Assembly (NCBI RefSeq): GCF_009740285.1
Contig: NZ_CP046566.1
Span: forward strand, 1,232,501 to 1,296,500
Origin: Phnomibacter ginsenosidimutans
Lineage (GTDB): Bacteria; Bacteroidota; Bacteroidia; Chitinophagales; Chitinophagaceae
Length of the DNA: 64,000 nucleotides
Direction: 5' to 3'
A model generated the notes under the pieces. It saw only the letters and a program-made list of their open reading frames with translations. It was not told the DNA's origin and did not search any database. Of the stretch, positions 1 to 64,000 are shown piece by piece. Positions within the stretch are counted from its first letter, which is position 1, and each line of letters starts with the position of its first letter. A program made the translations under genes and the position numbers.

Positions 1-1150
1 GTTACATCGTCCTAACCAGGCCAGTGCAGATACCAACGGAATTGTTCAACGATACACACATCCTGTACTCACAGCAGCACATGTGCCGCTGGGGTGGCGA
101 TATGATTTGAATCCGAAAGACAATCCTTATCTGATGGAACGCATTGCTGTGAATGCAGTGCTCAATGCAGGTGCTATCAAGTGGCAAAACAAATACTTGC
201 TGATGGCGAGGGTAGAAGGTGCCGATCGCAAATCATATTTTGCCATTGCAGAAAGTGAGGATGGTGTTCAGGGATTTCGTTTTTGGGATACACCTTGTGT
301 TATTCCCGAAACAGACGATCCCGATACGAATGTGTATGACATTCGTTTGGTAGCGCATGAAGACGGATGGATATACGGATTGTTTTGTACCGAAAGAAGA
401 GCGAAGGGTGTGCCCGCTTCTGATCAATCTTCAGCAGTAGCACAATGCGGCATTGTACGTACACACGATTTAAAAACATGGGAACGCTTGCCCGATTTGA
501 TAACACCATCGCCACAGCAACGCAACGTAGTTTTGCATCCTGAGTTTGTACAAGGCAAGTATGCTTTTTACACCCGTCCGCAAGATGGCTTTATTGATGC
601 CGGCAGAGGTGGTGGTATCGGACTTGGATTTGCGACAAGTATGGAGCAGGCAGTTATTACAGAAGAACTACTACTGGATAAAAAAATGTACCATACGGTA
701 TATGAGTTGAAAAACGGGTTAGGGCCAGCACCCATCAAAACGCCACAAGGTTGGTTGCACCTGGCGCATGGTGTACGCAATACCGCAGCAGGCTTGCGTT
801 ATGTGTTGTATCTGTTCATGACAGATTTGGCAGATATTGGCAAAGTGATATACAAACCTGCCGGATATTTTATGGCGCCGGAAGGCGAAGAACGCATTGG
901 TGATGTGTCCAATGTATTGTTCAGCAATGGTTGGATTGCCGATGAAGATGGCCGTGTATTGATTTATTACGCCTCCTCTGACACCCGCATGCATGTGGCT
1001 GTGAGCAGCATCGATCAACTGCTGGATTATGTGATGCATACACCTGCTGACACATTTCGGTCTGCCGGTTCGGTAGCTAATATTTTGTCGCTCATTCAAA
1101 AAAACAATGCTCAGGCAGTTGTAGCTGCAACACTCTATGCAAGCGTTTAA
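1..1150 (+). CDS. GH130 4-O-beta-D-mannosyl-D-glucose phosphorylase, 5' end outside window
   Basis: This enzyme is expected to phosphorolyse mannosyl-glucose to mannose 1-phosphate and glucose in cytoplasmic beta-mannan use. The frame is open from base 2, so the N-terminus lies upstream of the window. Family GH130 signatures are visible: [20 protein letters not shown] followed by [27 protein letters not shown], the Gly-rich GRGGGIGLG, and [13 protein letters not shown] near the C-terminus, all in the spacing of Bacteroides mannosylglucose phosphorylases. The next gene, cellobiose 2-epimerase, overlaps by 14 nt and makes the substrate (mannosyl-glucose from mannobiose), which supports this assignment over the mannan-oligosaccharide phosphorylase subfamilies. 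Substrate specificity is inferred. Confidence 0.88.
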
Positions 1151-2387
1151 ACAAGCCATGCTGCAACTGCCACCCTTGTCGCCGCTGCAAGTGGAATTGC
1201 TGCATACCTATCATCAGCAATGCATAGCAGAGCTGGATGAGATTGTGGATTGGTGGAGCACACATATGCAAGATGACGCAGGCGTTTTCTATGGCCGCAT
1301 GACGCATGCCGGCACTATAGAACCTGCGGCAGCAAAGGGGCTGGTGTTATACAGCCGTTTGTTATGGACATACTCAGCAGCATTTGCTTTTCGTAAGAAA
1401 AAAGCAGATGCTGCAACCGCACATCGGTTGTATCAATACCTGCGGCAATATTTTTTCGATCAGCAATTTGGCGGGTTTTACTGGAGTGTTGATTGCGAAG
1501 GGGAATGTCTCAACGACCGAAAGCAAACCTATGGGCAGGCGTTTGCCTTGTATGCGATAAGCACTTACGCCAGCACTTTTCAATCGGCGGAGGCCACTGC
1601 TGTTGCCATGGATGTTTTTCTCCTGATTGAAGGGCGTTGTAAAGATGTACATGCAGGTGGTTACATCGAAGCCTTTGCCCGAAACTTTACTGCCATAGAC
1701 GATTTGCGCCTGAGCGATAAAGATGCCAATGTGAGTAAATCTATGAATACGCATCTGCACGTACTGGAAGCGTATAGTAGTCTGTATCATGCTACAGGCA
1801 ATCAGCGGGTACAACAGGCCATCATTGATTTGTTGCATCTTTTTCAGCAGCACATAGTCTCTCCACAGCGTTTTACTCAACACTTATTTTTTGATGTTGA
1901 TTGGCAGGTTCAATCGCATATCATTTCTTACGGGCATGATATAGAAGCATCATGGTTGCTGCACGAAGCTGCCTGTTGTACAGCAGACAAAGAGCTGATG
2001 CAACAGGTTGCATCGTTATCGGTTTCGATGGCAGTAGCTGCAATGAAAGGGGTGGATGACGACGGCGGCATGTGGTATGAACAGCACACGGATACGGGCG
2101 TGCTGAACAAAGAGAAACATTGGTGGCCACAAGCAGAAGCCATGGTTGGTTTTATGCATGCCTATTGCATGGGGGGCAATGAGCGGATGCTGGAGCAATC
2201 GGTGAAAAGCTGGTTGTATATCCGTAACCATTTGAAATCGGATTCACCTGGTGAGTGGCACTGGGGCATTGATGAAAGCGGTCGTGCCATGCAAGAAGAC
2301 CGTGCCGGTTTCTGGAAATGTCCGTATCACAACAGCCGTGCCTGTATCGAAACAGCGCAACGCATCGAATGGTTGTTGCATAGGTAG
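1137..2387 (+). CDS. Cellobiose 2-epimerase (AGE superfamily)
   Basis: A 416-residue (alpha/alpha)6-barrel enzyme that would epimerise the reducing-end glucose of cellobiose or mannobiose at C2; with the upstream GH130 enzyme it forms the known mannobiose to mannosylglucose to mannose-1-P route. Motifs of the family: [63 protein letters not shown] and the C-terminal [15 protein letters not shown]. These supply the conserved His and Trp residues of the active site. The length is normal for the family. The start overlaps the 3' end of the phosphorylase gene, so the two are probably translationally coupled. Confidence 0.93.
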
Positions 2388-2443
2388 CACAACAGCTTTG
2401 CGCATTGTAGTTGAAAAGTATTGAATCAATCAAAAAAAGACTG

Positions 2444-3700
2444 ATGAAATTGTTGAAGGTACTCTACATACAAGTACTCATAGGTATTGTATTGGGCATT
2501 GTAGTGGGCTGGCTGTTTCCGGGTTTTCATGAAACTGCTAAGCTCATCAGTGAAACTTTTATCAACATGATAAAAATGGTGATTGCACCAGTCATTTTTT
2601 TCACCATTGTATCAGGTATAGCTGGTGCGGGCAATTTGAAACAAGTGGGCCGAATTGGTGTAAAGTCGTTGATTTATTTTGAAGTCATTACCACGATTGC
2701 TCTTATCATCGGTTTGGTGGTGGCCAATGTGGTGAAACCTGGTGTTGGTATTACTTACACTGCAACGGCCAATAGTAAAGTGCAACAATACAGTGAGCAG
2801 GCTGCTGCCATTCACTGGGGCGAGTTCTTTGCTCACATCGTACCATCAAATATGATAGAAGCGTTTGCTAAAGGCGATATGTTACAGGTTTTGTTCTTTA
2901 GTGTGTTGTTCGCCATCGGACTTACCATGATGGGGCAGCAAGGCAAAAGCCTGCTGCACAGTTTTGAAAAAATCAATCAGGTGTTGTTCAATGTGCTCAA
3001 AATAATCATGAAACTCAGCCCTATTGGTGCGTTTGGCGGAATGGCATACACCATCGGTAGGTTTGGTTTTGGCTCCTTGGCGTTGTTGGGCAAGTTGTTG
3101 GCTACATTTTATATTACGGGTATCTTGTTTGTATTTGTGTTGTTGTATGCAGTGTGCAAATGGTATGGCATTAATCTGTGGCGATTGCTCGGTTATATCA
3201 AAGCCGAAATATTGGTGGTATTAGGCGCCAGCAGCAGCGAGGCGGTGTTGCCATCGGTCATGCAAAAACTTACGGCTGCTGGTTGTGAAAAGGAAGTTGT
3301 TGGATTGGTCATTCCAACCGGGTATAGTTTCAATTTAGATGGCACTACCATTTATCTAAGCATGAGTGTGATTTTTCTGGCACAGGTGTTTAATATTCCG
3401 TTGTCATTGGGGCAGCAGCTTACAGTGTTGGGAATATTACTGCTGACCAGCAAAGGTGCGGCGGGGGTTACCGGCAGTGGCTTTATTGTATTGGCATCAA
3501 CACTTACTGCACTTAAAGTGATTCCGCTGGAAGGATTAGCCTTGCTCATCGGGGTCGATCGGTTCATGAGTGAGGGGCGTGCAATTATCAATTTTATCGG
3601 AAATACAGTTGCTGCGGTTATCATAGCCAAAAGTGAAAATGCCATTGATTGGCCAACCTATAAAAGAGTGGTGGAGGGTAAGCCTCACTTACTGGACTAA
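2444..3700 (+). CDS. DctA-type dicarboxylate/amino acid:cation symporter (DAACS family)
   Basis: An inner-membrane Na+ or H+ symporter for C4-dicarboxylates or acidic/neutral amino acids. The protein has several hydrophobic helices, the serine-rich reentrant loop LGASSSEAVLPSVM, the NLDGTTIYLSM motif of TM7 and SKGAAGVTGSGFIVLAST of the second hairpin, all diagnostic of the family. The ATG at 2444 gives a start just before the first membrane helix; a TTG at 2411 is an alternative. It follows the epimerase gene by 56 nt and its stop overlaps the convergent AraC gene by 4 nt. Whether it belongs with the mannoside pair or supplies the hydroxyproline operon next door cannot be told; a substrate for this family is not a disaccharide, which favours the latter or an independent role. 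Confidence 0.85.
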   Translation: MKLLKVLYIQVLIGIVLGIVVGWLFPGFHETAKLISETFINMIKMVIAPVIFFTIVSGIAGAGNLKQVGRIGVKSLIYFEVITTIALIIGLVVANVVKPGVGITYTATANSKVQQYSEQAAAIHWGEFFAHIVPSNMIEAFAKGDMLQVLFFSVLFAIGLTMMGQQGKSLLHSFEKINQVLFNVLKIIMKLSPIGAFGGMAYTIGRFGFGSLALLGKLLATFYITGILFVFVLLYAVCKWYGINLWRLLGYIKAEILVVLGASSSEAVLPSVMQKLTAAGCEKEVVGLVIPTGYSFNLDGTTIYLSMSVIFLAQVFNIPLSLGQQLTVLGILLLTSKGAAGVTGSGFIVLASTLTALKVIPLEGLALLIGVDRFMSEGRAIINFIGNTVAAVIIAKSENAIDWPTYKRVVEGKPHLLD

Positions 3701-4533
3701 AATGTTTTAAACCTCGCGGCATACAAGCCCGGGGTGGTGCCGGTTACTTTTTTAAACACCCGGTTGAAGTTGGGTACACTGTTGAAGCCCGTTTGCCAGG
3801 CCACGGCACTTACATTTTCTGTTTGTGCCTGTTGCAGTAGTTTGCAGGCTTCTTGTATGCGCAGCTCCGTTACAAAGTTGATGTAGGTTTTGCGGGTATG
3901 CTGTTTGAAATACCGGCAAAAAGCCTGCGGGGTCATGTGAATGATGCGGGCCACATCTGCAATGGCAATGTGTCCGGTATAATGCTGCAGGGTATATTGA
4001 ATCACGTTGTTGATGCGCTGTCCCGCAGCATCGCTCAGTACCCGCTGACTACCGCCAAAAGCCATTGGCGATTTCGCAGTAGTTAACCCATGCAGCAATG
4101 CGATGAGGCTGCTGAGGCGTTTGGCTCCTTCCTCTTTTACTACCTGTTGCAAAAGTTCGGTGAGAGCAACGGTTTGTTTTCCCTGAATACAACAGCCTGC
4201 CTGGTATTTAGTCAGCCACTTGTCGATGCTGCGCATTTCGGGTAGTGCCAATAGCGATTGCAGCCCTGCATCGGTACTAAAGAAAACGCTGTACGCTTCT
4301 GCGTAAATCTGTTTGCGTTTGGTTTTATTGTTGTGCAGGTCGCTTTTGAATACATGCGGTAGTTGGGCGCCAAAGACAAACAGTTGCCCGGGTTCAAACG
4401 GAATGAGCACATTGCCTGCGAGGAGCGTTCCTGTTCCTTTCAGAACGGCGGTGATTTGCCATTCTTTGTGCCGGTGCAGGTGTGGATAAAATGCCGGTAA
4501 CGCTTCGTGCTGTACATGAATGCTTGCTGCCAT
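3697..4533 (-). CDS. AraC-family transcriptional regulator with cupin sensor
   Basis: A 278-residue regulator. The N-terminal half (about residues 10-90) looks like an AraC-type cupin ligand domain: YPHLHRHKEWQITAVLKGTG and the GQLFVFGAQLPHVF strand. The C-terminal ~100 residues carry two helix-turn-helix motifs: IADVARIIHMTPQAFCRYFK and VSAVAWQTGFNSVPNFNRVF. It is divergent from the hydroxyproline deaminase gene across a 170-nt region holding an imperfect inverted repeat (4609-4635) and a TAnnTTTG box, so control of that operon by an intermediate of the pathway is the simplest inference. Its 3' end overlaps the convergent symporter gene by 4 nt. Confidence 0.88.
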   Translation of the reverse strand: MAASIHVQHEALPAFYPHLHRHKEWQITAVLKGTGTLLAGNVLIPFEPGQLFVFGAQLPHVFKSDLHNNKTKRKQIYAEAYSVFFSTDAGLQSLLALPEMRSIDKWLTKYQAGCCIQGKQTVALTELLQQVVKEEGAKRLSSLIALLHGLTTAKSPMAFGGSQRVLSDAAGQRINNVIQYTLQHYTGHIAIADVARIIHMTPQAFCRYFKQHTRKTYINFVTELRIQEACKLLQQAQTENVSAVAWQTGFNSVPNFNRVFKKVTGTTPGLYAARFKTF

Positions 4534-4608
4534 CGGGCACTGGTATGGTAAACGGGATAATCTTCATTTCACCAATATAAACGCAAAGTATGCAATGATT
4601 GCTAAAAC

Positions 4609-4635
4609 TGGTTAATATCGGTAAATGATTGACCA
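4609..4635. promoter_or_regulatory. Candidate operator: inverted repeat between AraC gene and hydroxyproline operon
   Basis: TGGTTAAT (4609-4616) faces ATTGACCA (4628-4635), matching at 7 of 8 positions as an inverted repeat with an 11-nt spacer. It lies 33 nt upstream of the TAGTTTTG box of the deaminase gene, a normal place for an activator site. Assignment to the AraC protein is inference. Confidence 0.35.
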
Positions 4636-4667
4636 AGTGCTGCAAACAGCCGAGATGTTATCCGGAA

Positions 4668-4675
4668 TAGTTTTG
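4668..4675 (+). promoter_or_regulatory. Bacteroidota-type -7 box of the hydroxyproline operon
   Basis: TAGTTTTG fits TAnnTTTG, the -7 element read by the Bacteroidota primary sigma factor, and ends 28 nt before the ATG of the deaminase gene. A clear -33 TTG at 19-21 nt spacing is not obvious, which would fit a promoter that depends on an activator. Confidence 0.45.
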
Positions 4676-4703
4676 TGTATCATCTTTTAAAATTCATTTT
4701 GCT

Positions 4704-5624
4704 ATGCAACCCCAATGGAACGGTGTTTATCCCGCTATTACAACCAAGTTTACTGCCGGTGATCAACTGGATATGGATTTGTACCTGCACAATATTGATG
4801 TGCAAGTAAGCTCCGGTGTAGATGGTATCATTATTGGCGGCTCATTGGGCGAAGCCAGTACCCTGACCGAAGCAGAAAAAGAAGTACTGGTAAAAGAGAC
4901 ACTGAAAGGTTTTGGCAGTAAAATTCCGGTATTGCTGAATGTGGCTGAAGGCAGCACCAGCGAAGCCATTCGTCAGGCGCAACTGGCCGAAAAATGGGGC
5001 GCAGATGGCCTGATGCTGTTGCCACCCATGCGCTACAAAAGCGATGACCGGGAAACCCTGTTTCATTTTACTTCGGTGGCTAAAAATACCAGCCTTCCTA
5101 TTTTGATTTACAACAACCCCGTTGATTATAAAATAGACTGTACACCTGAAATGTTTGATACGTTGCTGCAACACAAAAACATTCAGGCGGTGAAAGAATC
5201 AACCCGTGATATTACCAATGTCACAAGACTCATCAATCGTTTCGGCAACGACCTGAAAATATTGTGTGGTGTGGATACCCTCGCCATGGAAGAACTGGTT
5301 ATGGGAGCACATGGCTGGGTGGCTGGCCTCGTCTGTGCCTTCCCTGCCGAAACGGTATGCATTTACAGGTTGGTTAACGCTGGCCGCATTGCAGAAGCAG
5401 CGGCTATTTACCGTTGGTTTATGCCATTGCTAGAGCTCGATATTCATGCCAAGTTGGTGCAATACATCAAGCTGTGCGAAGCCAAAGTGGGCATTGGCAG
5501 CGAGTATGTACGTGCACCCCGCCTTACACTGGTAGGTGAGGAGCGTCAGCGTATTGAATCGGTGATCGATAAAGCCCTGGCAGTGCGTCCAACTTTGCCC
5601 GATTATTTGTCGATTGCGTTGTAA
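4704..5624 (+). CDS. lhpC: Delta-1-pyrroline-4-hydroxy-2-carboxylate deaminase (DapA/NAL superfamily)
   Basis: A 306-residue class I aldolase-fold enzyme. The Schiff-base lysine is K164 in QAVKEST and the partner tyrosine is Y136 in IYNNP; GGSLGEASTLTEAEK is the phosphate/carboxylate loop region. By sequence alone it could be any member of the DHDPS/NAL superfamily. Its function is assigned from the operon: it sits with a semialdehyde dehydrogenase, a hydroxyproline 2-epimerase and a DadA-like dehydrogenase, which together form the established bacterial trans-4-hydroxy-L-proline pathway, in which this family member deaminates and dehydrates the cyclic imine to 2-oxoglutarate semialdehyde. A lysine-biosynthesis role is unlikely in this setting. 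Confidence 0.8.
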   Translation: MQPQWNGVYPAITTKFTAGDQLDMDLYLHNIDVQVSSGVDGIIIGGSLGEASTLTEAEKEVLVKETLKGFGSKIPVLLNVAEGSTSEAIRQAQLAEKWGADGLMLLPPMRYKSDDRETLFHFTSVAKNTSLPILIYNNPVDYKIDCTPEMFDTLLQHKNIQAVKESTRDITNVTRLINRFGNDLKILCGVDTLAMEELVMGAHGWVAGLVCAFPAETVCIYRLVNAGRIAEAAAIYRWFMPLLELDIHAKLVQYIKLCEAKVGIGSEYVRAPRLTLVGEERQRIESVIDKALAVRPTLPDYLSIAL

Positions 5625-5709
5625 TCTCATTCGTATAAACTGGCCATGTAGGTAGGGGCAATCGCTGTCATTTGCCTACATTGCTGCATCATTCATTAAA
5701 ATATTTTTC

Positions 5710-7197
5710 ATGAATTATACAGACGCTACCGCTGAACAGATTCATGCCTTAATGGAAGCCGCTTACACGGCTTCTGTTGCGTTTAGAAAAGTGCCGCTAC
5801 AGCAGCGGGCAGCATTGATGTATGCCATAGCCGATACACTGGAAAATAGCGGCGATGCGTTGATACACACGGCTATGGCCGAAACGCATTTGCCCGAAGC
5901 CAGACTGCGTGGTGAAAGAGGCCGGACCATTTTTCAATTGCGTAGCTATGCCGATGCAACGGTGCAGGGCGATTGGCTCGAAGCAAGAATTGACACGGCC
6001 AATGCCGAGAAAGTACCTGCGAAACCTGACATCCGAAAAATGCTGGTGGGCATTGGTCCTGTAGTGGTGTTTGGTTCCAGTAATTTTCCTTTTGCATACT
6101 CTACTGCTGGTGGCGATACCGCCACTGCTTTGGCAGCAGGTTGTCCGGTGATAGTAAAAGCACATCCGGCGCATCCGCAAACCAGTCAAATGGTTGCCGA
6201 TATGATACATGCGGCTGTGGCTGCTTGTGGTTTGCCAGCGGCTGTATTTACACACGTGCATGGTGCCTCATTCGAAGTGGGGCAGGCGTTGGTGTTGCAT
6301 CCACGCACCAAGGCAGTGGGCTTTACGGGTTCGTTTGCTGGTGGCAAAGCCCTGTTCGATTTGGCCAATCAGCGCAAAGAACCCATTCCGGTGTTTGCCG
6401 AAATGGGCAGTGTCAATCCGGTGTATTTGCTGCCCGAAAAACTGGCCGGGGATGCTGTGAGTATTGCCAATGCATATGCCGGATCTATTACATTAGGCGT
6501 TGGACAGTTTTGCACCAACCCCGGTATTTTGGTGGGCATAAAGGGGAGTGCGTTAGTCAATTTTGCAACGGCGCTGGCTACGGCTGTGGCGGCTATTCCT
6601 GCGGGCAATATGCTGCATGCAGGCATACAAAAAGCCTACGTGGCCAAAAGAGCTGCAGCATTGGCGCAGCAAGGCATAACGCTGTTGGCAGCGGGTTTGG
6701 AAAGTGCAGATGATGCGCAGGCTGTGGCCACTATTGCCACTGTAGATGCTGCTACTTTTTTACACAATCCGTTGTTGCATCAGGAAGTGTTTGGTCCGTT
6801 TAGTTTGCTGGTGCAGTGTGCTGATGAACAGGAACTCCTGGCTGTAGCTCATGCTATGGAAGGACAATTGACATCTACCGTTATGGGTACGGAAAATGAT
6901 TTGCAATCGCATGCCGCTTTGCTGGATGCCATTGCAGAAAAATGTGGCCGCTTTATTTTGAATGGTGTGCCAACGGGTGTAGAAGTTTGCCACGCCATGC
7001 ATCATGGCGGACCGTTTCCTGCTACTACTGATAGCCGTTTTACTTCTGTAGGCGCAGATGCGATCAAGCGTTTTGCACGTCCTATTGCCTATCAAAGTTG
7101 GCCCGACCATTGGCTGCCTGCCGAATTGCAAAATGCCAATCCGTTGCAGCTGCTGCGCAGCATTAATGGACAGTTGTCGAAAGATGCGATTGCTTAA
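5710..7197 (+). CDS. 2-oxoglutarate semialdehyde (2,5-dioxovalerate) dehydrogenase
   Basis: An NAD(P)-dependent aldehyde dehydrogenase of 495 residues, oxidising 2-oxoglutarate semialdehyde to 2-oxoglutarate, the last step of hydroxyproline breakdown. The catalytic residues are visible as E231 (FAEMGSVNP) and C268 (VGQFCTNPG); the cofactor-binding segment includes VVVFGSSNFPFAYS and the NGVPTGVEVCHAMHHGGPFP stretch near the C-terminus. The MGSVNP variant and the overall architecture match the type III KGSA dehydrogenases found in hydroxyproline operons (LhpG in Pseudomonas terms). It follows the deaminase by 85 nt on the same strand. Confidence 0.87.
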   Translation: MNYTDATAEQIHALMEAAYTASVAFRKVPLQQRAALMYAIADTLENSGDALIHTAMAETHLPEARLRGERGRTIFQLRSYADATVQGDWLEARIDTANAEKVPAKPDIRKMLVGIGPVVVFGSSNFPFAYSTAGGDTATALAAGCPVIVKAHPAHPQTSQMVADMIHAAVAACGLPAAVFTHVHGASFEVGQALVLHPRTKAVGFTGSFAGGKALFDLANQRKEPIPVFAEMGSVNPVYLLPEKLAGDAVSIANAYAGSITLGVGQFCTNPGILVGIKGSALVNFATALATAVAAIPAGNMLHAGIQKAYVAKRAAALAQQGITLLAAGLESADDAQAVATIATVDAATFLHNPLLHQEVFGPFSLLVQCADEQELLAVAHAMEGQLTSTVMGTENDLQSHAALLDAIAEKCGRFILNGVPTGVEVCHAMHHGGPFPATTDSRFTSVGADAIKRFARPIAYQSWPDHWLPAELQNANPLQLLRSINGQLSKDAIA

Positions 7198-7311
7198 TTG
7201 AACGATCATGCATTGATGTAGTCGTTCATGCTCTGAGAGTCTAACGTGTATTGGCAAATCTAATATCGTGTATCCATTTTAATGTTCCGAAAAGCAAGCG
7301 AAAAAATAAGT

Positions 7312-8316
7312 ATGCCGAAGTCTGTATTTCATTGTGTGGATGCACATACCTGTGGCAATCCGGTGCGGTTGGTAAAAGAAGGTGGACCTGTGTTGCAGGG
7401 TGCTAATATGAGTGAAAAGCGCCAGCACTTTATGCAGGAGTATGATTGGATACGACAAGGACTCATGTTTGAGCCCCGCGGTCATGACATGATGAGTGGC
7501 AGCATTTTGTATGCACCACACGACCCGGCCAATGATGTTGCGGTGCTGTTTATTGAAACCAGTGGCTGCCTGCCCATGTGTGGCCATGGAACCATTGGCA
7601 CCATTACCATTGCCATTGAAGAAGGATTGATTCAACCCAAAACACCGGGCATAGTTCGCATGGAAGCACCGGCGGGTTTGGTGATGATTGAATACCAACA
7701 AGAAGGCAGCAAGGTAAAGTCCGTTAAACTCACCAACGTGCCTGCATTTTTGCATAGTACGGAGTTGACTGCACAATGTCCGGGTTTGGGAGAGCTGGTG
7801 GTTGATGTGGCCTATGGCGGAAACTTTTATGCCATCGTTGATGTACAAAAAAACTTCAAAGGGCTGGAGCATTACAGCGCTGATCAGTTGGTGGCATGGG
7901 CCAGAGAGCTGCGCAAAAACATCAATTCACAATATGAATTTGTGCATCCGGATAATCCCACCATTCATGGTTGTAGCCATATTTTATGGACTGGTGCGGT
8001 GATAGACAAAACATCTACCGCCAGAAATGCGGTGTTCTATGGCGATAAAGCCATTGATCGTTCGCCTTGTGGCACGGGCACTTCTGCAAGAATGGCGCAG
8101 TGGTATGCCAAAGGCTTATTGAAAAAAGGCGATGCCTTCATTCATGAAAGCATCATTGGCAGTAAGTTCATTGGTCGTATTGAGGAAGAACTGACGGTGC
8201 ATGGCAAGCCAGCCATGCGTCCCAGTATTGAAGGTTGGGCCCGTATTTATGGCTACAATAATATTTGGATTGATACTGACGATGATCCGTATGCGTATGG
8301 ATTTCAGGTGATATAA
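7312..8316 (+). CDS. lhpA: 4-hydroxyproline 2-epimerase (proline racemase family)
   Basis: Interconverts trans-4-hydroxy-L-proline and cis-4-hydroxy-D-proline by a two-base mechanism without cofactor. Both catalytic cysteines are present: C90 in MCGHGTIG and C253 in RSPCGTGTSAR, with H92 and D249 nearby. Having both cysteines separates it from trans-3-hydroxyproline dehydratases, in which one is replaced. The ATG at 7312 is preferred because family members begin immediately before the FHCVDAHTCGNPVRLV segment; an upstream ATG at 7282 would add ten residues without homologous sequence. The operon neighbours complete the pathway. Confidence 0.9.
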   Translation: MPKSVFHCVDAHTCGNPVRLVKEGGPVLQGANMSEKRQHFMQEYDWIRQGLMFEPRGHDMMSGSILYAPHDPANDVAVLFIETSGCLPMCGHGTIGTITIAIEEGLIQPKTPGIVRMEAPAGLVMIEYQQEGSKVKSVKLTNVPAFLHSTELTAQCPGLGELVVDVAYGGNFYAIVDVQKNFKGLEHYSADQLVAWARELRKNINSQYEFVHPDNPTIHGCSHILWTGAVIDKTSTARNAVFYGDKAIDRSPCGTGTSARMAQWYAKGLLKKGDAFIHESIIGSKFIGRIEEELTVHGKPAMRPSIEGWARIYGYNNIWIDTDDDPYAYGFQVI

Positions 8317-8326
8317 ACGATGCGAT

Positions 8327-8620
8327 ATGAAACAGTATGTGATAATAGCCAAGGATGGAGTTGATGCGGATGCATTGGAAAGAAGAATGCAGGCCAGGCC
8401 TTTTCATTTGGCCGGTGCCAGCCGGCTAAAAGCCAATGGCCAGTTTGTGGTGGGTGGCGCCACGCTCAACGAACAGGGGCAAATGAATGGCAGTGTGATG
8501 ATTGTGCAGTTTGAAACCGAAGCCGACTTTGAGCATTGGTATAACAATGAGCCATACATACAGCAGGGAGTGTGGCAAGAAATTTCAGTACAGCCATTTA
8601 AAGTGGCCAATGTGGAGTAA
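8327..8620 (+). CDS. YciI-like protein
   Basis: A 97-residue ferredoxin-like-fold protein of the YCII family. It shows the early YVIIAKDG strand, the R...HL segment (ARPFHLAG) that carries the conserved histidine, GQFVVGGATLNEQG, and the FETEADFEHWYNNEPYIQQG stretch typical of the family. It is 10 nt after the epimerase and 21 nt before the dehydrogenase, so it is cotranscribed with the hydroxyproline genes. YCII proteins have few known reactions; a role in this pathway, for example on a reactive imine, is only inferred from position. Confidence 0.82.
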   Translation: MKQYVIIAKDGVDADALERRMQARPFHLAGASRLKANGQFVVGGATLNEQGQMNGSVMIVQFETEADFEHWYNNEPYIQQGVWQEISVQPFKVANVE

Positions 8621-8641
8621 CAATTTTAATCAGCAAGTGAT

Positions 8642-9895
8642 ATGGCAACAGCAGTAGTGATTGGCGGCGGCATTGTTGGATTGAGCAGTGCCTACTATTT
8701 ACAACAGGAAGGTTTTGATGTAACGATTGTGGACAGGGGCGATTTCAGCGACAACTGCAGCTATGGCAATGCCGGATATGTTTGTCCCAGTCACTTTGTG
8801 CCCTTGGCGTCGCCGGGTATCATTAGCCAGGGCTTGCGTTGGATGCTCAATCCGGAGAGCCCTTTTTACATCAAGCCCCGCCTCGATTGGGGGCTGATTA
8901 GTTGGGGTTTAAAATTTGTAAAACATGCTACACCACAAAATGTAGCGAAGAATGCGGTGCCACTGCGAGACATTGCGTTGCTGAGTAAAAAACTGTATGA
9001 AGACTGGTTGTCATTGCCAGGGTTCGAGTTTGCGTATCAGCGCAAAGGATTGCTGGAATATTTTCAAACGGCAGAGAAAGAACATCATGCGCATCACACG
9101 GTGAAAGAGGCGCTGGCGTTGGGTTTGGCAGGTACCCGTGTGTTGACGGCTGACGAAGTGCAAGCTATGGAGCCACAGGTGAAACTCAATATCAAAGGGG
9201 CGTTGTATTTTGAATGCGATGCGCATTTGCATCCCAATGCAGTGATGCAGCAAATGCAACAGTACCTGCGGCAGCAAGGTGTAAGGTTTTTGCCACACGC
9301 CACCGCAACTGAGGTAGAGAAACAGGGCAACCGCATTACAAAAGTGAAAGCTGGCAATGAATGGTTGTCGGCTGATGTGGTGGTGATTGCGACCGGCTCG
9401 TGGAGCAGGGAAGTAGCGAAACTGGTGAATGTATCGCTGCCGTTGGTGGGCGGCCGTGGCTACAGCATGGTATTTGGCAATGGCGAACTACCGCTGCAAC
9501 ATCCTGCTGTGCTGATGGAAGGCCGTGTGGCGTTGACACCCTTTGATGCACTGCATACCCGGCTGGGCGGCACCATGGAAATAACGAATCTGGATGCACC
9601 GCCCCGCATGAACCGGGTGTTGGGCATTGTGAAAGCGGCACAGGGGTATTTCCCTGAATCCAACATACCGACACCTGAATTGAAAGATGTATGGTATGGC
9701 TACCGCCCTTGCAGTGCCGATGGTATGCCTTTTATCGGTCGAACGGAAAAATATGGCAACTGTATTGTGGCCACAGGGCATGCCATGGTAGGCATGAGCC
9801 TGGGTGCTGCAACGGGTAAACTGGTAAGCGAACTGGCTGCAGAAAAATCAACTTCTGTGGATTTGGCTCCATACGCTGTGCACCGGTTTGATTGA
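8642..9895 (+). CDS. FAD-dependent D-amino acid dehydrogenase, probable D-hydroxyproline dehydrogenase (DadA-like)
   Basis: A 417-residue FAD oxidoreductase of the DAO/DadA family. The N-terminal dinucleotide-binding motif is VIGGGIVGLSSAYYLQ followed by an acidic residue at the end of strand two (IVDRGDF). NAGYVCPSH and GGRGYSM lie in the substrate domain, and WYGYRPCSADGMPFIG is the conserved C-terminal segment. In the hydroxyproline pathway it would oxidise cis-4-hydroxy-D-proline to delta-1-pyrroline-4-hydroxy-2-carboxylate, passing electrons to the respiratory chain. Last gene of the operon; its stop is 3 nt from the stop of the convergent DUF2200 gene. Specificity is inferred from the operon. 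Confidence 0.85.
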   Translation: MATAVVIGGGIVGLSSAYYLQQEGFDVTIVDRGDFSDNCSYGNAGYVCPSHFVPLASPGIISQGLRWMLNPESPFYIKPRLDWGLISWGLKFVKHATPQNVAKNAVPLRDIALLSKKLYEDWLSLPGFEFAYQRKGLLEYFQTAEKEHHAHHTVKEALALGLAGTRVLTADEVQAMEPQVKLNIKGALYFECDAHLHPNAVMQQMQQYLRQQGVRFLPHATATEVEKQGNRITKVKAGNEWLSADVVVIATGSWSREVAKLVNVSLPLVGGRGYSMVFGNGELPLQHPAVLMEGRVALTPFDALHTRLGGTMEITNLDAPPRMNRVLGIVKAAQGYFPESNIPTPELKDVWYGYRPCSADGMPFIGRTEKYGNCIVATGHAMVGMSLGAATGKLVSELAAEKSTSVDLAPYAVHRFD

Positions 9896-9897
9896 TT

Positions 9898-10278
9898 TTA
9901 CTGCCGTAAAATCTTCTCCATTTTTTTGCCCTTGGCGAGTTCGTCTACAAGCTTGTCGAGGTAGCGTACCTGTTGCGTCAGCGGGTGCTCAATGTCTTCT
10001 ACGCGGTAGCCACAGATAACGCCGGTAATGAGGTGGGCATTGGGATGCAACCGTGCCTGCCCAAAAAAGTTTTCGAAGTTGGTTTTGCTATTGATGTGGG
10101 CTTGCAATTCATCTGCTGTATAGCCGGTAAGCCACAGAATGACTTCATCGAGCTCGGCTTTGCTGCGGCCCTTCTTTTCTACTTTGGCAATGTAGTGCGG
10201 ATACACGGATGCAAAGCTCATGTTGGCAATGCGTTGTTGCTGGGCTTCGTTGATTTGCATGGCTTGTTGGTTGTGCAT
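9898..10278 (-). CDS. DUF2200 family protein
   Basis: A 126-residue cytoplasmic protein. The [31 protein letters not shown] and [17 protein letters not shown] segments are the family hallmarks. No enzymatic motif is apparent and the function of the family is unknown. A second ATG seven codons in (10260) is an alternative start. Convergent with the hydroxyproline operon. Confidence 0.82.
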
Positions 10279-10384
10279 TGCAAGTATAGCAAATGTTGAG
10301 CAGGCAAAAAACAGCCGTTGATCTGGGCATTTATTTGCAAAATAGCATTACCAAAGCTGAAGGGCTGCACGATGTGCAGGGGTA

Positions 10385-10430
10385 GCCCCGACGCTACGGT
10401 CGGGGCCGGAGCGGTAGCGGAGCCCGGAGC
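10385..10430. repeat. GC-rich palindromic intergenic repeat, copy A
   Basis: The arms GCCCCGA (10385-10391) and TCGGGGC (10400-10406) form a stem, followed by further GAGC/GCTC-type repeats. The 15-nt string GTCGGGGCCGGAGCG (10399-10413) recurs exactly at 57578-57592. It sits in the 263-nt gene-free stretch 10279-10541, where nothing else was recognised, and resembles REP-type elements. Confidence 0.6.
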
Positions 10431-10541
10431 AGCGTGAACGACTGATGCTATGTGTACAAAAGCTGAGAGCCCCTGTATATGCATTGTATAACGTGCATAG
10501 GCCGGGGCTTTTATGTTGAGCTATTCAATAGCTGAAAAGTC

Positions 10542-11732
10542 TTAATACCGCAATGTAGCGCCGAGCCAGGCCATGATGCCGACGCCATTTTGAATGGCGG
10601 CTTCGTCTACATTGAAAGTGGGCGTATGTACGCCGCTGGTAATGCCTTTGGCTTCGTTCATCACGCCGAGGCGGAAGAAGCAGGCGGGTATTTGCTGGGC
10701 ATAGTAGCCGAAGTCTTCGGCACCCATCCGCATTTCGGTTTCTTCAATGTGGCTGTCGCCAAAATAAGTGGCGGCTAACGCTCTTGCATTGCTGTTGAGG
10801 CGTTCGTTGTTGAGTACAGTGGGATAGCCCACATCAATATGCACACTCATGTCTACACCCATGGCTTCGCCAAGGTGCTGCACATGACGGCGGATGAGCT
10901 CATGTGCTTTGAAACGCCACTCTTCGTTCATGCAGCGCAAAGTGCCCATGAGCTTTACTTCGCTGGGAATAACATTGGTGGTATGCCCGCCCTGAAAGGA
11001 GGAAATGCTGAGCACGGAAGGGTTGAAAGGATTGTTGTTGCGGCTGATAATTTGTTGCAATGAAATCACCAGATGCGAAGCTGCGACAATGGTATCGCTG
11101 GTGAGGTGTGGGGCTGCAGCGTGGCCGCCTTTGCTCTTCACGGTAAAATACAATTCATCGGCACTGGCCATAACTGTGCCACTGCGAAAACTCAACTGAC
11201 CGGTAGCCAAGCCCGGATGTACATGCAGCGCTACAATGCCGTCGGGTTTGGGATTGCTGAGCACACCCTCTTTGATCAGGAGGCTGGCGCCACCGGGATT
11301 TTTTTCTTCACCGGGTTGAAAGATGAGTTTCACCGTGCCTTCCCAATATTCTTTTGTTTCATGAAGAATACGGGCTGCACCCAGCAGGCAGGTGGTATGT
11401 ACATCGTGGCCACAAGCATGCATGATGCCTGGTCGGGTACTTTTGTATGACAGGTCGTTTTCTTCCTGAATGGGCAGGGCATCAATATCTGCCCGAAGGG
11501 CAATGATGCGGCTGTCGGGATTCTTACCTTGTATCAACGCTACTACACCGGTGGTTGCCATTACTTCGAAAGCAATGCCCAGTTTGGTGAGCTCGGCCTG
11601 AATGAAAGCGGATGTTTCAAACTCCTGATAGCTGAGCTCAGGATGGCTGTGTAAATGATGGCGTATCGCTATGCAGTCCGATTGATATGCGGCTGCTTTT
11701 TGTTGTATGATTTCTTGTAGTGTAGTAGACAT
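10542..11732 (-). CDS. M20 family amidohydrolase (N-acyl-amino acid / hippurate hydrolase type)
   Basis: A dinuclear zinc hydrolase expected to cleave N-acyl amino acids or related amides. Metal-binding and catalytic motifs of subfamily M20D are present: ALRADIDALPIQEEN, HACGHDVHTTCLLGAA, IFQPGEEKNPGG, VALHVHPG, and the C-terminal MGAEDFGYYAQ and GVHTPTFNVDE. The ATG at 11732 is chosen; it lies two bases after the TGA of the upstream SPOR gene (TGAGGATG), so the pair is probably translationally coupled. A TTG at 11738 would overlap that stop. No signal peptide, so cytoplasmic. The true substrate is unknown. Confidence 0.87.
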   Translation of the reverse strand: MSTTLQEIIQQKAAAYQSDCIAIRHHLHSHPELSYQEFETSAFIQAELTKLGIAFEVMATTGVVALIQGKNPDSRIIALRADIDALPIQEENDLSYKSTRPGIMHACGHDVHTTCLLGAARILHETKEYWEGTVKLIFQPGEEKNPGGASLLIKEGVLSNPKPDGIVALHVHPGLATGQLSFRSGTVMASADELYFTVKSKGGHAAAPHLTSDTIVAASHLVISLQQIISRNNNPFNPSVLSISSFQGGHTTNVIPSEVKLMGTLRCMNEEWRFKAHELIRRHVQHLGEAMGVDMSVHIDVGYPTVLNNERLNSNARALAATYFGDSHIEETEMRMGAEDFGYYAQQIPACFFRLGVMNEAKGITSGVHTPTFNVDEAAIQNGVGIMAWLGATLRY

Positions 11733-11734
11733 CC

Positions 11735-12211
11735 TCAATATCCTTTTTCGTCTTTTTCGGCAGCCAGTAATTTGGCTTCTTCTTCGGCAGTTACTTTAAT
11801 GATGTCGTTCATCACAAACAAACTACCCGTAAAATATTTGCTGAGTTCTTTCCTGAATTTTTCTGCGTCTTCCCGTTTTACAAAATCGCCGGCTTTGAGT
11901 TTGAAATACGGTGCCTGATAGGCCATGTACACGCCTTTGTCGGGAAAGTATTTGAGCAGGTCGGCCTTGGTTTTGTTGGCCAGGTCGCGGTTGTTGCTGT
12001 TGAGCACCATCACCCGGTAGCCTTTCCATTGGCCGGCGCTGTTTTTGTACACCGATACCTTGTTGATTTGCGCCTGCTTTTCTGCCAGCCAGTTTACTCT
12101 TGGGTCGGCATGTACCACTGCGGTAGCGGTGCTGTCTGTTTGTTGAGCATGCAATGCGAAGCTGCACAGGAGCAAGGCTGCAATGACGGGTAAAAATTTA
12201 GTCCAGTTCAT
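11735..12211 (-). CDS. Exported SPOR-domain protein
   Basis: A 158-residue protein with a clear signal peptide (MNWTKFLPVIAALLLCSFAL, cleaved near LHA-QQ) and a C-terminal SPOR-like fold from about residue 60: YRVMVLNSNNRDLANKTKAD, YMAYQAPYFKLKAGDFVKRE, EKFRKELSKYF. SPOR domains bind denuded peptidoglycan, so it is likely periplasmic and linked to the cell wall. The ATG at 12211 is chosen because it begins the signal peptide; the longer frame upstream overlaps deoC and has no such feature. It ends with an acidic/lysine-rich tail. Confidence 0.82.
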   Translation of the reverse strand: MNWTKFLPVIAALLLCSFALHAQQTDSTATAVVHADPRVNWLAEKQAQINKVSVYKNSAGQWKGYRVMVLNSNNRDLANKTKADLLKYFPDKGVYMAYQAPYFKLKAGDFVKREDAEKFRKELSKYFTGSLFVMNDIIKVTAEEEAKLLAAEKDEKGY

Positions 12212-12257
12212 AGGTGCAAATTTAACGGTGGGGGTGTAGTAGCTGTTGCGCAGCCTG

Positions 12258-12932
12258 TTAATATTGGGTAGTGGATGCTTTGCCCTGTGCCAATGCAATG
12301 CCGCTGCTGGTACCTAAACGGGTAGCGCCGGCATCCATTAGTGCTTCAGCAAAAGCTGCATCTCTGATGCCACCAGAAGCTTTGATTTGGATGTGGGCAG
12401 GCAGGTTTTTGCGCATCAGTTCAACGGCATGAACGCTGGCACCTTTTTCGGCGTAGCCGGTAGAGGTTTTCATAAAATGCACACCTGCTGCACCATAAAT
12501 TTCGCAGCATTTAATGATTTCATCATCGGTGAGAACGCCACTTTCGATAATTACTTTGATGGTTCTGTTGTTGGCAGTAATCACCGGCATCAGGTGGTTG
12601 ATTTCATTCGCCACAAATGTCCAGTCGTTATTTTTGATGGCCGTAAAGTTGATGACCACATCGAGTTCATCGGCACCATCTACAATGGCCAGCAAGGTCT
12701 CGGCCAGTTTGGCTTCGATGGCTGAGTAGCCAAAGGGGAAACCGATAACAGTAGCCACTTTTACGCTGCTACCTTCCAGAGCTTGCTTGGCTTGTTTTAC
12801 AAACAGCGGTGGTACACATACGGCGGTAAAGCCTTGTGTTTTGGCTTCTTCGCAGAGTAACTCAACCTGGCTGGCCAGCATACCAGGTTTGAGTAAAGTA
12901 TGGTCTACGGCGGCGGCTATATTATGCTTCAT
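12258..12932 (-). CDS. deoC: Deoxyribose-phosphate aldolase
   Basis: A class I aldolase of 224 residues that splits 2-deoxyribose 5-phosphate into acetaldehyde and glyceraldehyde 3-phosphate in deoxynucleoside salvage. Signatures: AAVDHTLLKPG near the N-terminus, CVPPLFV, GFPFGYS, ELDVVINF, KVIIESGVLTDDEI and the Schiff-base region HFMKTSTGYAEKGAS, then IKASGGIRD and GTSSGIAL. The ATG at 12932 matches the usual N-terminus; a longer frame to 13061 is an extension into the overlapping CDF gene. Its start overlaps the 3' end of the CDF gene by 11 nt. Confidence 0.95.
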   Translation of the reverse strand: MKHNIAAAVDHTLLKPGMLASQVELLCEEAKTQGFTAVCVPPLFVKQAKQALEGSSVKVATVIGFPFGYSAIEAKLAETLLAIVDGADELDVVINFTAIKNNDWTFVANEINHLMPVITANNRTIKVIIESGVLTDDEIIKCCEIYGAAGVHFMKTSTGYAEKGASVHAVELMRKNLPAHIQIKASGGIRDAAFAEALMDAGATRLGTSSGIALAQGKASTTQY

Positions 12933-13926
12933 GTTCGATGCGGTGTTTTTTGTTTTCAAAAAGATTGTGCAGCGTCCACGGAATGCTGCGTACAAAATGT
13001 TGCTTGCGGTGGGGGCATTCTTGCACCTGACAAATGCGGCAGCTGAAGGGCAGGCAGCCATCGGTGTGGGTGAAGATTTCTAAACTACTGCCAAACTCAT
13101 GCCGCACTGCATTGGTGAGCAGGTCTACTTCGGCGTGGGCTTCGTGTACATTGAGGTACCATGGAATGGTGAGGTGGCAATCAACATGCATTTGATTGCC
13201 GTATTTGATGATGCGCAGGTTGTGCAAGTCAATCCAGTTTGGCTGGCGTTCTTTGTTGAGCAGCGTTACCATTTGTTGCAACAAATCGGTGTCGGCTTCA
13301 TCCATAATGCCGGCTACGCTTTTGCGTACAATACCAATGCCGGTGAAGATGATGAGCAAGCCAAACAGCAATGCCACGGCACTATCCACCCATTGCCATT
13401 GGGTAAACATGAGGAGCAACAAACCCGCCACCAATCCTGCGGTGGAATAGGCATCACTCTTCAGGTGTTTGCCGGTGGCTACAATGGCCAGTGAATTGTT
13501 TTTGTGTCCTGTTTTTTCGGCAATAGCACCTACCAGATAATTTACCACACCGCTGATGGCAATCAATACCAAACCAATATCAAGCTGGTGAATGGGTGCG
13601 GGATGGAGCAGTTTTTGAATGGCTTCAATAATAATCCAGACACCTGCCACGCCAATGAGTGTGCCTTCAACACCGGCTGATAAAAATTCAGCCTTCCCGT
13701 GTCCGTAAGGGTGGTCTTTGTCGCGGGGCTTGGCTGCCACATACAAACTGTATAAACTAATGCCACCGGCAACTACGTTGACAATACTTTCCAGTGCATC
13801 GGTTAAGATGGCTACTGAATGCGTAACGTAGTAAGCGGCAAACTTGAGGATGAGCAGCACAACTCCCACCAGCGTTACCCAACGTTGTACCCGAAAGGAT
13901 TGGAGTGTTGCTTCTCTTGCCGGCAT
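12922..13926 (-). CDS. Cation diffusion facilitator (CDF) transporter with unusual metal site
   Basis: A 334-residue divalent metal efflux protein of the inner membrane with about six helices followed by a cytoplasmic domain. The DHPYGHGKAEF loop identifies the family. The TM5 site has HxxxD (HLKSDAYS), but in TM2 the usual HxxxD/DxxxD is ExxxN (E46, N50 in LTDALESIVN). The C-terminal ~55 residues continue past the normal domain with a cysteine cluster (GCLPFSCRICQVQECPHR), which could bind metal. Metal preference cannot be predicted safely. It overlaps deoC by 11 nt and lies 9 nt downstream of osmC. Confidence 0.88.
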   Translation of the reverse strand: MPAREATLQSFRVQRWVTLVGVVLLILKFAAYYVTHSVAILTDALESIVNVVAGGISLYSLYVAAKPRDKDHPYGHGKAEFLSAGVEGTLIGVAGVWIIIEAIQKLLHPAPIHQLDIGLVLIAISGVVNYLVGAIAEKTGHKNNSLAIVATGKHLKSDAYSTAGLVAGLLLLMFTQWQWVDSAVALLFGLLIIFTGIGIVRKSVAGIMDEADTDLLQQMVTLLNKERQPNWIDLHNLRIIKYGNQMHVDCHLTIPWYLNVHEAHAEVDLLTNAVRHEFGSSLEIFTHTDGCLPFSCRICQVQECPHRKQHFVRSIPWTLHNLFENKKHRIEHEA

Positions 13927-13935
13927 GTAAAAATA

Positions 13936-14344
13936 TTAGATGAGGGTGATGGTAGGCACGATGGCGCTGTTTTTGCGGAGCATGGCTGCTACACCACAAT
14001 ATTTTTCCAACGACAGCGAAACGGCTCTTTTTACTTTGTCTTCATCTTCAGGTGCTGCATCTATTTTGTATTCAATGTGGATGTCTTGAAACACTTTGGG
14101 ATGCTCGGTTACAGGTTCACTTTCAGCTTCAATTTCCAGCTTGGTAAACGGTACTTTCATTTTGGTGAGAATTTCCACCACATCAATGCCGCTGCAGCCG
14201 GCAAGGCCGCTCAGCAACAAAGCTTTGGGGCTAAAGGCCAGTCGCTTGCCATCGGGGCCGGTAGCGCCATTCAAGTTGATTACATGTTCGTCGTATTCGC
14301 TTGTCGAATGCCATGTCATTCGACCATTTGGTAACTGTTTTCAT
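13936..14344 (-). CDS. OsmC family peroxide-handling protein (frameshifted near N-terminus)
   Basis: OsmC/Ohr-type proteins reduce organic hydroperoxides through two cysteines, seen here in GLAGCSGIDVVEIL and LEKYCGVAAML. The main frame opens at an ATG at 14319, but an upstream ATG at 14344 in another frame encodes MKTVTKWSNDMAFD, which is the normal N-terminus of Bacteroidota homologues. Joining the frames at the AA pair at 14301-14302 (one extra base) gives MKTVTKWSNDMAFD then SEYDEHVINL, about 135 residues, a normal length. This is therefore read as one gene with a one-base insertion, most likely a sequencing error. It may be cotranscribed with the CDF gene 9 nt downstream. Confidence 0.78.
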
Positions 14345-14388
14345 TCGGTAAAATATCAGCTTTGTTTGGTTGCAGAAATATAATTGCG

Positions 14389-15132
14389 TTATGCCATGGC
14401 AAACTGGTAGCGGGCATACACTTCGTCCCAGTTCACAATGTTCCACCAGGCAGCAATGTAATCGGCCCGTTTGTTTTGGTATTTGAGATAATAAGCATGT
14501 TCCCAAACATCCAACGCAAGAATGGGGTATCCTTTCAGTTCACTCACATCCATCAGCGGATTGTCTTGATTTGGGGTGCTGCCAATTTTCAGTTGCTTGT
14601 TGGCATCTACCACCAACCAAGCCCAGCCACTGCCAAAGCGGCTGGTACCTGCAGCTGCAAAAGCAGTACGCATGTCGGCTTCTGAACCAAACTGCTTTTC
14701 GATAGCAGCTTTGAGTGCAGCAGGCATAGCTGCACCACCGGGTTTCATAAAGCGCCAAAAACTTTCGTGGTTGTAATGGCCGCCGGCATTGTTGCGCAGC
14801 TTGGCGCTGTACTTGCTCATGTTGGCAAACAGTGTTTCCAACTGCTTGGTGTCGGGGGCTTCTGCAGCCAATGCTTCGGTCATGTTTTTGGTGTAGGCCG
14901 CTGCATGTTTGCTATAATGAATTTCCATGGTAGCGGCATCGATTGATGGCAGCAACGCATTGTAATCATAACCCAGTGGACGTTGTATCAGTCCGGGTGT
15001 GCCGGCATAGAATTTACTCGCAGTAGCTTGAGCTTTATTGCCACAAGCACTGAGGCTGGCCAATGCACCGCCTGCCACCACTATACCAGCAGCCGCTTTC
15101 GAACCTTCGGTTAAGAAATTTCTTCTGTTCAT
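14389..15132 (-). CDS. Exported Fe/Mn superoxide dismutase (Tat/lipoprotein signal)
   Basis: Converts superoxide to H2O2 and O2. The metal ligands fit the Fe/Mn family: His in MEIHYSKHAAAY, His in NNAGGHYNHESFW, and Asp/His in ALDVWEHAYYLKY. GSGWAWLVV is also conserved. Unlike cytoplasmic SodB, the protein begins MNRRNFLTEGSKAAAG, a twin-arginine-like motif, followed by a hydrophobic stretch and the lipobox-like LASLSAC, so it is probably a membrane-anchored extracytoplasmic lipoprotein of 248 residues. The ATG at 15132 is chosen because it begins this signal and overlaps the stop of the LptG-type gene by 4 nt (ATGA). The longer frame upstream reads into that gene. Confidence 0.9.
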   Translation of the reverse strand: MNRRNFLTEGSKAAAGIVVAGGALASLSACGNKAQATASKFYAGTPGLIQRPLGYDYNALLPSIDAATMEIHYSKHAAAYTKNMTEALAAEAPDTKQLETLFANMSKYSAKLRNNAGGHYNHESFWRFMKPGGAAMPAALKAAIEKQFGSEADMRTAFAAAGTSRFGSGWAWLVVDANKQLKIGSTPNQDNPLMDVSELKGYPILALDVWEHAYYLKYQNKRADYIAAWWNIVNWDEVYARYQFAMA

Positions 15133-16574
15133 GCTTCGTTTTTTGTGGCATTGCGCCGGATGATTTTTTTGAATTGCACCGCTGTGCGGTAGTAAAATTC
15201 TTTGTTGAACAATTGTGAATCCCGCATGGCTTTGTATCCTAAGAAAATGCCAATGGGCACCATTACAATAGAAGGAAGCCATGTGCCAACAAAAGGAGAG
15301 AGCACGGCTTCTTTGGCCAGCTTTTCTCCCGTGGTATTCAGCAAATGAAAAATAGCAAAAAAGATAACGGCAAAAACCAGCGGCGTACCTATGCCGCCCT
15401 TGCGAATGATGGAACCCAGTGGTGCACCAATCAGAAACATCACAAAGCAGGCAAAGGACAAGGCAAACTTCTGATGCATGCCAATCATGTATTCCCGTAT
15501 TTCTCTGCTACGGCCATTGTAATCGGCGTAAAAAATATCCATGGAAGATTTGGCCGCATTCAGCTTGCTCAAAGCCATATCTGCCAAAATGGTTTTGGTA
15601 CTGTCGGGAAAAATTTTGTTGGCCGTTTTGGGCAAGGTTTTGGGGTTGACCGTCGGCAGTTTCAATTTGTTGCTGTCGTAAAGTTTTACAAAAGCAAAAT
15701 TGCCGCTCACATCCGTTTGTATTCTTTTCGACAGGGAATCTTTCTTTACTACGACGGAATCCATGAAGTGTTTCAACTGGCGTACACTCAACATGCGGTA
15801 GTTGTCTTTAAACAAACTGTCGTTGGATTCTACCCGAAAAAAACTGGTGAGGTCAAAAATCTTTTCATACTCATCAAAACCTACCCGAATGAGTTCTGTA
15901 TTTACCGTACTGCGCATGCCTCTTTCTTCGTAGCGGGTGCCATGCTTCAGGTGAAATTTCAGGAAACGTTTGTCGCTGCTCACTGTCATCGAACCACTGT
16001 CGGCCAGTATCACATTGTCTTGCAGGTAGTTTCCTTTTTCATAAATGATGACGTCTTTAATGAGAGCACCATCATTTTCTTTGCTACCCAATTTAATCAC
16101 GTATCCTTCAATGTTGTCGTAAAACACACCCGGTTTGATATCGAACGCAGGTTTGGAGTACACAATCTCATACTTCAGTTTGTTCAGTTTGAGATTGACA
16201 ATGGGAATGATATTGTTGTTGAACAAAAAAGCGACGCCTACAATCAATATGCTGGCGGCAAGTATGGGCCGCATAAATCTCAACAACGATATGCCGGCCG
16301 ATTTAATGGCAACGAGTTCATAGCTTTCACCCAAATTGCCAAAGGTCATAATGGTGGATAGCAGCATAGCCAGCGGCAGGGCTACGGGTACCCAACTGGC
16401 TGCCACATACAACACTACTTCGCCCAACGTGGCCATATCAATACCTTTACCCACAAAGTCGTCGATCCAGAGCCAGAAGAATTGCAGAATGAGTACAAAA
16501 ATGGCAATGAGAAACGTGGCAAGAAATGGACCGATGAAAGCCCGCAGTATTAATTTGTCTAATTGTTTAATCAC
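15129..16574 (-). CDS. LptF/LptG-type permease (YjgP/YjgQ family)
   Basis: Inner-membrane component of the lipopolysaccharide export ABC transporter, moving LPS toward the periplasmic bridge. The 481-residue protein has the family layout: three N-terminal helices (LILRAFIGPFLATFLIAIFV; VPVALPLAMLLSTIMTFGNL; FMRPILAASILIVGVAFLF), a large periplasmic beta-jellyroll (about residues 125-370, including KPGVFYDNIEGYVIKLG), and three C-terminal helices (FALSFACFVMFLIGAPLGSI, GTPLVFAVIFFAIFH, LPSIVMVPIGIFLGYKAM). LptF and LptG are hard to separate here; LPLAMLLST and IRKGGIGTP fit the LptG side. It is the first gene of a likely unit with the exported dismutase. Confidence 0.87.
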   Translation of the reverse strand: MIKQLDKLILRAFIGPFLATFLIAIFVLILQFFWLWIDDFVGKGIDMATLGEVVLYVAASWVPVALPLAMLLSTIMTFGNLGESYELVAIKSAGISLLRFMRPILAASILIVGVAFLFNNNIIPIVNLKLNKLKYEIVYSKPAFDIKPGVFYDNIEGYVIKLGSKENDGALIKDVIIYEKGNYLQDNVILADSGSMTVSSDKRFLKFHLKHGTRYEERGMRSTVNTELIRVGFDEYEKIFDLTSFFRVESNDSLFKDNYRMLSVRQLKHFMDSVVVKKDSLSKRIQTDVSGNFAFVKLYDSNKLKLPTVNPKTLPKTANKIFPDSTKTILADMALSKLNAAKSSMDIFYADYNGRSREIREYMIGMHQKFALSFACFVMFLIGAPLGSIIRKGGIGTPLVFAVIFFAIFHLLNTTGEKLAKEAVLSPFVGTWLPSIVMVPIGIFLGYKAMRDSQLFNKEFYYRTAVQFKKIIRRNATKNEA

Positions 16575-16581
16575 TCCGTAA

Positions 16582-17169
16582 ATGGATTTGCCCGTTAGGT
16601 CGCCAAAATTAGCACTTTCAACTGCAGAATGGCAGTTGGCTTTTGAGGATCAGTTCATTTTAACGAAGCACCGCATTATTGCGGAGGTTTATGAGATCTT
16701 CGGATGCCTTGCCGATGCCTACCGCCAGCAGGCTGTAGGGTTGGCAAAGCAATATCCGCAAGCCTTTGCGGGGCAGCCCAGAATTTCGAAAGGAGAGCAA
16801 TACGAACAAATGCCCTGGGTAATGCTCGACTATCCGCGGTGTTTTGACAACGAAGGGCATTTTGCCATCCGCAGTTTTTTCTGGTGGGGGCATCATTTCA
16901 GCATTCGCTTACATGTAAGCGGGCAATATGCAAGTGATTTATCCGCAGCAGTAGAGCGGTTGGGCCAGCAAGGCTGGCAAGTAGGGCAAACGAACGATCC
17001 ATGGGATTATGAATTGCCCAACGCACATTGGCAGCAGTTACACACTGCACCAGCAAGTGAGCTTTGGTTGATAGCTGGCAAAAAAATACCTGTAACCGAT
17101 TGGGCACAGGCATTTCAATTTTATGTAGCGGCTTTTGCCGAACTCATGACGGAGTTGCAACAGGCTTAG
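16582..17169 (+). CDS. Conserved-type hypothetical protein of 195 residues
   Basis: Not recognised as a named family. The protein has no signal peptide or membrane helix, is rich in aromatic residues (FWWGHHFSIRLHVSG, WDYELPNAHWQQL) and has a helical N-terminal third. It probably represents a cytoplasmic protein specific to Bacteroidota. The ATG at 16582 is used, only 7 nt from the divergent permease start, but the permease -7 box lies inside its first codons, so a TTG near codon 19 could be the true start. Its 3' end overlaps the convergent START-like gene by 4 nt. Confidence 0.6.
   Translation: MDLPVRSPKLALSTAEWQLAFEDQFILTKHRIIAEVYEIFGCLADAYRQQAVGLAKQYPQAFAGQPRISKGEQYEQMPWVMLDYPRCFDNEGHFAIRSFFWWGHHFSIRLHVSGQYASDLSAAVERLGQQGWQVGQTNDPWDYELPNAHWQQLHTAPASELWLIAGKKIPVTDWAQAFQFYVAAFAELMTELQQA
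16604..16611 (-). promoter_or_regulatory. Candidate -7 box for the LptG-type gene
   Basis: Read on the minus strand this is TAATTTTG (TAnnTTTG), about 30 nt upstream of the permease ATG. It falls inside the first codons of the divergent plus-strand ORF, which raises doubt about that ORF's start. Confidence 0.4.
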
Positions 17170-17546
17170 TTGCCCAAGCGGTGAAACAGGTCTTTTACCT
17201 GATAATCCCACAATTGGCTTTGGTCTTTGATGTCTGCTTTTTCAGCAAAATCGGTAATCACCAAAATGGTCTGATTGCTCACTTCTGTTTTCTCAATGCG
17301 GAATTCGAAGTATTCATCAGGACCAGTATGCGACCAACGGAATCGTACAAATTTGTCCTGCTCTTGTTCTACTACCGAGGCTTTTTCAGTGGCACCATTC
17401 CAGGTAAACAGCCAAACATTGTCTTTATCATCCACTTTATCTGCAAACCATTCTTGCAAACCATTAGAGGTGGCCAGGAATTCGTACAAAATGGTGGGGG
17501 AGCACCTAACGGGATATTCTAGTGTGAATTTTTGCTTCTTACTCAT
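17166..17546 (-). CDS. START-like (AHSA1/SRPBCC) domain protein
   Basis: A 126-residue single-domain protein of the helix-grip fold: FTLEYPVRCSPTILYEFLAT starts the first strand and helix, GLQEWFADKV is the conserved loop, followed by strands FRWSHTGPDEYFEFRIEKTE and TILVITDFAEKAD, and a long C-terminal helix. This variant is common in Bacteroidota. Such domains bind hydrophobic ligands or act with Hsp90-type chaperones; no specific role can be given. Convergent with the hypothetical gene, overlapping it by 4 nt. The next 297 nt to rpoD (17547-17843) contain no gene. Confidence 0.75.
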   Translation of the reverse strand: MSKKQKFTLEYPVRCSPTILYEFLATSNGLQEWFADKVDDKDNVWLFTWNGATEKASVVEQEQDKFVRFRWSHTGPDEYFEFRIEKTEVSNQTILVITDFAEKADIKDQSQLWDYQVKDLFHRLGN

Positions 17547-17655
17547 CTACTTCGCAGGAGTTATTGTGGTTCAAATTGCGATGCGTGCAATAATAGAAAA
17601 TAAATTAACGCATCAAAATAATTTTTACTACCCTCCTTGTTCATCTCAACTGGCC

Positions 17656-17680
17656 AAAACCCTCCACAAACAAGGGTTTT
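17656..17680 (+). promoter_or_regulatory. Short inverted repeat in the rpoD leader region
   Basis: AAAACCCT (17656-17663) and AGGGTTTT (17673-17680) can pair with a 9-nt loop and are followed by two T-rich runs. It could be a terminator or attenuator in the 297-nt region before rpoD, which holds nothing else recognisable. Confidence 0.3.
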
Positions 17681-17843
17681 CGGGGTTATTTTTTTGCTTT
17701 TCGGGCAGTTTTTTTGGATTGGGGTTTCACTATCCCTTAACTTTCATACTGAGATGAAGGCCCGCGGAGTGCAAGATTTTGGCATACAACATCCTACTGA
17801 CCCATAACTACCACACTTTTTCAACCACCAAAAATTCTGCTCT

Positions 17844-18719
17844 ATGAGTATGCGCCAACTCAAGATTACCAAATCTATTACCAACCGGGAATCACAAAGC
17901 CTGGAGAAGTACCTACAGGAAATCGGGCGTGTGGAATTGATCACACCCGAAGAAGAAGTTCAACTCGCCATCCGCATTAAACAAGGCGACCAACGGGCAC
18001 TCGACCGTTTGGTAGCGGCCAACCTGCGTTTTGTAGTGAGTGTTGCCAAGCAATATCAAAATCAGGGGCTAACCCTGAGCGACCTCATCAACGAAGGCAA
18101 TCTCGGCCTCATTCGGGCCGCCCAACGTTTTGATGAAACCAGAGGTTTCAAATTCATATCTTATGCTGTGTGGTGGATTCGCCAGAGCATTTTGCAGGCC
18201 CTGGCCGAGCAAAGCCGCATTGTACGCCTGCCGCTTAATAAAGTGGGGCTCACCAATAAGGTAACCCGGGCTTTCAACCAATTGGAGCAGGAGTACGAAC
18301 GGGAGCCCACCCCCGAAGAACTGGCTGATGTGCTGGAAATGGAAACCGATGAAGTAGCGGCCACACTCAGCATTGGCGGCCGGCACATCAGCATGGATGC
18401 ACCTGTGTCGGACAGTGAAGATGGTTCTTTGATTGATCTGATGGTGAACCCCAATGCCGATCAGGCCAATACCAACCTCGACCACCACGAATCGTTGAAG
18501 ACGGAAATCAGCCGCAGCCTGAATACCCTCACCGAACGCCAGAAGGAAGTGCTCTGTTATTTTTTTGGCATCGGTATCGACAATCCGCTGAGCCTCGAAG
18601 ACATTGGCCACCGGTTTCACCTCACTAGGGAGCGGGTACGGCAAATAAAAGACAAGGCATTGGCTAAGCTGCAAAGCACCAGCCGCTCCAAGCTGCTGAA
18701 AGTTTATCTGGGAACCTGA
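17844..18719 (+). CDS. rpoD: Primary sigma factor, Bacteroidota type
   Basis: Directs RNA polymerase to housekeeping promoters. At 291 residues it lacks region 1.1 and the non-conserved insert, as in the Bacteroidota primary sigma. Region 1.2: [20 protein letters not shown]. Regions 2.1-2.4: [60 protein letters not shown]. Region 3: [12 protein letters not shown] onward. Region 4.2 helix-turn-helix: [20 protein letters not shown]. It fits the TAnnTTTG promoters seen in the window. A hairpin with a T-run follows the gene. Confidence 0.96.
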
Positions 18720-18759
18720 CGCGGTTCGGTTCCTTCCCTTAATTTCGCACCTCATTTTT

Positions 18760-18792
18760 AGGATGTAATCTTTCTTGATTGCATCCTTTTTT
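18760..18792 (+). terminator. Rho-independent terminator after rpoD
   Basis: AGGATGTAATC pairs with GATTGCATCCT across a 6-nt loop (one G-U pair), followed by a T-run. It is 41 nt after the rpoD stop and 26 nt before ffh. Confidence 0.7.
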
Positions 18793-18817
18793 CTTTGTGT
18801 ATTAAAAATCAAGTTTC

Positions 18818-20131
18818 ATGTTCGAATCATTATCGGAGCGGTTAGAGTCGGCGTTTAAGAATATTAAAGGCCAGGGACGCATCAACGAACTGAACATTGC
18901 CAATACGGTAAAAGACATTCGCCGGGCACTGGTAGACGCCGACGTAAATTATAAGATAGCCAAGGATTTTACCGATAAGGTAAAAGACAAAGCATTGGGC
19001 GAAAAAGTACTGCTGAGTGTGAGCCCCGGCCAGCAAATGGTGAAGATTGTGCAAGACGAACTCACCGAACTGATGGGCGGCAAAGCCAGCGAATTCAACA
19101 TCACCGGCACCCCTGCAGTGATTTTGATTGCTGGTTTGCAGGGTAGTGGTAAAACTACTTTTAGTGGTAAACTGGCCAACTACCTCAAGAGCCAAAAGAA
19201 AAGTCCGTTGCTGGTAGCGGCCGATATTTATCGCCCTGCGGCCATCGATCAGCTGCATGTATTGGGCGAGCAAATACAGGTAGATGTATACAGCGACCGG
19301 GAAAATAAAGATGCGGTAAGCATTGCTAAAGCGGCTATTGCCGAGGCAAAAGCCAAAAACAAAAATGTAGTCATCATTGATACGGCCGGCCGCCTGGCGG
19401 TAGACGAAGTGATGATGACCGAAGTCGCCAATATCAAGTCTGCTGTAAACCCCACCGAAATTTTGTTTGTGGTCGATAGCATGACCGGTCAGGATGCAGT
19501 GAATACGGCGAAAGCCTTCAACGACCGCCTCGACTTTAGTGGTGTGGTGCTCACCAAGCTCGATGGTGATACCCGTGGTGGTGCCGCCATTTCTATTCAG
19601 TACACGGTAGACAAGCCCATTAAGTTTGTGAGCAACGGCGAAAAGATGGATGCACTCGATGTGTTCTATCCCGACCGTATGGCGCAGCGTATTTTGGGCA
19701 TGGGTGATATTACTACCCTCGTAGAAAAAGCGCAGGCCCAGTTTGACGAAGAACAGGCCAAAAAACTGGAAAAGAAAATCCGCAAAAACCAGTTCGACTT
19801 CGAAGACTTTTTACAGCAGATTCAGCAAATCAAAAAGATGGGTAACATGAAAGATTTGCTGGGCATGATACCCGGTTTGGGCAAGCAGGTAAAAGACCTC
19901 GATATTCCGGATGATGCCTTCAAAGGCATCGAGGCCATGATACACAGCATGACGCCAGAAGAAAGGGCCAATCCTGATATCATCAATCCTTCCCGCAAAA
20001 ACCGCATTGCCAAAGGCAGCGGCAAAAAACTGGAGGAAGTAAATGCTTTCATGAAGCAGTTTGAGCAAATGAAGCAGATGATGAAAATGATGAACAAAAT
20101 GCCGATGGGTGGCATGATGGGCCGTCGATAA
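18818..20131 (+). CDS. ffh: Signal recognition particle protein Ffh
   Basis: GTPase of the signal recognition particle, delivering nascent membrane proteins to FtsY. The N domain is followed by the G domain with GLQGSGKTTFSGKLANYL (G1), DIYRPAAIDQL, IDTAGRLAVDE (G3) and VLTKLDGDTRGGAA (G4). The methionine-rich M domain ends in FMKQFEQMKQMMKMMNKMPM and binds signal peptides and 4.5S RNA. At 437 residues it is a normal length. The 4.5S RNA gene was not seen in the window. Confidence 0.97.
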   Translation: MFESLSERLESAFKNIKGQGRINELNIANTVKDIRRALVDADVNYKIAKDFTDKVKDKALGEKVLLSVSPGQQMVKIVQDELTELMGGKASEFNITGTPAVILIAGLQGSGKTTFSGKLANYLKSQKKSPLLVAADIYRPAAIDQLHVLGEQIQVDVYSDRENKDAVSIAKAAIAEAKAKNKNVVIIDTAGRLAVDEVMMTEVANIKSAVNPTEILFVVDSMTGQDAVNTAKAFNDRLDFSGVVLTKLDGDTRGGAAISIQYTVDKPIKFVSNGEKMDALDVFYPDRMAQRILGMGDITTLVEKAQAQFDEEQAKKLEKKIRKNQFDFEDFLQQIQQIKKMGNMKDLLGMIPGLGKQVKDLDIPDDAFKGIEAMIHSMTPEERANPDIINPSRKNRIAKGSGKKLEEVNAFMKQFEQMKQMMKMMNKMPMGGMMGRR

Positions 20132-20151
20132 GTCGTTGAAAAATAGTGAGC

Positions 20152-20188
20152 AAGTGGCGCCGGAATCATTCGGCGCCACTTCTTTTTT
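20152..20188 (+). terminator. Rho-independent terminator after ffh
   Basis: A perfect 11-bp stem (AAGTGGCGCCG with CGGCGCCACTT, loop of 8 nt) runs into CTTTTTT, 20 nt after the ffh stop. Confidence 0.85.
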
Positions 20189-20241
20189 GCTTACCATTGC
20201 TACGCATTTTTTTGTCTGAATAAACCTTATCGTATTTACAC

Positions 20242-21711
20242 ATGAAACAACTGCTTACTGCCTGCATGCTGCTGCTGGCACCAACCCTATTTGCTCAAAA
20301 CAATATTGCCATTGGTAATAATGCGCCAGACTCCTCGGCCCGCCTTGATGTACAGAGTAGCACACAAGGCCTGCTCATTCCCCGGTTGACTTCTGCGCAG
20401 CGCAATGCCATGCCCAAAAAAGCCGTGGGATTGCTGGTGTACGATACCGACAAGCAAACCGTGATGATGTACAATGGCAGCAGCTGGAGTGCCTTGCTTT
20501 TTGGTGATCCTTCTTCATTGCCACCCGCTTACAATCAGCCGCCCACTTCATTTTTCGGGCAGGGTTACGGATGCAGTGTTTCTATTGCTGGCAACTGGGC
20601 TGCTGTAGGTGCTTTTGGCCATCACGACCAATTTGAAAGTGGTGAATACGGTGCTGTATTTATGTACGAAAAAGTAAACGGCAGCTGGACTTTTCGCCAA
20701 CTGCTGAAAGCCAGTGACCGTGCTACTGGTGATCGCTTTGGTTATTCTGTAAGTGTAAGCGGTACAGCATTGGTAGTAGGCGCCAGTCTCGCCGATTTGC
20801 CCTCCAAAGCCGACGCTGGCAAAGCCTATGCTTTTCGGTACAATGGCAGCACTTGGGTAGAAGAAAAAATTATGACGGCCAGTGATGCTGCCGCCGAAGA
20901 TTACTTTGGTACCAGTGTGGCATTGGATGGCACCCTCGCCATCATTGGTGCACCAGGCAAAGAGTATGTAAACCAGCCACCCACCCGCAACAACGAAGGG
21001 GCTGTTTACATTTGGCGATATGCATCCTTTGTGCCTGATTGGGTGCAAGACTACCGCGATATCTGGGATCAGGGAAGCGGTAATTCTAAATATGGCAGCA
21101 GCGTTTCTATTGATGCTACCACGGGTATTGCGGCCATTGGGGCGCCGGGCCACAATAGCAACAAAGGGGTGGTGGCCATTAAATACAAACAGAGCAACCC
21201 TGAGTGGGCCTTTACAGTATACACCAATTCCGTATCTACAGGTGGCCAGTATGGTACCAGTGTGTCCCTCAAGGGCAACTATCTGGCAGTGGGTTCGCCG
21301 TATGAAACCGGTGTAGGCTCCATTGCTGGTGCAGGACGTGCATACGTGTACAAATTGGAATTTGGCAGCTGGAACTACCACGCCGACGTGGCCGTAACAG
21401 ATGCGCAAAATGGCGATATGGTGGGTGCCAGTGTTTCGCTCAACGGCGATTATCTGGTAGTGGGTATGCCGGGTAAAAATGTAAACGGTTATGCGGCACA
21501 AGGGCAGGCGCTGGTGTACAAGCTCGGTACCTCACAAGGCGCATTCGGCCCTTTAGCGGCGTGGATTCGCCAACGGTCCATCACCGACGGTACTACTACA
21601 CCCAACAACAATTTTGGCAGCACGGTATCGGTGCAGGCAGGCAATGTGCTGGTTGGCGGGTATTTGTTCAATCAGGGCAATGGTAAAGTGGCATTCATCA
21701 ATGTGGAGTAG
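20242..21711 (+). CDS. Secreted FG-GAP/beta-propeller repeat protein
   Basis: A 489-residue exported protein with signal peptide (MKQLLTACMLLLAPTLFAQ). The next ~70 residues (NIAIGNNAPDSSARLDVQSS, LIPRLTSAQRNAM, VGLLVYDTDKQTVMMYNGSS) match the head module seen in many Bacteroidota surface and tail-fibre-like proteins. From about residue 105 there are about seven repeats of the pattern FG.SVS..G....VGA, characteristic of FG-GAP (integrin-alpha-like) blades, such as RFGYSVSVSGTALVVGASLA and YFGTSVALDGTLAIIGAPGK. No type IX sorting domain is visible at the C-terminus (GKVAFINVE). It probably folds as one propeller at or outside the cell surface; ligand unknown. Confidence 0.82.
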   Translation: MKQLLTACMLLLAPTLFAQNNIAIGNNAPDSSARLDVQSSTQGLLIPRLTSAQRNAMPKKAVGLLVYDTDKQTVMMYNGSSWSALLFGDPSSLPPAYNQPPTSFFGQGYGCSVSIAGNWAAVGAFGHHDQFESGEYGAVFMYEKVNGSWTFRQLLKASDRATGDRFGYSVSVSGTALVVGASLADLPSKADAGKAYAFRYNGSTWVEEKIMTASDAAAEDYFGTSVALDGTLAIIGAPGKEYVNQPPTRNNEGAVYIWRYASFVPDWVQDYRDIWDQGSGNSKYGSSVSIDATTGIAAIGAPGHNSNKGVVAIKYKQSNPEWAFTVYTNSVSTGGQYGTSVSLKGNYLAVGSPYETGVGSIAGAGRAYVYKLEFGSWNYHADVAVTDAQNGDMVGASVSLNGDYLVVGMPGKNVNGYAAQGQALVYKLGTSQGAFGPLAAWIRQRSITDGTTTPNNNFGSTVSVQAGNVLVGGYLFNQGNGKVAFINVE

Positions 21712-21792
21712 TCGATATTGGTGAAGAAATCGGCGATAGCTTTTGATAATTGTCAAAAAAATGCCATTTCAGGATTTCTTTTTAAAACAGAA

Positions 21793-21823
21793 TTGCTCAT
21801 TTAATCACCCAACATTACTTTTG
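21793..21823 (+). promoter_or_regulatory. rpsP promoter (-33 TTG, -7 TACTTTTG)
   Basis: TACTTTTG (21816-21823) matches TAnnTTTG and is preceded at 20 nt by TTG (21793-21795), the expected Bacteroidota spacing. It leaves a leader of about 60 nt before the rpsP ATG. Confidence 0.6.
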
Positions 21824-21887
21824 CCATCCCAAATCATTGGGAGAGTTTTAAAATTTATTGTTTCACGCATTTAAATGTCTATTTAAG

Positions 21888-22379
21888 ATGCCAGTTAAAA
21901 TCCGCTTGCAGCGTCACGGATCGAAGAAGCGTCCGTTTTATTTCATCGTAGTGGCAGATGCCCGTTCACCCCGCGATGGAAAGTTCATTCAGAAATTAGG
22001 TACTTACAACCCCCTGACTGTACCAGCTACTATCCAAATTGACCGTCAGAAGTCATTGGAGTGGTTGCACAAAGGTGCTCAGCCTACCGACACTGTTCGT
22101 CGTATCCTGAGCTTCAAAGGTGTATTGTACCTGAAGCACCTGCTGCGTGGTGTGAAGCTGGGTCTGTTCGACGAAGCTACTGCTATGGTTAAATTCCAGG
22201 CATGGCACGAAGAACACGAAGCCAACAACGCCCGCCGCTCAGCCGCCAATCGCCGTCAGGTGAGAGACAGCCGTCAGGCTCCTGTAATTAAGAAAGTAGA
22301 AGCGGCTGCTCCTGTAGCTGAAGCTCCTGCTCCAGAAGCTGCTCCTGAGGCTCCTGCCGCAGATGCTGCTGCTGAATAA
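21888..22379 (+). CDS. rpsP: 30S ribosomal protein S16 with Ala/Pro-rich tail
   Basis: Small-subunit assembly protein. The core is [54 protein letters not shown]. At 163 residues it is longer than E. coli S16 (about 82) because of a Bacteroidota-type extension ending in a low-complexity A/P/E tail ([20 protein letters not shown]). The ATG at 21888 begins the canonical MPVKIRL; an upstream in-frame start at 21858 adds ten unrelated residues. rimM follows after a hairpin. Confidence 0.96.
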
Positions 22380-22402
22380 TTACCTGTTCAGACAAATTAT
22401 CG

Positions 22403-22436
22403 TCCCGCTCCGATCTGTTCGGAGCGGGATTTTTTT
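22403..22436 (+). terminator. Terminator/attenuator between rpsP and rimM
   Basis: TCCCGCTCCGA (22403-22413) pairs perfectly with TCGGAGCGGGA (22419-22429), followed by seven T. It lies 24 nt after the rpsP stop, so rimM is at least partly transcribed from its own promoter. Confidence 0.88.
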
Positions 22437-22450
22437 ATGCCCATCCCCAA

Positions 22451-22458
22451 TACTTTTG
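22451..22458 (+). promoter_or_regulatory. rimM -7 box abutting the start codon
   Basis: TACTTTTG matches TAnnTTTG and ends only 4 nt before the rimM ATG, so transcription would start at or next to the start codon (leaderless or nearly so). Confidence 0.5.
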
Positions 22459-22462
22459 TACC

Positions 22463-22984
22463 ATGATAGAAACAGTTTCGGTGGGCAAGTTGGTAGCCGT
22501 TGTAGGTCTCAAAGGAGAAATGATTTTGCAACATGCGTTGGGCAAAAAAACAGATTTGCAGGGAGTAGTAGCATTGATGATTGAAGAGAAAAGCGGTTCT
22601 AAACTGCCCTACTTTTTGCAAGCAGCCAAAGGCAAAGCCCCCGATGAAGTGGTGGTGCAACTGGAAGGCATCGATAGCCGCGAAAAAGCCACGGCATTAT
22701 TGCAAAAGCAGGTGTGGCTGAAAAAAGAAGACTTTGAAAAACATGTGGCCAAACATGCCTCCATTTCGTTGCTCGGTTTTATGGTGATTGACCATGGTAA
22801 AAAGCTGGGCGAAATAGCGGAAGTGATTGAACAACCGCACCAATTGCTCTGTACCATTTTCATCAACGAAAAAGAAGTGCTGATACCCCTGCACGAAGAC
22901 AGCCTGCTGAAAATAGACCAGCAAAAAAAGCAGGTGCATGTGCATCTGCCGGAAGGGTTGCTGGAGATTTATTTAAGTGCGTAA
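22463..22984 (+). CDS. rimM: Ribosome maturation factor RimM
   Basis: Helps 30S head maturation by binding S19. Two beta-barrel domains in 173 residues: the N-terminal RimM domain (VSVGKLVAVVGLKGEMILQH; VQLEGIDSREKATALLQKQV, VWLKKEDF) and the PRC-barrel domain (LLGFMVIDHGKKLGEIAEVI, LIPLHEDSLLKIDQQKKQVH, LPEGLLEIY). The usual GxxGxxG region is partly degenerate. It follows rpsP, the conserved order, but trmD and rplS do not come next. Confidence 0.92.
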   Translation: MIETVSVGKLVAVVGLKGEMILQHALGKKTDLQGVVALMIEEKSGSKLPYFLQAAKGKAPDEVVVQLEGIDSREKATALLQKQVWLKKEDFEKHVAKHASISLLGFMVIDHGKKLGEIAEVIEQPHQLLCTIFINEKEVLIPLHEDSLLKIDQQKKQVHVHLPEGLLEIYLSA

Positions 22985-22992
22985 GGCACAAA

Positions 22993-23011
22993 GCTGAAGG
23001 CTTAAGGCTGA
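22993..23011 (+). repeat. GCTGAAGGCTTA-type dispersed repeat, intergenic copy
   Basis: GCTGAAGGCTTAAGGCTGA recurs with one mismatch at 59293-59311, where it lies inside the S9 peptidase coding sequence. The rest of 22985-23150 is low-complexity spacer rich in AAAACCTCAAA-type tracts; no gene was seen in it. Confidence 0.5.
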
Positions 23012-23150
23012 GGGTAAGGTTGAGATCAAGGGCACGGAAAGACTTATTGGCAAAACCATCTTACAGCCATTGCTGATGATTCTCTGTGTTCTTCTTACTT
23101 AGAGCAAAAAACCTCAAACCACAAACAAAAAACATCAAACATCTTCTTTT

Positions 23151-24365
23151 ATCAACCGCCGCATTGCCCATATTGATCTCGATTCGTTTTTTGTTTCGGT
23201 AGAGCGGTTACTGAACCCCGACCTTATTGGCAAGCCCGTGATTGTAGGCGGCACAAGCAACAGGGGCGTGGTATGTTCGGCCAGCTATGAGGCCCGCAAG
23301 TTTGGTGTGCACAGTGCCATGCCCACTGCACAGGCAGCCAAGCTGTGTCCGCAGGCCATTTTTGTTTGGAGCGGCTCGGGGCATTACCATCACTACAGCC
23401 GCATGGTAACGGATATTATATTGGCGAAAGTGCCGCTGGTAGAGAAAGCCAGTGTGGATGAATTTTACCTCGACCTCACCGGCATGGATAAGTTTTTTCC
23501 GGTATTCCCGTATTTACTCGACCTGAAAAAAACAATCAACAAGGAAACTGGATTGCCGATTTCATTTGCGCTGGCCAGCAATAAACTCATCAGCAAAATA
23601 GCCACCAACGAAGCCAAGCCCAATGGCGAAATAGAAATACCTGCCGGCACCGAGCAAGCTTATCTGGCGCCCATGCCAATTGGTAAAATACCCGGCTGTG
23701 GCAGCAAAACCGTGGAGCTGCTGCAAGCCAAAGGTTTGCGGTTGATTGGCGATGTAGTAAAAACCGGGCCGGAAAAACTGGAGCAGTGGCTGGGCAAATG
23801 GGGCCTCGATTTGTACCGCAAATCATTGGGGCAGGACAATGGTGCTGTGACGCCTTACCACGAACAAAAAAGTATCAGCAGCGAAGAAACCTTTAGCGAA
23901 GACACGAATGACATTCCTTTTCTGGAAAAAGAAATCAGCCGCCTGGCGGAGAAGATAGGCTACGAACTGCGGCAGGATGGCAAACTGGCTGGTTGTGTGG
24001 CTATCAAAATCCGCTACGAAAATTTTGAGACGCATACCCGCCAGCAGGTGATCGATCATTCGGCTTCCGATCTGGTGTTCATCCGCAAAGCCAAGGCTTT
24101 GTTTCACGAAGCGTACGACCGCAGCCGCAAAGTGCGGCTCATTGGCGTAAAGCTCAGCCAGCTGGATACTGATGTATTTCAAATGAGTTTGTTTGACAAT
24201 CCGGAGCAGGATAAACCGCTGTTCAATGCCATTGACGATATCAAAAAGCAGTTTGGCAAAACGGCATTGTTTAGAGCCGGGGCGCAAAACACGGCGAAAG
24301 ACAAAGCCCGCAAACCCGATGATTTGTGGATCAACCGCAATCCTGAAAAAAGCACTGATGATTAG
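23151..24365 (+). CDS. dinB: DNA polymerase IV (Y family); start codon non-canonical
   Basis: Error-prone translesion polymerase. The catalytic motifs are present only if the frame is read from upstream of the first canonical start: RRIAHIDLDSFFVSVERLL (first Asp motif), then SYEARKFGVHSAMP and KASVDEFYLDLTGMD (SxDExxxD). The helix-hairpin-helix (GKIPGCGSKTVELLQAKGLR) and little-finger domain follow. The frame is open from 23103, but no ATG, GTG or TTG occurs before GTG 23238, which would delete the first catalytic aspartates. ATC at 23151, giving (M)NRRIAHID, sits exactly where the family starts, so an ATG-to-ATC change or base error is likely. No C-terminal beta-clamp peptide is obvious beyond QMSLF. 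Confidence 0.85.
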   Translation: MNRRIAHIDLDSFFVSVERLLNPDLIGKPVIVGGTSNRGVVCSASYEARKFGVHSAMPTAQAAKLCPQAIFVWSGSGHYHHYSRMVTDIILAKVPLVEKASVDEFYLDLTGMDKFFPVFPYLLDLKKTINKETGLPISFALASNKLISKIATNEAKPNGEIEIPAGTEQAYLAPMPIGKIPGCGSKTVELLQAKGLRLIGDVVKTGPEKLEQWLGKWGLDLYRKSLGQDNGAVTPYHEQKSISSEETFSEDTNDIPFLEKEISRLAEKIGYELRQDGKLAGCVAIKIRYENFETHTRQQVIDHSASDLVFIRKAKALFHEAYDRSRKVRLIGVKLSQLDTDVFQMSLFDNPEQDKPLFNAIDDIKKQFGKTALFRAGAQNTAKDKARKPDDLWINRNPEKSTDD

Positions 24366-24556
24366 CAAAAAACAGGTTCATTCAGGCGTTACCAACAGCC
24401 CCGCCGCTGCATTTTCCGCACAAGGGCAAAACCTTACCTTTACCGCCCTTCAAAATCATGGCCGACAGTTTGGCACAATTCCATTCAAAGCATGATTTTT
24501 GGGCAGTACCAATTCAAACATAACCAACACATTGCCTCAGGCACTAATCAGACCAT

Positions 24557-27500
24557 ATGTTAGGATTCTTATCGAAAATTTTTGGCGGCAGTAAGAGTGA
24601 GAAGGACGTCAAGCAAATTCAACCGCTGGTAGACAAAATCAATCAGTTTTTCCAGCAATACCAGTCGCTCAGCAACGATGAACTGCGAAACAACACGCAG
24701 CTTTTCCGTGCCCGTATCAAGGCCAAACTCGAAAACATTGATGCGGAAATCGCCAATCAGAAAAATGCGGCCGAGGCATTGACTGCTGACCAATTGACGG
24801 AAAAAGACGCCATTTACCGCCAAATAGACGAACTGATTAAAGACCGCGACAAGCAGATTGAAGAAGTGTTGATGGAGCTGCTGCCTGAGGCATTTGCTAC
24901 CATCAAAGAAGCGGCTCGTCGTTTCAAAGAAAATACCAGCCTCGTTTCAAAGGCTACTGAGCTCGACCGAAATCTGGCGGGTCGTGGCAAGCAATACATC
25001 ACTATCGAGGGGGAGAATGCCATTTTCCAAAACACCTGGACTGCCGCTGGCGGTACCGTTACCTGGAACATGGTGCACTACGATGTGCAGCTGATCGGTG
25101 GTATTGTATTGCACCAGGGCAAGATTGCAGAAATGGCGACTGGTGAAGGTAAAACCCTCGTAAGTACCCTGCCTTCTTACCTCAACGCATTGGCCGGCGA
25201 AGGCGTACACCTGGTAACGGTGAACGACTACCTGGCCCGTCGTGACTCAGAGTGGAACGGCCCCGTATTTGAGTGGTTGGGTATTACTGTGGATTGCATC
25301 GACAAACACCAACCCAACAGCGAAGATCGACGCAATGCATACCTCGCCGATATTACGTATGGTACCAACAACGAATTTGGTTTCGACTACCTGCGGGATA
25401 ACATGGTGCACAGCCCCGAAGAAATGGTACAGCGCAAACACCACTTTGCCATGGTGGATGAAGTGGACAGCGTATTGATTGACGATGCCCGTACACCACT
25501 CATCATTAGCGGTCCTGTGCCCAAGGGCGATGAGCAACAATACCATTTGCTGAAGCCCCGTGTAGCGCAGCTGGTAGAAGAGCAGCGCAAAGTGGTGAAC
25601 AACTATTTGATTGAAGCCAAAAAGAAAATAGCCGATGGCAACGACGATCCAAAAGATGGTGGATTGGCGTTGATGCGGGCCTACCGCGGTTTGCCCAAAA
25701 CCGGTGCCCTCATTAAGTTTTTGAGTGAGCCCGGCATTAAGGTAAAACTGCAGAAAAGCGAAAACTATTACCTCGCCGATCAGCAAAAGGAAATGCCCAA
25801 GGTAGACCAGGGTTTATTCTTTTACATTGATGAAAAGAATAACCAGGTAGACCTTACTGATAAAGGGTTGCAATACATTACTGGTAATGCAGAAGACCCT
25901 GAATTTTTTGTACTGCCCGACCTGAGTGTGAAGCTGGCTGCCATTGAAAAAGCCGATGCTACACCCGAAGAAAAAATGCAGCAAAAAGAAGTACTGCTCA
26001 ATGAATATTCTGCCAAGGCCGAACGCATTCATACCGTGCAGCAATTGCTGAAAGCATACACCCTGTTTGAAAAAGATGTGGAGTATGTGGTAATGGATGG
26101 TGCGGTAAAAATTGTAGACGAACAAACAGGTCGTATTCTCGATGGCCGCCGCTACAGCGATGGTTTGCACCAAGCCATTGAAGCCAAGGAAAATGTGAAG
26201 ATTGAAGCGGCTACACAAACCTATGCAACGATAACGTTGCAAAACTATTTCCGGATGTACCACAAGCTGGCCGGTATGACCGGTACAGCCGAAACCGAAG
26301 CCGGTGAATTGTGGGACATTTACAAATTGGATGTGGTATCTATTCCCACCAACGTCAATGTGATTCGGAAAGATGAAGAAGATTTGGTGTACAAAACCAA
26401 GCGTGAAAAATTCAGTGCCGTTATCGACGAAATTGAAAAGCTCCGTGCAGCAGGTCGCCCCATTCTGGTAGGTACTACGGATGTAGCGGTGAGTGAATTG
26501 CTGAGCCGCATGCTGACGGTGAAAAAGATTCCGCACAATGTACTCAACGCCAAGCAGCATGCCCGTGAAGCACAAATTGTAGCAGAAGCCGGTATGCCGG
26601 GCAACGTAACCATTGCCACCAACATGGCCGGTCGTGGTACAGATATCAAGCTCGGACCTGGTGTAAAAGAAGCCGGTGGTTTGGCCATCCTCGGTACCGA
26701 ACGCCACGATAGCCGCCGGGTAGACCGCCAGTTGCGTGGTCGTGCCGGTCGTCAGGGCGACCCCGGTTCATCACAGTTTTTTGTAAGCCTCGAAGATGAT
26801 TTGATGCGCATGTTCGGCAGCGACCGCATTGCCTCGCTGATGGACCGCATGGGCTACAAAGAAGGCGAAGTGATTCAGCACAGCATGATCACCAAGAGCA
26901 TCGAACGTGCTCAGAAAAAGGTAGAAGAAAACAACTTTGGCATTCGTAAGCGTTTGCTCGAATACGATGACGTAATGAACAAGCAACGGAAGGTGATTTA
27001 CACCCGCCGTCACCACGCTTTGTTTGGCGAACGTTTGGCACTCGATATCGACAATGCCTTCTTTAATGCTGCTGCAGATTGTGTGGCTGGCTTTAAAGAG
27101 CAAAACGATTACGAAGGTTTCAAACTGGCTGCCATCGTCAATCTGGCTATCGATACAAAAATTTCGGAGCAGGAATTCGACAAAAACAACGAGAAAGAAC
27201 TGGCGCAGAAGCTGTATGACGAAGCCATGCAAAACTATCAGCGCAAAAAAGCGGAGATGGCCCGTCAGGCAATGCCGGTGTTCAGCAACATTCGCCAGCA
27301 GCAGGGTGCACATATCATGAATGTGATTGTTCCATTTACTGATGGCCGCAAAGGCATGCAGGTGTTGGCCAACCTCGATAAAACATTGGAAACACAAGGA
27401 GCAGAATTGGCCAATGCCATGGAACGCAGCGTAGCCCTCGGTCTCATAGATGATGCCTGGAAAGAGCACCTACGTGCCATGGACGATTTGAAGCAGAGCG

Positions 27501-27877
27501 TACAAACCGCCAGCTACGAACAGAAAGATCCGTTGGTGATTTATAAAATTGAAGCCTTCAATTTGTTTAGCCGCATGGAAAGCGGACTGAACAAAGACAT
27601 GGTACAATTCCTTTGTCATGCAGGCATTCCGCTGGAGCAGCAGCAAGATATTCGGGAAGGCCGCGAAGAGAAAACCGATTTGAGCAAACTTCGTGAGCAG
27701 AAAACCGAACTCGATAGCCGCGGTGTGGAAGAAATCGGTGGCGATGACTACTACGATCCCAGTGGCAATGCGGTGAAACAACAGCCGGTGCAAGTGGGAC
27801 CAAAAATTGGTCGCAACGACCCTTGCCCCTGTGGTAGTGGCAAAAAATACAAACAGTGCCACGGTCGTGATCTGTAA
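24557..27877 (+). CDS. secA: Preprotein translocase ATPase SecA
   Basis: Motor that drives unfolded proteins through SecYEG. At 1106 residues it is much longer than the E. coli protein (901), as is usual in Bacteroidota. Walker A is [17 protein letters not shown] at residue 193; the [19 protein letters not shown] helicase motif follows, then [37 protein letters not shown] and [20 protein letters not shown]. The C-terminus is the zinc-binding SecB/ribosome module [17 protein letters not shown]. Single gene with its own terminator. Confidence 0.97.
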
Positions 27878-27901
27878 TCCTTGATTAATAAAATACAAGA
27901 G

Positions 27902-27929
27902 CCGCTTGCAATTTTTGCAGGCGGTTTTT
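27902..27929 (+). terminator. Rho-independent terminator after secA
   Basis: CCGCTTGCAA pairs with TTGCAGGCGG (one G-U pair) and runs into TTTTT, 24 nt after the secA stop. The sequence from about 27935 to 28070 is low-complexity spacer with GTTAATTAGTTAATT- and AATTCGTGT-type repeats and no gene. Confidence 0.75.
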
Positions 27930-28073
27930 ATTTTGGTTAATTGGGTGAATAGTTAATTAGTTAATTGGTGTATTTGTAGTTGAGGCGGGGCAATAGAATA
28001 ACTAAGAGAAAAGAATACATACTTCTTTCACACAATTCGTGTGGTTCGCCTAATTCGTGTAATTCGTGTTGCC

Positions 28074-28081
28074 TATTTTCG
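28074..28081 (+). promoter_or_regulatory. recN start-proximal -7-like box
   Basis: TATTTTCG resembles TAnnTTTG and ends 4 nt before the recN ATG. The string TATTTTCGC(A/G)GCATG also precedes tatD at 31964, with the same placement. Confidence 0.4.
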
Positions 28082-28085
28082 CAGC

Positions 28086-29748
28086 ATGCTGAGCAAGCTA
28101 CATATCCGCAATTATGCCATCATAGATGAGCTGACGATTGAGTTTCAACCGGGCTTCAACATCATTACGGGTGAAACAGGTGCCGGTAAAAGTATTTTGA
28201 TGGGTGCCCTTGGCTTGGTGCTGGGCGACCGTGCTGATAGCGCTGTTTTATTTACCAGCACAGAAAAGTGTGTGGTGGAAGCCAGTTTTCAACCCACAGA
28301 CAAAGCAGCCATGCGGGCCTTGTTGCAAGCCAACGATTTGGATGAAGACAACCAGCTTGTGGTGCGCCGCGAAATAAGTACGGCCGGCAAAAGCAGAAGC
28401 TTTATCAACGACACGCCGGTAACATTGCAGGTGCTGCGTCAGTTTGCTGGTATATTGGTCGATTTGCATCGTCAGTTTGATACCCTCGAATTGGGCGAAG
28501 ATGATTTTCAACGCAAAGTGATTGATGCACTGGCGGGCACTGCCACGCTATTGCAACAGTATCAGCAACATTACCAATCGTTTGCACAGGCGCAAAGTAC
28601 GTTACAGCAATTGCAAGCCCAGCAACAGCAGGCCAGCAAAGAATACGATTATCACCGGTTCTTGTTTACAGAGTTGGAAGAAGCGAATTTTTCTCCGAAT
28701 GAAATTGAAGAAGCTGAAACGGAGTTGCAAGTGCTCTCCAATGCCGAAAGCATCAAACAGGTATTGGCGACAGCTGCTTTCACCATGCAAAATGGCGATG
28801 CACCGGTTACGGTTCAGGTAAAAACGGTTGTACAACAGTTGCAGCAATTGAAAACCCGTCCTGATGGGTTGGATGCCTTGCAGGAACGACTGCAGTCGGC
28901 ATTGGTAGAACTGAAAGACATTGCTGCAGAGTTGGAGAGCCTGGAAGAAAATGTGCAGATGGATGCAGAACGTTTGGCGCATTTATCTGACCGGATAAAC
29001 ATAGGCAACAAACTGCTGAAGAAACACAACGTACTTACAACAAATGAGCTGCTGGTCATTCAGCAGGAGTTGGATGCGTCGCTGCAGGCTTGTTACCAAT
29101 TTGAGTGAGCAAATTGAGCAATGGCAAAAAGCACAGGATGCGGCTTTGCAATTGGTGCGAAAAACCGGCAATGAATTGACTGCATTGCGGAGCAAAGCAT
29201 TGGAGCCATTTGAAACGCAGGTAAAAGCTTTGTTGCAGCAAGTAGGCATGCCCAATGCTGTGCTCAAAGTAAAACTAGAACCATTGTCTGCACCGGCGCC
29301 ACATGGCATGGATGCCATTCAGTTTTTGTTTGATGCCAACAAAAGCGGCCGCTTTGAGCCACTCGAAAAAGTAGCGAGTGGCGGTGAGCTCAGCCGATTA
29401 ATGCTCAGTATCAAAAGCCTGGTAGCAGGTGGCTTAAATATGCCAACGTTAATCTTCGACGAAATTGATTCTGGCATTAGTGGCGAAGCTGCACGGCAGG
29501 TTGGCGTCATTATGCAATCATTGGCACAAAAACATCAGCTCATTGCCATTACGCACCAGCCGCAAATAGCAGCCCGTGCCGCTACGCATTATTTTGTGTA
29601 CAAACAGGAAAAGAACAAGGCCATTAAAACAGGTGTGCGGGTGTTGAGTACCGACGAACGGGTGCAGGCCATTGCGCAAATGCTGAGTGGCAATGAACAT
29701 GCCGAGGCGTCTGCCAAAATAGCCCGTGAAATGCTGGGGGTAGTATAA
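28086..29748 (+). CDS. recN: DNA repair protein RecN (frameshifted)
   Basis: SMC-like ATPase used in double-strand break repair. The first part (28086-29108) contains LHIRNYAIIDELTIEFQPGF, Walker A GETGAGKSILMGALGL and the first coiled coil. The second part in the next frame contains the other coiled coil, the signature VASGGELSRLMLSIKSL and Walker B TLIFDEIDSGISGEAA. Removing one G of the GG at 29087-29088 joins DASLQ to LVTNLSEQIEQW and gives a normal ~553-residue protein. A single-base insertion, probably a sequencing error, is the best reading; a real knockout would remove the ATPase head. The downstream gene begins 22 nt later. Confidence 0.85.
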
Positions 29749-29770
29749 GTGTTGGCGTAAATAGCTGTCC

Positions 29771-30817
29771 GTGAAAAAAATCATCCGTTACATATTGGTG
29801 CTGCCCTTTGCCGTAGCAATTGCCTATTGGCTGGCCGGCAAATTCGGCGATACAATAGAAGAACCACTACGCAATGTTTTGTTTGCTGCTAAGGGCGATT
29901 CTATTCCTGATTATGCCCCGGTTTTCTATGATGACAAAGGCATTCCCTATGTTGTGTATGCCACTGAAAATGGCATTACACCAGGCAAACAGTACAATGC
30001 TACTATTGTAGCCAACTTTGCATTGGAGCAAGCAGCTTTGTACGACTCATTGAAGCAGCCAGCAAACAAGCAAGCATTTGACAACTGTATCAACTGGTTG
30101 AAAGTAAACGCAACGGTGAGTAATGATACAGCTTTGTATCGCTATGCATGGCGGCAGGCTTGGTATCCTAAAGTGCCGGCACCATTTACCAGTGGTATGA
30201 CCAATGGCATGGTGATGCAGGCCATGCTCAAAGCACATGCTATGAATGCGGATACAGCTGCATGGCAATTGGCCCGCCAATTGTTGCATGGCTGTTTTGT
30301 GTCGATTGATAGTGGCGGTTTTACCATTATGGAACCACAGGGCTGGTGGTACGAAGAGTTTGCAGCTGTAGGTGTAGAAACGCCCCGCATATTAGACGGT
30401 CATATTTTCACGGTGATCGGATTGCTGCAATACCGCAATCAACAGCAGGAACCATTGGCCGCCATTGCTGCTGAAATGGGTTTGCAGTCGCTGAAATATT
30501 ATCTGCCAGCATATGATGCGGGTCAGCAGATGTATTACGACAAGTACAAAAAGCTGGCCGACAGAAAATACAAACAGGTTATCACTACTCAATTGTTACA
30601 GTTGTATCAGCTTACCAACGAAGCTGTGTTTTTACAGTATTACGAAAAATGGACAACACCGTTGAAAGTGCATTATGTAAAACGGGTGCTGGCTGAAAGA
30701 AACAAAACCGGTGCCCTGCTGTTGGGCTTGTTACTGATTGTATGCTGGTTGCCTTTGTATATCGGTTTGAAATTGCTGATTCGGAAAACGATGAAACCCC
30801 GCAGAAAACGTTACTAA
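29771..30817 (+). CDS. Membrane protein with D-glucuronyl C5-epimerase C-terminal-type domain
   Basis: A 348-residue protein with an N-terminal membrane helix (IIRYILVLPFAVAIAYWLAG) and a second one near the C-terminus (TGALLLGLLLIVCWLPLYIG) followed by a basic tail. Between them is an (alpha/alpha)-barrel-like segment with PFTSGMTNGMVMQAMLKAHA, GFTIMEPQGWWYEEFAA and RILDGHIFTVIGLLQYR, motifs of the GLCE C-terminal family that epimerises glucuronate in heparan-type polymers. A glycan-modifying activity is possible but unproven, and the tyrosines of the animal enzyme cannot be assigned safely. The start is a GTG at 29771; no closer ATG exists. Confidence 0.68.
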   Translation: MKKIIRYILVLPFAVAIAYWLAGKFGDTIEEPLRNVLFAAKGDSIPDYAPVFYDDKGIPYVVYATENGITPGKQYNATIVANFALEQAALYDSLKQPANKQAFDNCINWLKVNATVSNDTALYRYAWRQAWYPKVPAPFTSGMTNGMVMQAMLKAHAMNADTAAWQLARQLLHGCFVSIDSGGFTIMEPQGWWYEEFAAVGVETPRILDGHIFTVIGLLQYRNQQQEPLAAIAAEMGLQSLKYYLPAYDAGQQMYYDKYKKLADRKYKQVITTQLLQLYQLTNEAVFLQYYEKWTTPLKVHYVKRVLAERNKTGALLLGLLLIVCWLPLYIGLKLLIRKTMKPRRKRY

Positions 30818-30822
30818 AAATA

Positions 30823-30850
30823 AACAGGCTCCACATGGAGCCTGTTTTGG
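30823..30850. terminator. Bidirectional terminator between convergent genes
   Basis: AACAGGCTCCA (30823-30833) and TGGAGCCTGTT (30836-30846) form a perfect 11-bp stem flanked by A-rich and T-rich sequence, between the GLCE-like gene and the convergent lipoprotein gene. Confidence 0.8.
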
Positions 30851-30885
30851 TTTGATAAGGTGTAAGCGGTAAAATGGTATCAATA

Positions 30886-31806
30886 CTAGCGGAGTGTGAT
30901 TTCTTTGGTTACACCGTCGATGGTGATAGTGGCTTTATTGTCGCAGGTGCCGTTGCCAAAATTCAGTACCGCATTTTTGTCGTTACGGGTCACTTTCACA
31001 GTGCCTTTGTCTATCCAGCGGCAAGCGTTGGCTTTGTGCAAAGGTTCTACAATCAGGCGGCTCCAGGTGGTAGTTGTATTGCGGCGGAAGGTTTCACCAC
31101 GGGCTCCTCCGGTGGTACTCCATTCATCATCTCTGGGGAAGAAAGGCGTACCCAATCCTGCTACCTGTGTCGTGCTGTGTTCGGCATTCCATTTTACATA
31201 GCTGCCATTGGGGCGGGTGAGTTTACCATTTTGTACCAGGCGGGTCATGATGAGCACAGATGAAGTGCTATTGTTTTTAATCACATGGCGGCCTTCTACT
31301 TTTACTGAATCAACATAGTAGTTGTTGAACTCGGTTACCGCTTGTGCACCGGGCACTACCAGCGGCTTGCTGTACACGGTTACAATTTTACCAGAACGGA
31401 TTTTGCCATCGCGACCTTTACAGCCGGTTCCATAATCAATAGTGATGGTTTTGGGGAATACACCCGGATCTTTTGGCACTACCGTGATGCTAAAACAGCG
31501 GACGCCCTGTGCAGAGTCTGCGGGTCTTTCTTCGTTTAAGTCGATATCAACATTGCTGTTGCCATTGTTGGCACCGCCAAACAATTCAATCTGACCAAGG
31601 CCGGCTTCGGCATCGGCACCCATGGCCTGGTCGCCAACGTCACCAAAAGTCACTTCGGCTTCGGCATCGTCTTCTGTGGCTTCAATGGTGAGGGTGCTGG
31701 CATCCTCAGTAGCCGTGTCATTAATCTGTTTTTGGCAGCTCGTCAGGGTAGCCGAGGCCAGCAAAAAAGTAGCAGCGAGGGCAAGTTGCAGTGGCTTGCG
31801 TATCAT
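30886..31806 (-). CDS. Lipoprotein of unknown function
   Basis: A 306-residue exported lipoprotein: signal peptide MIRKPLQLALAATFLLASAT with lipobox LTSC, so the mature protein begins at a lipidated Cys. The next ~70 residues are acidic and low in complexity (TEDDAEAEVTFGDVGDQAMG). The C-terminal ~200 residues are beta-rich with cysteines at RCFSI, GTGCKG, ACRW and GTCDN that may pair. No family is recognised; similar layouts are common in Bacteroidota surface lipoproteins. It has its own upstream region (31807-31975). Confidence 0.78.
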   Translation of the reverse strand: MIRKPLQLALAATFLLASATLTSCQKQINDTATEDASTLTIEATEDDAEAEVTFGDVGDQAMGADAEAGLGQIELFGGANNGNSNVDIDLNEERPADSAQGVRCFSITVVPKDPGVFPKTITIDYGTGCKGRDGKIRSGKIVTVYSKPLVVPGAQAVTEFNNYYVDSVKVEGRHVIKNNSTSSVLIMTRLVQNGKLTRPNGSYVKWNAEHSTTQVAGLGTPFFPRDDEWSTTGGARGETFRRNTTTTWSRLIVEPLHKANACRWIDKGTVKVTRNDKNAVLNFGNGTCDNKATITIDGVTKEITLR

Positions 31807-31963
31807 ACGTGGTGGTTTTTGTGCAGGTACGACGCCGGCTTTTGGCAGTGGTTTAACGTTTGGTTAAAAAAAATAATAATTCAACGGGGTTGTCTATAAA
31901 AAATGGGTTTTCATCTCCACAATGTGGCTAATAGGATGGTCGCTATACCGTTATTGTTTCACT

Positions 31964-31971
31964 TATTTTCG
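31964..31971 (+). promoter_or_regulatory. tatD start-proximal -7-like box
   Basis: TATTTTCG ends 4 nt before the tatD ATG, the same arrangement as at recN. Confidence 0.35.
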
Positions 31972-31975
31972 CGGC

Positions 31976-32740
31976 ATGATGCTGATAGATACGCATACCC
32001 ATTTGTACCAGCCGGCTTTCGACGAAGACCGGGCCGACATGATTGCACGGGCCAAGGCCATTGGCGTTACCCGTTTTTACATGCCGGGTATAGATAGTGA
32101 GGTGATTGAAAGAATGGAACAAACAGAGCAGCAGTTTCCGGAGTGTGTCATGATGCCGGGCTTGCATCCATGCTCGGTCAATGATAACTATCAGCAGGAA
32201 CTCGACATTGTGGCCAGGCAATTGCAGCAACGCAGTTTTCCTGCCTTAGGCGAAATTGGCCTCGATTTTTACTGGGATAAAACCTACACCGAGCAACAGT
32301 TTGATGCCTTTCGGCAGCAGATAGAAATGGCGCTGCACTATAAATTGCCTATTGTTATTCATACCCGCAATGCCATGCAGGAAACCATTAATCTGGTAAA
32401 AGAATACAAAGGCCGTGGGCTAACGGGCATTTTCCATTGCTTTAGCGGCAGCTACGAAAGTGCCCGCCAAATCATTGACCTCGGCTTTTTGCTGGGCATA
32501 GGAGGAGTGGTGACCTATAAAAATGCCGGCTTGCCCGAAGTGCTGGCCAAAGTGCCACTGGAGCATATTGTACTTGAAACGGATGCTCCGTATTTAACGC
32601 CGGTGCCTTTCAGGGGTAAACGCAATGAGAGCAGCTACCTGCAATACGTAGTAAGTACGCTGGCACAAGTGTATGACGTGGAAGCCGAAACCATTGCTTC
32701 GGCCACCACGAATAATGCACAACAATTGTTTCGGTATTAA
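31976..32740 (+). CDS. tatD: TatD family metal-dependent DNase
   Basis: A TIM-barrel hydrolase acting as a 3'-5' exonuclease or DNase. Metal-binding motifs: MLIDTHTHLY (HxH), ALGEIGLDFYWD (Glu), PIVIHTRNAM (His), GIFHCFSGS (His) and VLETDAPYLTP (Asp). The second ATG at 31979 is an equally possible start; a longer frame upstream has no homology. Its stop overlaps that of the convergent enoyl-CoA hydratase by 4 nt. Confidence 0.93.
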   Translation: MMLIDTHTHLYQPAFDEDRADMIARAKAIGVTRFYMPGIDSEVIERMEQTEQQFPECVMMPGLHPCSVNDNYQQELDIVARQLQQRSFPALGEIGLDFYWDKTYTEQQFDAFRQQIEMALHYKLPIVIHTRNAMQETINLVKEYKGRGLTGIFHCFSGSYESARQIIDLGFLLGIGGVVTYKNAGLPEVLAKVPLEHIVLETDAPYLTPVPFRGKRNESSYLQYVVSTLAQVYDVEAETIASATTNNAQQLFRY

Positions 32741-33516
32741 TGACCGGTAAATTGTGCTTTGCGTTTTTCTAAAAATGCGTTGGCACCTTCCTTGGCATCA
32801 GCGGTATCAAAGAGTTCTCCAAACAGGGTGACTTCTTTTTCTAAGCCTTCTTCTGGCGCATAGGAAGCAGTGTTTACCAAATCAATAATGCGGGTGATAG
32901 CCAGCGGCGCTTTTGAAAGGATGGTTTGTAACAATGCCTTTGTTTGCGGCAGCAAATCTTCTGGCGAGGTTACATGATTGACCAAACCTAATTGTTGCGC
33001 TTCTGCAGCAGTAATCATGTTGCCGGTCATGAGTAGTTCCATGGCTTTCCCTTTGCCTATGAGCTGCACCAGGCGCTGTGTGCCACCGTAGCCGGGTATC
33101 AAACCGAGGTTTACTTCGGGCTGTCCAAATTTGGCATTGTCGGAAGCCAGGCGAAAATGACAAGCCATCGCCAGTTCGCAACCGCCACCCAATGCAAAAC
33201 CATTTACTGCAGCCACAATGGGTTTGGGCGATCGTTCGATTTTAGAAAACACCAAATCCTGACCACGCTCTGCTAATGCTGCGCCAGCAGTTGCATCAAG
33301 GCTTGTAAACTCACTGATGTCGGCACCGGCTACAAATGCTTTGGCACCTGTACCAGTAATGATGCCTGCTTTAATGGCATCGTTGGTATATAACTCTGCA
33401 ATGGCGTGGCCGAGTTCTGAAATTACATCTTTATTCAGTGCATTGAGCTTATCGGGCCGGTTGATGCTGATACAAAAAATGCCTTCTTCAAGGGTTGTAT
33501 GCAAGTGTTGATACAT
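32737..33516 (-). CDS. Enoyl-CoA hydratase/isomerase family protein
   Basis: A crotonase-fold enzyme of 259 residues, expected to hydrate 2-enoyl-CoA in fatty acid or amino acid breakdown. The oxyanion-hole segment is KAFVAGADISEF and the catalytic glutamates are in GGGCELAMACHFRLAS and GQPEVNLGLIPGYGGTQRLV. Having both glutamates fits a hydratase rather than an isomerase. The ATG at 33516 gives the family's MYQHLHTTLEEG start; the frame extends to 33570 without homologous sequence. It is a single gene, convergent with tatD. Confidence 0.9.
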   Translation of the reverse strand: MYQHLHTTLEEGIFCISINRPDKLNALNKDVISELGHAIAELYTNDAIKAGIITGTGAKAFVAGADISEFTSLDATAGAALAERGQDLVFSKIERSPKPIVAAVNGFALGGGCELAMACHFRLASDNAKFGQPEVNLGLIPGYGGTQRLVQLIGKGKAMELLMTGNMITAAEAQQLGLVNHVTSPEDLLPQTKALLQTILSKAPLAITRIIDLVNTASYAPEEGLEKEVTLFGELFDTADAKEGANAFLEKRKAQFTGH

Positions 33517-33721
33517 GGCAATCAATTTTTTTTCAAACCTACAGCAAGCCGTGGAAGCGCCAAACTTCATTTTGTTTAAGGTGGCCTATTAAATAGCGAA
33601 ACAGTTGATACTTTTTTTTAAAGAAATGATGAACTTAGGGTAGTTCTCATTGCAAATGGTTGTTCCTTTGCGCCATCTTACAAGAGAGCATTAGACTGGA
33701 ATTCACCAAATATTATACCTA

Positions 33722-34429
33722 ATGAAGACATTCGAGCACGTTGACTGCAGTCGTTGCGAAAAAAGAACCAGCTCCATTTTTTGCAATACACATGGCGAAA
33801 ATTTGGACGACATCAGTGATTCAAAAACGTGCTCGGTATACAAAAAAGGTCAGGTCATTTTTCATGAAGGCGGCCATCCGTTTGGGGTGTATTGCGTCAA
33901 CAAAGGCAAAATCAAACTGTCCATTATTGGTGATGAAGGCAAAGAGCAAATTGTACGCTTGGCCCGAGATGGAGACGTGCTGGGCTACCGCAGTATGCTG
34001 GTAAACGAACGCTACAATGCTACTGCCACAGTGCTTGAAGATTCGCAGGTATGTTTTATTCCCCGCGAAATATTTATGAAAACCTTGCGCAGCGATTCTT
34101 CATTGAGTTTTGAAATGATGAAGCTGCTGAGCAATCAACTGCGGGAAGCAGAAGTAAAGCTGACGCACCTGGCACAAAAACCTGTACGGGAAAGATTAGC
34201 TGAAACGCTGCTCTTTTTGAAAGAGACTTACGGTTTTGAACCTGATAGCACACAAATAGCGGTGCAACTTACCCGCGAAGAAATTGCCAACCTGGTGGGT
34301 ACTGCTACAGAAACAGCCATTCGCCTGCTCAGCGAATTGAATAAAGAAAACGTCATCGAATTATCAGGCAAAAAGATATCAATTAAAGATGTTCGGGAGT
34401 TGTCCCGCATTGCCAATCTCAACGATTAA
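33722..34429 (+). CDS. Fnr/Crp family transcriptional regulator, probable oxygen sensor
   Basis: A 235-residue regulator. The N-terminus carries cysteines C9, C12, C21 and C37 that could hold an oxygen-labile Fe-S cluster, as in Fnr. A cNMP-type beta-barrel follows (KKGQVIFHEGGHPFGVYCVN), then a dimer helix and a helix-turn-helix: LTREEIANLVGTATETAIRL, with the ETAIR residues aligned to the ETISR recognition helix of Fnr. It lies directly upstream of the cbb3 oxidase locus, and two TGAC-type palindromes precede the operons there, so microaerobic control of these genes is inferred. A terminator follows the gene. Confidence 0.87.
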   Translation: MKTFEHVDCSRCEKRTSSIFCNTHGENLDDISDSKTCSVYKKGQVIFHEGGHPFGVYCVNKGKIKLSIIGDEGKEQIVRLARDGDVLGYRSMLVNERYNATATVLEDSQVCFIPREIFMKTLRSDSSLSFEMMKLLSNQLREAEVKLTHLAQKPVRERLAETLLFLKETYGFEPDSTQIAVQLTREEIANLVGTATETAIRLLSELNKENVIELSGKKISIKDVRELSRIANLND

Positions 34430-34459
34430 CAGTTGATTTCAACGTGTTGCCAGTCATAG

Positions 34460-34487
34460 AAAAGAGAAGCATGAGCTTCTCTTTTTT
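34460..34487 (+). terminator. Rho-independent terminator after the fnr-type gene
   Basis: AAAAGAGAAGC (34460-34470), a 4-nt loop and GCTTCTCTTTT (34475-34485) form a perfect stem followed by more T, 31 nt after the stop. Confidence 0.85.
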
Positions 34488-34509
34488 GATGTACGTAGGT
34501 GACGTAGAA

Positions 34510-34575
34510 ATGACAAAAGTCATAATCAACTGTGAGTGCAGTCATGAGGTACTTGCTAATGCCCACTTAGTTTCG
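34510..34575 (+). promoter_or_regulatory. Fnr-type promoter of the hemerythrin-like/ccoI genes
   Basis: A perfect palindrome ATGACAAAAGTCAT (34510-34523) lies 58 nt (start to start) upstream of the -7 box TAGTTTCG (34568-34575). GTGAGTGC occurs at offset 22. The same three elements recur with identical offsets before ccoS (37716-37781). The palindrome centre falls about 60-65 nt before the predicted start site, as in class I Crp/Fnr activation. Confidence 0.65.
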
Positions 34576-34596
34576 TATTAAGCTAAACTATTTGTC

Positions 34597-35109
34597 ATGA
34601 TGGCCTCCCACCTGGTAGAAGTGAATGAATTGACGCCACCTCAACTCTGTCATTATATAGAGCAAAAACATTATGCACCTATCAAGCAATCATTAGAAAC
34701 ACTGGCGGAATATTCTAATTTACTGCAGCATTCAGATGTTGAGCCAGAAAAGCTCAGCGTAGGGCATATGCTGTTTGGCAGGCTGAAAGATGAAATGGAA
34801 CAGGTGATCAGAAATGACAGCATGATTTTGTTTCCCCTCATCATGCAGGCCGACGCAAAAGGCCGCATTCGGGAGGCACATATACCCGCCCAAATGATTC
34901 GCGACAAGAACAAAAAGATTTTGAGCCTGCTCGAAAAACTGCGCCTGATTGCCAACAACTTCATTTTGAAACCCGAGTGGGATGCTGATACCCGCATGTT
35001 TTTTGAAGAATTGTTTACGCTGGATCAAATGGTTACGCAAGCCATTTACCTGAAGGAAAATGTATTGCTGCCCCGTATACAAAAAGCATCGGAGCAAGCC
35101 GGATATTAA
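34597..35109 (+). CDS. Degenerate hemerythrin-domain protein (RIC/ScdA-like)
   Basis: A 170-residue helical protein that aligns with the di-iron repair proteins YtfE/ScdA: EQKHYAPIKQSLETLAEYSN, LSVGHMLFGRLKDEMEQVIR, ILFPLIMQ, MIRDKNKKILSLLEKLRLIA and LFTLDQMVTQAIYLKENVLL. Most iron ligands are gone: the HxxxE of helix two is VIRNDS, the EH of helix three is DK, and the HxxxxH of helix four is TQAIY. It therefore probably does not bind a normal di-iron centre. It is under the Fnr-type promoter and precedes ccoI, so a role linked to the oxidase or nitrosative stress is possible but unproven. ATG 34600 is an alternative start. Confidence 0.68.
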   Translation: MMASHLVEVNELTPPQLCHYIEQKHYAPIKQSLETLAEYSNLLQHSDVEPEKLSVGHMLFGRLKDEMEQVIRNDSMILFPLIMQADAKGRIREAHIPAQMIRDKNKKILSLLEKLRLIANNFILKPEWDADTRMFFEELFTLDQMVTQAIYLKENVLLPRIQKASEQAGY

Positions 35110-35225
35110 ACCTCAACGATTGATCGCCATTCTGTGCGTTGAATGGTATTGTGAGTAAAACAGCCGGCATCAACAACCGGCTGTTTACATATCCATCCAT
35201 CGCCCAAGTGAAAAGAGAATTGATT

Positions 35226-37636
35226 ATGGAAGCCACCACAGAAACAGCTGTTCAATGCTATCACTGCGGAGAAGATTTGCCCGCACAACCCATTCAATAC
35301 GACGAAAAAAACTTTTGCTGCGCTGGTTGCAAAACGGTGTATCAGGTGCTCAATCAGCATGGCTTGTGCGACTATTACGAACGCAGCGAAAACCCCGGTA
35401 TCAACCAGCGGGTACAGGTGCGCAAAGACAAGTTTGCTTTTCTGGAAAATGAAGACATCCGGCAGAAGCTGGTCCAGTTTTCAGACGGCGATCAAACTCA
35501 GGTGATTTTTTACCTGCCACAAATGCATTGCGCCAGTTGCCTGTGGTTGCTGGAGCATTTGTATAAAATGGATGAAGGCATTTCGCACAGCCGTGTCGAC
35601 TTTCCGAAAAAGGAAGTGTCGGTGTTGTTTAATGAAAAGCAAATCTCACTACGCAGGGTGGCGGAAATCCTTACCAGCATTGGGTATGAGCCACATATCA
35701 GCCTGCATGATTTGGGCAACAAGCCCCGCAATCTTTTCAACCGCGACCGCATTTATAAATTGGGTGTAGCCGGCTTTTGCTTTGGCAACATCATGATGAT
35801 GAGCTTTCCGGAATATGTGGGGCTCGATGGGGTGAAAGAAGCCTATGATTTAACGCCAACTTTCCGCTATCTCAACCTGCTGTTGAGCTTGCCTGTATTG
35901 TTGTATAGTGCTTCCGAATTTTTCATCAGTGGTTGGGCGGGTTTAAAAAACCGTTTTCTCAATATTGATGCGCCCATTGCGTTGGCCATTCTTATTACTT
36001 TTTCAAGAAGTGTGTACGAAATTTTTTCGGGTACCGGCGCCGGTTATCTCGATAGCATGAGTGGCATCGTGTTCTTCATGCTCATTGGCCGCATTCTGCA
36101 AGACCGCACTCAACAATCGCTGAGCTTCGATAGAGATTACACTTCTTATTTTCCCATTGCCGTCAACAAATTAGTGGATGGCAAAGAAGTGCCCGTGCCG
36201 CTGCCTGAGTTGCGCAATGGTGATAGCATCATGATTCATAGTCACGAAATCATTCCGGCAGATGGTATACTGGTACGTGGACAAGCCGCTATTGATTACA
36301 GTTTTGTAACGGGCGAAAGTGTGCCGGTAGAAAAAAGATCAGCGAAATAATTTATGCCGGCGGCCGGCAAACGGGCGGCAATATTGAACTGCTGTTGGTG
36401 AAAGATGTGAGCCAAAGCTATCTCACCAATTTGTGGAACAAAGAAAGCATGCGCAGCGAAGACAATGGTAACAATGATTCGTGGGTGCATCCTGTAAGCC
36501 GCTATTTTACAGTGGTACTCTTTACGCTTACCGCTATTGCCGGTATGTACTGGTGGATAAATGACCCCAGCAAAATGTGGCCTGCCATTACCACTGCGTT
36601 GATTGTAGCATGCCCTTGTACTTTATTGTTGAGCAATTCATTTACCAACGGGCATGTGATACGTGCCTTCGACCGGGCAGGTATGTATGTACGCAATGCC
36701 GCAGTAGTAGAACGGCTGGTAAAAATTACAACTGTCGTTTTTGATAAAACCGGAACACTGACCGATGGTCGCCGTTTTGATATTCATTATAAAGGTGATG
36801 CACTGGATGAACCGCTGCGTCAGTTGCTGGCATCGGTAGCAGCGCAAACGCAACACCCACTCAGCAAAGCCGTGCTGCAATACCTGGAGGTAAAACCTCA
36901 ACCATTGCAGCATGTGAAAGAACATGCCGGCCGTGGGGTAGAGGCTTGGGTAAATGATCAATACATCAAACTGGGTAGCCCCATGTTTGTATGGGGGCAA
37001 GATCATTTTGATCGTAATACTTCGGTTGTAGCCTGGAAATTGGATGATGGCCGCCAGGGATTATTCTTATTGAAAAATCATTACCGCAATGGATTGGATA
37101 AAATGCTGAAGAAGCTGCTGCACAACAAAAAAGCAGCGGTGCTCAGTGGCGATAATGATGCGGAGAAAAACAACATTCTGCGATTGCTGGGTAAGCCTGC
37201 TGATGTAAAATTCAATCAGGCACCTGCCGATAAGCTGGCGTATATAGAAACGCTCAAGCAACAAGGCGAATATGTATTAATGGTAGGCGATGGCCTCAAC
37301 GATGCGGGTGCGTTGAAAGTGGCCAATGTAGGGATTGCCGTAACAGATGATGTCAACAATTTTTCGCCCGGTTGTGATGCTATTTTGGATGCCGGCAAGC
37401 TGGATAAATTGCATGCTTTTGTAGCCATGGCACACCGTGGCCGCAAAGTGGTGATTGGTTCATTCATCATTTCTATCCTGTACAATTTCGTGGGTTTGTC
37501 TATTGCATTTCAGGGGCTGATGAGTCCGCTGGTGGCAGCCATTTTAATGCCATCCAGCAGCATTTCTATCATCATCATCACCTGGCTGGGTGTAGAAACG
37601 GGCAGAAGAAAATTAGGCACCACCCTTCGGAAATAA
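35226..37636 (+). CDS. ccoI: Copper-translocating P-type ATPase CcoI/FixI (frameshifted)
   Basis: Supplies copper for cbb3 oxidase assembly. The N-terminus has CYHCGEDL and CCAGCKTVYQ, then a heavy-metal domain with MHCASCLWLLEHL. The ATPase core shows TGESVPVEK, the metal-site ACPCTLLLSNS, FDKTGTLTDGR, TQHPLSKAV and MVGDGLNDAGAL. The frame breaks at 36331-36336, where GAAAAAAG has six A; seven A would read E-K-K-I-S-E-I-I-Y-A-G-G and restore one ~803-residue protein. The second part runs to 37636. A missing A is the likely cause (sequencing error, or a slippage-prone run). It is followed after 203 nt by the ccoS gene and its own Fnr-type promoter. Confidence 0.88.
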
Positions 37637-37715
37637 AGCGATTGTAATGGGTGATAGTCGTTGTTGAAGGATTATCAACAAACGTGGTACTGTTTTAAAC
37701 ATCTGTGACCAAAAC

Positions 37716-37781
37716 ATGACAAAAATCATAGCACACCGTGAGTGCTATCATCCAAATGAGGTATGCCCGAAAATAGTTTTG
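37716..37781 (+). promoter_or_regulatory. Fnr-type promoter of the ccoSNOQPGH operon
   Basis: ATGACAAAAATCAT (37716-37729) is a near-palindromic copy of the box at 34510. GTGAGTGC is at 37738-37745 and the -7 box TAGTTTTG is at 37774-37781, at the same offsets (22 and 58 nt) as in the first copy. It leaves a leader of about 50 nt before ccoS. Confidence 0.68.
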
Positions 37782-37839
37782 ACGCTGCTAATAGTCCACA
37801 ATTTATATAGCTAATCATATTCAATCAATCCACAAGATT

Positions 37840-37995
37840 ATGGCTGTAATACTCATACTCCTTGGTGCCAGCATATTAGTAGCCGGGGGCTTTCTGGTAG
37901 CCTTTTTAGTGAGTGCCCGCAATGGTCAGTTTGATGACAGCTACGGCCCACCTATGCGGATGCTGTACGATGATCAACCAACAACAAAACTCTAA
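37840..37995 (+). CDS. ccoS: cbb3 oxidase assembly protein CcoS
   Basis: A 51-residue protein: one membrane helix (AVILILLGASILVAGGFLVA) followed by the family signature NGQFDDSYGPPMRMLYDD. CcoS is needed for insertion of heme and copper into cbb3 oxidases. It begins with ATG at 37840 and ends with TAA at 37993-37995, 10 nt before the preferred ccoN start. The position between ccoI and ccoN agrees with the identification. Confidence 0.9.
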   Translation: MAVILILLGASILVAGGFLVAFLVSARNGQFDDSYGPPMRMLYDDQPTTKL

Positions 37996-38005
37996 TTACA
38001 TCAAT

Positions 38006-40144
38006 ATGCAACAACCACTTGAAAGATTCGCTTATGACAACAGGCATGTAAAAGCCTTTGCCTATGCAACCATTGTTTGGGGTCTGGTGGGAATGCTTGT
38101 CGGATTGCTGATTGCCTTCCAAATTGCATTTCCTGCACTGAACTTCGATTTTGCTTACACCACTTTTGGCCGGGTAAGACCTGTGCACACCAATGCGGTG
38201 ATTTTCGCATTTGTGGGCAACGCCATTTACATGACGGTGTATTACGCACTTCCGAGGTTGATGAAGACTTCTATGTTTAGTCCAAAGCTTGGCTGGATTC
38301 ATTTTTGGGGATGGCAGTCCATAATTGTAGCCGCTGCGGTTACATTGTTGGCTGGTTACACTTCAGGTAAAGAATATGCCGAACTGGAATGGCCCATCGA
38401 CATCGCCATTACATTGGTATGGGTGGTGTTTGGTCTCAACATGTTCATGACCATTTTGAAGCGTCGTGAACGGCACATGTATGTGGCTGTTTGGTTTTGG
38501 ATAGCTACATGGGTTACCGTGGCCATGTTGCATATTGTCAACTCTTTCGAACTGCCTTTTAGTGCATTGAAAAGCTACAGCTGGTACGCTGGTGTGCAAG
38601 ATGCACTTGTGCAGTGGTGGTATGGTCACAATGCGGTGGCCTTCTTCCTTACTACACCTTTCATTGGTGTGATGTACTATTTCGTACCAAAGGCTGCTAA
38701 CCGTCCCGTATACAGCTACCGTTGGAGTATCATTCACTTCTGGGCGTTGATTTTCTTGTACATCTGGGCTGGTCCGCACCACCTGCTGTATACTTCGCTG
38801 CCCGATTGGGCACAGAGCCTTGGTACTGTGTTTAGCGTTATGCTCATTCTCCCATCTTGGGCGGGTATGCTCAATGGTTTGATGACCTTGCGTGGTGCAT
38901 GGGATAAGGTACGTGAAGAACCCATTTTGAAATTTTTTGTAGTGGCACTTACCTGCTATGGTATGAGCACTTTTGAAGGCCCCATGCTGAGCCTGAAAAG
39001 TGTAAACGCCATTTCGCACTTTACCGACTGGACTGTAGCACACGTACACGTAGGTGCGTTGGGCTGGAACGGCTTCCTCACATTTGGTGCGTTGTATTTC
39101 CTGGTGCCCCGCTTGTGGAATACGCCTTTGTATAGCAAGAAGATGGCTGCACAACACTTTTGGATTGGCACCCTCGGTATCATTTTGTACGCCATTCCCA
39201 TGTACTGGGCTGGTTTCTCTCAGGCGCTGATGTGGAAAGAGTTTACTCCGGAAGGAACTTTGAAATATCAGTTCCTGCAAACAGTAACCAACATTCGCCC
39301 CATGTACATTTTGCGTGGCATAGGTGGTACGTTGTACTTTGTTGGTTTCCTGATGTTGGTGGTAAACATTTGGAAAACCATTGCCGCAGGCAAATTTGTA
39401 CCTACAGAATATGGCGAAGCACCAGCACTCGAAAAGAATTTCGTTCCACATGCAGGATACAATTTCTGGCATGCATGGATTGAGCGTCGTCCTGTGCAAA
39501 TGCTGATTGTGAGTCTCGTAGTAGTAGCCATTGGTGGTTTGCTCGAACTCATTCCTACATTCCTCATCAAATCAAACGTGCCCACCATTGCTTCGGTAAA
39601 ACCATATACACCGTTGGAGTTGGAAGGTCGTGATATCTACATCCGCGAAGGTTGCTATACCTGTCACTCACAAATGGTGCGTCCTTTCCGTGATGAAGTA
39701 ACCCGCTATGGCGAATACAGCAAGGCTGGTGAGTTTGTATACGATCACCCATTCCAGTGGGGTAGCAAGCGTACCGGTCCCGATTTGCACCGCATTGGTG
39801 GCAAGTATCCTGATAGCTGGCACTACAACCACATGATGAAGCCAACGCTGATGAGCCCTGGTAGTTTGATGCCGAATTATCCATGGTTGCTGGATGATGA
39901 TTTGAATACTTCGCTGACGGCTGCTAAAATCCGTGCTATGCAAACACTGGGCGTGCCTTATCCTGAAGGATACGATCAGATAGCTGTAGCAGACCTCAAC
40001 AAGCAAGCTGCACAAATAGCTGAGGGTTTGAAAAAGGATAAAATCACTACAGCACCCAACAAAGAGATTGTAGCCTTGATTGCCTACCTGCAACGTTTGG
40101 GTAAAGACATTAAAGTAAAAGACGAAACCGTAGTCATAAAATAA
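38006..40144 (+). CDS. ccoNO: Fused cbb3 cytochrome oxidase subunits I and II (CcoN-CcoO)
   Basis: The catalytic and first cytochrome c subunits in one 712-residue chain, an arrangement known from Bacteroidota. Residues 1 to about 475 are CcoN with about 12 helices: RVRPVHTNAVIFAFVGNAIY, WWYGHNAVAFFLTTPFIGVM (Cu-B/heme ligands), WAGPHHLLYTSLPDWAQ and WTVAHVHVGALGWNG. CcoO follows with a membrane helix and PLELEGRDIYIREGCYTCHS, the CxxCH heme c motif, then MVRPFRDEVTRYGEYSKAGE. The ATG at 38006 (MQQPLERFAYDN) is preferred; ATG 37970 would overlap ccoS by 26 nt. Confidence 0.95.
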   Translation: MQQPLERFAYDNRHVKAFAYATIVWGLVGMLVGLLIAFQIAFPALNFDFAYTTFGRVRPVHTNAVIFAFVGNAIYMTVYYALPRLMKTSMFSPKLGWIHFWGWQSIIVAAAVTLLAGYTSGKEYAELEWPIDIAITLVWVVFGLNMFMTILKRRERHMYVAVWFWIATWVTVAMLHIVNSFELPFSALKSYSWYAGVQDALVQWWYGHNAVAFFLTTPFIGVMYYFVPKAANRPVYSYRWSIIHFWALIFLYIWAGPHHLLYTSLPDWAQSLGTVFSVMLILPSWAGMLNGLMTLRGAWDKVREEPILKFFVVALTCYGMSTFEGPMLSLKSVNAISHFTDWTVAHVHVGALGWNGFLTFGALYFLVPRLWNTPLYSKKMAAQHFWIGTLGIILYAIPMYWAGFSQALMWKEFTPEGTLKYQFLQTVTNIRPMYILRGIGGTLYFVGFLMLVVNIWKTIAAGKFVPTEYGEAPALEKNFVPHAGYNFWHAWIERRPVQMLIVSLVVVAIGGLLELIPTFLIKSNVPTIASVKPYTPLELEGRDIYIREGCYTCHSQMVRPFRDEVTRYGEYSKAGEFVYDHPFQWGSKRTGPDLHRIGGKYPDSWHYNHMMKPTLMSPGSLMPNYPWLLDDDLNTSLTAAKIRAMQTLGVPYPEGYDQIAVADLNKQAAQIAEGLKKDKITTAPNKEIVALIAYLQRLGKDIKVKDETVVIK

Positions 40145-40150
40145 GCAGCT

Positions 40151-40312
40151 ATGAAATTCATCAACTATCTGCAGAGCATTTCCGGTGTGTCTATTTTTCC
40201 TTTAATCGGTTTGCTGTTGTTTGTGACCTTTTTTGTTGGCGTTGCATTTTATGTGTACGGTGCCGATAAAAAAAGCTGGCAGCAAAAAAGCAATCTGCCT
40301 TTAGAAAACTAA
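40151..40312 (+). CDS. ccoQ: Small CcoQ/FixQ-like subunit
   Basis: A 53-residue protein with a single membrane helix (IFPLIGLLLFVTFFVGVAFY) and the C-terminal VYGADKKSWQQKSNLPLEN, the usual CcoQ layout. It starts 6 nt after ccoNO and ends 29 nt before ccoP. CcoQ stabilises the oxidase or its interaction with CcoP. The call rests on position and topology more than on sequence motifs. Confidence 0.8.
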   Translation: MKFINYLQSISGVSIFPLIGLLLFVTFFVGVAFYVYGADKKSWQQKSNLPLEN

Positions 40313-40341
40313 CATCATTCACCCAACGAATACTATAGTAT

Positions 40342-41520
40342 ATGCGGTTCAATATTTTCAAACATAAATGGCTCTCCATCATGGGCGTAATGCTGCTGAT
40401 GGCACAGGTAGCCGGTGCGCAACCCAAAGAGCCCAGCACCCTCAGCAATCCGCTGGCACAGGTGATGGTACTGATCATGATTATGCTGGCATTGGCCATT
40501 GCATTGCTCGGCAATGTGGTAGGCAATGCGGCCGATTTATTCAGAACAAAACTGCGGAAAGCCCGTTCCGAAAAAAACAGCGGCAATGCAGCAACCGTAA
40601 TATTGTTGCTGAGTGCCGGTTTACTGGCTTCTATTGCTGGCAATGCTCAGGCTGCTGCTGATGCGGCTACAACGGCTGCACCTGCGGTAGACAATAGCAT
40701 CAACGGTTTGTCGCCTTTTACTTTTTACCTGATGGCTGCTGTGATTGCAGTTGAAATTATCATTTTGGTAGCCTTGGTTTATCAACTGAAGTTTTTGGTA
40801 GGCATCGAGTCGCGGAAAGAAATGGCTGCTGCTGTTGATGGCGTGGCTGTTCCTAAAGTTAGCTGGTGGGATAAGGTAAACCGTTCTGCCAAAATTGAAG
40901 ATGAAGCAGCCATTGACCTGAGCCACGATTATGATGGTATCAGCGAACTGGACAACAAGCTGCCACCATGGTGGATTGCTGCTTTTGCACTCACCATTCT
41001 TTTCTCTGGTGTGTATCTCTATCGTTACCATGTTTCTCACTCTGCGCCATTGCAAATTGAAGAACTTGAAATTTCGATGAAAGAAGCAGAGGAAGCCAAA
41101 GCTGCATATTTGGCAATGAGTGCCAATAATGTAGATGAAAACAGTGTGACCATGTTGGATGCAGGATCCATAGCTTCTGGTAAAGAATTGTTTTCAGCTA
41201 ACTGTATTGCTTGCCACGGCACAGCAGGTGAAGGCAACACAGTAGGCCCTAACCTGACGGACAACTACTGGATACATGGTGGCGACATCAAAGATGTATT
41301 TAAGAGCATTAAATATGGTTGGGTAGAAAAGGGCATGCGTAGCTGGAAAGATGATTTCTCTCCCATGCAAATGGCACAGCTGGCCAGTTTTGTAAAATCA
41401 CTGAAAGGCACGAATCCGCCCAATGCAAAAGCACCTCAGGGCGAATTGTATGACGAGAATCAGGCTGCTGGCGCTGCGAGTGTGACTGATAGCACGGCAG
41501 CAGCAGCACCTACTAAATAG
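40342..41520 (+). CDS. ccoP: cbb3 oxidase cytochrome c subunit CcoP
   Basis: Passes electrons to CcoO/CcoN. The 392-residue protein has several hydrophobic segments in its N-terminal half (WLSIMGVMLLMAQVAGAQ; VMVLIMIMLALAIALLGNVV; VILLLSAGLLASIAGNAQAA; FYLMAAVIAVEIIILVALVY) and the conserved helix PPWWIAAFALTILFSGVYLY. One heme c motif, CIACHG, follows, with the Met ligand in the later EKGMRSWKD segment. The proteobacterial homologue has two hemes; a single one is usual in Bacteroidota. The C-terminus is an Ala-rich tail. Confidence 0.93.
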   Translation: MRFNIFKHKWLSIMGVMLLMAQVAGAQPKEPSTLSNPLAQVMVLIMIMLALAIALLGNVVGNAADLFRTKLRKARSEKNSGNAATVILLLSAGLLASIAGNAQAAADAATTAAPAVDNSINGLSPFTFYLMAAVIAVEIIILVALVYQLKFLVGIESRKEMAAAVDGVAVPKVSWWDKVNRSAKIEDEAAIDLSHDYDGISELDNKLPPWWIAAFALTILFSGVYLYRYHVSHSAPLQIEELEISMKEAEEAKAAYLAMSANNVDENSVTMLDAGSIASGKELFSANCIACHGTAGEGNTVGPNLTDNYWIHGGDIKDVFKSIKYGWVEKGMRSWKDDFSPMQMAQLASFVKSLKGTNPPNAKAPQGELYDENQAAGAASVTDSTAAAAPTK

Positions 41521-41564
41521 CTTTGACACACGAATGCCCTTCAACCAGGCATTCATACCAGATT

Positions 41565-42977
41565 ATGAGTAACGAGAAAGCAACCATTGAGCAGTTAGAA
41601 GAGTCGTTTCGCGACAGGATGCCATCTGTAACCAAAGAAGGAAAACGGAACTGGATTTATGCATGGCAGCCCAAAGGGAAATGGTACACCCGGCGTACTA
41701 TATTGAGTGTACTGTATGTCGCGTTGTTTTTTGCATTGCCGTTTATTAAAATGAATGGCAATCCGGCACTGCAGATAAATGTGGTAGAAGGAAAGTTTTC
41801 TATTCTTGGTCTCATCTTCTGGCCTCAAGATTTTTTCATCTTCGGCGTAGGCATGGTAACCATGGTAATTTTTATTTACCTGTTTACCATGATCTATGGC
41901 CGGGTGTTTTGTGGTTGGGCATGCCCCCAAACCATTTTTATGGAAATGATTTTCCGTAAAATGGAATGGATGGTGGAAGGCAATCCGAATGAACAACGCA
42001 AGCTGAACAATGGCCCATGGAATGGTAATAAGATTGTACGAAAAACACTCAAGCATTTATTGTTTTTGGCTTTCTCTTTTCTTATTGCCAATACATTTCT
42101 GGCATACATCATTGGTGTTGAAGATTTATTTAAAATCATTCAGGAGCCAGTAACACAACACGTCGGCGGTTTTGTAGCACTCATCATTTTTACGCTTGCT
42201 TTTTATGGTGTGTATGCTTTTGCCCGTGAAATTATCTGTACCGTTATTTGCCCGTATGGCCGATTGCAAAGTGTGTTGCTCGATCGTAACTCTGTAATCG
42301 TTGCATACGATTACAACCGCGGCGAACCTCGTGGCAAAGGCCGTCGTACTGAAGAAAACAAACTGGGCGATTGTATCGATTGTAAGCAGTGTGTGGTGGT
42401 TTGTCCTACTGGTATTGATATCAGAAATGGTACGCAACTGGAATGCATCAACTGTACGGCATGTATTGATGCCTGCAATACCGTGATGGATAAAGTAGGC
42501 TTGCCTCGTGGATTGGTTCGCTATGCCAGCGAAGCACAGCTGGCCGATAATCAGCCATTCAAGTTTACAGGTCGCATGAAGTTTTACTCTGTGGTGCTGG
42601 TATTGTTGCTGGCCGGGTTAACAACGCTCTTGCTTACCCGCAACGATGTAGACGTAACTTTACTTCGTGCCCGTGGCCAGCTCTTTCAGGAAGTAGGAAC
42701 CGATAGTTTGAGCAATTTGTACCACCTGAATATGGTGAACAAAACAGTGAAAGACATTGATGTGCAATTGAAAGTGGAAGAACTGCCTGGTGTAATTAAA
42801 TTAGTGGGCGGCCACCAACTGCATACACCGGCAGAAGGACAAGCAGAAAGCACCTTCTTCCTGGTACTGCCCAAGTCGGCCATTAAACGCCGCGACACCG
42901 ATGTGAAAATTGGTGTGTACAAAGACGGAAAACGAATCAGAACAGTGAAGACCAGCTTCCTGGGCTACACTGAATAA
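41565..42977 (+). CDS. ccoG: cbb3 oxidase accessory ferredoxin-type protein CcoG/RdxA
   Basis: A membrane Fe-S protein needed for oxidase assembly, proposed to reduce copper. The 470-residue protein has five or so helices, the segment VFCGWACPQTIFMEMIFRKM, and two 4Fe-4S motifs: CIDCKQCVVVCPTGIDIRNG and CINCTACIDACNTVMDK. A C-terminal Ig-like periplasmic domain follows the last helix (FYSVVLVLLLAGLTTLLLTR). The ATG at 41565 gives the normal MSNEKATIEQLEESFRD start; an upstream TTG or ATG frame adds unrelated residues. Confidence 0.95.
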   Translation: MSNEKATIEQLEESFRDRMPSVTKEGKRNWIYAWQPKGKWYTRRTILSVLYVALFFALPFIKMNGNPALQINVVEGKFSILGLIFWPQDFFIFGVGMVTMVIFIYLFTMIYGRVFCGWACPQTIFMEMIFRKMEWMVEGNPNEQRKLNNGPWNGNKIVRKTLKHLLFLAFSFLIANTFLAYIIGVEDLFKIIQEPVTQHVGGFVALIIFTLAFYGVYAFAREIICTVICPYGRLQSVLLDRNSVIVAYDYNRGEPRGKGRRTEENKLGDCIDCKQCVVVCPTGIDIRNGTQLECINCTACIDACNTVMDKVGLPRGLVRYASEAQLADNQPFKFTGRMKFYSVVLVLLLAGLTTLLLTRNDVDVTLLRARGQLFQEVGTDSLSNLYHLNMVNKTVKDIDVQLKVEELPGVIKLVGGHQLHTPAEGQAESTFFLVLPKSAIKRRDTDVKIGVYKDGKRIRTVKTSFLGYTE

Positions 42978-42989
42978 AACATCAAGCCT

Positions 42990-43427
42990 ATGACCATCAA
43001 ATGGAACTGGGGAACCAAAATATTTTTGGTGTACACAGGGTTTGTGGTATTCATGCTCGGCATGGTTTACCTCTGCACCCGCCAGAATTATGATTTGGTA
43101 TCTACCGATTACTATGCACAAGAGCTGAAATATCAGCAAGTGATTGATGGCAAAAACAACGCCAATCAATTGGGCAAAGCCATGACCATTGCTGCTACTG
43201 CCAATGGTGTAGCCGTGCAATTGCCAGTGGCTGCTGTGGAAGGTGAAGGGGAATTGCATTTTTACCGCCCCGACAATGCCAGCTACGATTTTAAAGTGCC
43301 TGTAAAAGGAGATGGACTCATCAACATCCCTTCCAGCCAATTGAAGACTGGCCGGTATACTGTAAAAGCAACCTACCAGTACGAAGGCAAACCTTATTAC
43401 AACGAGGCAACTTATTACGCACCATAA
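42990..43427 (+). CDS. ccoH: cbb3 oxidase assembly protein CcoH/FixH
   Basis: A 145-residue single-pass membrane protein (WGTKIFLVYTGFVVFMLGMV) with a periplasmic beta domain: YDLVSTDYYAQELKYQQVID is the FixH signature, followed by GEGELHFYRPDNASYDF and GRYTVKATYQYEGKPYYNEA. It lies 12 nt after ccoG and takes part in oxidase assembly together with CcoI. Confidence 0.88.
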   Translation: MTIKWNWGTKIFLVYTGFVVFMLGMVYLCTRQNYDLVSTDYYAQELKYQQVIDGKNNANQLGKAMTIAATANGVAVQLPVAAVEGEGELHFYRPDNASYDFKVPVKGDGLINIPSSQLKTGRYTVKATYQYEGKPYYNEATYYAP

Positions 43428-43436
43428 TTTTTGTAC

Positions 43437-44162
43437 ATGGATGCTTTGTACCTCAGTGCATTGGTATTAGGACTTGCCGGTAGCCTGCATTGTGTAGGCA
43501 TGTGCGGTCCTATTGCTTTATCACTGCCATTTGCTTCGGCCAATGGATGGGGCAGAGGCATGGGTATACTCGCCTACTTCGGCGGCAAAACATTTACCTA
43601 CGCAGCATTGGGTGCTTTGTTTGGCATTGTAGGGCAGCAGTTGGTGCTGGCCGGATGGCAGCAGGCCCTGAGTTTGGTGCTGGGTGTTGCCATGTTGTTT
43701 TTTGCGATTGTGACCATTTTCAAACCCGCCATATTCCACAGTAATCAGCTTACCATTTACATGGGTAACAAACTATCGCCGCTCATGGGAGCGATGATGG
43801 GTAAGCGGGCCTACTCTGCCACTTTTGTGCTGGGTATGCTCAACGGTTTGTTGCCTTGTGGATTGGTGTATGTAGCGTTGAGTGCAGCGGTTGCTACGGG
43901 TAGCATTGTATCGGCTGCTGTATTTATGTCGGTGTTTGGCATTGCTACCGCACCGCTCATGTTGTTCTTGTTATTATTTGCTGCACAGTTGAGTGCAAAA
44001 TATCGCAGCAAAATGCGGCAATGGTTGCCCGTGTTTACCGGCATTGTAGCCATCCTGCTTATTCTTCGTGGATTGGATTTGGGCATACCCTACATTTCTC
44101 CTGACCTTGAAGGACTGCCCGCCGCCAGTCGGGGCGCCGAGACCATTCCTTGTCACGAATAA
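43437..44162 (+). CDS. SafE/TauE-like (UreH-type) membrane protein, probable metal delivery
   Basis: A polytopic protein of about 240 residues with six hydrophobic segments and the N-terminal HCVGMCGPIALSLPFA, a Met/Cys/His cluster conserved in the UreH-like transmembrane family next to cco genes. MLNGLLPCGLVYVALSAAVA is the second family motif. Such proteins are linked to copper handling during oxidase assembly, which fits the location 9 nt after ccoH; direct transport activity is inferred. The ATG at 43437 is preferred over TTG 43431. Confidence 0.82.
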   Translation: MDALYLSALVLGLAGSLHCVGMCGPIALSLPFASANGWGRGMGILAYFGGKTFTYAALGALFGIVGQQLVLAGWQQALSLVLGVAMLFFAIVTIFKPAIFHSNQLTIYMGNKLSPLMGAMMGKRAYSATFVLGMLNGLLPCGLVYVALSAAVATGSIVSAAVFMSVFGIATAPLMLFLLLFAAQLSAKYRSKMRQWLPVFTGIVAILLILRGLDLGIPYISPDLEGLPAASRGAETIPCHE

Positions 44163-44213
44163 ATAGATTCTTCCTTCTTTCAGACTTGCCGTCTTCCCGA
44201 CTTTCGGACTTAT

Positions 44214-44621
44214 CTAAAAACTCCGATGCTCCTTCACCCAGGCCGAAATAAAATCGGCAATATCATGTGTATTGGTGCCGGGCTGAAAGAGTTTGCCCAC
44301 GCCCATGTCTTGCAAGGTTTTGCTATCATCATCAGGAATGATACCGCCGCCAGTGAGCAGTACATCGTGCATGCCTTTTTCATCCATCAGGCTTTTGATG
44401 CGGGGAAAAACGGTCATGTGAGCACCGCTCAAAATGCTGACACCAATGGCATCGACGTCTTCTTGCAACGCAGCATTTACCACCATCTCAGGCGTTTGGC
44501 GCAGGCCGGTATAAATCACTTCCATGCCGGCATCCCGCAAGGCAGTGGCAATAATTTTCGCTCCTCTGTCGTGGCCGTCTAATCCTACTTTGGCTACCAG
44601 TACCCGTATTGGTCTGTTCAT
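44214..44621 (-). CDS. Stand-alone B12-binding protein (methylmalonyl-CoA mutase C-terminal type)
   Basis: A 135-residue Rossmann-like cobalamin domain. The ligand motif [10 protein letters not shown] (DxHxxG), the SILSGAHM loop and [10 protein letters not shown] are as in the B12 domain of methylmalonyl-CoA mutase ([20 protein letters not shown]). Split mutases with a separate small subunit are known in archaea and in some bacteria; no large subunit gene is present in the window, so the partner must be elsewhere. The segment 44163-44213 upstream of its stop is repeat-like spacer. Confidence 0.85.
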
Positions 44622-44874
44622 GATGTAGAGTTTTTATGCAGCAGCAACATGCTCACTCAGCAGGTTGCAATCGTTGTGTGCTGTTGTTACAAAGCTGCAC
44701 AAAGGTAGGAGGCCAACTGCTTTCCGCCATTGCATTTACCCGTTGCTTCATTGCTTTCACCACAAATGGTCATCGCTGAAATGCGGCTACTGTCCAGCTA
44801 TTTTACCTTTTAACCGATTTTGCCCAAGGAATACCGAATTTGTAGCAAATTGTTGACCAATTAAATATTCCTCT

Positions 44875-47491
44875 ATGAGATCTACAACACAATGGTTGCT
44901 ACCGGCAGCATTGTTGCTGAGCATGACCAGCATGGCGCAGCGCAATGATAAAACAGCCGTAGTAGCCCCTCCGGCCGCAGTGGCAGACACCGCTAAAAAG
45001 GCTGCTCCCAAACCCCTTTCTATTGCCGACAAAATCAAGTCGAGTAAAAAGCATGCCGGCTTGTTTACCGTGTATCAGGATACGGCCACAGGTACCACGC
45101 AGTTGTATGTACGCAAAGACCAGCTCGGTCAGGAATTCATTTACCAGAGTTTTTCGCTGAGCGGTCCTACCAGCTTGTTCCTCAACCAAAGTATGCACCG
45201 CTCTACCCTCATTTTTGCTATCCGCAAAGTGTACGATAAAGTGGAGTTTGCCACACAAAACACCAACTTCTTTTACGACCCCAACAATGCCGTAACCAAG
45301 TCGGCTAATGTGGATGTGCCCGAAGCTGTTTTCTTGTCAGAAAAAATTGCCGGTGAAGATTCTACCGGTTACCTCATCGCCGCTGATGGTTTGTTTGTGG
45401 GCGAAAAACTCGATCCGGTGAAGCCGTTGAATCCTCCGGGTTTGCCGCCAACGGCCATTTTCAATCTGGGTGGCCTCAACCCCATGAAAAGCCGTGTGAC
45501 GGGTGTGCGTAGCTATCCCAACAACACCGATGTGGTGGTGGATTTGGCTTACGACAACCCCATGCCTTTCAACCAGGGTGGTAAAGACATTACTGATGCC
45601 CGCTTCAATAAAGTGCGGATGCAGCACTCCTTTATTGAAGTGCCGAAAAATGATTTCCGACCCCGCCGCGATGACCCACGGGTGGGTTATTTTGGTTCAG
45701 AAGTAGACGACATGACGTCTCTGTCACCAACGCCATTTAAAGACGTGATCAACCGCTGGCATTTGGTGAAGAAAGATCCGAATGCAGCCATCAGCGAACC
45801 CGTAGAACCCATTGTATGGTGGGTAGAAAATACCACGCCTGTAGAGCTGCGTCCATACGTAATGGAAGCCGGCAATAAATGGAACGAAGCCTTTGAAAAA
45901 GCGGGTTTCAAAAACGCCGTGGTAATGAAGCAAATGCCTGACGATGCCACCTGGGATCCTGCCGACATTCGCTACAACGTGATTCGTTGGGTAAGCAGTG
46001 CCTATCCTTCGTACGGCGCTATCGGGCCCAGCTTTACCAACCCCCGCACCGGCCAGATTCTCGGTTCAGATATTACCGTAGAATGGCGCAGCGGTGCCGG
46101 TACACCCATCCAAAGTGAGCTGTACGAAAAAGCTTGCTGCTACTTCTTGGGAAGAAGCGTTTGCCCAAAACAAATCGGTACAGCAATTGCTGCCTGCCGG
46201 TGCTCACAAACATTGGGCTACCTGCAACATGGCGCAAGAGTTGGCTATGCAGTTTATGACTGGCGCTACTGCTGTAGAAGTGCTGGATGGCGATGCGGCT
46301 GAAGTGCCCGAAATGCACAAGCAGTTTTTGTATTACCTCATTCTGCACGAAATGGGGCATACCCTCGGCCTCAACCACAACATGAAAGCCAGCCAAATGC
46401 TGAGCCCCGCCGAAGTACACAACAAGAGCATTACCCGCAGCATTGGTTTGCAGGGTAGTGTTATGGATTATCCTGCCGTAAACGTATCGCTGGACCGCAG
46501 CAAGCAGGGCGATTACTACACCACCAAAGTAGGCCCTTACGATGTGTGGGCGATTGAATATGGTTACACGCCATTCAGTGCTGCTACAGAAGAAGAAAGC
46601 CTGAAGAAAATCCTGTCTCGCAGCAACGATCCCAAACTGGCTTTTGGCAACGATGCAGATGACATGCGTGGCGCCGGTAGCGGTATTGACCCCCGTGTAA
46701 TGGTGAACGATATGAGCAACGACATGGTGGCTTATGCCGAAGATCGTTTCAAATTGGTGAATACCATGCTCGGCAAACTCAAAGACCGTTACACAGACCC
46801 CAATGAATCTTGGGCCAAACTGCGCAGCCGGTATTATACTGTTATCAGCCAGCGTAGTCAAATGGCCGGTGCCGTGGCCAACTACATTGGTGGTGTGTAT
46901 GTAGACCGCAGCTTCCCCGGACAGCAAAGCGGTAACAAACCATTTACACCAGTGCCTGTGGCGTATCAGAAAAAAGCCATGAGCCTGCTGGCGAAAAATG
47001 TGTTTGCACCAAACGCTTTTGATGCTGATGCACAACTGTTTCCTTACCTGCAATCACAGCGCCGCGGTTTCGGTTTCTTTGGTGCTACCGAAGATCCTAA
47101 ACCACAAAACACAGTATTGAATTTGCAGATGAGTGTATTGCAGCGCATGCTCAACCCCGTTAGCTTGCAGCGCATCAACAGCAGCAGCTTGTATGGCAAT
47201 ACTTACAGCGTGGCTGATGTAATGACTGATTTGGTAGGCGCCATTTTTACGGCTGATTTGAAAACCGGTGTAAACCTGTACCGCCAAAACCTGCAAACAG
47301 AATTCGTAAAAGGTGCCAGCGGTATTGCTACCACAGCTCCCGGCTACGACAATGCTTCTAGAGCCGCCGCTTTGAGCACCCTCAAGAAAATTAAAACGCA
47401 ACTGGCTACTGCTGTAAGCCCCGATGAGCAAACCCGTGCACACCGTGCCAATTTGCAATTCCTCATTGAGAAGGCATTGGCGGTGAAATAG
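44875..47491 (+). CDS. Secreted zinc-dependent metalloprotease (DUF5117/DUF5118 type, frameshifted)
   Basis: A large exported peptidase with signal peptide (MRSTTQWLLPAALLLSMTSM). The first frame holds the N-terminal region (PLSIADKIKSSKKHAGLFTV; LFVGEKLDPVKPLN) and PIVWWVENTTPVELRPYVME; the second holds the catalytic HEMGHTLGLNHN (HExxHxxxxxH) and VMDYPAVNVSL as the Met-turn region, then a C-terminal domain. The frames join by removing one T of the TT at 46134-46135, giving EKAAATSWEEAF and a normal ~871-residue protein, so a one-base insertion is the likely cause. Upstream, 44622-44874 holds no gene. Substrate unknown. Confidence 0.82.
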
Positions 47492-47540
47492 AGTTGATCG
47501 GTTAATTAGTTGACTGGTTAATTAGGAGATATAGTCACCC

Positions 47541-47582
47541 AAAAAAACATCCCACTGGCGAAAGCAGGTGGGATGTTTTTTT
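47541..47582. terminator. Bidirectional terminator between metalloprotease and gltX
   Basis: AAAAAACATCCCAC (47542-47555) pairs with GTGGGATGTTTTTT (47568-47581) around a 12-nt loop. It lies between two convergent genes. The 47492-47540 spacer contains a GGTTAATTAG-type repeat. Confidence 0.85.
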
Positions 47583-47648
47583 ATGGTTCAGTAAATCCTT
47601 GTAAAAGAAAAATGCAGAATCTATAAATTCTTCTTCTAGAATCTTTAT

Positions 47649-49994
47649 CTAAAAATTTTCTACAAGTGATTTGTGATAATGTTCGAAATCATCAATCAAT
47701 GAATTTAGATAATTGTCACTAGGAGTTGTTTCCTTGAGAAGGTAGAGGGTTAAGTGCAAATGCAATATCATTCTTTCAGAGATTGAGTTTATCCTCTTTT
47801 TTCTATCGAAAATACCTTCACTCATTAATTCGTGGGTTAGTATACTTACGTGGTCATACTTTGAGTAGTAGATATACTGTTCATAAACATCAAGGAGTCC
47901 CTTTAATGTAGGTTGTAAACTTGTTTCTTTAAAAAGATCATTTGCAAATGGTGCTTTCAAAAAAGGTTGTTTATTTGATTTTCCATTATTAGGATCATAA
48001 TCAGGACTTAGGAAACCCTTGTATTTATTTGTGAATTTTTCTATGAACTGGTCTGGCTCAGAAATTGCGTAAAATTTCACTTGATTTACTGTGGTAAAAT
48101 AAGCTAACGTTTGATTTAATCCATCAGCAAGACGGACCTTTGATGCATAATTAAGCTGTTTGTGGATTTCCTCTTCTGGAAGTTTTTTTTCTTTTCCTCT
48201 AGTAAAAATGTCTACTAAGTTCAATACTATCAACTGATCAAGAAGTACGGCTCTTGCGATAATTCCAAAGCCAAATTCGTTTTCAAATCGATTATTTACT
48301 TCACTCGAAAGAGTTGAGAGGCTAATGGAAATGGAATTCAATCTTCGGAGCAAAATGAGTGATAATAACTCTGTGTCTTTGACTTGTTTACCATTGAAGT
48401 GCTTAAATACATTCTCGGAGACTTGAGCAACAGTTTCAAATAAATTAATTGCCATTTCAGGTGAGAATGGTACAAGCTCTTTTAATGTCCTTCGAATTCT
48501 TGCAATGGTTGCTTCTTTACCAATAATGGAAGCAATGTCAAACACGGCCGGGCCAAACTTGCCACCCACCAGCATGATGCGGAAGGGCAACATCAGTTCG
48601 CCGGGCTTTAAGCCATTCACTGCAGCAATCTCTTTGAACGCATGTTCCAAATCAGCAGCCTGCCACAGTTGCGTCAGTTCATAGTTGCGGATGAGCTCAG
48701 TAAAGAACAAAGTCTTCTGTTCATTCCATTTTCCTTTGATGCTCTCGGTATCAATGCTGGCCGGTGCCTGAAAAAAGAAGCCAGCCTGCTCGTAAAAATC
48801 ACTAAGCAAAGTGCAGCGTTCTTTTACCAGGTCAATTACTTGCAGCAATACCTGCTCGTTACAGTCTGTAATGCCATGCTGCGCCAGTACTTGTTGCACT
48901 TCAGGAAGCAGACGCTGTGCAGTGCTGCGCTTTATCCATTCGTGGTTGTACCACTTGGCTTTTTCAAAATCAAACTGTGCACCGGCGCTGTGTACCCGCT
49001 CCATGCTGAAGCGTTGTACCATTTCATCGAGGGTAAAAATTTCCTGTCCGCTGCCATCGTTCCAACCCATGAGTGCCAGCAGGTTTACAAATGCCTCGGG
49101 CAAAAAACCTCTTTCGCGGAAGCCTTCGGTGAATTCATTTTTCACAGGGTCGGTCCAGTTCATGGCAAAAATAGGGAAGCCGTATTTGTTGCCATGGCGC
49201 TTGCTGAGCTTGGCACCATCAGGACCCATAATCAGCGGCAAGTGGGCCCATGCAGGCATGCTGTCTTCCCAGCCCAGTTTCTTCCAGAGCATCAGGTGAA
49301 CAGGCGCACTGCTCAGCCATTCTTCTCCACGAAATGCATGGGTGATTTTCATGAGGTAATCATCTACCACCACCGCCAAATGATAGGTGGGCATACCATC
49401 AGCTTTCAGCAATACTTTATCATCTACCTGGCTGGTATGCACATTTACTTCGCCACGCACCATATCCGTAAAACCAATCACTTCGTCTACCGGCATTTTG
49501 ATGCGTACCACGTAAGGAGTGCCTTCAGCAATCAATTCTCTGGCCGCTTCCAGCTCCATGTTCAGGCTGTTGCGCATGTGTTGTCGAACCTGCTGGTTGT
49601 AGGTAGGCGAAGGGTTCTCCGGCGTTTTGTATTGCTCCCGCATGGCTTCGAGCTCTGCAGGCGTATCAAATGCATAATAGGCATCGCCCTGCTCTACCAG
49701 GCGATGGGCATATTGCTGGTACATTTCCTTGCGTTCGCTTTGGCGGTAGGGGCCATAAGCGCCGGGCTTTACCACACTTTCGTCGGGTTCGAGGCCGCAC
49801 CATTTCAGGCAATCCAAAATATAGGCTTCTGCACCGGGCACGAAACGGGTTTGGTCGGTGTCTTCGATGCGCAACACAAAATCGCCTCCATGCTGGCGGG
49901 CAAACAGGTAATTGTACAATACGGTACGCACACCACCCAGGTGCAATCCACCCGTAGGTGATGGGGCAAAACGAACTCTTACTCTTTGACTCAT
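47649..49994 (-). CDS. gltX: Glutamyl-tRNA synthetase fused to an unknown ~276-residue C-terminal domain
   Basis: Residues 1 to about 505 are a complete class I glutamyl-tRNA synthetase: RFAPSPTGGLHLGGVRTVLY (HIGH motif), RIEDTDQTR, HLPLIMGPDGAKLSKRHG (KMSKS motif) and an anticodon-binding domain ending in FGPAVFDIASIIGKEATIAR. The frame then continues for about 276 residues to 781 with no stop. This part is mostly helical and rich in Lys, Asn, Ile and Phe; it is not a known synthetase domain. It has weak resemblance to DUF5677-type proteins (IIARAVLLDQLIVLNLVDIF; YYSKYDHVSILTHELM) and an RMILHLH string that could be a HEPN-like motif, both speculative. The coding DNA is AT-rich from about 48540 downward. 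An internal ATG at 48455 could also start the extension. ATG 49994 is chosen over TTG 50003. Confidence 0.9.
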   Translation of the reverse strand: MSQRVRVRFAPSPTGGLHLGGVRTVLYNYLFARQHGGDFVLRIEDTDQTRFVPGAEAYILDCLKWCGLEPDESVVKPGAYGPYRQSERKEMYQQYAHRLVEQGDAYYAFDTPAELEAMREQYKTPENPSPTYNQQVRQHMRNSLNMELEAARELIAEGTPYVVRIKMPVDEVIGFTDMVRGEVNVHTSQVDDKVLLKADGMPTYHLAVVVDDYLMKITHAFRGEEWLSSAPVHLMLWKKLGWEDSMPAWAHLPLIMGPDGAKLSKRHGNKYGFPIFAMNWTDPVKNEFTEGFRERGFLPEAFVNLLALMGWNDGSGQEIFTLDEMVQRFSMERVHSAGAQFDFEKAKWYNHEWIKRSTAQRLLPEVQQVLAQHGITDCNEQVLLQVIDLVKERCTLLSDFYEQAGFFFQAPASIDTESIKGKWNEQKTLFFTELIRNYELTQLWQAADLEHAFKEIAAVNGLKPGELMLPFRIMLVGGKFGPAVFDIASIIGKEATIARIRRTLKELVPFSPEMAINLFETVAQVSENVFKHFNGKQVKDTELLSLILLRRLNSISISLSTLSSEVNNRFENEFGFGIIARAVLLDQLIVLNLVDIFTRGKEKKLPEEEIHKQLNYASKVRLADGLNQTLAYFTTVNQVKFYAISEPDQFIEKFTNKYKGFLSPDYDPNNGKSNKQPFLKAPFANDLFKETSLQPTLKGLLDVYEQYIYYSKYDHVSILTHELMSEGIFDRKKRINSISERMILHLHLTLYLLKETTPSDNYLNSLIDDFEHYHKSLVENF

Positions 49995-50000
49995 AGGCGG

Positions 50001-50008
50001 CAAAGATA
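50001..50008 (-). promoter_or_regulatory. gltX -7 box next to the start codon
   Basis: On the minus strand this reads TATCTTTG (TAnnTTTG), ending 6 nt before the gltX ATG, so the transcript would have almost no leader. Confidence 0.5.
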
Positions 50009-50028
50009 GTTTGTAGAAAGGAGTCAGG

Positions 50029-50137
50029 AAGATGGGAAGACCGAAAGTTGGGAGTCCGGAGTCTGTAGACCGGAGACAGTAGATAAAAGGCTCTATTCTA
50101 CATCACCTCTCCTTTGGAGAGGCCGGGAGAGGTAAAA
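50029..50137. repeat. Composite dispersed intergenic repeat, copy A
   Basis: The tract contains GGAGTCCGGAGTCTGTAGAC, ACCGGAGACAG and then CACCTCTCCTTTGGAGAGGC (50104-50123), which is internally palindromic, followed by CGGGAGAGGTAAAA. The last 34 nt recur with one mismatch at 61805-61838. It fills most of the 209 nt between gltX and the deacetylase; the rest is CCACCAAC/ATCTATCAACTATC-type spacer. Confidence 0.6.
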
Positions 50138-50203
50138 TAGAAACACGAAGTCTTAACACCAACCACCAACCACCAACTATCATCTATCAACTATCTTGCA
50201 TCC

Positions 50204-50832
50204 ATGTTTTACTTGCATCATACACCGTGGTGGTTGCGCATGCTGTTTCCGAAAGGATTGCAGTGGCAGGGGCCGGTGTTGCAGGGCAACGAAGTGTACC
50301 TCACTTTTGATGATGGACCTCACCCCGAAGCCACGCCTTTTGTGCTGGATCAACTGCAAGCTGCAGGCATGCAGGGAACCTTTTTTGCATTGGTAAAAAT
50401 GTACTGCTGCACCCCGACATCTATCAACGCATTTTGGCCGAAGGGCATGCGGTGGGCAATCATACCATGCATCACCTCAATGGAAGAAAAGCTACTACGA
50501 GTGATTATGTGGCGGATGTGGATGCAGCTGCCGGCGTCATCGATAGCCAACTATTTCGTCCACCATACGGGCAACTGACCAAAGATGAAGCAACACAAAT
50601 CCGTTCCCGATATCCTGACATGTCTGTGCTGATGTGGAGTGTGCTTACCGGCGACTTTGATACGAAGAAAAATGGGCAGCATTGTTTTGCTGCTGTCAAA
50701 AAACATACCCGTCCCGGCAGCATCATTGTATTTCACGATAGCGCCAAAGCCATGCCCCGCTTACATGAATCATTGCCGCTTACCTTGGCATGGTTACAAG
50801 AAAAAGGCTTGCACAGCAAAGCAATTTTGTAG
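50204..50832 (+). CDS. Polysaccharide deacetylase (NodB domain, frameshifted)
   Basis: A carbohydrate esterase family 4 enzyme that removes N-acetyl groups from chitin, peptidoglycan or similar. Motif 1, TFDDGPHPEATPFVLD, is in the first frame; motif 2, AVGNHTMHHLNG (HxxxH), motif 3, FRPPYGQL, and later VLMWSVLTGDFD and GSIIVFHDSAKA are in the second. Adding one G to GG at 50392-50393 joins the frames as GTFFALGKNVLLHPDIYQRI and gives about 209 residues, the usual domain length. No signal peptide is visible. A one-base deletion, probably a sequencing error, explains the break. Confidence 0.85.
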
Positions 50833-50957
50833 TGATACTATGTGTGCCAGCCATTTAGCAATTCAAACAGCATTGTAATTAGAGCACCATTACACAGAGG
50901 GAGGCGTTGGCCGGGCAAAACGGCCGGAGGCATCGGGTTTGCCTTGAATTTTCTTTG

Positions 50958-50990
50958 GTTACTTTCTTTTTTCAAGAAAAAGAAAGTAAC
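50958..50990. repeat. Perfect 14-bp inverted repeat
   Basis: GTTACTTTCTTTTT (50958-50971), loop TCAAG, AAAAAGAAAGTAAC (50977-50990). It lies in the 242-nt gene-free stretch 50833-51074 beyond the deacetylase and could act as a weak bidirectional terminator or be a dispersed element. A GGCCGGGCAAAACGGCCGG motif at about 50910 is a second small palindrome. Confidence 0.6.
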
Positions 50991-51074
50991 AATGCTGCAG
51001 TATAAGAAATTTAGAGGTAGTAAAATTGTTGCACTATCTGGCTATATTAAAGTGAAGATAGAAATCACGTTTGT

Positions 51075-51968
51075 CTAATGATGTCCGTAATCTTTTTCTC
51101 CCGCTTCAATAGCCATCGTTAACTGATTTTGCTTGGGCGGCAACGGACAAGTGGCAAATGGTGTAAACGCACAAGGTGGATTGATGGCCTTGTTGAAATC
51201 GAGCACTGTTTTGCCATTGCCATCGGGCATGGGAGCGTACAAAAAACGACCTGCACCGTAAGTGCTTTCACCATTGGTGGCATCTGCAAACAAGATGAAC
51301 AATTCATCGCCTTCGGTGAGTGCCTGCAGGCTGTACGATTGGCCATGCAGGGTAAACAACAAGGTGCCTGCTAATGGTTGCTCGTTGGTTTGTCCCAGCA
51401 CATTGCTAATGGCAATGGTTTTGGGGAAAGCAGGCTTCATCAGTGTTGCCTGCACTTTGTACGTTGTGTCTGTTGCAAATCGATCTGTGCCGTGAAAAGC
51501 TGCCACATTAGGATGATTCAGCTGCCGCAAACGGATACCCGTTTTATCACCACGTTGAATGATGGTAAACTGCCAGTCACCCATTTTTACCACGCCTGAT
51601 ACGCCCAACTTTGCATCGAATACAATGCCTTGCGTAAATGCCTTTCCGTTGACGGTTGCGCCTACGCCCGGCTTCAATTGTAGACTTACCTGAGCATCCG
51701 TCCACATCAACTCGCCAGCTGTTGCATAAGGGAAGCCGGCCGGGTAAACAGTCTTGTTTTCGGGGCTGCTGCCAAAGCTGTTGTTGCCTGGTTGCAACCA
51801 CAGTAATCCTGCCAAATTCAACCATCCATCGGTTGATTTCAGGTAAGCGATTCTTTTACTTATCCATTGCTGCAATTCAGCATCGTATGCAGGATTGCTG
51901 CGTTGAGCCAGCAAGTTGGTGCTGCAAATAACAGTGGTCAATAATGTAAAGACAATCCGTTTTTTCAT
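51075..51968 (-). CDS. Exported DUF1684 protein
   Basis: A 297-residue protein with signal peptide MKKRIVFTLLTTVICSTNLL, cleaved before AQRSNP. The family signature is intact at the C-terminus: VLDFNKAINPPCAFTPFATC followed by PLPPKQNQLTMAIEAGEKDY. Earlier, WLNLAGLLWLQPGNNSFGSS is the conserved N-terminal segment. The family is widespread in Bacteroidota and is of unknown function; the conserved Cys/Pro motif suggests a structural or binding role. Single gene; 51969-52187 upstream holds no other gene. Confidence 0.88.
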   Translation of the reverse strand: MKKRIVFTLLTTVICSTNLLAQRSNPAYDAELQQWISKRIAYLKSTDGWLNLAGLLWLQPGNNSFGSSPENKTVYPAGFPYATAGELMWTDAQVSLQLKPGVGATVNGKAFTQGIVFDAKLGVSGVVKMGDWQFTIIQRGDKTGIRLRQLNHPNVAAFHGTDRFATDTTYKVQATLMKPAFPKTIAISNVLGQTNEQPLAGTLLFTLHGQSYSLQALTEGDELFILFADATNGESTYGAGRFLYAPMPDGNGKTVLDFNKAINPPCAFTPFATCPLPPKQNQLTMAIEAGEKDYGHH

Positions 51969-52187
51969 GCCAGTAAAACAAGTGAAGGGGCAAGATAGCG
52001 GAATTGGAAAAAGTTCATCAAAATGATGCGGTATTTCTCAGTTCATTGCGCTGATTTTGCTCATGTTTCTGCAAATAGCCGGCCGGTAGATTTGTTACTA
52101 TAGCAATTCCGATAACCCCATCCCGCACTTGCGGCCTTGCTGTTGCTCGCCTTGCTTTCATCGTTCAGTTTCTAAGTAAAGAACGTT

Positions 52188-52697
52188 ATGAAACGACCAT
52201 TTGCCAATGCCTCATCGGGGCTTTCTGCCTCCGATCCACGGGTGAAATTATTAGACACCCGCATGAAGAAAGAGAATTTTCGTCCGGATGCACTCATTGA
52301 AATTTTGCATGCAGCTCAAAATGCGTATGGTTATTTGCCCATGCCTGTGCTGCAGCATATATCCAATAAGTTGCATATTCCTCCTGCACGGGTATTTTCT
52401 ACCGTTACTTTCTATCATTTCTTTTCGCTGAAGTCGAGAGGAGATCATACCTGCCTGGTGTGCACCGGTACTGCCTGCTATGTAAAAGGTGCCCAGCAAT
52501 TGCTGGATGCCGTGGAGCAAAGCTTTGGTATCAAAGCGGGTGAAGTGTCGGCCGATAACAAACTCGGCTTGCAAGTGGCCCGTTGCATTGGCGCCTGTGG
52601 TTTGGCACCTGCTGTAGTGATAGACGAAGAAGTGCAGGCCAAAACTGATGGGCAGCAACTCGTAGCAAAAATTCATGAAAAACTGGAGGCAATATGA
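52188..52697 (+). CDS. hoxE: Bidirectional [NiFe] hydrogenase diaphorase subunit HoxE
   Basis: A 169-residue subunit related to NuoE. A thioredoxin-like [2Fe-2S] domain has the cysteines of CTGTACYVKG and ARCIGACGLAP. The helical N-terminal part is EILHAAQNAYGYLPMPVLQH and RVFSTVTFYHFFSL. It links the diaphorase to another electron carrier in group 3d hydrogenases. The stop overlaps the hoxF start (ATGA, 4 nt). It is the first gene of hoxEFUYH. Confidence 0.9.
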   Translation: MKRPFANASSGLSASDPRVKLLDTRMKKENFRPDALIEILHAAQNAYGYLPMPVLQHISNKLHIPPARVFSTVTFYHFFSLKSRGDHTCLVCTGTACYVKGAQQLLDAVEQSFGIKAGEVSADNKLGLQVARCIGACGLAPAVVIDEEVQAKTDGQQLVAKIHEKLEAI

Positions 52698-54361
52698 ACC
52701 GGCAGGAGTTGACGGTGATGGCAGATCAGGCCAAAACAAAACACCATCATTTCAGTAAAAAAGTTTGTGTGTGCTGTGGTACCAGTTGCATGGCTTCCAA
52801 TGCAGAAAAAGTATTGGAACAAGTACAGCAAAACATAGTTGCACTGGGTTTGAAAGACGAAGTAGAAGCCAACCTGACGGGTTGCATGGGATTGTGCAAT
52901 CAGGGACCGCTGGTAAAAGTGTTGCCCGATCATACCATTTACCAAAAAATAGCACCAGAAGAAGTGGCAGACTTGCTGAAGGCACAGTTTGTAGACAAGC
53001 AACCGAAGAAAGAAAAACTGTTGTTTGCCGATACCAGACCCGAACCTTTTGTAAACGCCAACGATGATCCGTTCTTCAAAAAGCAACACAAAATCATTTT
53101 GAAAAATTGTGGCGTCATCAATCCGGAAGACATTGAAGAATACATAGCGTATGATGGGTACAAAGCTTTTGACAAAGCCTTGAACAGCATGCTGCCGGAA
53201 GACGTGATAGCTGAAATAAAACACAGCCGGTTGCGGGGGCGTGGTGGTGCAGGTTATCCCACGGGTATGAAGTGGGAAACGGTGTACAAATACGTCAACA
53301 ATCAGAAATACGTAGTGTGTAATGGCGATGAAGGTGACCCTGGTGCCTTCATGAACCGCAGTGTGCTCGAAGGCAATCCGCACAGTGTGCTCGAAGGCAT
53401 GATGATTGCGGGTTATGCGGTTGGTGCCAGCAAAGGCTACGCCTACATCCGCGGCGAATATCGCCTGGCAATTAAGCGTTTTGAAACAGCCCTGAAACAA
53501 GCCAAAAAACTGGGTTTGTTGGGTAAAAATATTTTGGGCAGCAACTTCTCTTTCGAAGTAGAAATCAGGATTGGTGCAGGTGCATTTGTATGTGGTGAAG
53601 AAACCGCATTGATTGCTTCTATTGAAGGCAAAAGAGGAACGCCAAGTCCACGGCCGCCATACCCTGCGGAGTGTGGTTTGTGGGGCAAGCCAACACTCAT
53701 CAATAACGTAGAAACCTATGCCAACATAGCGCCGATTATATTGAATGGTGGCGAATGGTTTAGCGAAACTGGAACAGCTAAAAGTGCCGGCACCAAAGTG
53801 TTTGCGCTGGCCGGCAAAATAAAATACAGTGGCCTGATTGAAGTGCCGATGGGTACCAGCCTCCGCGAAATTGTGTTTGATATTGGCGGCGGTATTCCTG
53901 GCGATGGCGAATTCAAAGCCGCACAAACCGGTGGCCCTTCGGGTGGTTGTATTCCGGAGCAACATTTGGATGTGGGCATGGATTACGAATCACTCATGAG
54001 CCTTGGCAGCATCATGGGTTCGGGTGGATTGATTGTGATGGACAAGAGCAGCGACATGGTGGACGTGGCCCGTTTTTTCATGGAGTTTTGTATGGATGAA
54101 AGCTGCGGTAAATGTGCTCCCTGCAGGGTAGGTACCCGCATGATGCACGACCTGCTACAACGCATTGTAGACGGCAAAGGCACTCAACATGATGTAGACA
54201 GATTGCAAGAGTTGGCAGTGTATGTAAAAGAAGCCAGCCTCTGTGGTTTGGGTGGTAGTGCTCCCAATCCGTTGCTTAGCACCCTCCGCCATTTTCCCGA
54301 AGAATATGCCAACCGCCTGGTGTCACCGGAAGTATTGATACATCAACATCTCGAACTGTAA
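52694..54361 (+). CDS. hoxF: Hydrogenase diaphorase subunit HoxF (NAD/FMN binding)
   Basis: NAD(H)-reducing subunit of 555 residues, a NuoE-like head joined to a NuoF-like body. The N-terminal [2Fe-2S] motif is CVCCGTSCMAS with GCMGLCNQGP. FMN/NAD site: RLRGRGGAGYPTGMKWE and VVCNGDEGDPGAFMNR. The 4Fe-4S motif is ESCGKCAPCRVGTRMM plus the Cys in EASLCGLGGSAPNP. It provides electron exchange between NAD(H) and the Fe-S chain. Confidence 0.93.
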   Translation: MNRQELTVMADQAKTKHHHFSKKVCVCCGTSCMASNAEKVLEQVQQNIVALGLKDEVEANLTGCMGLCNQGPLVKVLPDHTIYQKIAPEEVADLLKAQFVDKQPKKEKLLFADTRPEPFVNANDDPFFKKQHKIILKNCGVINPEDIEEYIAYDGYKAFDKALNSMLPEDVIAEIKHSRLRGRGGAGYPTGMKWETVYKYVNNQKYVVCNGDEGDPGAFMNRSVLEGNPHSVLEGMMIAGYAVGASKGYAYIRGEYRLAIKRFETALKQAKKLGLLGKNILGSNFSFEVEIRIGAGAFVCGEETALIASIEGKRGTPSPRPPYPAECGLWGKPTLINNVETYANIAPIILNGGEWFSETGTAKSAGTKVFALAGKIKYSGLIEVPMGTSLREIVFDIGGGIPGDGEFKAAQTGGPSGGCIPEQHLDVGMDYESLMSLGSIMGSGGLIVMDKSSDMVDVARFFMEFCMDESCGKCAPCRVGTRMMHDLLQRIVDGKGTQHDVDRLQELAVYVKEASLCGLGGSAPNPLLSTLRHFPEEYANRLVSPEVLIHQHLEL

Positions 54362-54373
54362 AGCCACTTGTAT

Positions 54374-55081
54374 ATGCCCATCATTACTGTGTATATCAAT
54401 GGACTAAAAATCCTCACCGAATCCGGTGTAACGATTTTGGAGGTATGCAAAGCCAATAGCATACCAATGCTTACGCTTTGTCACCTCAAAGGCCTGCATG
54501 ATATTGGCGCCTGCCGCTTGTGTTTGGTAGAAATTGAAGGGGTGAACCGCCTATTGAGTGGCTGTACCACACAGGTAGCCGACAACATGATGATACGCAC
54601 CGATACCGATCGTATCAAGCGGTATCAACGCATTACGGTTGAACTGTTTTTTGCGGAGCGAAATCATGTATGTGCCGTATGTGTAGCCAATGGCAACTGC
54701 GAATTGCAGGAAGCTGGTTATGCTGTAGGACTCGATCATATCCGTTATCCTTTTTTGTATCCGGAGTGCAAAGTGGATACATCGCATCCTTGGTTTGTGA
54801 TGGATCACAATCGCTGCATTATGTGCACCCGTTGTGTGCGGGTATGTACCGAAGTAGAAGGTGCCGGTAACTGGGGTGTGATGAACCGTGGTCATGATGT
54901 ACGCATCATTTCCGATTTCAATACGCCTTGGGGCGAAAGCAGTACTTGCACCGATTGTGGTAAATGTGTGCATGCCTGCCCAACCGGTGCTATCTGGCCA
55001 AAAGCAGTGGCACAAGGCCAACTCACAAAGTATCCGGAAATGATAGGAGAACTGGTAGAAAAAAGAAAACTGCTGCAATAG
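54374..55081 (+). CDS. hoxU: Hydrogenase diaphorase subunit HoxU (Fe-S)
   Basis: A 235-residue Fe-S subunit resembling the N-terminal part of NuoG. The [2Fe-2S] ligands are in TLCHLKGLHDIGACRLCLVE and SGCTTQV; the His/Cys cluster includes ERNHVCAVCVANGNCELQ; two 4Fe-4S motifs are NRCIMCTRCVRVCTEVEGAG and CTDCGKCVHACPTGAI. It carries electrons between HoxF and HoxY. The ATG at 54374 is preferred to a TTG at 54368; it starts 12 nt after hoxF. Confidence 0.93.
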   Translation: MPIITVYINGLKILTESGVTILEVCKANSIPMLTLCHLKGLHDIGACRLCLVEIEGVNRLLSGCTTQVADNMMIRTDTDRIKRYQRITVELFFAERNHVCAVCVANGNCELQEAGYAVGLDHIRYPFLYPECKVDTSHPWFVMDHNRCIMCTRCVRVCTEVEGAGNWGVMNRGHDVRIISDFNTPWGESSTCTDCGKCVHACPTGAIWPKAVAQGQLTKYPEMIGELVEKRKLLQ

Positions 55082-55114
55082 CTGCACGTTGTATTGCGCC
55101 AAAAACTGGAGCCA

Positions 55115-55654
55115 ATGAAAAAGAAATTAGCCACTGTATGGTTGGGCGGCTGTTCGGGTTGCCACATGTCGCTGCTGGATATAGACGAACGCATTTTGGA
55201 AGTAGCCAAACTCGCCGACATTGTAAAATGTCCGATTGTAGATGGAAAGCCATTTCCTGAAGTAGATATTGCGTTGGTAGAAGGTTCTGTAACCAGCGAT
55301 GAACACTACGAAGAAATATTGCACATCCGCAAGCAGGCCAAAGTGTTGGTGGCATTGGGCGATTGTGCCGTGATGACCAATATTACCGGTATGCGCAACT
55401 ACTTTCCGTTGCAAGATGTGATGGCTGCGGCATACACACATTCGCCCAGCAATGATGGTGAAGGAATGTGGCCCAATCATGAGGCCTTGTTGAAGCTGCA
55501 TGGTAAAGTGTTGCCGCTGCAATCGGTAGTAACGGTAGATGTAGTTGTGCCGGGTTGTCCACCCAGCGCCGATACCATTTTTTATGTGCTATACGAATTG
55601 TTGAACGATCGCATGCCCGATTTAAGTACCGCTCAAAAATTGAAATATGGATAA
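55115..55654 (+). CDS. hoxY: [NiFe] hydrogenase small subunit HoxY
   Basis: A 179-residue small subunit. The proximal 4Fe-4S ligands are in LGGCSGCHMSLLDIDE, LGDCAVM and VVPGCPPSAD. As in other group 3d enzymes, it lacks the extra C-terminal cluster domain of uptake hydrogenases and has no Tat signal, so it is cytoplasmic. It starts 33 nt after hoxU; the stop overlaps hoxH by 8 nt. ATG 55115 begins the conserved region; the upstream ORF start adds unrelated residues. Confidence 0.93.
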   Translation: MKKKLATVWLGGCSGCHMSLLDIDERILEVAKLADIVKCPIVDGKPFPEVDIALVEGSVTSDEHYEEILHIRKQAKVLVALGDCAVMTNITGMRNYFPLQDVMAAAYTHSPSNDGEGMWPNHEALLKLHGKVLPLQSVVTVDVVVPGCPPSADTIFYVLYELLNDRMPDLSTAQKLKYG

Positions 55655-57083
55655 GCCTGCTGCCAAAAAAATATTCATCTCGCCGGTCACCCGTATCGAA
55701 GGCCATGCCAAAATTACCATTGCACTCAAAGACAATGGCGAAGTAGATCAGGCGCAGTTTCATGTAAATGAGTTTCGGGGTTTTGAAAAATTTTGCGAGA
55801 GCAGAATGTATACAGAAATGCCCACTATTACGCCCCGCATTTGTGGCATTTGTCCGGTGAGCCATACCATTGCCAGTGTAAAAGCCTGCGAAATGATACA
55901 GGGCATTCAGCCTACGTACACAGCCAACCTGTTACGCCGGCTCATGCACATCGGGCAAAATATTTCTTCGCATGCCTTGTCGTTTTTTCATTTGTCCTCT
56001 CCTGATTTTTTATTGGGCTACGATAGCGATCCGGCCAGCAGAAATATCATTGGCCTGGCTGAAAAATTTCCGGATGTGGCGTTGAAAGGTATTCGCCTCC
56101 GCAAGTTTGGACAGGAAATCAGCGAACGCATTACGGGTAAAAAAATTCATGCCATGGGTATTGTGCCCGGCGGCATGAGCTACCCGCTAACGAAAGATAA
56201 CCATCAGGCATTGCTGCAGTGGATACCCGAAGCATTGGATGCGGTGCAAACAGGCATTCGCATCATCAAAGATTTCCATGCTGCCAATGCAGATATGATC
56301 AACAGCTTTGCCACGTCGCCTACCATGTATCTCGGTACGGTGGGGCCAAATGGAGAACATGAATTGTACGATGGCTTGCTGCGTTTTGTAGATGCGGAAG
56401 GCAATGTGTTGCAAGACCAATTGTCGCCAACGAGGTATCTGGAATTTATTGCTGAAAGAGCGGTGGAATGGTCGTACCTCAAGTATCCGTATTACAAACC
56501 GTTGGGTATCGAAAAAGGCATTTACAGAGTCGGGCCGTTGGCCAGATTGAATGTAGCCGACAGGATGAAAACACCGTTGGCTCAGGCAGAATTTTTACAG
56601 TTCAGGGCTTTGGGCAATGGACAGCCGGTGCATGGTACTTTCTTTTATCACTACGCCCGTTTGATAGAAACGCTGGCGGGTGTAGAAGAAGCTGCCATGT
56701 ATTTGCAAGACCCGGAAGTAACAGGTACGCATTTGCAAACATTTGGCCGCTGGAATAACGCAACAGGTATTGGTGCTTCAGAAGCACCACGGGGTACCTT
56801 GTTTCATCATTACGAAACAGATGACAGCGGCAAGCTAACGATGGTCAATCTGCTGATAGCCACGGGACAAAACAACCCATCCATGAACCGCTCCATTACG
56901 GATGTGGCCCGCCAATATGTGCATGGCGCAGATGTAGCTGAAGGAATGCTGAACAGAGTGGAAAGTGCCATTCGTTGCTATGACCCATGCCTGAGTTGCT
57001 CCACCCATGCCATGGGCAAAATGCCGATGCAGATTGACATCGTGAATGCCGGCGGCGAAGTGCTGCGGTCTTTACAGCGTTGA
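55647..57083 (+). CDS. hoxH: [NiFe] hydrogenase large subunit HoxH
   Basis: Catalytic subunit of 478 residues. The Ni-Fe ligands are in the N-terminal L1 motif [18 protein letters not shown] and the C-terminal L2 motif [30 protein letters not shown] is the conserved N-terminal segment. After the final His of L2 about 24 residues ([20 protein letters not shown]...) form the peptide that the maturation protease removes. Full length, no frameshift. The hyp genes needed to make the cofactor are not in this window. Confidence 0.95.
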
Positions 57084-57536
57084 ATCGTTGAGGATTTGTT
57101 GTAGCCACTGCTGCCAAAGGGCATAGGCCGTTTGTGCATGTTGCATACAAGCGGGGCTGATGGCTGTTCCCATCTCAAACTGCTGTGCGGCTATGCGCAG
57201 CGTAAACCAATCAATCGGTTGCTGATACAAATTACGATGCAGCTGCATCAGCGTCACCACATCTGCCTGATGCGATTCGGCATGTGCAGGGGTGTCTTGC
57301 GGAGCGATAGCGGAGAGCAGTGCCGGTTCATTTTGTATGGCAGCATCTATCACCATCACGTGTGTGTATTGCTGCAATTGTTCTAGTACCTCAATGTGTA
57401 ACTGATGCATGGTTTGTACGGTTACAAACGGATGTGCATCAGCGGCAATTTTGTCTGCCAGCCAATGGCCCACAGCATCATCGCCACGAAGGCTGTTGCC
57501 AATGCCAATGACTAATATGTGGGGAGTGGTTTTCAT
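57072..57536 (-). CDS. hoxW: Hydrogenase maturation protease (HoxW/HyaD type)
   Basis: Endopeptidase that trims the C-terminus of the hydrogenase large subunit after nickel insertion. The 154-residue protein has the family motif LVIGIGNSLRGDDAVGHWLA (Asp/Glu/His metal-site region) and MVIDAAIQNEPALLS. It is convergent with hoxH and overlaps it by 12 nt, an arrangement that fits a dedicated HoxH protease. The ATG at 57536 is chosen because it gives MKTTPHILVIGIGN; the longer frame is not conserved-looking. Confidence 0.88.
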   Translation of the reverse strand: MKTTPHILVIGIGNSLRGDDAVGHWLADKIAADAHPFVTVQTMHQLHIEVLEQLQQYTHVMVIDAAIQNEPALLSAIAPQDTPAHAESHQADVVTLMQLHRNLYQQPIDWFTLRIAAQQFEMGTAISPACMQHAQTAYALWQQWLQQILNDSTL

Positions 57537-57567
57537 GTTTGCCGGGTAAAGATACAGCGGTTGATGG

Positions 57568-57612
57568 GCTGCGGGACGTCGGGGCCGGAGCGAAGCGTAG
57601 CCCGTAGCAGCC
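57568..57612. repeat. GC-rich palindromic intergenic repeat, copy B
   Basis: GGGCTGCGGGACGTC and GTAGCCCGTAGCAGCCC can pair around a GGGGCCGGAGCGAAGC core. GTCGGGGCCGGAGCG (57578-57592) is identical to 10399-10413. It lies in the 176-nt region between the protease start and the SMP-30-like stop, otherwise without features. Confidence 0.6.
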
Positions 57613-57712
57613 CGAACTACAGCTGAATCATGTTCTTTTGTTGACAGCCCCAAAAACACAACAGCCACCTGTGCTGTACAGATGGCTGCTGGCAGCAATA
57701 GCTGTACGTTAT

Positions 57713-58540
57713 TTATTGCAAATGAAATGCGATAACGCTGTTTTTGTAAAAGGTTGGGGCATACACGATGCGTTTGCTGTCATCGTAGCCAATGTCGGCG
57801 GTGTTTATTTTTTCGTTGCGGTAGTCGAGCAGTTTTTCCACTTTGCCATCGGCATGCACATAGTAGATGACACCGGCCCAAGAGCTCACAATAAAATCTT
57901 TGCCGCCCACTCTCTCCACGCCATCGCTGCCGCCTTCGAGGCCTTCCGCAATTTTGCTGCGGTTTTGGCCATTGGCATCCAGTTTATACAACACTCCATT
58001 GTCGAGCACATACACGCCATCGGGCTGCCACAGCACTCCGTTGGGGCGGGTAAAACCATCGGCAAAGAGGCTCACTTTGTCAGCTTCAATTTTGTGCACT
58101 TTCTTTTCCTGACTATCGCTTACATACACTTCTCCCTTGGGGCCAACGCTAATGTCGTTGAGAAAATTCGCTCCTTCAACAAGTATCTTTTTGATGATGG
58201 TTCCCTGCTTGATGTCGATGACCACCACTTCATTCATATCGGCTACATACAGCAGGTTGCCATGCTGACCCATGCCCTTGGGTGCGTTCAGGCCTTTTAC
58301 CCATTCAATGGCAATGGGTTTGCCATCGCGGCCGAGTTTGCCAATAGAACCATTGCCGTCTTTACCGCCGGGTGTGCCATCAATATTGCTTACATAAAGC
58401 ACATTGTTTTTGGCATCTACAAGCACAGATTCGGGCACTTTCCAGGTGCTGTCGGTTTGCCACAATTTGTGCAGGGCATGCTGTGCTTGTGCGGTTGCAA
58501 AAAGGAAAATGGAGTAAACGGGAAGGAGTATTTTTTTCAT
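57713..58540 (-). CDS. Exported SMP-30/gluconolactonase-like beta-propeller protein
   Basis: A 275-residue protein with a signal peptide (MKKILLPVYSIFLFATAQAQ) and about six beta-propeller blades: WKVPESVLVDAKNNVLYVSN, GKLGRDGKPIAIEWVKGLNA, LLYVADMNEVVVIDIKQG, NDISVGPKGEVYVSDSQEKK, NGVLWQPDGVYVLDNGVLYK. These match the SMP-30/NHL superfamily, whose members are lactonases or sugar-binding proteins; the acidic and Asn residues of the metal site (E, N, D) seem present. No substrate can be named. The ATG at 58540 is preferred because it begins the signal peptide. Confidence 0.78.
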   Translation of the reverse strand: MKKILLPVYSIFLFATAQAQHALHKLWQTDSTWKVPESVLVDAKNNVLYVSNIDGTPGGKDGNGSIGKLGRDGKPIAIEWVKGLNAPKGMGQHGNLLYVADMNEVVVIDIKQGTIIKKILVEGANFLNDISVGPKGEVYVSDSQEKKVHKIEADKVSLFADGFTRPNGVLWQPDGVYVLDNGVLYKLDANGQNRSKIAEGLEGGSDGVERVGGKDFIVSSWAGVIYYVHADGKVEKLLDYRNEKINTADIGYDDSKRIVYAPTFYKNSVIAFHLQ

Positions 58541-58695
58541 AACAACAATTGAGCGGATGAACTGCAACTTACAACTATTGCGTATAACTTTTTGTTGGCC
58601 CGGCTTGGCTATGGGCAAAAGAAAATGACAATGGAGCGTCTAAACTCACATTGAATGATTTACTTAGACTTTCATTCTTTTTTCAAAACAATTGT

Positions 58696-61644
58696 ATGAG
58701 AAAATACGCATGTATGCTGCTGGCGATGAGCCTGGCAGCGGGCCAGTTATCGGCACAAAAAAAGCCACTCGACCACAGTGTGTACGATGGTTGGGAAAGC
58801 ATTCAGGAGCGGGTACTCAGCAACAATGGTGAGTATGTGGCTTTCACTGTCAATCCACAGGAAGGAGATGGCCGTTTGGTGCTGGCCAACAAGGCCAACA
58901 GCTGGCGGTTGGAAGTGCCCCGTGGTTATCAGGTAAGCCTGAGTGCCGACAGCCGCTATGCGGTGTTCAAAATCAAACCGAACTATCAGGAAACGAGAGA
59001 TGCCCGCATTAAAAAGAAGCGCCCCGATGATATGCCCAAAGACAGTTTGGGTATAGTACAACTGGGTAGCAGCAATGTGCTGAAAATAGCCCGGGTAAAA
59101 GCGTACAAAATGCCCAGCGATGCTGGCGGCTGGATGGCTTACCACATGGACAAACCTTTGCCCGATACGGCCAAAAAAGCGCCGGTAGTGCCCAAAAATC
59201 CGCAAGCCGATAGCCTGCGCAAAGTGGTGGACAGCCTTACGGCATTGTTGCAAAAGTTTCCGGAAAAAGTGCAACAGAAATACTTGAAAGATGCTGAAGG
59301 CTTAGGGCTGAATGCTGAAGGCTTGGATGCAGATGAGCCTGCCGGTGCTGCAGCGGGTGGCGGCGATGCCGGCACAGAGCTGGTGTGGTACGAGCTGGCC
59401 ACCGGCAAAAAACTGACCTGGAAAAATGCTCTCGATTTTACCACCGATAAAATGGGTAATAAGCTGGTGATTAAAACGGCCAAAGTGGGCAAGGGTAATG
59501 CGTATGTGTTATCTGTAGATGTTGCTGCAGCAAAAGTGGACACGGTGATGAAGGCCTTCAACGATGTAAAAAACCTGACGCTGGATGAGCAGGGTTTGCA
59601 GTTGGCTTTTGTAGCCGAAAGAGACAGCAGCGCCAAAGCTATCCAGAAGTTTTACAAACTCTGGTACTGGCGCCATGGCACCGATAGTGCCGTGCTGATA
59701 GCCGACCGCACTACGGCTGGTAAAACCAACGGCTGGACCGTGAGTGAATTTGCCAACCTCAGCTTTAGCAAAAGCGGCGAACGTTTAATGTTTGGTGTGG
59801 CTCCTGTAATGCCACCGAAAGACACGACCGTGCCTGAATTTGAAAAAGCACAACTCGATATCTGGCATTATAAAGATGATTATTTGCAGCCCTATCAACT
59901 GCGTAACCTGACCCGTGAGCTCAACAGAAGTTACCTCACGGTGTACCATGTGGGTTTGAAAAAAGTGGTGCAACTCGCCGATCAGCAATTGCAGGACGTT
60001 AGACCAAGTGGCAACGGCGATGGCAAATGGTTTTGGGCGGTGGATGATAAAGCCAGCCGCATTGCCAGCCAGTGGGCCGGCCGTGGCAAAGGCGATATGT
60101 ATGTGATAGACCCCGCTACCGGGAGCAAGCAATTGGTAAAAGCCGGTGTAGATGGCATGCCCATGGGTACCAGCATGGATGGTACCACTTTGCTCTGGTA
60201 CGAAACAGGCGATAAGCAATACCACACTTGGAAGGATGGCAAAGAATATGTGCCATCTAAAGGCATTAAAGTAGCCTTGTATGATGAAGAAAATGATGTG
60301 CCCGATGATCCTTCTCCATATGGGGCGTTGAGCTGGGAAAAAGATGGTTCTGCCTTGTACGTGTACGACAGATACGATATCTGGAAACTGGACCCAATGG
60401 CTGCCAAAGCGCCAGAGATGATTACCGGTGGCATTGGCCGCAGTTACAAGTGGACCATCCGCTGGCAAAACCTCAACCGCGAAGAAAATTTCGTAGAGTC
60501 GGGCAAGCCTTATCTGTTTACCATTTTCAACAATACTGATAAAACCGCTGCCATTAAATGGCAGGCTATCGGAAAGCCATTTGTGCTGAACAAAATGGCG
60601 CAGCAAACATTGCCAACCCGCTTGGCGTCGTTTGTAAAAGCGAAGGATGCCGATGTGCTGAGTTTTAGCACCGAAAACTACCAGCAATCGCCAGATATTC
60701 GGGTAGCGGCACTGGCAGATGCCGTGAGTCAGCCCATGCAGGCCATTGTGCTTTGTCAGCCCAATCCGCAGCAAAGCCAATACCTGTGGGGTACAGCAGA
60801 GCTGATTGAATGGAAAGCTTACGATGGCAAAATGACGCAAGGCATTGTGTACAAGCCGGAAAACTTCGATCCCAAAAAGAAGTATCCGATGATTGCCTAT
60901 TTCTACGAAACATTGAGTGATGGTTTGTACAGCTACACTGCACCTGCACCTACACCCAGCCGGTTGAACATTCCGTTTTTTGTGAGCCGTGGTTATGTAG
61001 TGCTGGCGCCAGATATTCATTACCGCAAGGGTGAGCCCGGCCAAAGTGCTTACGACTACATTGTGAGTGGTGCCCGCCACCTGGTAAAACTCGGTTATGT
61101 AGACAGCACCAAGATGGGCCTGCAGGGCCAAAGCTGGGGCGGCTATCAAACCGTGCAGCTCATTACCATGACCAAATTGTTTGCTGCAGCATGGGCTGGT
61201 GCTCCTGTTGCCAACATGACCAGTGCGTATGGTGGCATTCGTTGGGAGAGTGGCCTCAACCGTCAGTTTCAATACGAAAAAACACAGAGCCGCATTGGGG
61301 CTACATTGTGGGAGCGTCAGGATTTGTATTTGAAAAATTCACCGCTTTTTCATTTGCCTAAAAACAAAACACCGTTGGTGGTAATGCACAACGATGCTGA
61401 TGGTGCAGTGCCCTGGTATCAGGGTATTGAGTTGTTTACTGCCATGCGTCGTTTGAATCAGCCGGTGTGGTTGCTGCAGTACAATAATGAAGCCCATAAC
61501 CTGGTAGAACGCCGCAACCGCAAAGACATTCAGATTCGGGAGCAGCAGTTCTTCGACTGGTTGTTGAAAGGCGAAAAGCCAGCCAAGTGGCTCACAGAAG
61601 GCGTGCCTGCCACCATGAAAGGCCGCGATTATGGATTGGAATAA
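58696..61644 (+). CDS. Exported S9 family prolyl oligopeptidase-type peptidase
   Basis: A 982-residue secreted serine peptidase. Signal peptide: MRKYACMLLAMSLAAGQLSA. The N-terminal two-thirds is a beta-propeller-type domain; the C-terminal alpha/beta-hydrolase holds the catalytic triad: S813 in GLQGQSWGGYQTVQLI, D902 in HNDADGAVPWY and H934 in NNEAHNLVERR. ATG 58696 gives the signal peptide; ATG 58651 adds an unrelated segment. Around residues 200-215 there is a low-complexity tract (DAEGLGLNAEGLDADEPAG) encoded by a copy of the intergenic GCTGAAGGCTTA repeat, seemingly inserted in frame. The protein otherwise looks intact. Confidence 0.9.
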   Translation: MRKYACMLLAMSLAAGQLSAQKKPLDHSVYDGWESIQERVLSNNGEYVAFTVNPQEGDGRLVLANKANSWRLEVPRGYQVSLSADSRYAVFKIKPNYQETRDARIKKKRPDDMPKDSLGIVQLGSSNVLKIARVKAYKMPSDAGGWMAYHMDKPLPDTAKKAPVVPKNPQADSLRKVVDSLTALLQKFPEKVQQKYLKDAEGLGLNAEGLDADEPAGAAAGGGDAGTELVWYELATGKKLTWKNALDFTTDKMGNKLVIKTAKVGKGNAYVLSVDVAAAKVDTVMKAFNDVKNLTLDEQGLQLAFVAERDSSAKAIQKFYKLWYWRHGTDSAVLIADRTTAGKTNGWTVSEFANLSFSKSGERLMFGVAPVMPPKDTTVPEFEKAQLDIWHYKDDYLQPYQLRNLTRELNRSYLTVYHVGLKKVVQLADQQLQDVRPSGNGDGKWFWAVDDKASRIASQWAGRGKGDMYVIDPATGSKQLVKAGVDGMPMGTSMDGTTLLWYETGDKQYHTWKDGKEYVPSKGIKVALYDEENDVPDDPSPYGALSWEKDGSALYVYDRYDIWKLDPMAAKAPEMITGGIGRSYKWTIRWQNLNREENFVESGKPYLFTIFNNTDKTAAIKWQAIGKPFVLNKMAQQTLPTRLASFVKAKDADVLSFSTENYQQSPDIRVAALADAVSQPMQAIVLCQPNPQQSQYLWGTAELIEWKAYDGKMTQGIVYKPENFDPKKKYPMIAYFYETLSDGLYSYTAPAPTPSRLNIPFFVSRGYVVLAPDIHYRKGEPGQSAYDYIVSGARHLVKLGYVDSTKMGLQGQSWGGYQTVQLITMTKLFAAAWAGAPVANMTSAYGGIRWESGLNRQFQYEKTQSRIGATLWERQDLYLKNSPLFHLPKNKTPLVVMHNDADGAVPWYQGIELFTAMRRLNQPVWLLQYNNEAHNLVERRNRKDIQIREQQFFDWLLKGEKPAKWLTEGVPATMKGRDYGLE
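59293..59311 (+). repeat. GCTGAAGGCTTA-type dispersed repeat inside coding sequence
   Basis: GCTGAAGGCTTAGGGCTGA matches the intergenic copy at 22993-23011 with one mismatch; a partial second unit (GCTGAAGGCTTGG) follows. It encodes AEGLGLNAEGL within the S9 peptidase. Confidence 0.5.
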
Positions 61645-61661
61645 TGTTGTTGTATACTGAT

Positions 61662-61691
61662 AAAAAAAGAGGGCTGTTTGCCCTCTTTTTT
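61662..61691 (+). terminator. Rho-independent terminator after the S9 peptidase
   Basis: AAAAAAAGAGGGC pairs with GCCCTCTTTTTT around TGTTT, 17 nt after the stop codon. Confidence 0.85.
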
Positions 61692-61711
61692 GTTTACATA
61701 GTCCTTGTCTC

Positions 61712-61838
61712 GGGAGAGAAGGATTTGGTGGAAGACCGGAGACAGAAAATCAGATAGTCGGGACTTGAAGGTCCGGAGTCCGTAGATGGCAGACTACTTT
61801 ACGGCACCTCTCCTTTGGAGAGGCAGGGAGAGGTAAAA
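61712..61838. repeat. Composite dispersed intergenic repeat, copy B
   Basis: Contains GAAGACCGGAGACAG, GGTCCGGAGTCCGTAGATGG and CACCTCTCCTTTGGAGAGGC (61805-61824), then AGGGAGAGGTAAAA, the last 34 nt matching 50104-50137 with one mismatch. It lies between the S9 peptidase terminator and the acyltransferase stop; nothing else is seen in 61692-61895. Confidence 0.6.
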
Positions 61839-61895
61839 GAAAATGTGATGCAGCCATCAGTAATCTGTAGTCAGTGGTCGGTTGTCACTCCGCAT

Positions 61896-62960
61896 TTACG
61901 CAAACCATTTGTCTTTCATTTTAAGCAGTGGCTGCTCAATGAATTTGAACGACACATGCGCCACGCCAATGGCCAGGGCGGTGTACAAGACAATTTTGAC
62001 AACCCACACCTGATGTTGCAAACCAGCCAGCGGGCCGAGTGCTTTGAAGTTGATTTTATTCCAGATGTACGGATTGAAAATGTACTTGGTGAAATACACT
62101 GACACTGGAATATGGTAGAGATAAATACCATAGGAAATGCGGCCTAGGTACATCACCCAGCGCAGTTGTAAAAAGCGGTCGATGAATGTAAACTGAATGC
62201 TTTGGTAGTAAATTTTTACCAACCAAAAAGTAGCGATGCAAGGTGCAATCACATACATCGACCGGTGCGGAATGGTCAGCGAAAGTATCAGCACCAAGAT
62301 GCTAGCAGGCTCCAGCCATTTGATTTGCAACCAGCGATGCGGTACAGGATTTTTTTCGCAGAGCAAGGCTGCTAACCCGCCAAGTGCCAATGCATAGGCC
62401 CTGGGAAACAAACCTAAATAGGTGTAGCCTTCACTCATGGGAAAAACCAGAAATACCATTTGCAACCAACCCAAGAAAATGATGCTTACTAATGCAGCGA
62501 GTAACCATTTGAAACGATTGCGCAGCAGCAAAATGACAAAAGGCCAAATGATGTAAAACTGTTCTTCCACACACAACGACCATACATGTATGAAAGGAAT
62601 GCCTTTGAGCCCGTGCTCCGCAATGGTATAGTTGAACGTATAGGTAGAGAGCGGTACAATGTATTTGTTGGCGGTGGGATCGCCGGTGAAATACAAGATG
62701 CCAATCACCAAATAGTAAATCGGAAAAATACGCAGGGCCCTGCGGCCGATGAACTTTTTGTAAATGCTACCAATACTGCCACGGCTGTCGTAAATGATGC
62801 GGGTGATGAGAAAGCCGCTTAACGCAAAAAACAATTCTACACCAAAGTAGCCCGCAGACATACGGTTGCCAATGGAGTAGGCAAAATGCTGCAGCAATAC
62901 CAATGCAATGGCGATGAAACGAATACCGTCGAACTGTTTGATGTAGCGCATGCTGCTCAT
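61896..62960 (-). CDS. Acyltransferase 3 family (OafA/NodX-like) membrane protein
   Basis: A polytopic membrane acyltransferase of 354 residues, about ten helices, expected to O-acylate a surface glycan or lipid. Family motifs: QFDGIRFIAIALVLLQHF near the N-terminus (the catalytic His), YFGVELFFALSGFLITRIIY, and FIHVWSLCVEEQFYIIWPFV. RISYGIYLYHIPVSVYF is the conserved C-terminal segment. ATG 62960 (MSSMRYIKQFDG) is used; ATG 62951 is an alternative. It follows uvrA on the same strand after 43 nt. Confidence 0.88.
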   Translation of the reverse strand: MSSMRYIKQFDGIRFIAIALVLLQHFAYSIGNRMSAGYFGVELFFALSGFLITRIIYDSRGSIGSIYKKFIGRRALRIFPIYYLVIGILYFTGDPTANKYIVPLSTYTFNYTIAEHGLKGIPFIHVWSLCVEEQFYIIWPFVILLLRNRFKWLLAALVSIIFLGWLQMVFLVFPMSEGYTYLGLFPRAYALALGGLAALLCEKNPVPHRWLQIKWLEPASILVLILSLTIPHRSMYVIAPCIATFWLVKIYYQSIQFTFIDRFLQLRWVMYLGRISYGIYLYHIPVSVYFTKYIFNPYIWNKINFKALGPLAGLQHQVWVVKIVLYTALAIGVAHVSFKFIEQPLLKMKDKWFA

Positions 62961-63003
62961 AAATGGCGGCAAACTTACAGGAAATGCTTGTGCACCCTGT
63001 TGT

Positions 63004-64000
63004 TTACAAAAAACGACCCGTATGGCTATCCTTGCATTTCTTCAGGTCTTGCGGCAGGCCGGCAAATACCAAAGTACCACCGCCATCACCTGCTTCCGGG
63101 CCGAGGTCTATCACCCAATCAGCATGTTTGATGACATCGGTATTGTGTTCAATTACCAAAATGCTGTGGCCCTGTGCTATGAGTGCATGAAAAGAGTTGA
63201 GCAGTTTTTGAATGTCGTGAAAATGCAGGCCCGTAGTAGGTTCGTCAAAAATAAAGAGCACATGACCGGCGCTTTTTCCTTTGCCCAAAAAGCTGGCCAG
63301 TTTTACCCGCTGTGCTTCACCTCCACTCAGGGTGTCACTGCTTTGCCCAAGCTTTACATAGCCAAGGCCCACATCACTCAATGGTTGAATGGCAGCTAAG
63401 ATGGCTTTTTGATCGGCAAAAAAAGCAATGGCTTCATCCACACTCATTTCGAGTACATCGAAGATATTTTTTTCGAGATAGGTTACTTCCAGCACTTCGT
63501 CTTTAAAGCGTTGGCCTTTGCAGCTTTCGCATTGCAAATGCACATCGGCCAAAAACTGCATTTCTACAATTTGTTCGCCTTCGCCTTTGCAGGTATCGCA
63601 GCGGCCGCCATCTACGTTGAAGCTAAAGTGCTTGGGTTGAAAGCCGCGGATTTTACTGAGCGGTTGTGCGGCATACAAATCACGAATGGCATCCCATGCT
63701 TTTACATAAGTAACGGGGTTGCTGCGACTGCTTTTACCAATGGGGTTTTGATCCACCATTTCAATAGCGGTGATGCTATCGATATCGCCGCTAATTTTTT
63801 TATGTGCTCCTACTTTATCGCCGTATTCCCCTTTTATTTTTTGCAGGGCGGGATACAAAATTTGTTTGACCAATGTGGTTTTGCCACTGCCACTCACACC
63901 ACTCACCACTGTGAGTACACCCAGCGGAAAAGTCACGTCAATATTCTGCAGGTTGTTTTGCCGGGCACCTTCTACCGTAATGCTTTTCTTCCACTTGTGC
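63004..64000 (-). CDS. uvrA: Excinuclease ABC subunit UvrA, C-terminal part, 5' end outside window
   Basis: DNA damage-recognition ATPase of nucleotide excision repair. Only the C-terminal ABC module is in the window; the frame is open to the right edge and continues (ITVEGARQNNLQNIDVTFPL). It shows Walker A SGVSGSGKTTLVKQIL, the zinc-finger cysteines in GGRCDTCKGEG and LQCESCKGQRF, the ABC signature SDTLSGGEAQRVKLASFL and Walker B HVLFIFDEPTTGLHFHDIQK. The C-terminus DSHTGRFL is typical. Confidence 0.95.
   Translation of the reverse strand, partial: HKWKKSITVEGARQNNLQNIDVTFPLGVLTVVSGVSGSGKTTLVKQILYPALQKIKGEYGDKVGAHKKISGDIDSITAIEMVDQNPIGKSSRSNPVTYVKAWDAIRDLYAAQPLSKIRGFQPKHFSFNVDGGRCDTCKGEGEQIVEMQFLADVHLQCESCKGQRFKDEVLEVTYLEKNIFDVLEMSVDEAIAFFADQKAILAAIQPLSDVGLGYVKLGQSSDTLSGGEAQRVKLASFLGKGKSAGHVLFIFDEPTTGLHFHDIQKLLNSFHALIAQGHSILVIEHNTDVIKHADWVIDLGPEAGDGGGTLVFAGLPQDLKKCKDSHTGRFL

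Follow-up and report, generated by a model that had tools for sequence, protein, structure and literature searches.

An extended glutamyl-tRNA synthetase

The gene for glutamyl-tRNA synthetase (gltX) in the 64-kb window, i.e. the whole stretch of DNA that was analysed, does not stop where the synthetase ends, which raises the question of what has been appended to this enzyme, where it came from, and what it may do there. On the minus strand, a single open reading frame of 784 codons (784 residues) extends from position 50003 to 47649 and comprises both gltX and a tail. In the synthetase part, the two Pfam domains that identify a glutamyl-tRNA synthetase (GluRS) could be found far above their cut-offs, namely the class I E/Q catalytic domain tRNA-synt_1c (residues 8–351, 307.3 bits) and Anticodon_2 (residues 372–506, 106.8 bits). 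The latter match reaches position 140 of the 141 positions of the profile, and the GluRS is therefore whole. gltX proper (48495..50003, minus strand), taken up to the end of the identity with close relatives, encodes a protein with 97% and 95% identity to those of the two closest relatives of the same genus (genomes G006 and G002), which have the normal end ...ATIARIKHTLSLL. The bacterial GluRS relatives examined share the complete catalytic and anticodon-binding domains, but end a few to some tens of residues past the latter, whereas the fused copy adds 268 residues of another family. Domains appended to tRNA synthetases are of a known kind.

A preliminary description of this DNA had reported a complete synthetase followed in frame by an unfamiliar domain of about 276 residues. 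The single 784-codon frame and the Pfam domains up to residue 506 bear this out, and the position of the cut was slightly off: counted from about residue 506 the tail has about 279 residues, and the DNA shared with relatives ends at 48495, followed by a linker (48456–48494) and the ATG of the tail (48453–48455).

Other GluRS-like matches in this genome (G000, a single 4.37-Mb contig) show 24–31% identity and are located in frames of 293 and 632 residues, which are read as GluQ-RS- and GlnRS-like. Since the search of G000 turned up no second full-length GluRS, we infer that the fused GluRS works, and that charging activity would be kept with the tail attached.

Origin of the extension

DNA identity with G006 continues to 48495, stops there and restarts at 47585 (blastn breakpoints), delimiting an acquired segment of 909 bp (47586..48494) with a GC content of 0.33, which replaces 111 bp of G006. 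Up to its end, gltX aligns to G006 without gaps (204 of 206 identical). Across the boundary the GC content falls from about 0.50 to 0.31–0.35, with values of 0.507 for the gltX part and 0.327 for the tail, which had rightly been described as AT-rich; third-position GC is 0.55 and 0.29, respectively. The segment contains one gene only, and none of 2000 mononucleotide shuffles of the insert was open over its 281 codons. This tail gene (47649..48455, minus strand) has 268 codons, a TAG stop and its own ATG (48453–48455), which is aligned with the starts of separate homologues. It is preceded by a linker of 13 codons (39 bp; 48456..48494, minus strand). A three-frame translation shows this linker to be open in the assembled frame only, the two alternative frames being closed by stops at offsets 10 and 35. 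At the far end, identity with G006 restarts at a hairpin with A/T runs on both sides (47542..47581, with inverted copies at 47542–47556 and 47567–47581) that is conserved in all three genomes, G000, G006 and G002, and probably terminates transcription in both directions, for gltX as well as for its neighbour.

The tail gene is absent from all nine other genomes of the genus that were searched, several of them incomplete, and the fused state therefore looks derived; the insertion is probably recent. As the nearest sequenced relatives still have a plain gltX, the situations before and after the capture can be compared directly. We propose that an accessory gene, complete and belonging to a small family of helical Bacteroidota proteins, was inserted at the 3' end of gltX, that the insertion removed the last gltX codons and the stop and landed in frame, and that GluRS would now be encoded with a C-terminal domain of 268 residues. 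Both parts would be translated as one protein, in which the tail presumably folds by itself.

Capture of a gene had been among the origins suggested in the preliminary description, and it agrees with the finding that the acquired accessory gene is complete and stands on its own in the other genomes known to carry it. Loss of a stop through an indel is not what happened, given the replacement of 111 bp by 909 bp; a one-base error in the linker could still have joined the frames. A search of relatives for the same fusion or for a separate ORF beside gltX had also been suggested. The tail proved to be a separate gene in other genomes and the fusion to occur in this assembly only, as none was found among the genomes searched for gltX relatives or tail homologues (393 others of the family sample); the separate genes are located elsewhere than at gltX, and the tail gene is missing from the nearest relatives.

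Site-specific integration was considered and rejected: a search for the 24-bp gltX end with up to 3 mismatches finds a single copy in the genome, and the segment has no integrase-sized second gene, hence no att pair was seen. A nucleotide donor was not found in 58 other genomes, which gave short matches only (best E 0.0025). The motif TAnnTTTG is used as a promoter consensus; it does not occur near the ATG of the tail, which is a weak test for a promoter of its own. When the linker is read as a borrowed GluRS C-terminus, 943 of 116,209 random open peptides score equally high, but its score of 1.7 is below those of all 20 relatives used (at least 4.5), and this derivation was judged weak.

A small family of helical proteins

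Homologues of the tail, encoded by separate genes, were found in 11 of the 393 other genomes of the family sample (single-sequence search). Profile searches gave matches in 10 of 297 other genomes of the order sample, one spurious and four already seen, and in 2 of 394 other genomes of the phylum sample; the three samples overlap. A contig search identified nine homologue loci, three of them new, bringing the total to 23 distinct loci outside the window. The spurious match (L113 in genome G554), by eye a YebC-type protein, was removed before this count. Two homologues have internal stops (L049, L058) and one is truncated (L067), and these three were left out of the 21-row profile and tree; the order-level matches in G464 and G481 run over a stop near their end. 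Neighbouring genes may be missed at L057 and L058, as these are short contigs, and at L049, which lies at a contig end.

In an alignment of 11 rows, the tail shows 19–27% identity to its homologues, and residues L49, G64, R68, D73, Y194, S198, K199, Y200 and H202 are invariant. Two motifs characterize the family: R-x4-D, extending in the tail from R68 to D73 (48237..48254, minus strand), of which both named residues are invariant, and Y-x2-YSKYDH at residues 194–202 (47850..47876, minus strand), which is invariant or nearly so. The alignment, the tail's own start and the presence of both motifs place it in this 'YSKYDH' family, and it keeps the frame, the start codon and every family-invariant residue. 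The tail had no match in Pfam, PADLOC, NCBIfam or PHROGs and is an intact member of a Bacteroidota family that lacks a name in these four libraries. Weak matches of single homologues to Cmr5 and others were judged to be due to chance.

The AlphaFold model of the tail is all helical (pLDDT 81.3, pTM 0.82), in line with the helical character noted previously, and that of a Ferruginibacter homologue has a similar order of helices (pLDDT 83.8, pTM 0.84). A sequence search of solved structures with the tail gave no matches. The Foldseek comparison of a predicted structure, which the preliminary description had recommended, likewise ended without a match at E 0.001, both in PDB (models of the tail and of homologue L065) and in BFVD (tail only). 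The best fold matches from VIA were GPCR-like bundles, whose Z-scores of 9.2 and 8.8 do not rise above the noise level given for helical bundles. Neither these fold searches nor the library and structure-sequence searches supplied a biochemical function for the tail.

A weak resemblance to DUF5677 (PF18928) had been noted. Neither the tail nor the members of an 11-member tally matched this family in Pfam up to E 10, let alone at the gathering score. In an hhalign comparison of a 14-row DUF5677 alignment with the 21-row tail profile, a score of 28.7 was obtained (P 0.0043, probability 8%), above the controls of 10.5–14.2 for five small families, four of which have 2–6 rows, and 11.1–11.5 for reversed profiles. 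Both motifs of the tail family are aligned in this comparison; DUF5677 is also helical and has an R-x3-[ED] stretch followed by a Y...S-x3-H stretch, in the same order. The two families may be distant kin.

Phage or plasmid cargo was considered as a source, and no relatives of the tail were found in 50,697 phage or 72,556 plasmid records at E 0.01, and none of 25 pattern matches in viral contigs was a relative.

Gene neighbourhoods of the homologues

The homologue is located upstream of rtcB on the same strand in five of the 23 loci (L052, L053, L055, L065 and L110), with rtcB directly next in four of these and an AbiV gene in between in L052. Pfam confirms RtcB in L052, L055 and L065, and additionally identifies TROVE with vWA_Ro60, WYL and AbiV in L052, and Band_7, RNaseH_like and AAA in L055; the remaining neighbour labels derive from tblastn similarity. 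RNase-H-like genes are present in all five loci, AAA genes in four, TROVE in three, and SPFH and WYL in two each. All five also contain tRNA genes according to ARAGORN (2, 9, 4, 9 and 14), and the Rfam tRNA model adds some more, including one that lies in L052 between the TROVE gene and the homologue. By comparison, a single tRNA gene is found in 3 of the 18 other homologue loci, and one in a single locus (L103) among seven rtcB loci in which rtcB has no homologue next to it.

A cyanobacterial repressor has been described that governs an array of tRNA genes and also rtcB, slipin and AAA genes (PMC10272220), and an rsr-rtcBA operon is switched on by tRNA fragments (PMC7790460). The five loci resemble these systems in their combination of rtcB and TROVE or SPFH with AAA or RNase-H-like genes and tRNA genes, and look like a Bacteroidota counterpart, of which the tail family would be an accessory. 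They are likely tRNA repair or tRNA supply loci. On the basis of the homologues upstream of rtcB and the tRNA genes in all five loci, we regard the tail as a probable part of a repertoire for tRNA damage or translation stress. By analogy with the known regulons, the most likely activity of the domain would be to handle or sense damaged tRNA or RNA, a proposal to which we give roughly even chances. The preliminary description had suggested an RNA-binding or RNA-cleaving module; the RNA-related part of this idea finds support in 5 of the 23 neighbourhoods, and this support comes entirely from gene context.

Several observations count against the RNA-repair reading. The other 18 loci lie away from rtcB, and on the 21-row tree the rtcB label requires four changes, at least three of them forced by well-supported branches. 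With shuffled labels, 186 of 500 trials give as low a count, so that the label shows no clustering beyond chance. Such a distribution fits repeated gain, an old linkage with several losses, or a slot that admits a variety of genes. Unlike the known operons and arrays, and unlike the five loci, the fused copy is not in an rtcB or tRNA-array locus: no tRNA gene was found in the 64-kb window, and the rtcB gene of G000 is solitary and far from gltX, so that the tail would here act in trans or independently.

Other neighbours of homologues include Ymh (L054), DUF6602 (L032), an RNase T / Prim-Pol protein (L048), Band_7 (L109) and DUF5677 (L051). In one rtcB locus with SPFH and WYL-like genes (L104:9767–17188), the slot upstream of rtcB has no member of the tail family and contains a 125-residue ORF and two nucleotidyltransferase-like ORFs, as judged by eye; this slot looks variable.

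Possible meaning of the fusion

It is directly established that a segment was inserted between intact flanks, that the synthetase is complete, and that the tail has its own start codon and the conserved residues of its family. We further propose, with less certainty, that proteins of the tail family deal with damaged tRNA or RNA or detect it, as accessories of loci where RtcB repair genes occur with tRNA arrays, and that the fusion would thereby place an RNA-stress domain on a tRNA-binding enzyme. This explanation as a whole, i.e. a captured accessory gene, one protein, and an RNA-stress domain on GluRS, appears to us evenly balanced between right and wrong; the occurrence of the fusion in one genome only, in an assembly with apparent frameshifts, counts against it. 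A tRNA-directed role of the tether itself is unlikely, and slightly more so is the specific version in which a tRNA-damage domain (cutter, sensor or end-handler) is delivered covalently to tRNA-Glu, so that GluRS would charge and also police its tRNA.

If gltX truly stopped within the 39-bp linker, with the tail as a separate downstream gene, one wrong base count would suffice to join the frames, and both other frames of the linker contain a stop. Of the 45 G006 ORFs with a match in the window, 4 occupy two frames there, compared to 2 of 49 window ORFs split in G006 in the reverse comparison, one of which is the same gene seen from the other side; the differences are single-base in length, two of the four in homopolymer runs. 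From some four errors of this type over an alignment of about 53 kb, the chance of one in the 40 critical linker bases is estimated as roughly 0.3%, against about 12% for a 13-codon linker being open and in frame by chance at this GC content, which favours a genuine fusion but does not prove it. A mis-join is unlikely, as both flanks are the expected neighbours, and the gap-free alignment of gltX also speaks against an assembly error, which we regard as improbable; with good confidence, the fusion is real in this lineage. It could nevertheless be incidental: a mobile accessory gene would have landed at the end of gltX with its frame open by chance, tolerated by GluRS, and the tail would work, if at all, as it does alone, or be on its way out. 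With a chance of about 12% for an open linker no selection is needed for the fusion, which is known from one genome only, and some homologues of the tail are themselves broken or truncated. The tail keeps its frame and all family-invariant residues, which argues against this reading, although a recent arrival would do so too; an incidental fusion seems somewhat unlikely to us.

The tail could also be a HEPN-type RNase, i.e. a toxin or abortive-infection effector, captured by GluRS. Its all-helical model fits the HEPN superfamily (AbiV, Ymh and others), members of which share the neighbourhoods of homologues: AbiV is encoded next to the homologue in L052 and Ymh, listed among HEPN families in PMC3710099, in L054, while the neighbours in L051 are a DUF5677 gene and a 256-residue ORF with RDEIMH, found by eye. 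The tail family lacks a conserved Rx4-6H, however, as R68 is followed by D73, and the string RMILHLH, previously put forward as suggestive of HEPN, is private to this protein, being absent from the 10 aligned homologues and at a position that is not conserved in the 11 rows. No HEPN family was matched in Pfam or PADLOC; HEPN is not among the fold matches displayed, which excludes nothing. We consider a HEPN RNase quite unlikely.

The donor family, nameless in the four libraries used here, draws attention to Bacteroidota loci in which an RNA ligase occurs with Ro60- or slipin-like proteins and tRNA genes. It offers a candidate, open to testing, for a component of bacterial tRNA repair that has gone unrecognised.

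Two further observations concern the window and one of the homologue loci. Four genes, at about 29.1, 36.3, 46.1 and 50.4 kb of the window, are found in two frames here and as single intact ORFs in G006, and are probable residual assembly errors or pseudogenes. In L051 (8071–10551), the tail homologue, the ORF with RDEIMH and the DUF5677 gene are arranged in a row on one strand, possibly as a conflict or RNase operon.
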